Positions 1 to 34,300 are shown, counted from the first letter of the stretch. The stretch: 34,300 nucleotides of DNA from a virus (IMGVR_UViG_3300020428_000041:1-34300), one strand, 5' to 3'. The notes: generated by a model from the sequence alone, not told the origin. Numbers and translations are program-made.

Positions 1-597
1 TTTCATACGGCAAATGGCACTGCTCCTTTGTATTTGCGAAGGAACACTAGCAACGGCGCGGTTATATCAATAAGCGCAGCCGGAGCTGATGTCGGCAGTA
101 TTGGTAGTAGCGGCGGCGATTTAGTGATCGGCAATGGTGATGTTGGTTTATATTTCTACGATGGCGCGGACGCTATTTTGCCATGGAATAACAGCACCGG
201 AGGGGTGAGCGATAATGCTATTGCCTTAGGTGTTGGGAGCTTTCGTTTTTCCCAATTTTTTGCTGCCACCGGGTCTATCAACACCTCTGACCGTAATGAA
301 AAGCAAGACATTGAAGAATTGTCAGACGCTGAAAAGCGTGTAGCGGTGGCGGCTAAAAGTCTTCTGCGGAAGTATCGCTGGAAGTCAGCAGTTGCAGAGA
401 AAGGCGACGATGCTCGCATTCACTTCGGAATCATTGCACAAGACCTACAGGACGCATTTACCGCTGAAGGCTTAGATGCAGCGCGATATGGCATGTGGTG
501 CAGTGACACATGGACTGACGAAGACACTGGCGAAGAACGCACACGCCTTGGTGTTCGCTACAGCGAACTTCTCGCCTTCATTATCTCAGCAATTTAG
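1..597 (+). CDS. Tail fibre/spike C-terminal part with S74 intramolecular chaperone (5' truncated)
   Basis: The frame is open from base 1, so the gene begins upstream of the window. A Gly/Ser-rich beta stretch is followed by a peptidase S74 (endosialidase-type chaperone) domain. The hallmark NTSDRNEKQDI lies near base 280-310, followed by the FGIIAQDLQDAF and YSELLAFII segments. In this family the C-terminal domain helps trimerise a fibre or spike and then cuts itself off just before the conserved Ser of the SDR motif. The protein would sit at the tail and contact the host surface. It stops with TAG right after YSELLAFIISAI, where many relatives continue into a short coiled coil, so the tail end is short. 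A 26-nt gap separates it from the next small gene. The fold call is firm; receptor target unknown. Confidence 0.88.
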   Translation, partial: FHTANGTAPLYLRRNTSNGAVISISAAGADVGSIGSSGGDLVIGNGDVGLYFYDGADAILPWNNSTGGVSDNAIALGVGSFRFSQFFAATGSINTSDRNEKQDIEELSDAEKRVAVAAKSLLRKYRWKSAVAEKGDDARIHFGIIAQDLQDAFTAEGLDAARYGMWCSDTWTDEDTGEERTRLGVRYSELLAFIISAI

Positions 598-623
598 GAG
601 CAAAACGCAGGAGCGGCGGTGAC

Positions 624-830
624 ATGGAAGTCGGTACGTTAAACAGCGCTGCACAGGTGAGTTGGAAACAGGTTGCCGTGCAAAAACAGGAACGGCTTCG
701 CACTGGCGCGGAAGGCGAAACTGTCCGCGAAGCCGTAGAGACGATCATGCCGGTTATGTACACCAAAGACGGCAACAAGATTGAGGTGCAACCACTGGGG
801 TCAACTCAAAGGGTGAATTTAAGTGCATGA
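624..830 (+). CDS. Small hypothetical phage protein (68 aa)
   Basis: I do not recognise this family. The product starts MEVGTLNSAAQVSWKQ and is predicted soluble and mostly helical, with charged residues throughout and no membrane segment. The ATG is preceded by an AGGAG about 10 nt upstream, a credible ribosome binding site. It lies between the fibre gene and a promoter at 853-881, so it is probably the last gene of the fibre transcript. Its position in the tail block suggests a virion-associated or fibre-accessory role, but that is inference only. The S74 gene's own frame, if read past its TAG, ends within this gene's start, so the two frames do not fuse. Confidence 0.6.
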   Translation: MEVGTLNSAAQVSWKQVAVQKQERLRTGAEGETVREAVETIMPVMYTKDGNKIEVQPLGSTQRVNLSA

Positions 831-852
831 ACGGTAGGAAATGCGTTTTCGC

Positions 853-881
853 TTGCAAGCGGAAGTTAGTGATACTATACA
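853..881 (+). promoter_or_regulatory. Sigma70-type promoter with embedded operator, driving tail genes
   Basis: TTGCAA at 853-858 and TATACA at 876-881 are separated by exactly 17 nt, in a 75-bp gap upstream of the gene at 906. The 15-mer GTTAGTGATACTATA at 865-879 lies across the spacer and the -10. It matches the palindromic element repeated through the genome (GTTAG-N5-CTAAC). A protein bound there would block polymerase, so the downstream tail genes are probably repressed in the lysogen. Confidence 0.7.
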
Positions 882-905
882 AAAAGAAATAAGCAGGGAA
901 AACTT

Positions 906-1133
906 ATGACGGATAAACCGACAATTACGTTGGTAGACGGTAGCAACTATGAAATTGCCAATCTTACAGACGAAATGAAAGAGCTTTTAGCGATCTGGGA
1001 GACGGCAAAGTTGGAGCTAAGTAAAGCCAATCGGACAGCAGCAATAAACAATATTGCCATTCAGCAGCTAGAAGAAGCGATAACTAACTCTCTATCTCAA
1101 CCTACAGAAGAGGTAGCAGTTGAACAGGAATGA
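906..1133 (+). CDS. Small DUF6447-like phage protein
   Basis: This 75-aa acidic protein starts with a short beta segment (TITLVDGSNYEIANL) and continues as a long helix (LTDEMKELLAIWETAKLEL). That layout, a 'NYEIANLTDE' type start followed by a coiled-coil-like helix, is the layout I associate with DUF6447, a short family common in marine phages next to tail genes. Its function is unknown; an assembly or chaperone role beside structural genes is a guess. It is the first gene behind the promoter at 853-881, with AGGGAAAACTT before the ATG, and it ends 3 nt before the next gene. Confidence 0.6.
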   Translation: MTDKPTITLVDGSNYEIANLTDEMKELLAIWETAKLELSKANRTAAINNIAIQQLEEAITNSLSQPTEEVAVEQE

Positions 1134-1136
1134 AGT

Positions 1137-2876
1137 ATGTACTTCAAACGGGACAGGTTTTCGGGGATTGCGCCGGGCGTAGCTCCTCGTTTGTTGGCGG
1201 ATCAGTTTGCGCAGACGGCTGAAAATATAGATTTTGAGTCGGGCAGGCTTGCGCCTACCACGAGCAACAGTTCTAGCGTACAGGCGCTACAAACCAGTTC
1301 TCGTAGATCGATCTTTTACTATAGAAGTACTAACTGGCTTGAGTGGACGGCGGACGGTGTAAAAGCCGTTCCCGGTCCAATACCAAACGATACTAATGAA
1401 CGCCTTTATTTTACTGGCGACAGCTATCCAAAAATGGGCACCGTTTCTTCAATGGTATCTGGATCATCTGGTTATCCTGCTACCGTATACAGATTAGGAG
1501 TCCCTGCAGCCGGTACTGCTCCTGGCGTCGGAAAGAGTGGATCGGTTGCATCTGCTGAGATCGCGGAAGATAGGACTTACGTTTATACGTTTGTCACGGC
1601 TTACGGAGAAGAAGGACCCCCTAGTCCGGCCAGTAACGTTATACAAGTGACAAGTACCGAGACAGTTACAGTTTCGATGCCGTCAAACGAACTGCCTGGT
1701 TCTAGTTCTTACACAAACTCTAGCGATTTCAATATGGGTAGCGGCGCATTGAAGCGTATCTACCGTTCCAATACAGGCTCAAGTTTTACCAGTTTTCAGT
1801 TTGTTGCCGAGGTTGCGATAAGCGCTACGTCTTTTTCGGACACGGTGGCGACAACTAGCCTTGGCGAAGTATTGCCTAGCGGGACATGGATTGGCCCGCC
1901 AGATGACAACACTGCTTTGTATCCTGACGGGCAGATGCAGGGTCTGTGTTCGGTTGGTAATGGAGTGTTTGCTGGATTTAGCGGCAAGCGGTTCTGCTTA
2001 AGTGAACCTTATCTTCCGCACGCTTGGCCTATTGGCTACAGGATTACATTAGAAGAAGACATTAAAGCGATAGCTGCTACCGGCAATGGTGTCGTGGCGC
2101 TTACTGAAGGTACGCCTTACTTTATAACGGGCACTGATCCTTCGGCCATGACACCTATCCAGGTTGATCTCGCGCAAGCCTGTGTAAATACGAACAGCGT
2201 TGTGGATATGGGGCAGTTTGTGCTTTATGCCGCTCCTGACGGGCTTGTTGCAGTTAGCAACACTAGCGGTCAGGTTGTCACAAGGGGTTTGATTTCGGCT
2301 AAGCAATGGAACGCTGATTTTAAACCGGCTTTGATTCGAGCATTCCGGCATGAAGATACTTATGTAGCGTTTTACAACGACAGTGGCACGTTGGGCGGAT
2401 GGGTGTATGACCCACGCGCTGACGAGGCGGCTTTGTCTACGTTGACGGTTAGTGCAGAAGTTCGCGGCGGGTACATGGACCCGAAGGATGGGCAGCTATA
2501 CGTTATTGAAGCCAACACAGTTAAGAAGTATCAGGGCGGTAGCTCTTCAAATTCTTTGGTTTGGAAGTCAAAGAAGTTCGTAGCTCCTAGTCCAATTAGC
2601 ATGGCTTGGGTTTCAGTACATGCTTCGTCTTATCCAGTTTCCGTGAGGGTTTGGGCGGACGGCGTGTTAATAGCCTATTACACAGTAAGTTACTCAGCGA
2701 ACGTTTACACGCAAACCACTACGACGCCCTCTGGTATATCGAATGGAAGCCTCCAAGAACCGATAATGCGGTTGCCTCCTACTGTTGGTCTTGAGTGGGA
2801 AGTTGAAGTAAGCGGCGCGGTTTCAATAAACGAGGTTTGTTTGGCTCAGTCTATGGATGAGATCCGTGGGCTATGA
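1137..2876 (+). CDS. Large virion structural protein (tail/tail-tip, 579 aa)
   Basis: The product is rich in Gly, Ser, Thr, Val and aromatic residues with many predicted beta strands, typical of virion tail components. A segment near residues 145-165 (YVYTFVTAYGEEGPPSPAS) looks like an immunoglobulin/FN3-like strand pattern seen in many phage tail proteins. The N-terminus MYFKRDRFSGIAPGVAPRLL resembles starts of tail proteins from marine podophages and siphophages. There is no signal peptide or membrane helix. AGGA precedes the ATG by about 8 nt, and the stop overlaps the next start (ATGA), so the two are co-translated. One partial match to the genome-wide operator lies inside at 2253-2267. 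The exact tail role cannot be set from sequence alone. Confidence 0.7.
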   Translation: MYFKRDRFSGIAPGVAPRLLADQFAQTAENIDFESGRLAPTTSNSSSVQALQTSSRRSIFYYRSTNWLEWTADGVKAVPGPIPNDTNERLYFTGDSYPKMGTVSSMVSGSSGYPATVYRLGVPAAGTAPGVGKSGSVASAEIAEDRTYVYTFVTAYGEEGPPSPASNVIQVTSTETVTVSMPSNELPGSSSYTNSSDFNMGSGALKRIYRSNTGSSFTSFQFVAEVAISATSFSDTVATTSLGEVLPSGTWIGPPDDNTALYPDGQMQGLCSVGNGVFAGFSGKRFCLSEPYLPHAWPIGYRITLEEDIKAIAATGNGVVALTEGTPYFITGTDPSAMTPIQVDLAQACVNTNSVVDMGQFVLYAAPDGLVAVSNTSGQVVTRGLISAKQWNADFKPALIRAFRHEDTYVAFYNDSGTLGGWVYDPRADEAALSTLTVSAEVRGGYMDPKDGQLYVIEANTVKKYQGGSSSNSLVWKSKKFVAPSPISMAWVSVHASSYPVSVRVWADGVLIAYYTVSYSANVYTQTTTTPSGISNGSLQEPIMRLPPTVGLEWEVEVSGAVSINEVCLAQSMDEIRGL

Positions 2877-4636
2877 CAGTCAGAACAAATAACCCTACAA
2901 AAGTCCCTTCCGTACTAACGGTTCCTGCTGGAGTTTCTCCTGAGCTTCGCCGTTATTTGGAGCAGCTAACCGAAACAATTGAAATACGGCTGGGGCGACG
3001 AGGCGATCAACGCGACAGGGCCGTAACTCTTAGGGAACTTATCGACAGCGGTTTGGCTAAAGATTTGCTGTCTAATCCGTTTGATCCGAATACAAGCGGT
3101 AATACGGGGTTTGTTCCGCCAAGTCAGGCGTTGCAAGATCTTGCTGTACCTCCAGCCCCAACTGGATTTACGGCTGTTGGCGCGTTTAGTCAGGTTATTT
3201 TAAATTGGGATTATCCCAGTTACGCAAATCATTCTTTTACGGAAGTTTGGCGACACGATTCTGATAGCGTTGGGGATGCGCAGCTTGTTGGTGTTCAGGC
3301 AGGCCGCGTTTTTGTCGATCCTGTTGGATCTGGCGTTACTCGTTATTACTGGGTACGGCATGTAAACACAGACAATATATTTGGGCCGTTTAACTCGGCA
3401 TCAGGAACAGCGGCGACTACAGCTACCGACGTAAACCACATGCTGGGTGTGCTTTCGGGAGCGATAACGTCGTCGCAGTTAGCGACGAGTCTGGCAACGC
3501 CCATCGGTAACCTACCAGCTAATACAGCTAGCAGTATTACAGCAATAGAAACTGCACAAAACGCCCAAGGCGTAACAATTGCAGCCCAAGCTAGTACTGT
3601 CACATCGTTAAATTCGACGGTAGCCGGTCACACTACGTCAATTTCAACACAAGCCACCAGCATTAATGGATTGAGTGCTCAGTACAGCGTCAAGATCGAT
3701 AACAACGGACACGTTTCTGGGTTTGGACTATCGAGTACTACAACGACTGCTGGCCCGACTAGCGCATTTATTGTAAGGGCGGATACCTTTGCAATTGTAG
3801 ACCCCGCAAGCACCGGCAACGGACTAGGAACAACAAGTCCTACAGCAGACACAGTACCGTTTATATATCACGACGGTAGTGGAACGCTTAATGGCGAGAC
3901 TGTGCCTGCTGGCGTGTACATGAAACGGACGTTTATCGGTGAGGCGCAGATTCAAAACGCGCAAATAAAGGAATTAGCTGCAGACAAAATCAGTTCAGGA
4001 TTTATTTCGTCTGGCCGGATACAAACGAATTCAATCGATGCGTCTAAATTAAACATCGATAACTCGTCGCTCACGTCTAGCGTTGTTGGTGGTGTACCAA
4101 CACTCCAGATCGGTGCAGTAAATGTGAACACCCTGACGGGTAACAGTATCAGCGCTACGATCATGTCTGGTACAACGGTTTACGCCAATAGACTGACAGG
4201 CGACGTAAACAAGCTGATCCCCTTCAGATCTACAACTCCAGTTCCTTTTCGCGGCAATGCTGCTTCCGGTGGCGGAACTGTAGTAGTCCTAACCGAACAA
4301 CTTCCCGCAACGACTCACCTAACCGTGGGTCATAAGCCGTTTGCCTCCGTGACCGGATGGTACGACTCGACAAACGCTAAGACCTACTCGTTCAAATTGT
4401 ACATGCAGCTTGGTTCAGGCTCGTACCAACTTGTCGGTGAAACTAGATTTAAAGCAAACACCAATCTATATGCGCAGTTTGCCGTCAGCGGTTCGCTCTC
4501 TACTGCAACAACGTCAGTCGTTAATCTGAAACTAGAGGTCACGCGCACAGGCAGCTCTGGCATTTTTTACAATGACACTTCAACTACCGTCGATAACATT
4601 TACGAAGTTTCCGGTTTCATATTGGGGGCGCGGTGA
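2873..4636 (+). CDS. Tail protein with FN3-like and DUF1983 (tip-protein J type) segments
   Basis: This 587-aa protein has an N-terminal helical part with a predicted short coiled coil (LRRYLEQLTETIEIRLGRRG). An FN3-like beta domain follows at about residues 95-185 (PPAPTGFTAVGAFSQVILNW onward). A Thr/Ser/Ala-rich repeat stretch with heptad-like 'NST/TSIN' spacing comes next. At about residues 270-330 there is a DUF1983-type segment (YSVKIDNNGHVSGFGL, then FIVRADTFAIVDP), which is found in the C-terminal half of lambda J-like tip attachment proteins. The C-terminus is a beta-rich domain of unknown target. It probably forms part of the host-contacting tail tip or fibre. It starts 4 nt inside the preceding gene and its stop touches the next start. 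Confidence 0.75.
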   Translation: MTVRTNNPTKVPSVLTVPAGVSPELRRYLEQLTETIEIRLGRRGDQRDRAVTLRELIDSGLAKDLLSNPFDPNTSGNTGFVPPSQALQDLAVPPAPTGFTAVGAFSQVILNWDYPSYANHSFTEVWRHDSDSVGDAQLVGVQAGRVFVDPVGSGVTRYYWVRHVNTDNIFGPFNSASGTAATTATDVNHMLGVLSGAITSSQLATSLATPIGNLPANTASSITAIETAQNAQGVTIAAQASTVTSLNSTVAGHTTSISTQATSINGLSAQYSVKIDNNGHVSGFGLSSTTTTAGPTSAFIVRADTFAIVDPASTGNGLGTTSPTADTVPFIYHDGSGTLNGETVPAGVYMKRTFIGEAQIQNAQIKELAADKISSGFISSGRIQTNSIDASKLNIDNSSLTSSVVGGVPTLQIGAVNVNTLTGNSISATIMSGTTVYANRLTGDVNKLIPFRSTTPVPFRGNAASGGGTVVVLTEQLPATTHLTVGHKPFASVTGWYDSTNAKTYSFKLYMQLGSGSYQLVGETRFKANTNLYAQFAVSGSLSTATTSVVNLKLEVTRTGSSGIFYNDTSTTVDNIYEVSGFILGAR

Positions 4637-4986
4637 TGCAGCAGTTTGTGAAGTGGGATCACGACAACAACAAGATCCTATTTGGGCCGCAGGGAATAAG
4701 TGGAGACGGCGACAACTGGTATCCCGTCGATGAAGGGCCAGAGATCGTTAATCCACGGACACAGACGCGCCAGTTTGTTTTCGATGAGTCTTCGCAAACC
4801 GTGGTCGGCAGTATTTCTGGTGACCCTGCATTGACGTGGGAACAAGTCCGCGCTGCGGGATACGGCAATCTTGAAGAGCAACTCGACATGCTCTGGCACG
4901 ACATCAATAACGGTGCGCTCGACCAGACAGGGACTTTCTACAATCACATAAAAGCCGTGAAAGACGGTGCGCCAAAAAATTCATAA
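4636..4986 (+). CDS. Small tail-accessory protein (tail-fibre-assembly/XkdW-like)
   Basis: This 116-aa protein opens with a beta-rich half (QFVKWDHDNNKILFGPQG) and closes with NLEEQLDMLWHDINNGALD and FYNHIKAVKDGAPK. The C-terminal 'eeQLDMLwhdi...I.avKd..Pk' pattern is common in small phage proteins coded directly after tail fibres, including those annotated XkdW-like or fibre-assembly. GGGGG sits 7 nt before the ATG at 4636; a GTG at 4633 is also possible but too close to it. TGATG overlap with the upstream tail gene implies coupled translation. The role is inferred from context and motif only. Confidence 0.6.
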   Translation: MQQFVKWDHDNNKILFGPQGISGDGDNWYPVDEGPEIVNPRTQTRQFVFDESSQTVVGSISGDPALTWEQVRAAGYGNLEEQLDMLWHDINNGALDQTGTFYNHIKAVKDGAPKNS

Positions 4987-4989
4987 GCC

Positions 4990-5454
4990 ATGGTGATTGA
5001 ATCAATCGCAGCGGCCACAGCCACTCTCTCGGCTTTGAATGGGCTGATAGCTCAATGCAACGAGACTGGGCAAGGCGTCCACCAAGTCATGGGGATGATT
5101 AGTGACTTCGGAGAAGGCATTACTGACTTCGAGGCGCAACGTCGTCAGAGCACCTTCAAGCCACTTACTCAGAACGAGATTCTCAAGTTGCAAATGATTA
5201 AACGCCAATACGAACGCCATTGGCAGTCAGTCCACGATTTGCTCCTCGTGGCAGACCCGAAGCTCCTCGATGATTTCAAGGCCGCAAAAAAACAGCAAGA
5301 CCTTGACCGACAAGAACACTTGAGAATGATTGCTCGCAAGGCGAAAGCCCGACAGCATCTGATAAACCAAATCCTTGTGGGAGGCACTACTCTAATTATA
5401 GGTGGAGTCATAATTGCCGGGGGTTTTGCAATCATAATGCGGGTGTATGGATGA
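4990..5454 (+). CDS. Phage protein with C-terminal membrane helix (154 aa)
   Basis: I do not recognise a named family. The N-terminal half is amphipathic and helical (VIESIAAATATLSALNGL), followed by a charged central region with long helices (LKLQMIKRQYERHWQSVHDL, DDFKAAKKQQDLDRQEHLRM). Close to the C-terminus is one hydrophobic, glycine-rich helix (LVGGTTLIIGGVIIAGGFA) ending in RVYG. Similar one-helix proteins are frequent in marine podophages between the tail genes and the lysis or att region. A membrane-anchored scaffold, internal virion protein or lysis accessory would all fit; no enzyme motif is visible. Its stop overlaps the next ATG (ATGA), implying co-translation. Confidence 0.65.
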   Translation: MVIESIAAATATLSALNGLIAQCNETGQGVHQVMGMISDFGEGITDFEAQRRQSTFKPLTQNEILKLQMIKRQYERHWQSVHDLLLVADPKLLDDFKAAKKQQDLDRQEHLRMIARKAKARQHLINQILVGGTTLIIGGVIIAGGFAIIMRVYG

Positions 5455-5666
5455 ACACCGTCATGGCATTCCTTCTTGTTGTGATTGTAGAAGGCGAACC
5501 GTTGCCTCAGAAGTGGTACTACCGGGATATCACGAGATGTAATACCTTTGCATATTACATAAGCACAGGTAAGGCTAAAGTTAACAACCGATACCAGATG
5601 CAAACGAACGTGACTTCATACTGCATCCCGCAGACCGTGCCTGCTAATACAAAATTTTGGGACTAG
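5451..5666 (+). CDS. Small possibly secreted or membrane-anchored protein (71 aa)
   Basis: The product begins with a short hydrophobic stretch (MNTVMAFLLVVIVEGEPL) that could be a signal or anchor, followed by a small globular part with two cysteines (RCNTFAYYI and TSYCIPQTV) that could form a disulphide outside the cytoplasm. Short proteins with this shape, a hydrophobic start and two Cys, often sit beside the preceding one-helix protein in marine phages. Function is unknown. It overlaps the upstream gene by 4 nt and is the last gene of the plus-strand tail block. It ends with TAG just before a GTACTC/GAGTAC inverted repeat at 5668-5681. Confidence 0.6.
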   Translation: MNTVMAFLLVVIVEGEPLPQKWYYRDITRCNTFAYYISTGKAKVNNRYQMQTNVTSYCIPQTVPANTKFWD

Positions 5667-5667
5667 T

Positions 5668-5900
5668 GTACTCCAGAGTACAAAACAATTCGTACCAATC
5701 AGGCACAACTATATAAATCAACAGCTTAGAGGCCCGTCGTATAAGGGCTAGATATAAACAAACAGTAGTAAATACAACTACTTAGGATTTTAACGGTTCG
5801 AATCCCTCTCTCTCCGCCACTATTTTTTATGCCCGCAAGCCCTTGTTTTACCTACGTTGTGCGTTGTACTTTTTGTGCTAAGTACACAGGGAGTACAAAC
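5668..5900. repeat. Candidate integrase arm-type sites around attP
   Basis: GTAC-centred words flank the att core. On the left are an inverted repeat GTACTC-CA-GAGTAC at 5668-5681 and GAGTACAAAA at 5676-5685. On the right are TTGTACT at 5864-5870, AGTACAC at 5881-5887 and GAGTACAAAC at 5891-5900. Tyrosine integrases of the lambda type bind short arm sites on both sides of the core, so these are candidates. The last copy overlaps the integrase ribosome binding site. The rest of 5667-5901 carries no gene. Confidence 0.4.
5795..5819 (+). other. attP core: 3' end of a tRNA-Ser gene
   Basis: These 25 bases run from GGTTCGAATCCC (3' part of a T-arm) through CTCTCTCCGCCA, an acceptor strand with encoded CCA typical of tRNA-Ser. 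The rest of the tRNA (anticodon and long variable arm) is absent upstream. Phages that integrate into tRNA genes carry such an end so that integration restores the tRNA. The integrase gene starts 83 bp downstream, the usual neighbour. Because phage genes lie on both sides, this is attP, not an integrated attL or attR. Confidence 0.75.
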
Positions 5901-5901
5901 G

Positions 5902-6924
5902 ATGGCATCAGTAAGACCTCAAAGCGGCAGTTTTCAGGCTATCGTGCGTCTGAAAGGCATACGAGTAGTCAAAACATTTGATACCAAAACGAAGGCAAAG
6001 TTTTGGGCTAAAGACGTAGAAACGCAGATCAACGACGGCACATGGATCGATGTTAATAAACAGAAAACCATCGATCTGCACACCATACTTCAATGGTCTA
6101 TCGATCAAGCTCAATCGAAAAAAGCTTTTGGCAAGTCAAAGCTTGCTGGCATGAGGAGGATGCAGCGTGAGATTGGGCATCTGACATTAGATAAACTCAC
6201 AGTTGAAAATGTTGTTTTGTATGCTACGGCTCTCCGGCAAGACCTGGCAGCAAGCACTGCTACGCAATACCTAAGTTACTGCGCGAAAGCAGTTAGGCGG
6301 GCGAAGAAAGTACAGGATATTCCTCTACGAATAAATCCATTTATTGAAGCTTCTGATTTGTTGAAAGAAGAAAAGCTAACCGGCGCTAGTAATGAACGTG
6401 ATCGCAGACCGACAGACCAAGAGTTGGCGTTGATAGATCAGCACACGGATGGGTATTTGCGGTCTTATTGTTTTGTTGCTTTGGATTCTGCTATGCGACA
6501 AGGAGAGATTCATGCGCTTAGGAAAGATGAGTTGGATTTCACAAAGGATTTAATCTTGGTTCGTAATCGCAAAGACAAGGACACAGATGAGGGCCGTGAC
6601 ATGGTAATTCCTATGTTTGGCCCGACGAGAGAGGTGCTCCTACGCGAATATAAAGCCTCTAACCAAGAGTCAGCTATTAACAACGCGCCTAAATTAGCGG
6701 CTTCTGTCTCTGATAAGTGGAGTAAATTTAGAAAAGCTTACCTTCCGTTAGTGTCGACAAAAGACGATAGGTTGAGATTCCACGACTTTAGGCATGAAGC
6801 AATTAGTCGTTTGTTTGAAAAGAACTGGGATATACCAGAGGTAGCTGCAGTGTCAGGACATAGAGATTGGTCGCAGCTAAAGCGATACACCAATCTCAAG
6901 CCTGAGAACCTAGTCCACCGATAA
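5902..6924 (+). CDS. int: Tyrosine-type site-specific integrase
   Basis: This is a 340-aa tyrosine recombinase that would join attP to the host tRNA-Ser attB. An N-terminal AP2-like arm-binding region (SFQAIVRLKGIRVVKTFDTK) and a core-binding SAM-like region precede the catalytic domain. The catalytic signatures are all present: the box I Arg (DSAMRQGEIHALRKDEL), a mid-domain Lys region (VRNRKDKDTDEGR), HDFRHEAISRLF for the His-x-x-Arg, SGHRDW for the second His, and the nucleophile in LKRYTNL. I chose ATG 5902 because GGGAG lies 8 nt upstream and the AP2-like part starts there; an upstream GTG/ATG adds only 15 unlikely residues. Its end overlaps the convergent HTH gene by 15 nt, and one candidate arm site covers its Shine-Dalgarno. 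Confidence 0.93.
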   Translation: MASVRPQSGSFQAIVRLKGIRVVKTFDTKTKAKFWAKDVETQINDGTWIDVNKQKTIDLHTILQWSIDQAQSKKAFGKSKLAGMRRMQREIGHLTLDKLTVENVVLYATALRQDLAASTATQYLSYCAKAVRRAKKVQDIPLRINPFIEASDLLKEEKLTGASNERDRRPTDQELALIDQHTDGYLRSYCFVALDSAMRQGEIHALRKDELDFTKDLILVRNRKDKDTDEGRDMVIPMFGPTREVLLREYKASNQESAINNAPKLAASVSDKWSKFRKAYLPLVSTKDDRLRFHDFRHEAISRLFEKNWDIPEVAAVSGHRDWSQLKRYTNLKPENLVHR

Positions 6925-7152
6925 CCCGTTCGGGTCTTCTTTGGTTTGAAGATTGAGTTCTCGGCCTTTGGTCAAAAAATTTGCTACGTCAGTGATAGTA
7001 AACAAATACCTTTTACCTACGTTTCCATGCGGGATTGGAAAGTCGCCTCTTGCAAGATGCGCATATACTGTCTGTGGCGTGATCCTCAACAGTTCTGATA
7101 CCTCAGTGACTGTTAAGATGTCATCGTACCTTTCTCTTAGAATATCAAGCAT
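6910..7152 (-). CDS. HTH protein, excisionase-like (MerR/HTH_17 type)
   Basis: This 80-aa protein carries a winged-helix start, ILTVTEVSELLRITPQTVYA, followed by GDFPIPHGNVGKRYLFTITD and VANFL. That is the HTH_17/excisionase pattern: helix-turn-helix, a 'G.iP....g.r..f...di..fl' wing, and a terminal helix. In temperate phages such proteins bend att DNA to direct excision, or act as small transcription regulators. It lies next to the integrase and is convergent with it, overlapping by 15 nt. That makes antisense transcription of int possible when this gene is read through. An operator-type palindrome with a TATACA -10-like end lies 20 nt upstream of the start. Confidence 0.7.
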   Translation of the reverse strand: MLDILRERYDDILTVTEVSELLRITPQTVYAHLARGDFPIPHGNVGKRYLFTITDVANFLTKGRELNLQTKEDPNGLSVD

Positions 7153-7172
7153 GCGGAGCAGCCTTATTTGTG

Positions 7173-7187
7173 TATAGCAATACTAAC
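7173..7187. promoter_or_regulatory. Operator copy with embedded -10, upstream of the excisionase-like gene
   Basis: On the minus strand it reads GTTAGTATTGCTATA and continues CA, so the TGC-TATACA end forms an extended -10 element 20 nt before the ATG at 7152. No clear -35 is present. The same arrangement, an operator half CTATA that is also the -10, is seen at 865-879. It overlaps the stop codon of the gene ending at 7183. Confidence 0.55.
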
Positions 7188-7758
7188 TTATGTTTGTTTG
7201 TATTGATATAACGTTGTTTTTATTGTTTTGTTTCAGCGGTCCTTTGCGACTTTTTTCTGTGTATCTAATAAACCTTTTGTTTTCAATCGCCCACTCGACA
7301 AGCGTGTTTGCTAGTGCCGGTGGTGTTGGGAAATACATTGCGTTTTCATAAAAGCGATATCCTAAGACAAGCTGCTTGTCTAAGGATTCGTGAAGCGTGT
7401 AAGTACAAATTTTGCTTGATCTTACAAACTCGCTTTTTACAGGTTTAGCTATTGTGGTAGCCGTCAACACGTTGCAATACAGATCAATGTCATTCTTTTC
7501 GAAAAGCCACAAAGGAAGCCTTGCGCCTAAAGAATTGCAGTGCCACGGGATTCTGTCTTCAAATTCCCAGAGCTTGCTCCAGCATATGTTGATGCGTGTT
7601 TCTTGGTTGGGTTTAAGAGGACTTTTACCGACAAGCATGTATTCATAAGCGTTGAAATCTGTATCTCTGTGTTCTTGGTCGCAGGCAACAAAGAACTTGT
7701 TCATTTGCCTTAGCTTGTTTGTTTTTTCCCAACTGTCATTTTTTATTACTCGACCCAT
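7183..7758 (-). CDS. Hypothetical protein (191 aa) downstream of repressor
   Basis: I do not recognise this protein. It is 191 aa, starts MGRVIKNDSWEKTNKLRQMN and has no membrane segment, signal peptide or clear enzyme motif. A cluster of aromatic residues is visible in the middle (NICWSKLWEFEDRIPWHCN) and a basic tail at the end (RKGPLKQNNKNN). I place the start at 7758 because GGAG sits 8 nt upstream, although the frame is open further back. It overlaps the end of the repressor gene by 13 nt, so both are co-translated. A partner or modulator of the repressor, or a lysogenic conversion factor, would fit its place in the immunity region, but nothing in the sequence proves either. Confidence 0.7.
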   Translation of the reverse strand: MGRVIKNDSWEKTNKLRQMNKFFVACDQEHRDTDFNAYEYMLVGKSPLKPNQETRINICWSKLWEFEDRIPWHCNSLGARLPLWLFEKNDIDLYCNVLTATTIAKPVKSEFVRSSKICTYTLHESLDKQLVLGYRFYENAMYFPTPPALANTLVEWAIENKRFIRYTEKSRKGPLKQNNKNNVISIQTNIS

Positions 7759-8348
7759 TTGACACTCCTTAACAGGAATTTTTTGGCTATTTGATTTGCA
7801 AGAGGCATTGCAGTTTGGCGGAAGACTTGGAATGCGGTCTCGTCTTTTTTGAGAACAACCCATAACGAGTCGTCATCAACCAAAGAACGGTTTGGTCTTT
7901 TCAAACAAATCAGGAATCCGTCAACAACAGTGTTCCACCCTGAGTCGGTTTTCCATGAAAGCGGGTGGGTTACGCGGATAACACATCCTCCCATTTCTTT
8001 CATAGCGGCTGACCCTACTGAGGTCATTGACTGGTCTTTAATTAGTTCTGGGTTATTAGATTCGTGAATTACGGGCAATTTATTGATCTTTGGTAGGAAC
8101 TGTTCGATAGCTGGGTCTAGTTCTCTTGGATCAACTTCAAAGAAGTTAGCTAGTTTAATCAGGACTTCAGCGCTTATTTTGGTGTGGCCGTTTAAGTATT
8201 GGCACAATGCGCCTCTAGTCCATCCTAAGAGTTCTGCTGCTTCTTTTTGGTTCATCCCTTCTTCTGCGCTTCGGCGCTTCCACACTTTGAGGAGGTTTTC
8301 TTGCAGTACTGCAGGATTGCCCAGTGTTTTTTTGGGTTGTGCTTTCAT
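7746..8348 (-). CDS. XRE-family phage repressor
   Basis: The 200-aa protein has an N-terminal lambda-repressor-like HTH at about residues 17-75, with MNQKEAAELLGWTRGALCQY as helix-turn-helix and KISAEVLIKLANFFEVDP as the closing helices. The C-terminal half (VIHESNNPELIKDQSM, then GGCVIRVTHPLSWKTDSGWN) is unlike a standard S24/LexA protease domain, and I see no Ala-Gly cleavage site or clear Ser-Lys dyad. It is likely the maintenance repressor of this temperate phage. Its start lies inside the nuclease gene, with 134 bp shared in different frames. Two or three GTTAG-N5-CTAAC sites lie 33-87 nt upstream, which fits autoregulation. Whether it binds those sites is inference. Confidence 0.8.
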   Translation of the reverse strand: MKAQPKKTLGNPAVLQENLLKVWKRRSAEEGMNQKEAAELLGWTRGALCQYLNGHTKISAEVLIKLANFFEVDPRELDPAIEQFLPKINKLPVIHESNNPELIKDQSMTSVGSAAMKEMGGCVIRVTHPLSWKTDSGWNTVVDGFLICLKRPNRSLVDDDSLWVVLKKDETAFQVFRQTAMPLANQIAKKFLLRSVKWVE

Positions 8349-8760
8349 TCTTAGGTTTCCGTTTTAGAGTTTTACTACTGATTAGAGCTACTAAATCCTT
8401 GTTAGTAACGCTATACGATTGATAGTAATTAGTACTGATTGGTAATGTCCAGTCTTTGTTTCGCAACACTAAACATTTTTTCTCGCTGCCAATTACGACC
8501 CAGGCGTCGATCTTGTTGTCGTTTGCCCGGTTCAGCCACTCGTTCTGCAACTGCGATAACTCTATACGCAGCGCGGTTTCCCCCTTTTTTGGCAGTGTTT
8601 TCAGGTATTTGTATTCGATCCACAGCGAGCCTGCTGGCCCTTCGTAGTAAGCGTCGGGTACGCCGCCCGTAAATTTATCGTGGATCTTCCATCGGTAAAC
8701 TTCTTTCGGGAGCAACCTGTGTATAGCTTTTACAAAGCTGTGCTCGTTCAATGTAACCAA
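8215..8760 (-). CDS. VRR-NUC/PD-(D/E)XK nuclease-like protein
   Basis: The 181-aa product has the VRR-NUC-type core in its first 100 residues: KFTGGVPDAYYEGPAGSLWI supplies the 'G.PD' aspartate, IEYKYLK the E-x-K pair, and LSQLQNEWLNRA the Q..W helix. This family cuts branched or Holliday-type DNA and is common in phage replication clusters. The frame starts with TTG at 8760 (TTG at 8751 is an alternative); GAGGGGG lies 3 nt or 12 nt upstream, and forms the 3' arm of a hairpin. The last 45 residues (low-complexity, Lys/Arg/Ser-rich) overlap the repressor start by 134 bp out of frame and are probably non-essential. Confidence 0.75.
   Translation of the reverse strand: MVTLNEHSFVKAIHRLLPKEVYRWKIHDKFTGGVPDAYYEGPAGSLWIEYKYLKTLPKKGETALRIELSQLQNEWLNRANDNKIDAWVVIGSEKKCLVLRNKDWTLPISTNYYQSYSVTNKDLVALISSKTLKRKPKNESTTQKNTGQSCSTARKPPQSVEAPKRRRRDEPKRSSRTLRMD
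8381..8435. promoter_or_regulatory. Operator cluster upstream of the repressor
   Basis: ATTAGAGCTACTAAA at 8381-8395 and GTTAGTAACGCTATA at 8401-8415 are two copies of the GTTAG-N5-CTAAC element with centres exactly 20 bp apart. A third, decayed half (GATAG at 8421-8425) keeps the same 20-bp step. Two helical turns between centres would place bound dimers on one DNA face. They lie 33-87 nt upstream of the repressor start and within the coding part of the nuclease gene. Confidence 0.55.
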
Positions 8761-8763
8761 CTA

Positions 8764-8782
8764 CCCCCTCATTGCGAGGGGG
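8764..8782. terminator. GC-rich hairpin without U-tract, covering the nuclease ribosome binding site
   Basis: CCCCCTC (8764-8770), loop ATTGC, GAGGGGG (8776-8782) make a perfect 7-bp stem. Neither strand has a T-run after it, so termination would be weak. On the minus strand the 3' arm is the only Shine-Dalgarno-like sequence (GAGGGGG) in front of the nuclease gene, so folding would hide it. Confidence 0.5.
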
Positions 8783-8783
8783 C

Positions 8784-8798
8784 GTTAGTGTTACTAAG
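8784..8798. promoter_or_regulatory. Operator copy between the long operon and the nuclease gene
   Basis: GTTAGTGTTACTAAG differs from the exact palindrome GTTAG-N5-CTAAC at the last base only. It touches the stop codon of the gene ending at 8799 and directly abuts the hairpin at 8764-8782. Any minus-strand transcript running into the nuclease and repressor genes must cross it. Confidence 0.5.
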
Positions 8799-9482
8799 TT
8801 ACGCGGCTATAGCTGGGGGCGTATTGTTGGTATACACCTGCTTGGCAGCGTTGTACTCAGGCTCGTTCAAGTACGCTTGGAATTCGACATCGGCAACGTG
8901 GTATGCAAATTTGTCAGTCTTCTTAAGCGACGAAGTTATCTTCCAAACGGCACTGAAACGGTCACCCGGACGGGACACGATCTGTGTGTTCAAAGATTTT
9001 GAGAGCGACAACTTTGAAGCAGACATAGAAGACATCACAGGAATGTCGCTTAGCTCGCCAGTCTCAGGGTCCATCGTCAGGAACATGTGTGTATGTGTAT
9101 ACACAATCCTAGCGCCATTGTAGGCGGCGTTTTTCTGCCCTAGTTGGAACTCAAGATCCGCATTGGCGTCAGCTTCACTGTAATGCGTAGCTAAAGGCGG
9201 ATTATTGCCTTGCTCTTCAGGCCAGATGATCCACTCTTCTACGAACTTGATTGGAACAACGTAAACCGTTTGACCAAAGTTTTGTTCTGAGGGCATAGCA
9301 ACCCAATCACCTGCTTGGGTGCCAGGAGCAAAGGTGTTCACGTTAACGCTTTGAACCTGCTTGAGCGTTGGTGTAGCTAAGGTATCGGCTGAAATGTTTT
9401 CGTTACCGAGTCCAGCACTTTTCTTCAGGTGCGCTGGCAAATCAGTTGAACCGAAGACGGCTGGGGTTTTGTTTTTATCCAT
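8799..9482 (-). CDS. Conserved-looking phage protein of unknown function (227 aa)
   Basis: The start MDKNKTPAVFGSTDLPAHLK at 9482 is preceded by AAGAGATATATACCT, and frames further upstream look non-coding. The middle shows TVYVVPIKFVEEWIIWPEEQ and the C-terminal half holds beta strands ending in a Pro/Ala tail (NNTPPAIAA). The 'F......l......' opening and 'vvPi.f...W..W.eeqg' pattern recur in phage proteins coded near recombination or replication genes. Some are suspected to be ssDNA-binding, but I cannot assign that here. It lacks the acidic C-terminal tail usual for SSBs. It is the last gene before the hairpin and operator at 8764-8798. Confidence 0.65.
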   Translation of the reverse strand: MDKNKTPAVFGSTDLPAHLKKSAGLGNENISADTLATPTLKQVQSVNVNTFAPGTQAGDWVAMPSEQNFGQTVYVVPIKFVEEWIIWPEEQGNNPPLATHYSEADANADLEFQLGQKNAAYNGARIVYTHTHMFLTMDPETGELSDIPVMSSMSASKLSLSKSLNTQIVSRPGDRFSAVWKITSSLKKTDKFAYHVADVEFQAYLNEPEYNAAKQVYTNNTPPAIAA

Positions 9483-9495
9483 AGGTATATATCTC

Positions 9496-9864
9496 TTATG
9501 GTAGTTTGCGGACGGAAAGCGTTGTCTTCTCATACGAAGAAACGCCGGGTATAGATCCACCGGTTTCAAGGTGTTCTACGAACGCCTTACCGTTGATCTT
9601 TGCGGGAATCATTTCCCACAATTTGTGTTCAGCAATGTAAGGCATAGCCTCTTCCTTGCTGGTCAGAGTCGGGTGTATTGCAGTGTTGATGGTCAACGTG
9701 TGGCCGTTAACCTTTATGCTCTCTACACCAAGCTCTCTCATGTCTTCCAGAATCTGTGCATCTAAAGGCTCAAGTTCTTGTCGCAGTTCTTTTTCTCTTG
9801 CTGCTAACTGCGATAGCTCGGTTTTAATTTCGATGCGTCGATCTTTTTTTGTTGCGAATGTCAT
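9496..9864 (-). CDS. Coiled-coil phage protein with SNF2-linked context (122 aa)
   Basis: Residues 8-50 are a long charged helix (RIEIKTELSQLAAREKELRQ) that should form a coiled coil. The C-terminal half carries INTAIHPTLTSKEEAMPYIA and ends with GGSIPGVSSYEKTTLSVRKL. The 'e.G..iPGv..feKttLsvRk' ending is shared by small phage proteins found with recombination or helicase genes; their function is not known to me. The gene starts 4 nt inside the SNF2 helicase gene (ATGA overlap), so the two are co-translated, and it lies 13 bp before the next gene. Confidence 0.65.
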   Translation of the reverse strand: MTFATKKDRRIEIKTELSQLAAREKELRQELEPLDAQILEDMRELGVESIKVNGHTLTINTAIHPTLTSKEEAMPYIAEHKLWEMIPAKINGKAFVEHLETGGSIPGVSSYEKTTLSVRKLP

Positions 9865-11207
9865 GCTGCTTTCCTAATTTTGAGTAGTACGGTAAGAAGC
9901 TCTTCCATTCTGTTAAGTTTGGATTCGAGCTTCTGGTACACATCTGTTTCCCATGTTTCTTTAGCTGCGATCAGGATCGTTTCGGTCTTTTGTGTTTGAC
10001 CGGCACGGTAGATGCGTCTGTTGAATTGCTGGAAATGCTCAGCGTTGTACGTTGGCGAGCACCAGATGGTTGTGTTGGCTTTGGTTAGCGTTAGACCGTG
10101 GCCTGCTGACTGCGGATGGCAGAACAGAACCTTGATCTGACCAGCTTGAAACCGCTGAACGATGTCAGTACGTTTCTCTGCCGGGGTATCGCCGTCGATA
10201 ACTTCGTAGCTAACTTTCTGTGCGTCTGCGAGTTGCACAAGTTGATCGCGTTCGTGCCGCCAGTTGAACGCAACTACGCTATGAGCACGTTCGTTAACCA
10301 GATCCATGACCAGTTCATAGCGACCTTTGTGTAGGTTTTGCGCTTCGCCGTTGCTGTCATAGATGCTACCGGTGCATAGCTGCAGCAGTTTGCGCACGAG
10401 TACACCAGCGTTGATTGCATTGATTGTTCCAGCGCCGGTATACAGTACGGAGTCATTCATCAACGTTTGATACTGAGCCATAACTTTCTTTGGCAAAGTC
10501 ACATAGCGGAAGCTGGTTGAGTGTTCAGGCATATCCAAACACTCTTCAAGCTCGTATCGGATGTTGATGTCGCCTAATGCAGCAGCGACGGTTAGCTCAG
10601 CATCATCTTTGTCGGTCCATACGTTGCCGAAGCCGTTGTACTGAGAGGTACATACTTGCTCTCGGAAACCGTAGAACCGAGTACCGAGTCGCTGTCCGTC
10701 GTCGATCATCAGGGTTGGATGCCAGATATCGACAATGGAGTTAGCGTTGGGTGTGCCTGACATAGCAACGCGGCGCTCGAAGTTGTGCATGATTCGCAGT
10801 GCTGCTTTGCTACGTTGCGAGTCTTTGTTCTTGAACGCTGTGAACTCGTCGATGCAAACCATTGTAAAGTCTTTAAGGAAGTGTTGGTTTTTAACGAGCC
10901 ACTTCACTGCGTCGTGGTTAGTGATCACGATGTCTACGTCTGCAGTAAATGCTTCGTGCCGATTCTTTGCATAGCTGAATGCGTAAGTCAGATGCGGCGT
11001 GAACTTTTTGATGTCATCGCCCCAACTTGCTTCGAGTATGGACAGCGGTGCTATGACCAATAGCTTTTTGTGCAACGTATTTAGCTTGTCAAAAGCATCG
11101 AGCACACTGCGAGTTTTACCTGTACCTGGGTCGCTAGTGTTGAGACATCGCGGCTGGTCAAGTATGAACTGCGTTGTTACTTGTTGATGTTTGAAAGGGT
11201 TTAGCAT
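9861..11207 (-). CDS. SNF2-family (SF2) DNA helicase/ATPase
   Basis: This 448-aa protein is a compact SNF2-type motor. In order: motif I DPGTGKT at about residue 26, motif II CIDEFTAFKN at about 121 (DEFT rather than DEAH/DEGH), motif III MSGTP near 154, and the second RecA domain with HSVVAFNWRHERD, SAGHGLTLTKA (V) and QFNRRIYRAGQTQ (VI). Such phage helicases remodel DNA or strip proteins during replication or recombination, using ATP. No extra N- or C-terminal domain is seen. A copy of the 15-bp operator spans its start codon. AGGAG overlaps that site 6 nt before the ATG. The 3' end overlaps the coiled-coil gene by 4 nt. Confidence 0.92.
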   Translation of the reverse strand: MLNPFKHQQVTTQFILDQPRCLNTSDPGTGKTRSVLDAFDKLNTLHKKLLVIAPLSILEASWGDDIKKFTPHLTYAFSYAKNRHEAFTADVDIVITNHDAVKWLVKNQHFLKDFTMVCIDEFTAFKNKDSQRSKAALRIMHNFERRVAMSGTPNANSIVDIWHPTLMIDDGQRLGTRFYGFREQVCTSQYNGFGNVWTDKDDAELTVAAALGDINIRYELEECLDMPEHSTSFRYVTLPKKVMAQYQTLMNDSVLYTGAGTINAINAGVLVRKLLQLCTGSIYDSNGEAQNLHKGRYELVMDLVNERAHSVVAFNWRHERDQLVQLADAQKVSYEVIDGDTPAEKRTDIVQRFQAGQIKVLFCHPQSAGHGLTLTKANTTIWCSPTYNAEHFQQFNRRIYRAGQTQKTETILIAAKETWETDVYQKLESKLNRMEELLTVLLKIRKAA

Positions 11208-11214
11208 TACTAAC
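11200..11214. promoter_or_regulatory. Operator copy over the helicase start codon
   Basis: TTTAGCATTACTAAC matches the GTTAG-N5-CTAAC element at 9 of 10 arm positions. It contains the ATG (11205-11207) and abuts the Shine-Dalgarno of the SNF2 helicase gene. No promoter is seen here, so it could act as a roadblock (stoperator) rather than a classical operator. Confidence 0.45.
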
Positions 11215-11229
11215 TCCTAAAGACGTAGT

Positions 11230-11451
11230 CTAAACTTCTTCGGCCCATAAAGCTTCTGGTTCAAGCCCTAAGTCCTGTTCAGAACAAATTGTTTCTGCGT
11301 TTTCCATAGCCTCTTCTTGATTGGTAGCAACAACTACTTGCGTAATTTCTCGGCTTAGCTGCACAGTAACTTCGTATTTTTTAAGCTCTGCATCAGGTTG
11401 GTTCCACGGTGCTCGTGGGTTGTGGCGGTCTTCATCTGCTCGATCAAGCAT
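11230..11451 (-). CDS. Small acidic hypothetical protein (73 aa)
   Basis: I do not recognise this family. The 73 residues contain a beta segment with a polar pattern (KKYEVTVQLSREITQVVVAT), then an acidic helix (NQEEAMENAETICSEQDLGL) and end in WAEEV. The beta-beta-helix pattern with strong negative charge is seen in many small phage proteins, some of which bind host factors. There are no membrane or metal-binding motifs. It overlaps the upstream DNA-binding-like gene by 8 nt and is 22 bp from the SNF2 gene, so it belongs to the same operon. Any role is unknown. Confidence 0.6.
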   Translation of the reverse strand: MLDRADEDRHNPRAPWNQPDAELKKYEVTVQLSREITQVVVATNQEEAMENAETICSEQDLGLEPEALWAEEV

Positions 11452-11701
11452 TGGTTACCCCTTTTTTTAGTTTTATTTTTGTGGTCATGCTTGGATGTCG
11501 CTGTTCTGGAAGACTGTCTTCCAATCTGTTGAGTAACACTGCCATGAATTGGTTGTTAGTTAGTTCGTATGGCACTGAGGTTTCGTACTGAGCTTTTGCA
11601 TTGTTCCATCTGTCATTAAGCTCACGGGTAATTGCCACATGGAATCGGTATGTTTCTTCTTTTCGCGGTCTACCGGGGCCGCGTTTCTTTTCTGTAGGCA
11701 T
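11444..11701 (-). CDS. Small AT-hook/ribbon-helix-helix-like DNA-binding protein
   Basis: The start MPTEKKRGPGRPRKEETYRF at 11701 (TAATG overlap with the upstream gene) contains a GPGRPRK core like an AT-hook, which inserts into the minor groove of A/T-rich DNA. Behind it, YRFHVAITRELNDRWNNAKA resembles a strand plus first helix of a ribbon-helix-helix repressor. The ending is basic (TTKIKLKKGV). A small DNA-binding regulator or nucleoid-type protein is likely. The 85-aa length fits. Its targets cannot be told. It overlaps the neighbouring genes on both sides. Confidence 0.6.
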   Translation of the reverse strand: MPTEKKRGPGRPRKEETYRFHVAITRELNDRWNNAKAQYETSVPYELTNNQFMAVLLNRLEDSLPEQRHPSMTTKIKLKKGVTNA

Positions 11702-12030
11702 TACAGTTTTGTCCCGTCTGGTCGCACCCTTACCCACTTAAGTTTAGGTACGTTGATAGTTTCGTTGTGGATGGTCGTGGGTTCTTGCACAACGGTTAGT
11801 TGCTCACGGATCATGGTCCGCTTCATGGTGTACAGGATTGCTGACACGATGAGGCCACCGATCAAGGCACCGGTCATACCGCTGACAGTACCTGCGAGAG
11901 AGAACATTAAGATGCCGGTGATGAGTACGTCGAAGAAGATGTCGTAGTTGATGACTCTCCTGACGCCGAGTTTGAATGATAAGAACAGTAAGCCAGCGGC
12001 ACCGATGATGCCGATAAATAGTGGGTCCAT
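11701..12030 (-). CDS. Small polytopic membrane protein (109 aa)
   Basis: I chose ATG 12030 because AAAGGAGGCTTA stands just before it and the frame further upstream is non-membrane. Three hydrophobic helices are visible: FIGIIGAAGLLFLSF, FFDVLITGILMFSLAGTVSG and MTGALIGGLIVSAILYTM. The last two are linked by Gly-rich turns. The C-terminus is soluble and basic with a beta-like end (VPKLKWVRVRPDG). 'Fk.GvRrvinyDi.fDv' proteins of this layout are common in marine phages; no function has been shown that I know of. It sits between two soluble small genes with TAATG overlaps on both ends. A lysis role is possible but there is no holin-specific mark. Confidence 0.7.
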   Translation of the reverse strand: MDPLFIGIIGAAGLLFLSFKLGVRRVINYDIFFDVLITGILMFSLAGTVSGMTGALIGGLIVSAILYTMKRTMIREQLTVVQEPTTIHNETINVPKLKWVRVRPDGTKL

Positions 12031-12419
12031 TAAGCCTCCTTTGTTGCAGGTCCGAACTCTTGGTCTGCATATATTTCTAACGTGTCCCAAGTAACGCCTA
12101 AGCTTGCGTCGTAGCGTTGTTCTGCGATGGCGAGAATTTCATAGCACTGATCTTCGCTGAGATCAGGACGCATTGCTGCTACGTCGCTTTCACTAAAACC
12201 CATGAAGCTATGTTCTTTGCCTTCTTCACACTCAGCAGTCATGTTGATGATGAAATCAACGTAGTAGTCAATTACGTTTTCAGCGTCGGTTAGTATTTTG
12301 AGAATTTCATCGTCCGCTAATTGTTGAAGGTCTTTGGTTGATGCGTCTCTGGCGGCTTGTAAAAAGAAATAGCTTTGTTCGCACTCGTCTTCGTGCCAGA
12401 TGATGAGCCACTTATCCAT
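12030..12419 (-). CDS. Acidic hypothetical protein (129 aa)
   Basis: I do not recognise a named family. The protein is strongly acidic and helical: MDKWLIIWHEDECEQSYFFL, then ILKILTDAENVIDYYVDFII. Its C-terminal LSEDQCYEILAIAEQRYDAS followed by LGVTWDTLEIYADQEFG is a stretch I have seen repeated in small phage proteins of marine origin. Such net-negative proteins can mimic DNA, but nothing here proves that. It is joined to the upstream 71-aa gene and the downstream membrane-protein gene by one-base TAATG overlaps, so all three are expected to be made together. Confidence 0.6.
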   Translation of the reverse strand: MDKWLIIWHEDECEQSYFFLQAARDASTKDLQQLADDEILKILTDAENVIDYYVDFIINMTAECEEGKEHSFMGFSESDVAAMRPDLSEDQCYEILAIAEQRYDASLGVTWDTLEIYADQEFGPATKEA

Positions 12420-12634
12420 TAATCCTCCTCACCTAAGCGTTTCCAGCCCCATTGATCTGCAAGGTTGTTGTGAATAGTTGTCAATTCTTGACGTTTTATT
12501 TCAGTGAACTCTTTTGATTCAGGTCCATAGCGTGGCTGACCCGCCTCGCCCATTTCAACGTGAAACGCAATGAGATCGAGCACTTCTGCTTGTGCGATAT
12601 CGAGGGGTGTAAAACTTTTTCTTTTAAATGCCAT
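12419..12634 (-). CDS. Small hypothetical protein (71 aa)
   Basis: The product begins MAFKRKSFTPLDIAQAEVLD, is mainly helical, and carries two Trp close to the C-terminus (DQWGWKRLGEED). I do not recognise the family and see no metal-binding, membrane or catalytic motif. TAATG overlaps on both sides tie it into the small-gene run between the membrane micro-proteins and the SNF2 helicase. A role tied to DNA replication is suggested only by location. Confidence 0.55.
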   Translation of the reverse strand: MAFKRKSFTPLDIAQAEVLDLIAFHVEMGEAGQPRYGPESKEFTEIKRQELTTIHNNLADQWGWKRLGEED

Positions 12635-12780
12635 TACTTAACACCACGCGCAAACTTACGCATTGCATACGAGCCAACGTAGTTGCCCCGGCGCATCTGC
12701 CAGGCGATGTACGTTAGGTAGCTTACGGTGGCTATTTCTAAGAGAAGCTCAATCACTTGTAGAACGGTCAGTAGTGTCAC
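12634..12780 (-). CDS. Micro membrane protein, 48 aa, GTG start
   Basis: This short gene is read from GTG at 12780, with GGAG 8 nt upstream. The product runs VTLLTVLQVIELLLEIATVS and YLTYIAWQMRRGNYVG and ends FARGVK: one hydrophobic helix followed by a basic tail. It overlaps the previous micro gene by 32 nt and touches the next one by TAATG. The good Shine-Dalgarno and exact start/stop coupling argue that it is real even though it is short. A small membrane effector is the natural reading; no family is recognised. Confidence 0.6.
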   Translation of the reverse strand: MTLLTVLQVIELLLEIATVSYLTYIAWQMRRGNYVGSYAMRKFARGVK

Positions 12781-12916
12781 GTTTTATTCTCCAGGTTAAG
12801 AAACTGATGATGCCAACGGCGATGCAGACAAGTGCTGCTTCAAACGCCATAGCAAACAAAGAAAGGCACATACTGATTAGTGTTACTAACAGTAGCGCGG
12901 TTAAGAAAATCGGCAT
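12749..12916 (-). CDS. Micro membrane protein, 55 aa
   Basis: The start MPIFLTALLLVTLISMCLSL at 12916 follows GGAGTTTAACC, a good Shine-Dalgarno. Two hydrophobic helices (IFLTALLLVTLISMCL and FEAALVCIAVGIISFLTW) and a charged tail RIKRDTTDRSTSD make a small hairpin-type membrane protein. It follows the Cas4-like gene by 2 bp and overlaps the next micro membrane gene by 32 nt. A phage holin or host-membrane effector would look like this, but the pair stands in the replication operon away from any endolysin in view, so I do not assign that. It carries one operator copy at 12876-12890. Confidence 0.6.
   Translation of the reverse strand: MPIFLTALLLVTLISMCLSLFAMAFEAALVCIAVGIISFLTWRIKRDTTDRSTSD
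12876..12890. promoter_or_regulatory. Intragenic operator copy in micro membrane gene
   Basis: ATTAGTGTTACTAAC matches the repeated GTTAG-N5-CTAAC element in 9 of 10 arm positions. It lies in the coding part of the 55-aa gene, with no promoter-like element around it. It may be a roadblock-type site, a storage site or chance. Confidence 0.4.
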
Positions 12917-12918
12917 GG

Positions 12919-13662
12919 TTAAACTCCATAAGCGCACTCTGGTTGATCTCCTTGCTTGTAGGAGCACCATCGACACGCACTTTTACTAGGGGTTGGTATG
13001 AATTCAGTACAGGTTGTCATTACTACAGCGCGTTCATGCCACCGAGGTAGGAACATGAGTGCTTCGTCGCGGCTGTAAGACCGAACTGCTGTTTCACTTT
13101 TATCGAGATACCACAATTCAGTTTTGATGAACTGCGTTTCTGGATACCGAACGAACGCTGCGATTGCGTAGATCAAGGCTTGTTGCCCGTGGCTGATTTC
13201 GTTACCGAATCGTTTACCGGTTTTGAAGTCGATCACGCGCATCGAAGTACTATCTTCAAACACACAGGCATCTAGTTTGATGCGTGCCCAAGTATCGGGA
13301 ACCATCCATCCCGTGGGTTGCCAGTCTTTGGTGAAGCCCCACTCGCCTTCTACTTCGCACTGTGCATTAGCGTACAGATCGCGCAGTTGCTCAAATTCAT
13401 CTTCGAATTTCTTGAGCGTGATAGGCATCTCGGCTAGTTCGCCTTTGATGTATTGCTCTGCTTGCAGGTGAATCTCAGTACCACGTTCCGCAGCAGGACC
13501 ACTTGGTTCTTTGATTCTTTTGACGCGGGCAATGTAGGTACGATACGGGCACTCTTCGAATACTTTGAGAGCCGAGTACGACCACGCACTGACTGGGCCT
13601 ACGTCAAAATCTTTGAGCATTGGCTTTTGGCCTTGCGGCGTTGTTGAACCTTTGTATTTCAT
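12919..13662 (-). CDS. Cas4/RecB-like PD-(D/E)XK nuclease with Fe-S cysteines
   Basis: This 247-aa protein has the layout of Cas4/AddB-type exonucleases. WSYSALKVFEECPYRTYIAR gives the first Cys (residue 38) and the 'S.s.l..f..CP..y' opening. EIHLQAEQYIKGEL is the QhXXY-like helix region. KLDACVFEDSTSMRVIDFKT carries the catalytic D and D-x-K, followed by GHGQQALIYAIA-type helices (here SHGQQALIYAIA). The end has the CRWC-x9-C triplet (residues 230, 233, 243), completing four Cys for a [4Fe-4S] cluster. It probably makes ssDNA ends for phage recombination or replication. It overlaps the primase gene by 4 nt (ATGA). Not linked to a CRISPR array here. Confidence 0.88.
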   Translation of the reverse strand: MKYKGSTTPQGQKPMLKDFDVGPVSAWSYSALKVFEECPYRTYIARVKRIKEPSGPAAERGTEIHLQAEQYIKGELAEMPITLKKFEDEFEQLRDLYANAQCEVEGEWGFTKDWQPTGWMVPDTWARIKLDACVFEDSTSMRVIDFKTGKRFGNEISHGQQALIYAIAAFVRYPETQFIKTELWYLDKSETAVRSYSRDEALMFLPRWHERAVVMTTCTEFIPTPSKSACRWCSYKQGDQPECAYGV

Positions 13663-16178
13663 GCGCTGAGTAACTTCTGGTCTTTGTCATCGAAGTACTG
13701 ATCGATGAGCGATTCGGTTTCAGCTTCCGAGGCAAATCGCCATTGGATCTCTATGCCGGTAGCTGGGTTGCTGTTCTTAGCTTTGTGTGGCCGTTTACGC
13801 ACTTTGGTAAGGCCGTGCCTGTTCAGGTTTTTAGTGAACTGCTTTAGCGATAGTCGCGGCGTTTGTTCAGTAAGGATGTGATAAACCATCCTCAGTTGCT
13901 CTATAGGTACAACGGTGTATGGCACTCGGTTGAATGCTTCGGACATCCAGAACTTGACGTAGCGTTGTGCTGATGTGATCTCACCCGCTTGCATCGTGTT
14001 GCTTAGCGACATGTCCAGCAGATCAGTAAACGATCCAATCGAGCCAGTCTTGATGCTGTCGATGAACTCGTCGAATACAGACATCGTTACCTTTTGCATA
14101 ACTTCTTTTGCAATGTTGTGTAACGGCAACCGGATTTGTGTCTCGCTGACTTCGAACGTCGATAGCGCACCTGCTAAGTGATAGATCTCTCTATCTAATC
14201 CTTTGGTTTCTAGCACCTTGATTACCTCGGGGTACGTCGCCCGTAGCGTTTGTTCTTGGCGAGGTGCGATGTTGTATCGACGGTCATTAGGCTCAACTTG
14301 AATGGAGTCGTGTCTGTTGGTGAAGAACAGATAATTCACATAGCTTTTTTCAACCAATTGGTTGGCTCGCATCGCACGGATCGTGAGATACGGTTCTGTG
14401 ATTGAGTTCTTTAGTTTGTCGGCCATGCGTATAGGTCCACGGCTGTCGGACATACGGAACTCATCGACCACAAGAAACAACGCATGTCGCAAGTACACGT
14501 TGAATTGTTCTTCTATGTTTTCGAGCGACTTCATAGGCGCGTGTTCTGGGCCGAACAATGGGTTCAAGATTCGATTGGCGAACACGCCTTTTCCGGTGCC
14601 TTGTATGCCGCTCAATACCCAGCACGTTTCTGACTTACGTTTGTTTTGGTAGATGAACGCCAGCCAGTTAAGGAAGTGAGAGAACTCTTGTTCACCGCTG
14701 CCGAGCATGTGGAAGATAATCTTATAAATGTTCGGGCAGGTGCTTTTGAGATCGTGTGCCGATGTGTAGCTCAGTGCTGCTGCAGGCTCGATGGCGTTGA
14801 ACATGTACTTTGTTTTGCGGTACATGTTGATGTAGGCCATCGGTTTTTCGTCAAGGTTGACGTTTTTGCCCGTGTGTTCTGGATCGAATACGACCTTGGC
14901 GTCTTGTACAAACGACGGCACTGGGAAGTTTTGCGTTTGATAGAAACCTGAGATGTCATCTTTTTTAGTGGGTGTCAGTGGGAAGCTGTCATCGAACTGC
15001 TCCAGGTCACTGTCATAGAGTCCGTTGTAGTAGGTTCCCGTTGTGAAATCCCGCAGCGCAATAGGAGCCAGTGGTCTTTTGCCTTTGTTCTGGTTAACAA
15101 GATCAGGGATCTGGGAATAAAACTCAGGGTCCGCTTTGGCGATTTCCCAGATTGGTTCTCCCTTGAAGTTGTACATATACATGGGCGCGTCTGCGAAGAA
15201 GTAGTACGCATGACTGTCGCCGCCGTTTACGTCGCAATGCACAAAGGGATAGTTTTGGTCGTTGTAGACTGAGATGTGCATTCGGTCAGGGTTCATAAGC
15301 ACTTCGTAGATCTGCTGACGCACGGGCATCTGTTTGATGGATGTAGATTTCTTTTTAAGTCCAGCCGCTATGCGGAGTTTGTTTTTAATGACTATTTCTT
15401 TTTCGGTGATGATCTCGGGATTGAGGCCCATAGCTAAGGGGACAAGATCTATGGTCGGATTCTTCTTTCTAACTAAGACTGTTCTGTCAGATGCTTTGAG
15501 AAAAGGATCGAGTTGTTTGTCTTCAAACACCGGAGGTGCAATGAAGCAAGTGTGTGTGCTGTCAGCGATAGAAAGATCAACCGGCCAGCTAAGGCTTTGT
15601 CCGTTTGCACTGAGCGTGATTTGAGAGGCTACGTCAGGCGTCGTTAGGTTTAAGTTCTTGAGCCAGAGCTTGATTGCTTTGGCAGGGATCGGTACTTCCA
15701 AGAACATATAAATGTGCAGGCTGCTGAGATTGCCTTTCATGCCCATCGAGGCACTGCCCTGCACGACGTAACTTACAGTGGAAAGTTCTTTAGGTAGTAA
15801 ATCTATGAAGCCGTTGGTTAGTTTTACTAACTCTGGGCCATCGAGCCTTCGCGGTAAGTGAGTGTTAGGTAGGTCGATGCCGTCGAGATCGATGATAAGG
15901 AAGTCGGTATCTGCTCTTTTGTCGGTAAGTCCTGCTCTGGATTCGTTGACCAGGGGCCTTTTGAGGTTGCCTTTGAGTAAGCAATGACCCAGATTCGCGT
16001 GGGTTTGCAGTAAATCTGCGAACTTTGCTAAACCTTCATTGGTTTTTTCCACAGTTTTTTCATGTGACGTTACGTCTTTGACGTATGGATAAGACCTTGT
16101 GCTTGTCAATCCGAAGTATTTTGAGAGAGGTAAGCTGTTGCTTGCTTCTAAGAATGTAACTTTTGTTTTATTTGCCAT
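13659..16178 (-). CDS. AEP-type primase fused to SF3 helicase
   Basis: This 839-aa replication protein combines an archaeo-eukaryotic primase-like N-terminus and a superfamily 3 helicase. In the first part, DTDFLIIDLDGIDLP near residue 95 gives the DxD metal site and NLSSLHIYMFLEVP near 155 the s-x-H. In the second part, LSGIQGTGKGVFANR (about 520) is Walker A, ALFLVVDEFRMSD (about 565) Walker B, and NYLFFTNRHDS (about 615) SF3 motif C. It would start and unwind at the phage origin. The start MANKTKVTFLEASN overlaps the polymerase stop by 11 nt. One operator copy lies inside at 15817-15831. C-terminal residues 700-839 are a winged-helix-like tail. Confidence 0.88.
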   Translation of the reverse strand: MANKTKVTFLEASNSLPLSKYFGLTSTRSYPYVKDVTSHEKTVEKTNEGLAKFADLLQTHANLGHCLLKGNLKRPLVNESRAGLTDKRADTDFLIIDLDGIDLPNTHLPRRLDGPELVKLTNGFIDLLPKELSTVSYVVQGSASMGMKGNLSSLHIYMFLEVPIPAKAIKLWLKNLNLTTPDVASQITLSANGQSLSWPVDLSIADSTHTCFIAPPVFEDKQLDPFLKASDRTVLVRKKNPTIDLVPLAMGLNPEIITEKEIVIKNKLRIAAGLKKKSTSIKQMPVRQQIYEVLMNPDRMHISVYNDQNYPFVHCDVNGGDSHAYYFFADAPMYMYNFKGEPIWEIAKADPEFYSQIPDLVNQNKGKRPLAPIALRDFTTGTYYNGLYDSDLEQFDDSFPLTPTKKDDISGFYQTQNFPVPSFVQDAKVVFDPEHTGKNVNLDEKPMAYINMYRKTKYMFNAIEPAAALSYTSAHDLKSTCPNIYKIIFHMLGSGEQEFSHFLNWLAFIYQNKRKSETCWVLSGIQGTGKGVFANRILNPLFGPEHAPMKSLENIEEQFNVYLRHALFLVVDEFRMSDSRGPIRMADKLKNSITEPYLTIRAMRANQLVEKSYVNYLFFTNRHDSIQVEPNDRRYNIAPRQEQTLRATYPEVIKVLETKGLDREIYHLAGALSTFEVSETQIRLPLHNIAKEVMQKVTMSVFDEFIDSIKTGSIGSFTDLLDMSLSNTMQAGEITSAQRYVKFWMSEAFNRVPYTVVPIEQLRMVYHILTEQTPRLSLKQFTKNLNRHGLTKVRKRPHKAKNSNPATGIEIQWRFASEAETESLIDQYFDDKDQKLLSA
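15817..15831. promoter_or_regulatory. Exact operator palindrome inside the primase gene
   Basis: GTTAGTTTTACTAAC is a perfect GTTAG-N5-CTAAC copy, deep inside a coding region. A full 10-base arm match is expected about 0.03 times in 34.3 kb of random sequence with equal bases, so it is unlikely to be chance by itself, though codon constraints may bias this. Confidence 0.5.
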
Positions 16179-18009
16179 AGCGAGGTCCGTACTCCCCCTC
16201 TGCAAGAAGTGGTATATCGGGTGCCCAAGCCGGTGCGATGCACATTTCTTCGATGAGGATATCCATCATTTCGTCGGGTTTGTCGCGGGGGGCTACGATG
16301 AGGATTTCATCATGTACCGTGTGTACTACCGTACCGGCGAGGGGCTTTAATCGATCTTGTAGTCGCAGCATTGCGTCAGTAATTACGATGCGGCTGAGTG
16401 CTTGAGTGATGTTTTCAGTGAGCATTCCGCCGTAGATGCGGGTTGTTTTGTTTTTTCCTTGGAACGTAAATTCGTGCGTGTGTTCGTTGAACTGCAGATC
16501 GGGGTATGACAAGTACATGCCGTTTGGTAGCAGGAGCTTGTGATGGTCAACGGTTATTGGTCCGAATCTGTTTCCATGTTGACTGGGATCTAACATGGCG
16601 AACAACATGGCTTTTGCAATTGACCAGTAGGCAGGGATCATTGCGTAGGTAAATCGGTAAAGGTTGATAACCTTTTGAGGTAGGTTGTCGTCGTACTGAA
16701 TGTTGTTTGTGCTCAACGTATCAGCAAATCGGTCTTTGCCCATGCCGTAGCCAAGGCCCAACACTGCAGTTTTACCTAGAAACCGTTCTGTGTAATTTGC
16801 TTTGGTAATTTCTGTGCCGTAGATCATCGAGGCGAAGTTGCAATAGACATCTTCATTTGCAGCGAAAGCATCCAAAAGTTTATGTTCACCTGCTAGCCAG
16901 GCGAGCATCCTTGCTTCGATAGCGTTTAAGTCAGCAACGTACACATAGTTATCTGCTGGGGCCGTTAAGCATTTGCGTAGGTCAGAGCCTCGTGGCAGGT
17001 TTTGCAGGTTGATTTTTTCCGTACCCGCAAACCTACCGGTGTGTGCGTTGTAGTACCGCAACGGGACTGGCATTTGTCCTGATTTATTGGTGCTTTGCAG
17101 CAAACGAGCGGCGCGTGTTTCTTCTATACGGCTGCTTACTGCTCGTCGTGCATCCCACAGGTTTTGATGCTGCGGGTACATTTTAACCATCTGTTTCCAA
17201 CCAGCATCGTTCTGGCCGAACGCAGGGATCTGCAATCCAGTGGTGGCGCTGCGTTTGGTCGGCGGGACGATACCGATACTTTCTAAGTGGGCTGCAAATT
17301 TTTGTCTGCTGGCAAGGTCGGCTCTGGTCAGACCAGATGCTTCAATCATTTCCGCAGTTTTTAATTGAGCTTCGTCGTGTGATGTACGCACCATATCTTC
17401 GTCGAGCACAAGTTTGGGCTGACAGAACATACGAGTAGTCAGGTCTATGATTTCTAGTTCACTGATTGGGTATTGATGCGCGAGTTCTTGGAAGATTGCA
17501 TAGGTCAGGTCTACGTCTTGGATACAATAGTCCCCAATGGTCAGTTCTAGCTCGTATGGAAGATCGTAGATGCCTTTGGCGTCGATGAGTTCTTCGCCCT
17601 TTCGCATTGATTCATCGTCTGGGAATGTGCGCTCAGCTACGTCTTTGAGAGAAGCCGATTTGTGCGGTTCAATGCCGCGAGCCATAGCTGCAGTGTCGCA
17701 ATACTTGTATGGATGTAGATCGTAGATTTCTGCCAGTACATAGCCGTCAAACAACGTGTTGTGGCACACCAGTATGGTTTTGTCCCAGTCGATGTCGTTG
17801 AGCGCGGCTTCGGCCTCGTCTTCTCCATACCATTCTGTGTCGTTGTCGTTTGTTTTGATGCCAACGCCCCAGACTTTGAATAGCTCGTGAGCTACATATT
17901 CTTGGGTGTTGAGCTTGGTAAGTGATACGTCTTTGTCGAAGTAGGTTTCGAAGTCCAGTGTTACTACGTTTTCATAAGCTAACTGAGGACTTGTTGGGGT
18001 CATATTCAT
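16168..18009 (-). CDS. Family A DNA polymerase with 3'-5' exonuclease
   Basis: The 613-aa enzyme copies the phage genome. A DEDDy exonuclease comes first: VVTLDFETYFDKD (Exo I, about residue 20), LVCHNTLFDGYV (Exo II, about 83) and GDYCIQDVDLTYAIF (Exo III). The Pol domain follows, with YVYVADLNAIEARMLAWLAG as motif A (about 355), ERFLGKTAVLGLGYGMGKDR as motif B, and VVHTVHDEILIV as motif C (about 565). The length is short for this family, close to podophage and marine-phage polymerases, without a 5' nuclease domain. It overlaps the upstream gene by 38 nt and the primase by 11 nt, forming the core of the replisome operon. Confidence 0.93.
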   Translation of the reverse strand: MNMTPTSPQLAYENVVTLDFETYFDKDVSLTKLNTQEYVAHELFKVWGVGIKTNDNDTEWYGEDEAEAALNDIDWDKTILVCHNTLFDGYVLAEIYDLHPYKYCDTAAMARGIEPHKSASLKDVAERTFPDDESMRKGEELIDAKGIYDLPYELELTIGDYCIQDVDLTYAIFQELAHQYPISELEIIDLTTRMFCQPKLVLDEDMVRTSHDEAQLKTAEMIEASGLTRADLASRQKFAAHLESIGIVPPTKRSATTGLQIPAFGQNDAGWKQMVKMYPQHQNLWDARRAVSSRIEETRAARLLQSTNKSGQMPVPLRYYNAHTGRFAGTEKINLQNLPRGSDLRKCLTAPADNYVYVADLNAIEARMLAWLAGEHKLLDAFAANEDVYCNFASMIYGTEITKANYTERFLGKTAVLGLGYGMGKDRFADTLSTNNIQYDDNLPQKVINLYRFTYAMIPAYWSIAKAMLFAMLDPSQHGNRFGPITVDHHKLLLPNGMYLSYPDLQFNEHTHEFTFQGKNKTTRIYGGMLTENITQALSRIVITDAMLRLQDRLKPLAGTVVHTVHDEILIVAPRDKPDEMMDILIEEMCIAPAWAPDIPLLAEGEYGPRYGK

Positions 18010-18208
18010 CTGTCTCTTTCTCTCCCTGTAGAATGGAGTCCAGTATTTTTTCGCGGTATAGCGCAGCCTCGGATCTGTCAGCTTTGGACAGGATCTTGAT
18101 GTCGGACTTCTTGAGTTTGTAAGTCGTCCAGTACATGGCTTCGGGGGGATCGGTAGCTAGGGTGTATTCAATGACCGAGCCGTCGTCGTCAGTGAAGAAC
18201 ATTTGCAT
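17972..18208 (-). CDS. Small hypothetical protein next to DNA polymerase (78 aa)
   Basis: I place the start at MQMFFTDDDGSVIEYTLATD (18208) because GGGGGGATACG precedes the ATG. The protein begins with a beta segment and continues as a charged helical stretch (KADRSEAALYREKILDSILQ). I do not recognise the family. It overlaps the polymerase start by 38 nt in another frame, suggesting tight coupling and a small polymerase-accessory role as one option. An exact operator copy sits right upstream. Confidence 0.6.
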   Translation of the reverse strand: MQMFFTDDDGSVIEYTLATDPPEAMYWTTYKLKKSDIKILSKADRSEAALYREKILDSILQGEKETDEYDPNKSSVSL

Positions 18209-18221
18209 CGTATCCCCCCGA

Positions 18222-18236
18222 GTTAGGAACACTAAC
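18222..18236. promoter_or_regulatory. Exact operator palindrome upstream of the DNA polymerase genes
   Basis: GTTAGGAACACTAAC is a perfect GTTAG-N5-CTAAC copy lying in the 23-bp gap before the 78-aa gene and the polymerase, partly over the stop of the gene ending at 18232. I see no good -35/-10 around it. Confidence 0.55.
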
Positions 18237-18507
18237 TCTCGTTGGCGCTGAGTTCAAGATGAGCACCTTGTAAAGCTGCAAATACCTTGGTGAGTTCGTC
18301 GTACCGCTCGTTAACGAGGTCCACAACGGCGTTTACTACTTTGTCATCGAGCTTTATGGGTCGTTCGGTATCAGATTGTTTTAGTGTTTCTGCAAGATTC
18401 AAGAAATCACACAGGGGTTCCATGTCATCAGCCATAGCTTTCATTGCTACGTTGATGTCGTGAGAGGTGAGCCGTTCTACGGCTGTGGTGTCGTAGTTTG
18501 TTGTCAT
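18232..18507 (-). CDS. Small helical hypothetical protein (91 aa)
   Basis: The product MTTNYDTTAVERLTSHDINV continues as mostly helical and acidic (DDKVVNAVVDLVNERYDELT). No known family, membrane segment or metal site is seen. Its start overlaps the Zn-finger gene by 4 nt (ATGA), and its TAG stop lies within an exact operator copy. Position beside the polymerase and the MoxR/VWA set suggests a DNA-metabolism link; nothing stronger can be said. Confidence 0.6.
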   Translation of the reverse strand: MTTNYDTTAVERLTSHDINVAMKAMADDMEPLCDFLNLAETLKQSDTERPIKLDDKVVNAVVDLVNERYDELTKVFAALQGAHLELSANES

Positions 18508-18788
18508 ATTTTTCCTTTTCGTTTCAATTTGATTTTCCTTTCAATCAAAAAATTGAGTTCGTGATCGCAGTATTTTGAACATCCGTCGCAGACTACGTCT
18601 TTGCCTATAATTTCGTACTCAAGGCATTTTTCGCCGCACATGTCGCAGTCAATCATTTGGCATTCAGAGCACAGATAACCTTCTTGAGTTTCTGTGTACT
18701 TTGGGATTCTGTTGACGAATAACCCACTGCCAAACGCAGTACTGCGTCCACAATCGGTGCAGTTGTCTCCGATGTTTTGCAATGTCAT
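18504..18788 (-). CDS. Cysteine-rich zinc-finger protein (94 aa)
   Basis: The start MTLQNIGDNCTDCGRSTAFG (18788) overlaps the VWA gene stop by 4 nt (ATGA). Several CxxC pairs are present: CTDC, CSEC, CDMC, CDGC, plus lone Cys, spaced as in treble-clef or rubredoxin-like zinc fingers that bind two metal ions. The C-terminus is basic (RKIKLKRKGKI), which fits nucleic-acid binding. Possible roles are a transcription or DNA-binding accessory for the nearby polymerase or a partner of the VWA protein. No catalytic motif is seen. Confidence 0.65.
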   Translation of the reverse strand: MTLQNIGDNCTDCGRSTAFGSGLFVNRIPKYTETQEGYLCSECQMIDCDMCGEKCLEYEIIGKDVVCDGCSKYCDHELNFLIERKIKLKRKGKI

Positions 18789-19972
18789 ATATAAACTACC
18801 TTGCCCCAAGGGGCGGTTTTAGTGCGGTCATTACAGACCCACAAGACGGGGTAATTAGGTTGGAATTCGAATGAGCTTGCACCAACGTCGAGGTCAGTGA
18901 AGTACACCAGCCACCCTGGTTGGCAATCGAGTTCTTCGATGTACTGGAACGTATGGCGGAAGTTGGTGCCGCCACGTCCATGAACTTTTAGTTCATTTAT
19001 AGGTAGATCTTTTTGGGTGTAGGTTCGTTCGCTGCGGACACGGGTGTCAGCGTCTAGGAACAGCACGGAGTCAGGTCGTAGCTCACGCAGGACGGCACTC
19101 ATTTCTGATCCACATTCTTCGAGTTGGTCTGTGGTCATAGAACCAGAACTGTCCATAACGAAGATACCGTTGCTGAGTTTTTTGTTGCGTTTCTTTGGTA
19201 GGTAGACTTCGTTACCGAACCAGCGTTTCTGGAACACGTTCCAGTTACGTTTGGTGTTGTCTTTAATGAACCAGTTGCGCATGGCTGCAACCCAGTTAAC
19301 TTTAGGTTCAAGCAGAGTTTGTACAAGTTCTTCTAAGCCTCCTGGCATAGCGCCGATCTTCTTGGCTTCTTCAGTGGCTGATGCGACAGCCATCTTCCAA
19401 TCTTCTGTGATTTCTTCGCGAGTGCGGTAGTCGTCGATTGGATTACCTTTGTCGTCGATGCCGACGGGGATGATGTCGTCGCTGTTTTTTGGCTCCTCGT
19501 TATCGCCTGGGGTTGGGTAACCCTCATCCGGGTTGCCGGGTTGACGTGGTGGTTGAGGTTGAGTGCCTACTTTTTGCAGTAACTCTTGGTACACCTGCAC
19601 TGCGTTTTTGCCAGAGCCGTGTACGCCTTGGAATTCGAACATGGCTATTTCAGGCAGGATGAATCCCCACTGACGTAGCAATGCGTTGATTACTAGATCG
19701 CACGCGATATTCCACAGTTTGTCGTCGTAGCCTGTAGGTAGCTCAACGTGGTTGAAGATGCAGTGCATGATCTCGTGGGCGATGCCGCCGATGAGTTCAA
19801 GGATTGTTAGAGATTCGACGAATTTTTCGTCGTAGTAGAGGTGCGTACCGTTTGTTGCGAGCGTCCCAACAGCGTCAGATGGTTGGAACTTGAGGAGATA
19901 CAACACCATTGAGAACCAAGGGTGGTTGAGGCTCAGGCCCGTTTTGGCCTGTTGTATTTTTTGTTGTGTCAC
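18785..19972 (-). CDS. Metallopeptidase-like plus VWA domain protein (DUF2201 type)
   Basis: This 395-aa protein joins two parts. The N-terminal half has NHPWFSMVLYLLKF, GTHLYYDEKFVESLTILELI and HEIMHCIFNH (about residue 66), an HExxH zinc-protease-like motif as in DUF2201 proteins. The C-terminal half is a VWA-like domain with FVMDSSGSMTTDQLEECGSE (about 272), the D-x-S-x-S metal-adhesion site, and later YFTDLDVG. In CobT/VWA-type systems such a protein pairs with a MoxR AAA+ ATPase, here 21611-22663. The 5' end overlaps the upstream gene by 98 bp in a different frame. The middle has a Pro-rich linker and EPKNSDD acidic patch. Confidence 0.85.
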   Translation of the reverse strand: MTQQKIQQAKTGLSLNHPWFSMVLYLLKFQPSDAVGTLATNGTHLYYDEKFVESLTILELIGGIAHEIMHCIFNHVELPTGYDDKLWNIACDLVINALLRQWGFILPEIAMFEFQGVHGSGKNAVQVYQELLQKVGTQPQPPRQPGNPDEGYPTPGDNEEPKNSDDIIPVGIDDKGNPIDDYRTREEITEDWKMAVASATEEAKKIGAMPGGLEELVQTLLEPKVNWVAAMRNWFIKDNTKRNWNVFQKRWFGNEVYLPKKRNKKLSNGIFVMDSSGSMTTDQLEECGSEMSAVLRELRPDSVLFLDADTRVRSERTYTQKDLPINELKVHGRGGTNFRHTFQYIEELDCQPGWLVYFTDLDVGASSFEFQPNYPVLWVCNDRTKTAPWGKVVYI

Positions 19973-20810
19973 TAGGCACGTTCCTTAAGTTGTTGAGTTT
20001 CTTGAGAATGTTGTTTGCCGCGTTAGCTGCATCTGCTCTGTGGAACTCGTCTTTGCGAAGCTCTGAGAGATCGAGATTTGCCAGGGAGCGGGCGTCACGG
20101 GCGATGCTGTCGATGCGGGAGTCGTTAAATATATTTAAGGTTTCAATTAGCGAAGCTTTCTCCATCAGGCTCTCGAAAGGCTCTTTACGGAACTTGCCGT
20201 CCGACATAAGCCGCTGGTAGATGTTGGAAACGATTTTGTAGATCCGATTGGATATGTCGGCACGCAAGTCGCTGTCTTCTTTAAGCTGAGCTTTGTCGAA
20301 CTCTTCTTGGAGCGTGGTATCCAGTTCACTGTCGCCGGTTGGGGCTACGGTGTACGGCACAACAGTGAATTCCACACCGAACCGCTTGCGTAGCTGGCTT
20401 GGCTCGGGGTGGATGTTGGGCTGGTACATATTTTTCATAAAATTTTGTGGGCCGTTGCTTGCTAACCAAACTGTGTACTCTCGAATGAAGTGCTCGACTT
20501 CATGTAGGTATTCCAACTTGCCCTTTTCGATGGCTGCTTTGACTTCGAAGTAGCGAGCTTTGCTCGATACCCGAGAGCCTTTGGCTGCATACGGATGCGT
20601 GAAGTCGTTGAAACTGTCACGCAGGTTTTGCTTGGAACGGTTTACTCGGTTGAGCATGGCCGGGGGCACGATCTTGCGGGTGTAGGTCCCTGCATCTCTG
20701 TCTGCGTCGTAACTTGCGTTGATCTCGCGGGACAGGGACGGGTCGTGGCGTTTGCCGTCCCAGCAGGGTATGTGGAGTGACCACACAATGGCGTTGTCAT
20801 TTGTCAGCAT
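19875..20810 (-). CDS. DUF3150-like protein of MoxR/VWA set (311 aa)
   Basis: The start AIVWSLHIPCWDGKRHDPSL is like the start of DUF3150 proteins, often coded between MoxR-type ATPases and CobT-like VWA proteins in phages and plasmids. The rest is helical with coiled-coil sections (ARYFEVKAAIEKGKLEYLHE, ESLMEKASLIETLNIF) and a disordered Pro-rich tail. The identification rests on this pattern, length and location, so it is tentative. The start TAATG overlaps the gene before, while 98 bp at the end overlap the VWA gene out of frame. Possibly an adaptor or substrate of the AAA+/VWA complex. Confidence 0.55.
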   Translation of the reverse strand: MLTNDNAIVWSLHIPCWDGKRHDPSLSREINASYDADRDAGTYTRKIVPPAMLNRVNRSKQNLRDSFNDFTHPYAAKGSRVSSKARYFEVKAAIEKGKLEYLHEVEHFIREYTVWLASNGPQNFMKNMYQPNIHPEPSQLRKRFGVEFTVVPYTVAPTGDSELDTTLQEEFDKAQLKEDSDLRADISNRIYKIVSNIYQRLMSDGKFRKEPFESLMEKASLIETLNIFNDSRIDSIARDARSLANLDLSELRKDEFHRADAANAANNILKKLNNLRNVPSDTTKNTTGQNGPEPQPPLVLNGVVSPQVPTI

Positions 20811-21601
20811 TAAGCGGCTCCAATTTTGTCGATGAGGATTGATTGCTTCACATGCGACAGGTCGCTGTTGAAGGAGATTTCAGTCTTGCGCTTGGGTTTA
20901 GGCTTAGCGTGCAGGCGCTGGATGATGTCGTGCGGCAGCAGGTGCTGACCTTCGGGGAAGATTTTGAGGAACTGGCCTACGGTGTTGCATTCACTGAGCA
21001 GAGCCTTCATGTCATCTTTGATTGCTTCGCGTTTATCTTGCGCCGCGCAGCGACTTAACCATACGCCTATGGTTGCTTTGACCGAGTCGGGGGCTTCGTC
21101 CCATGAACAAGAGCGGTGTTTTTCTGCACTGAAGTTGGCTCTGGAACTGTCGTAATTAACTCCATAGTCTGAGGGTAATGGCATACCGCTGTCTGTTGTT
21201 GATGGGACAGGACAGTGTGTGTCGCCTTCAACACCAACTACAAAGTAGTTTGGGTGTTTGTCTTTTGCGTTTGCGCGAAAGTGTTGAGCACCGCAGAAGC
21301 GGTCAGATTTGTAGTACTGTTTGAAAGAAGTGCAAGTGAAGTTGATTAAGGAATCTGGGATTTCGACCCATAGATGGTGATTCCTGTTTGTTGTGGGTTT
21401 ACTGAAGCTTGCGACGAGCGCATCGCACATTTCTTTGTGGGCCGTGTAGAACCCATAGACTTCTTCGTCGATAAAGATTCGATCAAAGTCGGCGGTTTCT
21501 ATGGTTGTTGAGCTTCCTATATAGTCAGCTAAAGGAATTGTTTCTTCTGCTTTTTTTATTATGAGTCGTCGCAGTTCGTTTGTGAGGTTTACTCCTGCCA
21601 T
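20810..21601 (-). CDS. Unknown protein between MoxR and DUF3150-like genes (263 aa)
   Basis: I do not recognise this protein with confidence. MAGVNLTNELRRLIIKKAEE is an amphipathic helical start. The middle has HHLWVEIPDSLINFTCTSFK and a number of Cys/His (FCGAQHFRAN; HRSCSWDEAPD). The end has CNTVGQFLKIFPEGQHLLP and a basic tail KPKPKRKTEIS. The two ends remind me of the Nmad5 (nucleotide-modification associated) family, but the match is an impression only. AGGAGATCAAC precedes the start. It lies 9 bp after the MoxR gene, whose TAG stop is in frame with this start. Confidence 0.45.
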   Translation of the reverse strand: MAGVNLTNELRRLIIKKAEETIPLADYIGSSTTIETADFDRIFIDEEVYGFYTAHKEMCDALVASFSKPTTNRNHHLWVEIPDSLINFTCTSFKQYYKSDRFCGAQHFRANAKDKHPNYFVVGVEGDTHCPVPSTTDSGMPLPSDYGVNYDSSRANFSAEKHRSCSWDEAPDSVKATIGVWLSRCAAQDKREAIKDDMKALLSECNTVGQFLKIFPEGQHLLPHDIIQRLHAKPKPKRKTEISFNSDLSHVKQSILIDKIGAA

Positions 21602-21610
21602 GTTGATCTC

Positions 21611-22663
21611 CTAGAGCATGTTGCCAACTTCGGCGTTACGGCTGATCCAGTCCATGAACGCTTCGTGTTGGGCCAGTGGCTTTTGTGTTTTGACAATGTC
21701 GCGTATGACCATCACCTGCATCTCGCTCGGTATACGGTCTACATAACGCACGATGTTCTTGAAGTTAGCGACGCTAACTCGTGAAACCAGCGCGTTGCAG
21801 ACGGCGTAGAGCAAGGCTCCCTCGGGTACAGGGGCTTGCATTGGGTGCTCGATGAGGGCGTCCATGTCAGGGATGTTCTCGATGTCGCGCTCAAATGCGA
21901 TGAACGCACGCGCTGCTGCTAGACCAACGTGTGCCTGAACAGTCTTGAAACGATTGGGCGTAGGTAGCTGCAGGCGGTCAGACAGTATGTGCCACTGTCG
22001 TGAGCAAGGGCTGGTGTATGCGTCGTGATCGATGTTGTTGAGGAATGTAGGTTGGAAGCGCAGGAACGCACCGATGGTCGGGTTGCCGTTGATACTGAAC
22101 CAGAAACGAATGAAGTCATCGATCTCAGTTTCAAGTACATATGTAGCTACGCGAAGCTTTAGCGGGGTCGGCATGTCGAAGGTATTGCCGTGGTCTTCCA
22201 GGCGATTACCGCACATGACTATCGATACATGGTCACTAAGTTTATGTCCGCCTACCATAAAGTCATAGACAGGCTGATACAGTGCTGCCTGCATGTCCGG
22301 CGTAGCGTTAGGCACCTCGTCCATTAGGATGACCGTGTGCTCGTTGTTCTCGCCGTCGAGGGGTAGCCAGTCGAAAGGTGCGTACTCAGTGCGGGTAGCG
22401 ATGGAATCGTTGTCTTTGTTCTTCATGTACGGGTAACCGAGGAGGTCAACCGGTTCGTGGAGGTTGGCACGGAAGTCAAAGAACCTCATGCCAAGGCTAT
22501 CCACGACTTGGCGAACGATGGCTGATTTACCAGCCGACGAGGGACCCATAATATTTGCTACGATCCGGTGCCTGCCTTCTTGCACGGCGGTCTTGTTGCC
22601 TTGGAGTATGACTGCCAGTTCGCTGGTTAACTCCGATGGAGTCACTGATAGAAAATCCGTCAT
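21611..22663 (-). CDS. MoxR-type AAA+ ATPase
   Basis: The 350-aa protein is an AAA+ ATPase of the MoxR/CobS group. Walker A is IMGPSSAGKSAIVRQV at about residue 40, Walker B is TVILMDEVPNATPDM at about 115, sensor 1 is SIVMCGNRLED, and the arginine region follows in the helical C-terminus. MoxR proteins act as chaperones that mount VWA-domain partners or insert metal. Downstream in the same operon a VWA/metallopeptidase protein, a DUF3150-like protein and an unknown protein form a 4-gene set. An exact operator copy lies within the gene at 21764-21778. AAGGA stands 9 nt before the ATG, inside the gene that overlaps by 137 bp. Confidence 0.82.
   Translation of the reverse strand: MTDFLSVTPSELTSELAVILQGNKTAVQEGRHRIVANIMGPSSAGKSAIVRQVVDSLGMRFFDFRANLHEPVDLLGYPYMKNKDNDSIATRTEYAPFDWLPLDGENNEHTVILMDEVPNATPDMQAALYQPVYDFMVGGHKLSDHVSIVMCGNRLEDHGNTFDMPTPLKLRVATYVLETEIDDFIRFWFSINGNPTIGAFLRFQPTFLNNIDHDAYTSPCSRQWHILSDRLQLPTPNRFKTVQAHVGLAAARAFIAFERDIENIPDMDALIEHPMQAPVPEGALLYAVCNALVSRVSVANFKNIVRYVDRIPSEMQVMVIRDIVKTQKPLAQHEAFMDWISRNAEVGNML
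21764..21778. promoter_or_regulatory. Exact operator palindrome inside the MoxR gene
   Basis: GTTAGCGACGCTAAC is a perfect GTTAG-N5-CTAAC copy located in the 3' third of the MoxR coding region, where no promoter is seen. It is one of three exact copies in the window. Confidence 0.5.
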
Positions 22664-22838
22664 AACTAATATCCTTTAGTAGTTTTGATTGGAGTGTGAG
22701 TAAGCGGGCTTCCGCTCGTTTTTGCTCTCGATAAGGCGTTTGGAATGGCCCCCATCGCTCAGCCATGTTTGCAATTTCGTGTTTCGTTGCTCGAATGGCT
22801 TCGCGGATGATTTTTTCCGTCGGCATTAACAAGGGCAT
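22527..22838 (-). CDS. Small helical protein with long overlapping tail (103 aa)
   Basis: The ATG at 22838 has GAGGAAACAAC upstream; MPTEKI at 22826 (TAATG) is an alternative start. The first 60 residues look like a true helical domain (IIREAIRATKHEIANMAERW, then YREQKRAEARLLTLQSKLL). The last 45 are Ser/Arg-rich (HTPRQQDRRARRQAPDRSKY) and are coded entirely over the MoxR gene in a different frame. So the gene probably lost its stop and gained the overlap. Function unknown. Confidence 0.55.
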   Translation of the reverse strand: MPLLMPTEKIIREAIRATKHEIANMAERWGPFQTPYREQKRAEARLLTLQSKLLKDISYDGFSISDSIGVNQRTGSHTPRQQDRRARRQAPDRSKYYGSLVGW

Positions 22839-23005
22839 GTTGTTTCCTCTGTGTTTTGAGTGATGTTTAAAGAGACAATTTTAAAATCTGAACGAACGTA
22901 GTCGTCGCAGATCGATGTGATTTGCTGCATGTCTACTGCCATCCAGTACAGATGGTTCGTAGTTCCGTCTTCGTGGCACACCACGAGCGTTACGTCATAG
23001 CTCAT
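22826..23005 (-). CDS. Small hypothetical protein (59 aa)
   Basis: It starts MSYDVTLVVCHEDGTTNHLY at 23005, 11 nt inside the gene before it. The frame extends further upstream but has no Shine-Dalgarno there. The product has two short beta strands, one helix and a Cys pair at the end (TTCPC). The family is not recognised. The overlap chain with genes on both sides supports reality of this small gene. Confidence 0.5.
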   Translation of the reverse strand: MSYDVTLVVCHEDGTTNHLYWMAVDMQQITSICDDYVRSDFKIVSLNITQNTEETTCPC

Positions 23006-23147
23006 GCGTGTTGGTTTGCTCTGGTTGGTTTTCAAAATAGAACCGCACACGGACGCCGGTCAGGTTTTCGTCGTTCTTGTCGAAGGTGAACTGCACCGGG
23101 CACGCCATGAGCCAATCCCAGAAGTCCGTAAACTCAGGCTCGGTCAT
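22995..23147 (-). CDS. Small hypothetical protein (50 aa)
   Basis: Reading ATG 23147 to TGA 22995 gives MTEPEFTDFWDWLMACPVQF, continuing TFDKNDENLTGVRVRFYFEN. This is a soluble alpha-beta protein with no motif I know. Its start overlaps the stop of the gene before (14 nt), and its end overlaps the next start by 11 nt. The clean overlaps and sensible composition make it a likely gene; it is too small to say what it does. Confidence 0.5.
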   Translation of the reverse strand: MTEPEFTDFWDWLMACPVQFTFDKNDENLTGVRVRFYFENQPEQTNTHEL

Positions 23148-23313
23148 TTTTAGCTTCTGTAGGTAGCCACTCGACGCGCACCTGGAAGGAATAAGATGAG
23201 GCTTTGAAATCCAAATCTTGCAGCTTGTCGTAGATCATGTCGGACAGCCATTTGACTTCGTCTTGTGTGAAGTCTTCTTCTTTACCGAGCACTAAAAGCT
23301 TTGGATTAGGCAT
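23134..23313 (-). CDS. Small hypothetical protein (59 aa)
   Basis: Reading ATG 23313 to TGA 23134 gives MPNPKLLVLGKEEDFTQDEV, then WLSDMIYDKLQDLDFKASSY and VRVEWLPTEAK. It is an alpha-beta protein, and the ending 'yrvevrvewlP' pattern is similar to that of the gene behind it (VRVRFYFEN), so the two may be distant repeats of one fold. The start overlaps the stop of the 134-aa gene by 8 nt. Function unknown. Confidence 0.5.
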   Translation of the reverse strand: MPNPKLLVLGKEEDFTQDEVKWLSDMIYDKLQDLDFKASSYSFQVRVEWLPTEAKNDRA

Positions 23314-23710
23314 AGCTGTCTTCGTCCTCGTCTTCGGTTTCTTGTTCTTCGAGGGCTTTTAGGAACGTCATGGTTAACGATTCTGTGCCCCAGCCAAGAG
23401 CGTTAACTAAGGCGTCGTCCCAGATTTGGAACTCTTTCTTACTTAACTTAAAAGCGTTGGAAATTGAATTTATTAGAAGCCTGTTGAGGTCTGCAGCAGA
23501 GCCATTAAAGGAATCGTCTTCGCTTGCATGAAATGCGTTCCACAAAGTTTCGTCGTATTTGTCATTTCTTAGAAGTTCGTCCAGCGCACGTTTGTAGTCT
23601 TTTTTTGACAGGTATGCTCTGTCATCAAAGGGGTGTGGGTAACTTGGAACGAATAATTTAGCCTGACTACGGTGGTATTCTATTTCTTCGTCTGTCATAA
23701 ACTTTCCCAT
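23306..23710 (-). CDS. Acidic-tailed hypothetical protein (134 aa)
   Basis: The start MGKFMTDEEIEYHRSQAKLF follows AAGGAAAATTT. The protein is helical and acidic with the ending ALEEQETEDEDEDSYA, a negatively charged tail like those through which some phage proteins (e.g. SSBs) contact partners. No OB-fold or other motif is clear. It is the first gene behind the non-coding tRNA region 23711-24198 and leads a run of four small overlapping genes upstream of MoxR. Confidence 0.55.
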   Translation of the reverse strand: MGKFMTDEEIEYHRSQAKLFVPSYPHPFDDRAYLSKKDYKRALDELLRNDKYDETLWNAFHASEDDSFNGSAADLNRLLINSISNAFKLSKKEFQIWDDALVNALGWGTESLTMTFLKALEEQETEDEDEDSYA

Positions 23711-24198
23711 AAATTTTCCTTGTTGTTAGTGGGTCGGGGCAGGGCCGTAAGGTTTGCCTACGCCGAGCATCTGGTTGAGGCCCCTCATTACTGATGGGCC
23801 ATACCCCTAAAAAGTCCCGCCTTTGGCACGCGGACGGGAACGCGGTTGGAACCACAGCTTGGCAACGCTGCTCTGCCTTGGCTGTAACTGTCGATTGGAT
23901 TCACGGATATAAAAGGTATTTCAACCTCGCGGGGCCGCACTTCATCCAATCCTTTCTTTTTAAACGCCACGTACTAGGTTAGCGCCGGAGGTTTGTCGGA
24001 CGCAGTTACTCACCCGACAGACAATACCCCGCTCCGAAAATGGTGGGTCTAGGCGGACTTGCACCACCGACCTGATCCCTAGAGATCCGCTCTACTCACT
24101 GAGCTATAGACCCAAGGCCCGTTGTGGCTACAGGTGGGCAAAGCCTGCAAGGAGCGGCACTCTAGTGACCGCAAGCCAATCTGATTACCCCAATGCCA
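23711..24198. other. Non-coding region around the tRNA
   Basis: Apart from the tRNA at 24041-24113 I see no convincing gene. On the minus strand, TGTCGG...CCGACA (about 23995-24022) can pair as a hairpin behind the tRNA. A GTG-started 60-codon frame (23788-23970, minus) is open but lacks a good ribosome site. A stretch near 23850-23890 (minus, AGAGCAGC then TTGCCAAGCTG) looks a little like a tRNA-Gly anticodon arm but lacks a D-arm and acceptor stem. About 370 bases are thus unexplained and may be a structured RNA or leader. Confidence 0.35.
24041..24113 (-). tRNA. tRNA-like gene with shortened anticodon arm, encoded CCA
   Basis: On the minus strand a 73-nt cloverleaf is seen. The acceptor GGGTCTA pairs fully with TAGACCC, followed by A and an encoded CCA. 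The D-arm is GCTC-AGTGAGTA-GAGC. The T-arm is GGTGG-TGCAAGT-CCGCC with one G-T pair. The variable loop is AGGTC. The anticodon arm is only 14 nt, GATCTCTAGGGATC, instead of 17. It folds as 5 bp with a 4-nt loop (last pair T-G) or 4 bp with a 6-nt loop. No regular anticodon can be read; CTA is the only triplet preceded by T in the 6-nt loop. Either a decayed tRNA or a tRNA mimic. It sits in the non-coding gap of the long minus operon. Confidence 0.7.
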
Positions 24199-25365
24199 TT
24201 ACTTAGCTCCTTGTGCTTTTTTAAGGACGTATTCTTTGGTAACGACTCCCAGTTTGGAGTCACCCCTATGGTGAGCAGCAATCCATGTCCGTTTACGCTC
24301 GAACCCGCCTTCATCACGCAACACACGCCAGTGCCCACGAACTTCGTGTTCGCGGTTACCAAACAGTCGTGTGCGTAGGGGTTGTTTACCGATCAGCCGT
24401 CCGGCTTTCTCTTTCGGCAGGGATATACCTACCTTGAAGTGTGAGTTACGGGGCTGCATACGACTGGTTATGTTCCGCACGCCCTGGGGCCGTGGCTCTG
24501 GGTCCTTGGTTACCCAGTCGTAGTTAAGTGCAGAGATCAATGCGATGACTGGCGCGAGCGCTCCAGTGATGTTTTCTAAATAATCACTGGTGTCATTTTT
24601 AACCATGTCTACCATCGTAATGATTGATGGGCTGGATATAGAGTTAGGGACTACAGATAGATTTTTAGATAGATTTTTCAGGTCTGGTGTTGTCGGCTCG
24701 TGTTGCAGTTTATTCATGCCGCATTTACCAAGGAGCATTCTTAGGCCCATTGATCGAAGTAAATCGTTGGTTTCTTTGTGGTCAGTAACGTTGATTTCTG
24801 TGTTGTATTCGTCGGTGTAAGCGTTAGTGATTACTGTGAACGGCATGTGTCGAATAAACGGTCGGCTTTCGTTTGGAAATTTATTGGCCGTGTAAAATTT
24901 GTATTGATGGAAAAATTGCGGGAATTTGGTCTTGGAGTTTGTTGCTAAAAGATTGCTGTCTTGTTTTTCTATATGAACGCCTAGATACATTGCGCCTGTT
25001 GGATATTCTTTGCCGTCTAGTTCCAAACTCAAAAAGTAACCGGTTTTGCATTCATCAAAGTATTTTCGAAGATTGAAGCACAACCACATGTTGTCGTGCG
25101 GCACACGAGCATTCCAAAACGCATTGGCTAGTTGCCGTTCGTTTCCTTTTTGAATGAAGGGCCGCAGCGCATCGATAAGGTCGTCGCTTACTTCATACGC
25201 AACGGCGTCTAAAACATTTTTAGCTAGGGCAGGAGCCATGCGTTTGATGCCTTTTTTATAAGTCGGTTCTACTCTGTCGAAGTCGATTCCTTGAACGCGA
25301 ACCAAAGGCTTCTGAAGTTGGTAGGCTACTTCTGCTTGTAGATCACTAAGGTCAAAGTCATTCAC
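24199..25365 (-). CDS. Phage protein with RGHWR/HHRGD C-terminal motif (388 aa)
   Basis: The start is GTG 25365 (VNDFDLSDLQAEVAYQLQKP), as AGGAG lies 6 nt upstream; the longer open frame is a GC-rich repeat. The main body is mixed alpha-beta without a known fold. The C-terminal 65 residues show GHWRVLRDEGGFERKRTWIA then AHHRGDSKLGVVTKEYVL. This 'RGHWR...r.Wi..HhRGD..lG.v...Y' ending recurs in marine phage proteins; the conserved Arg, His and Trp suggest nucleic acid binding, but no activity is known to me. It is downstream of a strong terminator at 25469-25502, so it needs read-through or its own promoter. Confidence 0.6.
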   Translation of the reverse strand: MNDFDLSDLQAEVAYQLQKPLVRVQGIDFDRVEPTYKKGIKRMAPALAKNVLDAVAYEVSDDLIDALRPFIQKGNERQLANAFWNARVPHDNMWLCFNLRKYFDECKTGYFLSLELDGKEYPTGAMYLGVHIEKQDSNLLATNSKTKFPQFFHQYKFYTANKFPNESRPFIRHMPFTVITNAYTDEYNTEINVTDHKETNDLLRSMGLRMLLGKCGMNKLQHEPTTPDLKNLSKNLSVVPNSISSPSIITMVDMVKNDTSDYLENITGALAPVIALISALNYDWVTKDPEPRPQGVRNITSRMQPRNSHFKVGISLPKEKAGRLIGKQPLRTRLFGNREHEVRGHWRVLRDEGGFERKRTWIAAHHRGDSKLGVVTKEYVLKKAQGAK

Positions 25366-25403
25366 AATTAACTCCTTCCGCACACCAAATACTTTTCGGG
25401 CTT

Positions 25404-25449
25404 TGGCTCCGGCTCTGGGCCGCATCCTGGCTCTGGCTCCGGCTCTGGG
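25404..25449. repeat. GC-rich 16-bp direct repeat in leader
   Basis: TGGCTCCGGCTCTGGG occurs at 25404-25419 and again at 25434-25449, exactly 30 bp apart, with shorter GGCTCTGG units around. It lies between the terminator at 25469-25502 and the GTG start at 25365. On the minus strand it would give a CCAGAGCCGGAGCC-rich leader. It may be a slippage-made repeat or a protein/RNA binding leader. Confidence 0.5.
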
Positions 25450-25468
25450 TTTTTTCTTTACGTAACGC

Positions 25469-25502
25469 AAAAAACCCCGACCAGCTTTCACTGATCGGGG
25501 TT
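25469..25502 (-). terminator. Strong intrinsic terminator after the 232-aa gene
   Basis: On the minus strand AACCCCGATCAG pairs with CTGGTCGGGGTT (12 bp, one G-T pair) around the loop TGAAAG, followed by TTTTTT. It starts 8 bp after the stop of the 232-aa gene, so that gene is likely made far more than those downstream. Confidence 0.85.
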
Positions 25503-25509
25503 GGGTTTG

Positions 25510-26208
25510 TTATGCTGCGTCAGCTTCGAAGTCGATAGCGCCGTCATCTTCCGCACCGCGAGCTTCGGATTGCTCCTGCATCGCTTGCGCGTAGTCTGCT
25601 AGTGCCACCAACGCCTCGTCGAACGTATCGGCTACGAACTTTTCTTCGTAGACGCCGTCTTCACCCGTCATTACCGAGTGGTAGTGGAGCGAGTTGATGC
25701 TGGTCAGATAACCAAGGCGCTTGGTATCCCGCAGCGCGTTGTAGACTAGATGCAACTGGCGCATGGCCTCGTCGATCTGCTTGATCACATGCTTTACGTC
25801 GCCGTATTCAACGCCTGCGTCTTCGCAAGTGTCCTGCGAGAAGTCGATACCGTTATCACGGGCCTCCATCTCACTCTCTTCCTGCTGGCGCTTGATGGCA
25901 CGGCCTTCGCGCATGACCTGATTGGCTACCTTCTGGATGAAAGTAAACATGTACTCAGGCTTGAGCACAGTCTCTGCGGTCTGCAGCGAGGTATGGTCGT
26001 CTACACCGTTGAGATCTGGATCAGCCTGGCGGTTAGCGTTGGCTGCGTTTGCCTCTCGGCGCTCCTGCTTCAGCATACGGACAACGGTAAGCATACGATG
26101 GCATACATGGTCGTCCTGTGCTTTCTGCACAAGGCTGGCGTATCGAGAGGCTTTGTTGCTGCCTTCCGAAAGTTTCGTAACCGCTGCGTCGATTATAGAT
26201 GCAGTCAT
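25510..26208 (-). CDS. Highly expressed helical protein of unknown function (232 aa)
   Basis: I do not recognise a family. It is acidic and almost all helical: KASRYASLVQKAQDDHVCHR, EYMFTFIQKVANQVMREGRA, VKHVIKQIDEAMRQLHLVYN, ending AIDFEADAA. There are no membrane segments or enzyme motifs. The gene has strong expression marks: a promoter with TTGCAA/TACTCT at 26229-26258, AAGGAGGAC before the ATG, and its own terminator. An operator lies between the -35 and -10. It is the first gene of the long minus block. Likely an early protein needed in quantity, such as a DNA-binding or host-takeover protein; this is inference from expression signals. Confidence 0.65.
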   Translation of the reverse strand: MTASIIDAAVTKLSEGSNKASRYASLVQKAQDDHVCHRMLTVVRMLKQERREANAANANRQADPDLNGVDDHTSLQTAETVLKPEYMFTFIQKVANQVMREGRAIKRQQEESEMEARDNGIDFSQDTCEDAGVEYGDVKHVIKQIDEAMRQLHLVYNALRDTKRLGYLTSINSLHYHSVMTGEDGVYEEKFVADTFDEALVALADYAQAMQEQSEARGAEDDGAIDFEADAA

Positions 26209-26228
26209 AGTAGTGTCCTCCTTGGACT

Positions 26229-26258
26229 AGAGTAGTTTAGTAACGCTAACTCTTGCAA
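26229..26258 (-). promoter_or_regulatory. Main minus-strand promoter with operator in the spacer
   Basis: On the minus strand TTGCAA (26258-26253) and TACTCT (26234-26229) are 18 nt apart, 20 nt before the ATG of the 232-aa gene. Operator GTTAGCGTTACTAAA (plus strand 26236-26250, TTTAGTAACGCTAAC) fills the spacer. The same TTGCAA and operator placement occurs in the tail promoter at 853-881. Repression of both by one protein is likely. Confidence 0.65.
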
Positions 26259-26278
26259 GAGCCAGCGTTACTTTTTTT
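26239..26278 (+). terminator. Plus-strand terminator built on the operator
   Basis: AGTAACGCT (26239-26247) pairs with AGCGTTACT (26264-26272), with an inner perfect palindrome CTCTTGCAAGAG (26250-26261), followed by a run of T (26272-26278). On the plus strand this is an intrinsic terminator; no plus-strand gene lies directly before it. Its left arm is the operator and its inner stem holds the -35 of the opposing promoter. Confidence 0.6.
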
Positions 26279-26295
26279 GCGAGCTTAGTGCTCAG

Positions 26296-26448
26296 TTAAG
26301 ATTCGCGGGCGCGATTCGCACGCTCGATGGCGCGTATCTCGTCCAGTTCGTCAAGGTCGTCGTCCGTCGGATACTCGTCCGTGGCTAGCGAATCAAGGTC
26401 CGCTTGCACCAGATCCTCATACGAAATCAGATTCAACAAACGATTCAT
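26296..26448 (-). CDS. Cassette gene: small acidic protein (50 aa)
   Basis: The start MNRLLNLISYEDLVQADLDS is at 26448, chosen because all cassette genes have a GGAG followed by a short '..TGAC' just before the ATG (here GGAGATGTATGAC). The rest is acidic with an Asp-rich middle (YPTDDDLDELDE) and a basic end RAIERANRARES. The function is unknown. It is the last (3'-most) cassette in the array; behind it lies only a weak GAGC/GCTC hairpin and the plus-strand terminator. Confidence 0.6.
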   Translation of the reverse strand: MNRLLNLISYEDLVQADLDSLATDEYPTDDDLDELDEIRAIERANRARES

Positions 26449-26472
26449 GTCATACATCTCCTTTATTATTGA

Positions 26473-26489
26473 TGACGCAAGACATGCCA
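26473..26489 (-). promoter_or_regulatory. Cassette dyad 1
   Basis: TGACGCAAGACATGCCA is a variant of the 17-bp imperfect palindrome TGACACGRRACATGCCA found before each cassette gene. It joins the terminator directly (shared A-run) and is followed on the minus strand by the ribosome site of the 50-aa gene. Confidence 0.6.
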
Positions 26490-26514
26490 AAAGCCCACTC
26501 AGGGTGAGTGGGCT
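26489..26514 (-). terminator. Cassette terminator after the 90-aa gene
   Basis: On the minus strand AGCCCACTCA-CCC-TGAGTGGGCT is a 10-bp stem followed by TTTTGG. It begins 9 bp after the stop of the 90-aa gene. Confidence 0.8.
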
Positions 26515-26522
26515 TCCGGTTC

Positions 26523-26795
26523 TTAGCTGGCTACAGCTATCTCAGGTTCAGGGTTCTGGGCTTTCAGTTGTTCGACTTGATCTTTCAGTTCTTCAACTTG
26601 ATATCGAATGCCTGCGGTCTGTGCTTTGGTGAACAAGATGGCTAGGTATTTGCCGAATAGTTGGTCAACTTCGTTGTCTAGTTCTTTGCCCTGCGCAATC
26701 ATTTCTTCGCAAAGCTTCAACTGGTTTTCCATACATTCGGTGAAGAGATCGTAAGCCTCTTCCATCAATAGCTGGGTTATTGTGTCTTCGGTCAT
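26523..26795 (-). CDS. Cassette gene: coiled-coil protein (90 aa)
   Basis: This acidic helical protein begins MTEDTITQLLMEEAYDLFTE. It has long amphipathic helices (EMIAQGKELDNEVDQLFGKY) and a C-terminal heptad-like stretch (YQVEELKDQVEQLKAQ) that should form a coiled coil, then a short tail. The family is not known to me. It starts directly after the TAA of the 43-aa gene (TAAATG), so both are translated from one transcript. It is the second gene of the only two-gene cassette in the array. Confidence 0.65.
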   Translation of the reverse strand: MTEDTITQLLMEEAYDLFTECMENQLKLCEEMIAQGKELDNEVDQLFGKYLAILFTKAQTAGIRYQVEELKDQVEQLKAQNPEPEIAVAS

Positions 26796-26927
26796 TTACT
26801 GGCTCCTACGCTTGTGTTGGCTCACCAAGCAGTCTTCCACTAGCCGCACAACATCGTTATCCACATTGTCTTCTCGGGCACTGTTCAAGGCTTGTGCGAA
26901 TTTATTCCGCATCTCTTGATTACTCAT
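26796..26927 (-). CDS. Cassette gene: micro protein (43 aa)
   Basis: Reading ATG 26927 to TAA 26796 gives MSNQEMRNKFAQALNSARED, then VVRLVEDCLVSQHKRRSQ, a short helical protein with a basic C-terminus. AAAGGAGATGACT stands directly before the ATG, matching the ribosome sites of other cassette genes. It opens the two-gene cassette. Function unknown. Confidence 0.6.
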   Translation of the reverse strand: MSNQEMRNKFAQALNSAREDNVDNDVVRLVEDCLVSQHKRRSQ

Positions 26928-26945
26928 AGTCATCTCCTTTTTTAA

Positions 26946-26962
26946 TGACACGGAACGTGCCA
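26946..26962 (-). promoter_or_regulatory. Cassette dyad 2
   Basis: TGACACGGAACGTGCCA is a copy of the cassette palindrome with nearly perfect dyad symmetry (TGACACG against CGTGCCA). It lies 19 bp before the 43-aa gene on the minus strand. Confidence 0.65.
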
Positions 26963-26987
26963 AAAACCCGCTTTGGAAAAGCGGGTT
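26962..26987 (-). terminator. Cassette terminator after the 79-aa gene
   Basis: On the minus strand AACCCGCTTT-TCC-AAAGCGGGTT forms a perfect 10-bp stem followed by TTTGG. A second hairpin (27004-27027, 10 bp with one mismatch) lies between it and the stop of the 79-aa gene. Confidence 0.85.
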
Positions 26988-27042
26988 CTGGTTTTTTGAT
27001 GCTCAACAATGAGTAGGGACTCAATGTTCAGTGTTGGGTGTG

Positions 27043-27282
27043 TTAAGCGGCTTGCTTCACCCGCTTCTTAGGCTTCTTGCACTTGATGTACTGACGGGTA
27101 TCGATGACACCTCGGTCATAAATACGGTTGCAGAGATCGATGACGCTCAGTTCAAACAAGGATGTTTGTTGAGTGACGATTTCATCTTTTAAGCGGTAGA
27201 TGTTGCCGGATCGCGATTGGACGTAGATTGCGTTTGCGTTCTTACGTCCGTTGGCTACGGATTCAACGTAAGCTTTGTTCAT
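27043..27282 (-). CDS. Cassette gene: small basic protein (79 aa)
   Basis: The 79-aa protein starts MNKAYVESVANGRKNANAIY, with GGAGACATGGC before the ATG. It has a beta-rich opening (IYVQSRSGNIYRLKD), a middle helix and a very basic end KKPKKRVKQAA. This could fit nucleic-acid or membrane-surface binding, but no family is recognised. It has its own dyad upstream and terminator downstream. Confidence 0.65.
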   Translation of the reverse strand: MNKAYVESVANGRKNANAIYVQSRSGNIYRLKDEIVTQQTSLFELSVIDLCNRIYDRGVIDTRQYIKCKKPKKRVKQAA

Positions 27283-27301
27283 GCCATGTCTCCTGTTGTT
27301 A

Positions 27302-27318
27302 TGACACGGGACATGCCA
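27302..27318 (-). promoter_or_regulatory. Cassette dyad 3
   Basis: TGACACGGGACATGCCA lies 20 bp before the start of the 79-aa gene and joins the terminator hairpin at 27318-27344. Confidence 0.65.
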
Positions 27319-27347
27319 AAAGCCCGACTACGGAGTAGCGGGCTATG
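27310..27347. repeat. 38-bp direct repeat, left copy (dyad half plus terminator)
   Basis: This 38-bp sequence is identical to 27437-27474. It holds half of the dyad, the A-run and the whole terminator AGCCCGACTAC-GGA-GTAGCGGGCT. Flanking an ORF-less cassette by perfect repeats suggests recent duplication or a past deletion by recombination. Confidence 0.85.
27318..27344 (-). terminator. Cassette terminator of the ORF-less unit
   Basis: On the minus strand AGCCCGCTAC-TCC-GTAGTCGGGCT, then TTTTGG. The stem has a C-A mismatch or small bulge near the loop. Confidence 0.75.
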
Positions 27348-27428
27348 GTTCTATGGGGCCTTTTCGGTTTTTTCATGGCCCCTCGACCGTTACCTTAGCA
27401 ATTCATCTTTGCAGTCTCCTTGTGTTAG
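27345..27428 (-). ncRNA. ORF-less cassette: possible small RNA
   Basis: This unit has a dyad, a Shine-Dalgarno (AAGGAG) and a terminator like its neighbours, but the ATG behind AAGGAG gives only Met-Asn-Cys-stop. A second ATG leads to 25 codons that run through the terminator. GGGGCC and GGCCCC (inside) can form a stem around an A-rich loop. It is either an emptied cassette or makes an RNA of about 80-100 nt. Confidence 0.4.
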
Positions 27429-27445
27429 TTACACGAGACATGCCA
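27429..27445 (-). promoter_or_regulatory. Cassette dyad 4
   Basis: TTACACGAGACATGCCA is the least regular copy at its left end (TTACAC for TGACAC). It belongs to the ORF-less cassette. Confidence 0.55.
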
Positions 27446-27474
27446 AAAGCCCGACTACGGAGTAGCGGGCTATG
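27437..27474. repeat. 38-bp direct repeat, right copy
   Basis: Identical over 38 bp to 27310-27347, with 127 bp between equivalent positions. It contains the terminator of the 112-aa cassette gene. Confidence 0.85.
27445..27471 (-). terminator. Cassette terminator after the 112-aa gene
   Basis: On the minus strand AGCCCGCTAC-TCC-GTAGTCGGGCT followed by TTTTGG, 12 bp after the stop of the 112-aa gene. Confidence 0.78.
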
Positions 27475-27482
27475 ACTTAGGG

Positions 27483-27821
27483 TTATGCGATCCCCGTTAA
27501 AGTAAGGGCGTGTTGCGTGTTTTCATCGCATCGATGGCATTCGCACCAACCTGCGAACCAAATGCCGCCGCCGCAATCGCAGCAGGGAAACTGTTCGTAG
27601 TTCGTGATTGCGAACCAATGTGTTGCATAACGATCTGGTTCAACGTCTATGTATCCGTCCGAGGACCATTGGGTGATGCATTGATCTACAAGGTGTGTCG
27701 GGAACATTCCGTTAGTACGATAGATAAGGTTGGTATATTTCTCTTTCGCATAGATTGCTTTGCAATCGTCTATGGTTTGTATGCCGGGCCGAAATTCATC
27801 GATATAGATCCTTGTTTTCAT
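27483..27821 (-). CDS. Cassette gene: Cys-rich protein (112 aa)
   Basis: The start is MKTRIYIDEFRPGIQTIDDC (27821), as GGAGAATGAC precedes that ATG; the frame is open further back into the dyad and hairpin. The C-terminal part has FPCCDCGGGIWFAGWCECHR followed by CDE, i.e. CxxC-like pairs that probably bind one zinc. The middle (DRYATHWFAITNYEQ) is beta-like. A small zinc-finger effector is likely; target unknown. Confidence 0.65.
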   Translation of the reverse strand: MKTRIYIDEFRPGIQTIDDCKAIYAKEKYTNLIYRTNGMFPTHLVDQCITQWSSDGYIDVEPDRYATHWFAITNYEQFPCCDCGGGIWFAGWCECHRCDENTQHALTLTGIA

Positions 27822-27838
27822 GTCATTCTCCAAGTTAT

Positions 27839-27855
27839 TGACACGAAACATGCCA
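27839..27855 (-). promoter_or_regulatory. Cassette dyad 5
   Basis: TGACACGAAACATGCCA is the consensus form of the cassette palindrome. The adjoining hairpin at 27858-27880 (GCCC/GGGC with internal mismatches) is imperfect and comes after the non-coding region. Confidence 0.65.
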
Positions 27856-28106
27856 AAAGGCCCGCGAAGGATGAGTGGGCTATTCCCCTGATTTTGTGTG
27901 TTAGTGCCCACTGATTGTGCTCGTTACAAAAAATCGGAGTTATGTTTAGTTATGTTCATTTGGTGATTTCCGGTTTTGTGCGCGAAATCCCACGAATTGT
28001 GCTCGTTATCAAAGTGGCTTGTGCAGGCTAATGACATGATTGGTTATGTTTATTCACTAAAAATCGTTTAATTGGGATTAGGGTTCAGGGTTAAGTTATT
28101 GATTTG

Positions 28107-28121
28107 TTTAGTAAAGCTAAA
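28107..28121. promoter_or_regulatory. Operator copy inside the origin-like region
   Basis: TTTAGTAAAGCTAAA matches the 10-base arms of the dispersed operator at 8 positions. It lies in A/T-rich DNA between the two repeat families, where a repressor could restrain origin transcription or firing. Confidence 0.4.
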
Positions 28122-28214
28122 TTCTGTGCAGGTTTTGAGCTTTCTTCACTGCACTAAAAAAAACAGACCCTTAAATTTTGATGCCCTTAGATTTTGAAAC
28201 AGCCCATCTCAAAT

Positions 28215-28360
28215 CGCGCACAAACGCTGTTTTCGCGCACGGATTTTGGAGATTTGGTAATGGAATCAGGTACATAGCCCTGCACAAAATGGCATTTTGG
28301 CCCGAAAAAAACGCGCACAAACTGCTCAAATCGCGCACAGATTTGCGAAAACGCGCACAA
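28215..28360. repeat. Iteron-like CGCGCACA array
   Basis: Units at 28215-28224, 28234-28242, 28312-28320, 28332-28340 and 28352-28360 read CGCGCACA or CGCGCACG, mostly preceded by A-rich sequence (AAATCGCGCAC, AAAACGCGCAC). Start-to-start steps are 19, 78, 20 and 20 bp, so the last three are exactly two helical turns apart. Confidence 0.7.
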
Positions 28361-28451
28361 AAGTCCGGTTTTCAGCGGCGCGGGGGCCTGAAACCACGGA
28401 TCTGGGAGCATGAACCTAAGTTCAGACACGTTTGGATTTAAGTACAGGGTA

Positions 28452-28516
28452 CGTCACCCGCTCACCCTGGATCGGGGACCAGGGACGGGGGTTAGGGGTT
28501 GCGTCACCCGCTCACC
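28452..28516. repeat. Two 15-bp repeats 50 bp apart
   Basis: CGTCACCCGCTCACC occurs at 28452-28466 and 28502-28516, exactly 50 bp (about five turns) apart. They lie between the CGCGCACA array and the terminator of the 104-aa cassette gene. Confidence 0.7.
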
Positions 28517-28551
28517 GCACACCAGCACACCTCCCCCGCCTTGGCACGAAG

Positions 28552-28575
28552 AAACCCGGCTCCTTGGCCGGGTTT
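28552..28575 (-). terminator. Terminator after the 104-aa gene
   Basis: AAACCCGGC-TCCTTG-GCCGGGTTT is a perfect 9-bp stem, symmetric, so it may work on both strands. On the minus strand it is 5 bp after the stop of the 104-aa gene and followed by CTTCG. Confidence 0.78.
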
Positions 28576-28580
28576 CGTTC

Positions 28581-28895
28581 TTATGCGTAGTTCTTCGCGT
28601 CGATGCGTTGTTGTGCCTGCCAACGACGGGATTGCTCCCATTCTTCGTCGGATTGATATTCGCTGATGATGAATCGGACGATGGTCCAGAAGCCGACGTT
28701 GATGGTAAATACTATTGAAGTCATACCTAGAGCGAAGTACTTAGCGAACGTATCCGTTGGTAGTCCGTGCGTGCCGAGGTCTACGATGAGTGCGACCAAG
28801 CAGAAGGTTACTATTGCGCCGATGACTGGGATCATCGTGAATACGAAGATCTCCGCTACCTTCTGGCTTAGGGGTTTGGCGAATACAGATTTCAT
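28581..28895 (-). CDS. Cassette gene: two-helix membrane protein (104 aa)
   Basis: The product MKSVFAKPLSQKVAEIFVFT has two long hydrophobic helices (about residues 15-40: IFVFTMIPVIGAIVTFCLVA; about 50-75: YFALGMTSIVFTINVGFWTI) and a charged C-terminal tail with SDEEWEQSRRWQAQQR. AAGGAAACGAC precedes the ATG. A small inner-membrane effector is likely, for instance a superinfection or host-process modifier; no family is recognised. It has the usual dyad and its own terminator. Confidence 0.68.
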   Translation of the reverse strand: MKSVFAKPLSQKVAEIFVFTMIPVIGAIVTFCLVALIVDLGTHGLPTDTFAKYFALGMTSIVFTINVGFWTIVRFIISEYQSDEEWEQSRRWQAQQRIDAKNYA

Positions 28896-28916
28896 GTCGT
28901 TTCCTTATAGTGTTAG

Positions 28917-28933
28917 TGACACGAAACATGCCA
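28917..28933 (-). promoter_or_regulatory. Cassette dyad 6
   Basis: TGACACGAAACATGCCA, consensus form. Downstream on the minus strand is ACACTATAAGG, the only cassette with a clear -10-like TATAAG (19 nt from TTGGCA). Confidence 0.65.
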
Positions 28934-28959
28934 AAAGCCCATCCGGTTAAGGATGGGCT
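28933..28959 (-). terminator. Cassette terminator after the 98-aa gene
   Basis: On the minus strand AGCCCATCC-TTAACC-GGATGGGCT (9 bp), then TTTTGG, 6 bp behind the stop of the 98-aa gene. Confidence 0.82.
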
Positions 28960-28965
28960 GATGAG

Positions 28966-29262
28966 TTAGTGGGGATAAGGTCGATGTTGAGCGAGGATCT
29001 TATCGGCCTCGGATGGTTCATCTTGGCGAGCCATCTCTTCTTTCACTGCGGAGTAGAAAGAACTGAATGCCTTGCCTAGATCTCGACCAGTGCGAACCGT
29101 CTTGGCTGCAGCGAAGATCGTGCCTTGGCCGGTGGCCTTGACTCCGCGAGCGACAGTCTTGACTGCGTCGATCTTGCTAACCTTTGGCACCGTGATCTCG
29201 GTTGGCATCATCTTGACGATGTTGCCGTTCATGTCGGTGATCGCTGATTTCAGCTTACCCAT
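28966..29262 (-). CDS. Cassette gene: basic helical protein (98 aa)
   Basis: The start MGKLKSAITDMNGNIVKMMP is at 29262, with AAAGGAGG 7 nt upstream; the frame runs on through the dyad but that is not coding. The protein is basic with many Val, Ala, Lys (SKIDAVKTVARGVKATGQGT; FAAAKTVRTGRDLGKAFSSF) and an acidic end. The lack of aromatic residues in the centre and repeated 'KTVARG/KTVRTG' units suggest a partly disordered or amphipathic helix that could bind nucleic acid or membrane. Family unknown. Confidence 0.6.
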   Translation of the reverse strand: MGKLKSAITDMNGNIVKMMPTEITVPKVSKIDAVKTVARGVKATGQGTIFAAAKTVRTGRDLGKAFSSFYSAVKEEMARQDEPSEADKILAQHRPYPH

Positions 29263-29283
29263 GTCATATCCTCCTTTGGTTGA

Positions 29284-29300
29284 TGACACAGGACATGCCA
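29284..29300 (-). promoter_or_regulatory. Cassette dyad 7
   Basis: TGACACAGGACATGCCA, immediately followed by the terminator's A-run (plus strand) and 22 bp upstream of the 98-aa gene. Confidence 0.65.
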
Positions 29301-29326
29301 AAAGCCCATCCTGTTAAGGATGGGCT
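29300..29326 (-). terminator. Cassette terminator after the 96-aa gene
   Basis: On the minus strand AGCCCATCCT-TAAC-AGGATGGGCT is a perfect 10-bp stem followed by TTTTGG, 7 bp behind the stop of the 96-aa gene. Confidence 0.85.
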
Positions 29327-29333
29327 AATTGAC

Positions 29334-29624
29334 TTAGAACGGTATTTCGTCCCAGTCGGGGTAGACTCTAGGATGTTGTTCGCCGTCCACCATTGGATAG
29401 TTTTCGTACCGAGCCGCATTTTCGTACTCTGCGATTTGACCAGCCGCGTCCATTAGTTCTGCGATTTCGCGTTCGTATTCGGCTCGATCATGCGCCTTCA
29501 CATTCGCCTCGAACTCTTCGAGCCGACGAGCCTCCATGATCGCCTCTGCTTCCTCGCGTTCCCGTTCCTCATCCGTCAGGTCGTTCCACCATTCCTCTTG
29601 AGCTTTATCCAGGTCCAGGTCCAT
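29334..29624 (-). CDS. Cassette gene: very acidic helical protein (96 aa)
   Basis: The start MDLDLDKAQEEWWNDLTDEE at 29624 has GAAGGAGATGTGAC before it. Almost the whole chain is Glu/Asp/Arg-rich helix (REREEAEAIMEARRLEEFEA, YEREIAELMDAAGQIAEYEN) that should be a coiled coil or single alpha helix. The C-terminus is PRVYPDWDEIPF. The high negative charge would fit a DNA mimic or partner-binding protein; that is speculation. It is the first cassette of the array. Confidence 0.6.
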   Translation of the reverse strand: MDLDLDKAQEEWWNDLTDEEREREEAEAIMEARRLEEFEANVKAHDRAEYEREIAELMDAAGQIAEYENAARYENYPMVDGEQHPRVYPDWDEIPF

Positions 29625-29644
29625 GTCACATCTCCTTCTGTTAA

Positions 29645-29661
29645 TGACACAACGCATGCCA
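29645..29661 (-). promoter_or_regulatory. Cassette dyad 8
   Basis: TGACACAACGCATGCCA, the outermost copy, 21 bp before the 96-aa gene. Unlike the others it has no strong terminator next to it, as expected at the head of the array; only CGCT/AGCG pairing is possible at 29670-29685. Confidence 0.6.
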
Positions 29662-29949
29662 TCTGAGTGAGCCGCTAGGCGAGCGAATCTTTTGTCTTGG
29701 TTTTGTCTTGGGACCCCTATCGAAACAAGGTTCCAGTACCTCGTATAAATCTAAAACAAGGTTCATGTGATCCGGGGAAGGGCAGTGGTTGCTGCATAGG
29801 TGGGAGTGTGATGCGTGAGCGATTCAGACCCTAAATCCCTAAAAAAATTTCCACTATTTTTTTGAAATACCTTGACTTGTCCACGAGAGTTAGCATTGCT
29901 AAACTCGCTTCGACCACGGACCCTAAGCCTGATCCACGGACCCTGATTT
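29662..29949 (+). promoter_or_regulatory. Intergenic control region before the terminase genes
   Basis: No gene is seen in this 288-bp gap between diverging blocks. It holds three pairs of 11-bp direct repeats: TTTTGTCTTGG (29690, 29701), AAACAAGGTTC (29723, 29754) and CCACGGACCCT (29914, 29934). A good -35 TTGACT is at 29872-29877, followed by operator GTTAGCATTGCTAAA at 29889-29903, with no certain -10 (TTGCTA at 18 nt is weak). It probably holds the promoter of the packaging/head operon and may hold the packaging (cos or pac) site. Confidence 0.5.
29889..29903. promoter_or_regulatory. Operator copy in the terminase promoter region
   Basis: GTTAGCATTGCTAAA matches the GTTAG-N5-CTAAC element in 9 of 10 arm bases, and sits 11 bp behind a TTGACT -35-like element, where bound repressor would block initiation. 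Confidence 0.55.
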
Positions 29950-30438
29950 ATGGCTGAAAACGAGTTGATGCCACACCATGAGTTCCAATCCTTGAAGCCT
30001 TATATGGGGTTGAACGCATCAGACCTGACTGTGCAGGAAGAAAGATTCGTGCAGTTGATCGTCAGCGGCATGTCAATCGCAGCAGCGGGCCGCGCATCAG
30101 GGTACGAGAAACGTAATCAAGCGCTCGATGTGTCAAAACGCCCGAAAGTCGCGCAGGCCATCGATTATTTTCGCCGTGAACTGGCAGAGGAAGTGAAATT
30201 TACGCGCTCAAACGCGCATTCGATGTACATGGAAGCCTACGTTGCCAGCGCAACGGCCACGGAAATGAAAAACACAGTGGATTCGTTAGTCAAGCTACAC
30301 GGAATCGCGACCCCAGAACCGCAGACGCAGGTAAATATCCAAATAAACGGCGTCAAACAGCTTGAACGTATGTCAGATGCGGATCTTTTGAAGATTGCAG
30401 GCCACGATCAGGACTATTTAGAACCTAAGAGCGATTAA
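29950..30438 (+). CDS. terS: Terminase small subunit-like DNA-binding protein
   Basis: The 162-aa product carries LTVQEERFVQLIVSGMSIAA then AGRASGYEKRNQALDVSKRP and KVAQAIDYFRREL (about residues 25-80), the HTH shape of terminase small subunits: 'LT..ee.Fv.liv.G.s...Aar.aGy'. The C-terminal half is helical (ATEMKNTVDSLVKLHGI) and ends with a segment for oligomerisation or large-subunit contact. It would bind the packaging site and hand DNA to the large terminase coded just downstream. No good ribosome site is seen before the ATG; ATG at residue 7 is an alternative. The gene stands right after the repeat region 29662-29949. Confidence 0.75.
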   Translation: MAENELMPHHEFQSLKPYMGLNASDLTVQEERFVQLIVSGMSIAAAGRASGYEKRNQALDVSKRPKVAQAIDYFRRELAEEVKFTRSNAHSMYMEAYVASATATEMKNTVDSLVKLHGIATPEPQTQVNIQINGVKQLERMSDADLLKIAGHDQDYLEPKSD

Positions 30439-30440
30439 TT

Positions 30441-30614
30441 ATGGCAGATCCAAAGAAACCAAAGGCTAAAAAGTCGCGACTGCGGTACATACCACGGCGA
30501 ACAGAGCCTGATGCTCCTAAAAAACCTGCGGCTAAAGCGCCAGCAGCCCAAACAGCGAATCCTCCACCGCCAAAAATTTCTCGTCTTCGTTATATCCCCC
30601 CGAAGATCCCATAG
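30441..30614 (+). CDS. Small basic Pro-rich protein with repeated SRLRYIP motif (57 aa)
   Basis: Reading ATG 30441 to TAG 30612-30614 gives MADPKKPKAKKSRLRYIPRR, a Pro/Ala/Lys linker, then KISRLRYIPPKIP. The motif SRLRYIP appears twice (residues 12-18 and 47-53), with a disordered linker between. This suggests a two-headed binder of a repeated partner such as terminase or portal subunits. It is between the two terminase genes. Its TAG stop is in frame with the large terminase start, with only one codon (CGC) between. Family unknown. Confidence 0.6.
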   Translation: MADPKKPKAKKSRLRYIPRRTEPDAPKKPAAKAPAAQTANPPPPKISRLRYIPPKIP

Positions 30615-30617
30615 CGC

Positions 30618-32279
30618 ATGACTGAAGCCTCTCAACCAATACCGCAAATCGAATGCAGCCGCTGCAAAAACCTGTATCCGGCGCATTTGTACAACGCCGA
30701 AGGCCAGTTGTGCGTGTATTGCAGGGCCGACGAGCAGGAATCGCTGCCCGCAGCCGCCTCGCCGCAGAAACCTGTGCTCTCAGACGAGGAACAGTCGGTT
30801 CAGGACAAGGCCCGAGCGGAACTGGCGATGCGTTTCCTTACAAGGAAGCATTTATTGCCGTTCGTAGAGCGGTTTAACGCAGATTATCAGGCAGGTTGGG
30901 TCCATAAAGATGTTTGCCGAAGGCTCGAAGAATTTTCTAAGAAAGTTGTGGCTAAAGAGTCGCCTCGGCTCATGTTATTCCTACCTCCGCGACACGGTAA
31001 ATCGACTCTGGCGAGCGTTGCGTTCCCGGCTTGGCACCTTGGACGTAATCCCCAACACGAATTTATTTCGTGCTCGTATTCAGGATCACTATCTCTGGGA
31101 TTTAGCCGAAAAGTGCGGGGTCTTCTTCGTGAGCCGTCTTATAAGACTTCATTCGAAACTCGGCTCGATCCTGAATCGCAATCCGCTGAATCTTGGCTTA
31201 CGACTGGTGGCGGTGGTTTCGTTGCTGCTGGTGTTGGCGGCGGTATTACTGGTAAGGGCGCTCATGTCTTGGTTATCGACGACCCAGTAAAGAACCGTGA
31301 AGACGCCGAAAGCCAAAACAACCGCGAAGCGAACTGGGACTGGTACACCTCAACCGCATATACCCGTCTGGCTCCAGGTGGTGGCGTGTTGGTTATTCTT
31401 ACTCGTTGGCACGATGACGATCTTGCGGGTCGCTTATTGAAAGCGGGGTCAGAGGGCGGTGACGAATGGGAAGTGGTTCGTTATCCGGCCATCGCGGAGG
31501 CAGAAGAGGAGTTTCGCGACACGGGCGAAGCCTTACATCCCGAGCGCTATAACGTTGAAGCTCTGGATCGGATACGCAAAGCCGTCGGTCCCAGAGACTG
31601 GTCTGCTCTTTATCAGCAGAACCCCGTAGCTGACGACGGAGATTATTTTACCCGCAGTATGTTGCAGTACTACCGTCCTGAAGACGTAGATCAGGATCGG
31701 ATGCGGTACTACTGCGCGTGGGACTTAGCTATCGGTCAGCGAGACAGGAACGATTACTCGGTGGGCATCGTCGTCGGCGTCGATGAGTACGATCAGATGT
31801 TCATCATGGATGTGATTCGCGGCAAGTTCGACGGTTTCGAGTTGGTCGAGCAGATCCTAGATTTTTATGAGATGTGGCGTCCGTCCATCGTAGGCATAGA
31901 GCGCGGTCACATTGAGATGGCCCTCGGCCCTTTCCTTGAGAAGCGTGTTCGTGAACGCGGTCTGCATGAGATGTATGTAAAGGACCTCAAGACAGGTCGC
32001 CGCGATAAAGAAGCCCGCGCTCGCGCCATCCAAGGTCGTATGCAGCAGGGCATGGTGTTCATGCCGGAAGACGCTGTGTTTACCGGCCCGCTATCAGCAG
32101 AACTTTTGCGTTTCCCGAATGGCGTCCACGACGACCAAGTGGATGCGCTGGCATGGATCGGTCTGATGATGACCGAATTCGCTACGTTCTTTGAACGTCC
32201 AACAGTTGAACCCTCGTGGCGTGATGAGTTGCGCTATTTAACTAAAACGCCGACGCAAAAGTCGGCAATGAGCGCGTAA
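30618..32279 (+). CDS. terL: Terminase large subunit with N-terminal zinc ribbon
   Basis: This 553-aa motor drives DNA into the capsid and cuts it. The N-terminus has CSRCKN and CVYCRA (residues 13-36), a zinc ribbon not usual in TerL. The ATPase follows with LPPRHGKSTLASVA (Walker A, about residue 126), VLVIDDPVKN (Walker B, about 217) and LTRWHDDDLAGRL (coupling motif). The RNase H-like nuclease has YYCAWDLAIGQRDRNDYSVG (about 366) and VGIERGH, ending in HDDQVDALAW (about 505). All catalytic acids are kept. No strong Shine-Dalgarno precedes the ATG, so translation may depend on the small gene upstream. The stop overlaps the portal ATG (TAATG). Confidence 0.93.
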   Translation: MTEASQPIPQIECSRCKNLYPAHLYNAEGQLCVYCRADEQESLPAAASPQKPVLSDEEQSVQDKARAELAMRFLTRKHLLPFVERFNADYQAGWVHKDVCRRLEEFSKKVVAKESPRLMLFLPPRHGKSTLASVAFPAWHLGRNPQHEFISCSYSGSLSLGFSRKVRGLLREPSYKTSFETRLDPESQSAESWLTTGGGGFVAAGVGGGITGKGAHVLVIDDPVKNREDAESQNNREANWDWYTSTAYTRLAPGGGVLVILTRWHDDDLAGRLLKAGSEGGDEWEVVRYPAIAEAEEEFRDTGEALHPERYNVEALDRIRKAVGPRDWSALYQQNPVADDGDYFTRSMLQYYRPEDVDQDRMRYYCAWDLAIGQRDRNDYSVGIVVGVDEYDQMFIMDVIRGKFDGFELVEQILDFYEMWRPSIVGIERGHIEMALGPFLEKRVRERGLHEMYVKDLKTGRRDKEARARAIQGRMQQGMVFMPEDAVFTGPLSAELLRFPNGVHDDQVDALAWIGLMMTEFATFFERPTVEPSWRDELRYLTKTPTQKSAMSA

Positions 32280-34300
32280 TGCAACATAAAAAATCCAAGA
32301 AGATGGCCCCTGGCGACGAAGAACGTATTGCATCGATGCAGTGGGATCGTTACACCCGCGCCCGAGACAACGGCCACCTTGATTACATTGCGCTCGCTAA
32401 GAAGTGCGATGCGTTCTATCAAGGGTCACAGTGGGATGAGTCCGATGCTGCAGCGCTCGATGCTGAAGGTCGCCCTGCTCTAACCATTAATACAGTTTTA
32501 CCTACGGTTAACACCGTACTGGGCGAGCAGTCCACACGACGGTCTGACGTTCAGTTTAAGCCGCGCCGTGGTGCGGACATGGAGGTGGCTACAACCTTAA
32601 CTAAACTGTTCATGCAGATTGCAGACAACAACAAGATGGATTGGGTTGAACAACAGGTGTTCAGCGACGGTCTGATTATGGATGGTCGCGGGTACTTTGA
32701 CGTTCGCATGGACTTCAGTGATCACGTTGAGGGTGAAGTTCGAATCACCGCAAAAGATCCGTTAGATATCCTCATCGATCCCGATGCCAAGGACTACGAT
32801 CCTAAAACTTGGAACGAGATCATGGAAACCAAGTGGATGACACTTGATGAGATCGAGGAGCTATACGGCGCAGAGAAAGCAGAGCAACTGCGGTTCATCG
32901 CAGAGAATGGGATGAGCTATGGAAGAGACAGTGTCGAGTACCAAGAAACCCGATACGGCGACACCGAAGCTAACGACATGTTTACGCAGAGCGGTCCAGT
33001 TTCTGAGGACGCATACCGAAATGTTAAGGCACTACGGGTCATCGAGCGTCAGTGCCGCAAAATTGGCAGGGTGGATTGTTTCGTTGATCCTAATACGGGG
33101 GACCAGCGTATTGTCCCCGAGTCATGGACAGAAGCTAAAGCCAAGAAGTTCGCCAAACAGTACGGACTTAGTATCTACAACAAGGTCAAACGCAAAGTCC
33201 GTTGGACCGTGACTTGTGATCAGGTGGTACTGCACGACGATTGGAGTCCGTATGAAGACTTCACCATCGTCCCCTACTTCGCGTATTTCCGTCGGGGCCG
33301 TCCGTTTGGGATGGTGCGTAACCTGATCTCTCCGCAGGAGCAGCTAAACAAAATAGCTTCTCAGGAGCTTCATATTGTAAATACGACAGCGAACAGCGGC
33401 TGGATGGTCGAATCGGGTTCGTTGGTCGGTATGCACCCTGACGATCTTGAGGAGCACGGTGCCGAAACTGGTTTGGTGTTGGAGTACAACAGAGGCTCTA
33501 CCCCGCCGGTCAAGATCCAGCCGAATCAAATTCCGACAGGCTTAGACCGTATCAGTCAGAAAGCTGCGGCGAACATCAAATCGATATCCGGTATCAACGA
33601 CTCGATGCTCGGTACGGATTCAGCCGAAGTATCTGGCGTTGCGATTCAAGCTAAGCAGAACCGTGGCGTGATGATGATTCAGGTGCCCCTGGATAACCTT
33701 CGCAAGACCCGACACTACCTAGCCGAAAAGGTTCTTAACCTAGTTCAGCGGTTCTATACCGAAGAACGCATCGTGATGGTCACTGATGAGAACGACCCGT
33801 TGCAGCCCCGCGAAGCAATGGTGATAAACGAAGTAACTCCAGAAGGACAGATAATTAACGACCTTACCATCGGGGAATACGACGTAATTATCGGTACACA
33901 GCCAGCTAGAGACTCCTTCGACGAAATGCAGTTCGCAGAGGCACTTAACCTGCGCAACGTAGGTGTTGCCATCCCTGACGACGCGATCATCGAGTACAGC
34001 CACCTGACCAAGAAAGGCGAACTGGCGAAGCGCATCCGCATGCAAACGGGTGTTGAGATGTCGCCAGAGCAACAGGAAGCAGCCGAAGCACAGGCTCAGA
34101 TCCAGATGCAGCAGCTTATGTTGGAGATTGCCAAGCTCGAAGCCGAAGTCGCCAAGCTGCAAAGCGAAGCAGCAGTCAACATGGCGAAGGCGCAAGACGT
34201 TGGTTCGATTCAACCACAGATCAAGGCGGCAGAACTTCAGCAGCAGCTTGAAGTACGTCAGCGTGAGTTAGATCTGAGAAGAGAGCTAGCGGCTCTGACT
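32279..34300 (+). CDS. P22-type portal protein (3' truncated by window end)
   Basis: The frame starts at ATG 32279 (TAATG with terL) and stays open for 674 codons to the window end. MAPGDEERIASMQWDRYTRA, RPALTINTVLPTVNTVLGEQ and DPLDILIDPDAKDYDPKTW are the pattern of P22-like portals, followed by VVLHDDWSPYEDFTIVPYFA, SGINDSMLGTDSAEVSGVAI and a helical C-terminal barrel region. The end is a Gln/Glu/Ala-rich coiled coil (EQQEAAEAQAQIQMQQLMLE). It forms the dodecameric ring at the capsid vertex through which DNA enters and leaves, and binds TerL. Because the portal is P22-like, a short-tailed virion is likely. Missing only the C-terminal end. Confidence 0.88.
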   Translation, partial: MQHKKSKKMAPGDEERIASMQWDRYTRARDNGHLDYIALAKKCDAFYQGSQWDESDAAALDAEGRPALTINTVLPTVNTVLGEQSTRRSDVQFKPRRGADMEVATTLTKLFMQIADNNKMDWVEQQVFSDGLIMDGRGYFDVRMDFSDHVEGEVRITAKDPLDILIDPDAKDYDPKTWNEIMETKWMTLDEIEELYGAEKAEQLRFIAENGMSYGRDSVEYQETRYGDTEANDMFTQSGPVSEDAYRNVKALRVIERQCRKIGRVDCFVDPNTGDQRIVPESWTEAKAKKFAKQYGLSIYNKVKRKVRWTVTCDQVVLHDDWSPYEDFTIVPYFAYFRRGRPFGMVRNLISPQEQLNKIASQELHIVNTTANSGWMVESGSLVGMHPDDLEEHGAETGLVLEYNRGSTPPVKIQPNQIPTGLDRISQKAAANIKSISGINDSMLGTDSAEVSGVAIQAKQNRGVMMIQVPLDNLRKTRHYLAEKVLNLVQRFYTEERIVMVTDENDPLQPREAMVINEVTPEGQIINDLTIGEYDVIIGTQPARDSFDEMQFAEALNLRNVGVAIPDDAIIEYSHLTKKGELAKRIRMQTGVEMSPEQQEAAEAQAQIQMQQLMLEIAKLEAEVAKLQSEAAVNMAKAQDVGSIQPQIKAAELQQQLEVRQRELDLRRELAALT

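Follow-up and report, generated by a model that had tools for sequence, protein, structure and literature searches.

A MoxR ATPase, a DUF3150-type protein and a metallopeptidase-VWA protein encoded in a phage form a conserved three-gene module found in phages and on plasmids

Introduction

Do four tightly packed genes that lie directly upstream of the polymerase block of a phage belong together, and what might their products do? This question is raised by the region 18785-22663 of a 34.3-kb viral contig (the window, meaning the whole stretch of DNA that was analysed), which harbours terminase, tail-fibre, internal-virion-protein and integrase genes. An earlier note had described the region as a single unit encoding a MoxR ATPase, a 263-aa unknown, a DUF3150-like protein and a protein with HEIMH and D-S-S-G-S (VWA) motifs, and had suggested the 263-aa protein as a possible new component. 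The MoxR/metallopeptidase-VWA pair is already known in phages, as relatives of gp24 and gp25 of Escherichia phage N4. The four genes are referred to here as P1 to P4, and the analysis concerned which of them are conserved as a set and which function their conservation suggests.

Results

All four open reading frames were present as described, on the minus strand and tightly packed. P1 and P2 are separated by 9 nt, P2 and P3 overlap by 1 nt, and P3 and P4 overlap by 98 nt. A purine-rich leader of the ribosome-binding type precedes each of the four starts, including the GTG start of P4, where it reads AAGGA. The genes are located directly upstream of a minus-strand replication block comprising polymerase, primase-like helicase, exonuclease and helicase genes, with three small genes between P4 and the DNA polymerase gene. 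At its end P4 has a 25-nt overlap with a gene (18504-18809) whose 101-aa product contains several CxxC pairs and is zinc-ribbon-like (phrog_35699). By its replication genes, the window comes closest to Aeromonas phage phiA008 and Pseudomonas phage KPP25. An integrase gene was identified at 5857-6924 (phrog_1, E 1e-38), from which the phage is probably temperate, and a search for a terminal repeat in the contig found none. A strong terminator-like hairpin on the minus strand (25473-25502; 13 pairs and a T run) is situated at the start of the ORF at 24199-25491, the true start of which is therefore probably further downstream.

P1 (21611-22663, minus strand, 350 aa) matched phrog_1297, the N4 gp24 type, with an E value of 5e-69. 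The Walker A (GPSSAGKS), Walker B (VILMDE) and sensor-1 (CGN) motifs were recognised, and the Walker A/B, sensor-1 and arginine residues of the MoxR clade are all present and conserved. In profile comparisons P1 was related to midasin (E 1.5e-24) and to CbbQ/NorQ chains (E 1e-5 to 9e-4), which together bear out the MoxR assignment; the bpMoxR model scored 15.3 bits, below its cut-off of 27. In a phylogenetic tree P1 came out next to the N4-type clade, on a long branch and with moderate support (92/85). A firm tree placement of P1 and P4 was rejected, as the window sequences are on long branches.

Both DUF2201 domains were over cut-off in P4 (18785-19972, minus strand, 395 aa; N4 gp25 type, phrog_1314), which supports its earlier description as a metallopeptidase-VWA protein: PF13203 was matched with 107.6 bits (cut-off 23.2, E 1e-30) and PF09967 with 75 bits (cut-off 26.4, E 7e-21). 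The protein is composed of an N-terminal HExxH zincin-like domain and a C-terminal VWA domain with a complete MIDAS. It holds HEIMHCIFNH, that is HExxH plus a third histidine ligand, and DSSGS. With its zincin motif intact, P4 is predicted from its sequence to be a metallopeptidase. In PHROG, and on many phage records as well, the family phrog_1314 goes under the label 'HNH endonuclease'; this contradicts its Pfam domains and is apparently a mistake that has been propagated. Members of the pair were found in many phage records, the ATPase in 753 and the VWA protein in 597.

The third gene, P3 (19875-20810, minus strand, 311 aa), had no direct match to any Pfam or PHROG model, and PF11348 (DUF3150) was not matched anywhere in the window. 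The DUF3150-like assignment was reached through intermediates. P3 resembled (phmmer E 1e-10) a protein of Planktothrix phage Pra-JY27 that sits between the MoxR and VWA genes of that phage, and which is identical to a protein of Synechococcus phage MinM2 annotated as DUF3150. Used as a query, this protein led to 42 plasmids, and one plasmid member, from Cupriavidus, matched PF11348 with an E value of 1e-4, just under cut-off. Members from viral contigs matched P3 directly, with E values of up to 4e-29. A tblastn search of phage records with P3 gave no match, and single-protein scans of viral contigs with P1 or P3 returned nothing. The AlphaFold model of P3 was confident (mean pLDDT 84), except that the last ~30 residues, a stretch overlapping the start of P4, were predicted to be disordered. 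Its best viral Foldseek match was a phage DUF3150 model (E 2e-15, TM 0.75-0.79); nothing in the PDB matched the fold with E < 0.001, and the family gave only two weak matches to PDB sequences, both of them designed helical proteins. Because the intermediates and the predicted fold agree, and the gene context is shared, P3 is DUF3150-type in the wider sense despite the lack of a direct model match. No paper on DUF3150 was found in the open-access literature.

To establish how often these genes occur together, loci were collected in a DUF3150-family scan, seeded with DUF3150 genes already adjoining an ATPase/VWA pair, which returned 79 loci in bacterial genomes and 14 in viral contigs; the 60 and 13 close loci, respectively, were counted. 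Within this seeded set the order ATPase-DUF3150-VWA on one strand was found in 57 of the 60 close bacterial loci (median gaps of 77 and 8 nt), which are mostly from Burkholderiaceae and hence not independent. In the remaining three the VWA gene was the sole partner, and two of these loci lie close to the end of a contig. All three genes were present in 11 of the 13 close viral loci, nine of which had the same order. The module was also detected in contigs assigned to Acidobacteriota, WWE3, Rhodocyclales and Gammaproteobacteria, on an acetobacterial plasmid and in several phage groups. The DUF3150 gene lies between the ATPase and VWA genes on the Rhodovastum, Cupriavidus and Burkholderia plasmids that were fetched, and the gene order is the same in the Planktothrix and Synechococcus phages; on a Simplicispira plasmid the ATPase gene is several small genes away from the DUF3150 gene. 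P1, P3 and P4 thus constitute a conserved three-gene module of which P3 is a true third member. Of the four genes described as one unit, these three are co-conserved elsewhere in the same order, and no P2-like gene was present in the other module loci examined.

Genes for type IV secretion were frequent within 5 kb of the bacterial loci, VirB11-type in 40/60 and VirB4 in 37/60. In Burkholderiaceae the three genes immediately precede a cluster for conjugative type IV secretion (for example at L021:6861-14629), and the cluster beside the module on pBVIE02 includes VirB11, VirB2, VirB3 and VirB4.

Not every version of the system has a DUF3150 gene. None was detected with two profiles in the N4-type phages examined, which keep P1 and P4, and P3 is therefore not essential to all versions. 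The module was absent from phiA008 and KPP25, whose replication genes are the closest to those of the window. In Pectobacterium CB1, 98PfluR60PP and Vibrio 1.025.O, the genes that separate the ATPase gene from the VWA gene were examined as candidates and rejected, being unrelated to P2 or P3. More distant DUF3150 genes, in planctomycetes and deltaproteobacteria, were without the ATPase/VWA module. An ORF of ~470-550 aa with a Walker A motif was located upstream of the distant DUF3150 gene in 8 of 12 cases examined, and this arrangement is perhaps a sister system.

Residue conservation was assessed in 90 P4-type and 89 P1-type sequences. In the P1-type set, the lysine of Walker A was kept in 84/84 and the sensor-1 asparagine in 87/87. 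The MIDAS D-S-S was kept in 87/88 P4-type sequences, the sole exception being a broken gene. The full zinc set (HE..H....H) was retained in 81 of the 90 P4-type sequences and broken in the other nine; the breakage needs six changes on the tree, corresponding to about six lineages, in which the VWA MIDAS and the ATPase are kept. Loci with a broken HExxH and an intact VWA MIDAS were L008, L037, L060, L067-L069, L082 and L118/L119. Because the Walker and MIDAS residues are near-invariant and HExxH has been lost repeatedly, the core activity would be ATP-driven, MIDAS-dependent remodelling, with proteolysis optional.

These data bear on the possibility that the three proteins constitute an ATP-dependent protease, in which P1 unfolds and the P4 zincin domain cuts a specific host or defence protein selected by P3. 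The intact HEIMHCIFNH of P4 and the full motif in 81/90 family members are in its favour, and patchily distributed phage peptidases are often read as host-directed (Iyer et al. 2021, PMC7824862). The loss of the catalytic glutamate or of zinc ligands in about six lineages that retain MIDAS and ATPase argues against it, as does the lack of a defence-model match (none of P1 to P4 was matched by the PADLOC anti-phage defence models), and a protease of this kind is considered unlikely.

The location of the genes is relevant to another explanation, a virion-assembly chaperone with peptidolytic maturation. This role was proposed for the metallopeptidase-vWA/MoxR pair of jumbo phages by Iyer et al., who cite work reporting it for ATV tail assembly (PMC7824862), and virion genes are indeed present elsewhere in the window. 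In this phage, as in N4 and Pra-JY27, the genes nevertheless belong to the replication-side block, and the same three genes occur on plasmids, which make no virions. On these two grounds virion assembly is disfavoured as a general role and appears quite unlikely.

P2 (20810-21601, minus strand, 263 aa) is packed between P1 and P3, with junctions of 9 nt and 1 nt, an arrangement that would suit a protein that, in this phage lineage, is a true fourth part of the machine. Its similarities, all of them distant, were to the Nmad5/phrog_1965 phage family. Weak matches were obtained to Nmad5 (20.6 bits, E 5e-4, under the cut-off of 27) and to phrog_1965 (E 1e-3), and the same weak match of the phrog_1965/Nmad5 type was given by KPP25 gp61. 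Short motifs, LTN..R..I at the N-terminus and L..C.T..Q...FPE...LP at the C-terminus, appear to be shared with KPP25 gp61, with its relatives in Jeremy and Lana, and with gp07 of phage SSL-2009a. The hhalign comparison with the Nmad5/phrog_1965-type family had a probability of 58 and an E value of 1e-4, versus 0.16-0.66 for five shuffles, and phmmer gave E values of 6e-5 to 2e-2 against family members within a five-sequence set only. No match to P2 was found by tblastn in phage records, scans of viral contigs and bacterial genomes with P2 returned nothing, and its predicted structure was unusable (pLDDT 39). KPP25 gp61 (L017:17222-17983, 253 aa) carries the label 'DNA polymerase' from phrog_15487, which is likely a mislabel, its only other match being the weak one mentioned.

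None of the phages with P2-like genes (KPP25, Jeremy, Lana and SSL-2009a) has a DUF2201 gene, no P2-like gene was found in any other ATPase-DUF3150-VWA locus examined, and the C-terminal similarity points to an independent phage family. As its relatives occur in phages that do not have the module, and none lies in any of the other module loci examined, P2 is probably not a component but an ordinary passenger gene; the proposal of a new component is not supported, and these observations largely agree with the unrelated insertion that the earlier note named as refuting this part. A role as fourth subunit is improbable. A part in the modification of DNA bases is predicted for Nmad5, and nmad5 mutation in a Dhillonvirus allows the phage to escape Tmn defence (PMC11846954). 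Judging by its position, gp07 of SSL-2009a, itself a Dhillonvirus, is the likely nmad5 gene of that phage.

Discussion

The proposal is that P1, P3 and P4 make up, as its three subunits, a MoxR/VWA remodelling machine borne on mobile elements, with proteolysis as an option (probability about 0.55). P1 would form an ATP-driven AAA+ hexamer on which the VWA domain of P4 would dock, and the MIDAS metal ion may grip an acidic site on the target. P3 might serve as a dedicated adaptor or scaffold by which the target is presented, and ATP hydrolysis would then twist or open the target complex. The zincin domain of P4 would cut the target only in lineages with an intact HExxH, as in this phage. As the module sits in a replication-side gene block, the machine probably acts on a complex, of the host or of the phage, that it encounters early in infection. 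A mechanical model for P1 and P4 is offered by NorQD, a MoxR/VWA pair in which a finger of the VWA protein is in the ATPase pore and ATP drives rotation, a finger/twist mechanism (PMC13036017). No experiments on this module, and no experimental role for the MoxR/metallopeptidase-VWA pair in phages, were found in the literature, and the analysis could not demonstrate a role in defence, as a chelatase or in the virion.

The pairs NorQ/NorD and CbbQ/CbbO likewise combine a MoxR-clade ATPase with a MIDAS-bearing VWA partner and likely share these mechanics, but P4 adds a zincin-like domain and the NOR or rubisco target is absent here. A metal-inserting chelatase-like system that resembles CobS/CobT or Mg-chelatase and makes or loads a cofactor is very improbable even though the same-clade pair NorQD serves iron insertion (PMC13036017), given that no chelatase family was over cut-off for P1 or P4 and that no ORF of the window, itself a fragment, exceeds 848 aa, too small for a CobN/ChlH-like subunit.

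Several known systems come close to the proposed remodelling machine. The homologous genes of phage N4 (Schitoviridae; gp24 in phrog_1297 and gp25 in phrog_1314) also lie in the early/replication half of the genome; they are adjacent, without a detectable DUF3150 gene between them, whereas their homologues P1 and P4 are separated here by P2 and P3. Group 2.2 jumbo phages have the same domain pair with the vWA domain fused to an N-terminal metallopeptidase, and the section describing them proposes the virion-assembly role and mentions no DUF3150 third component (PMC7824862). The plasmid sets of Rhodovastum RHOApb, Cupriavidus pRK1-1 and Burkholderia pBVIE02 have the same three families in the same order with no P2-like gene between them, and pBVIE02 and most of the Burkholderiaceae loci are beside type IV secretion genes. 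The MoxR-vWA ternary systems (VMAP, iSTAND, FtsH, beta-propeller) of Kaur et al. 2020 (PMC7159879) likewise join MoxR and vWA proteins to a third conserved protein, which here is DUF3150. No beta-propeller was found in P2 or P3, which sets the module apart from the bpMoxR-type ternary systems. No description of the DUF3150-containing three-gene version common to plasmids and phages was found in the open-access literature. Tentatively, the module might be a distinct ternary system of conjugative plasmids and phages that serves a common step, with proteolysis as an optional add-on; such a step might be, for example, remodelling a host complex upon the arrival of foreign DNA, or protecting it against host defence.

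Recognition of DUF3150 as the conserved third member of a widespread phage pair defines a candidate complex for reconstitution. With the zinc motif lost repeatedly, the MIDAS and Walker residues are a better focus for experiments than the protease site. The presence of the same set on conjugative plasmids gives rise to a testable idea, namely that a remodelling step may be common to invading plasmids and phages.
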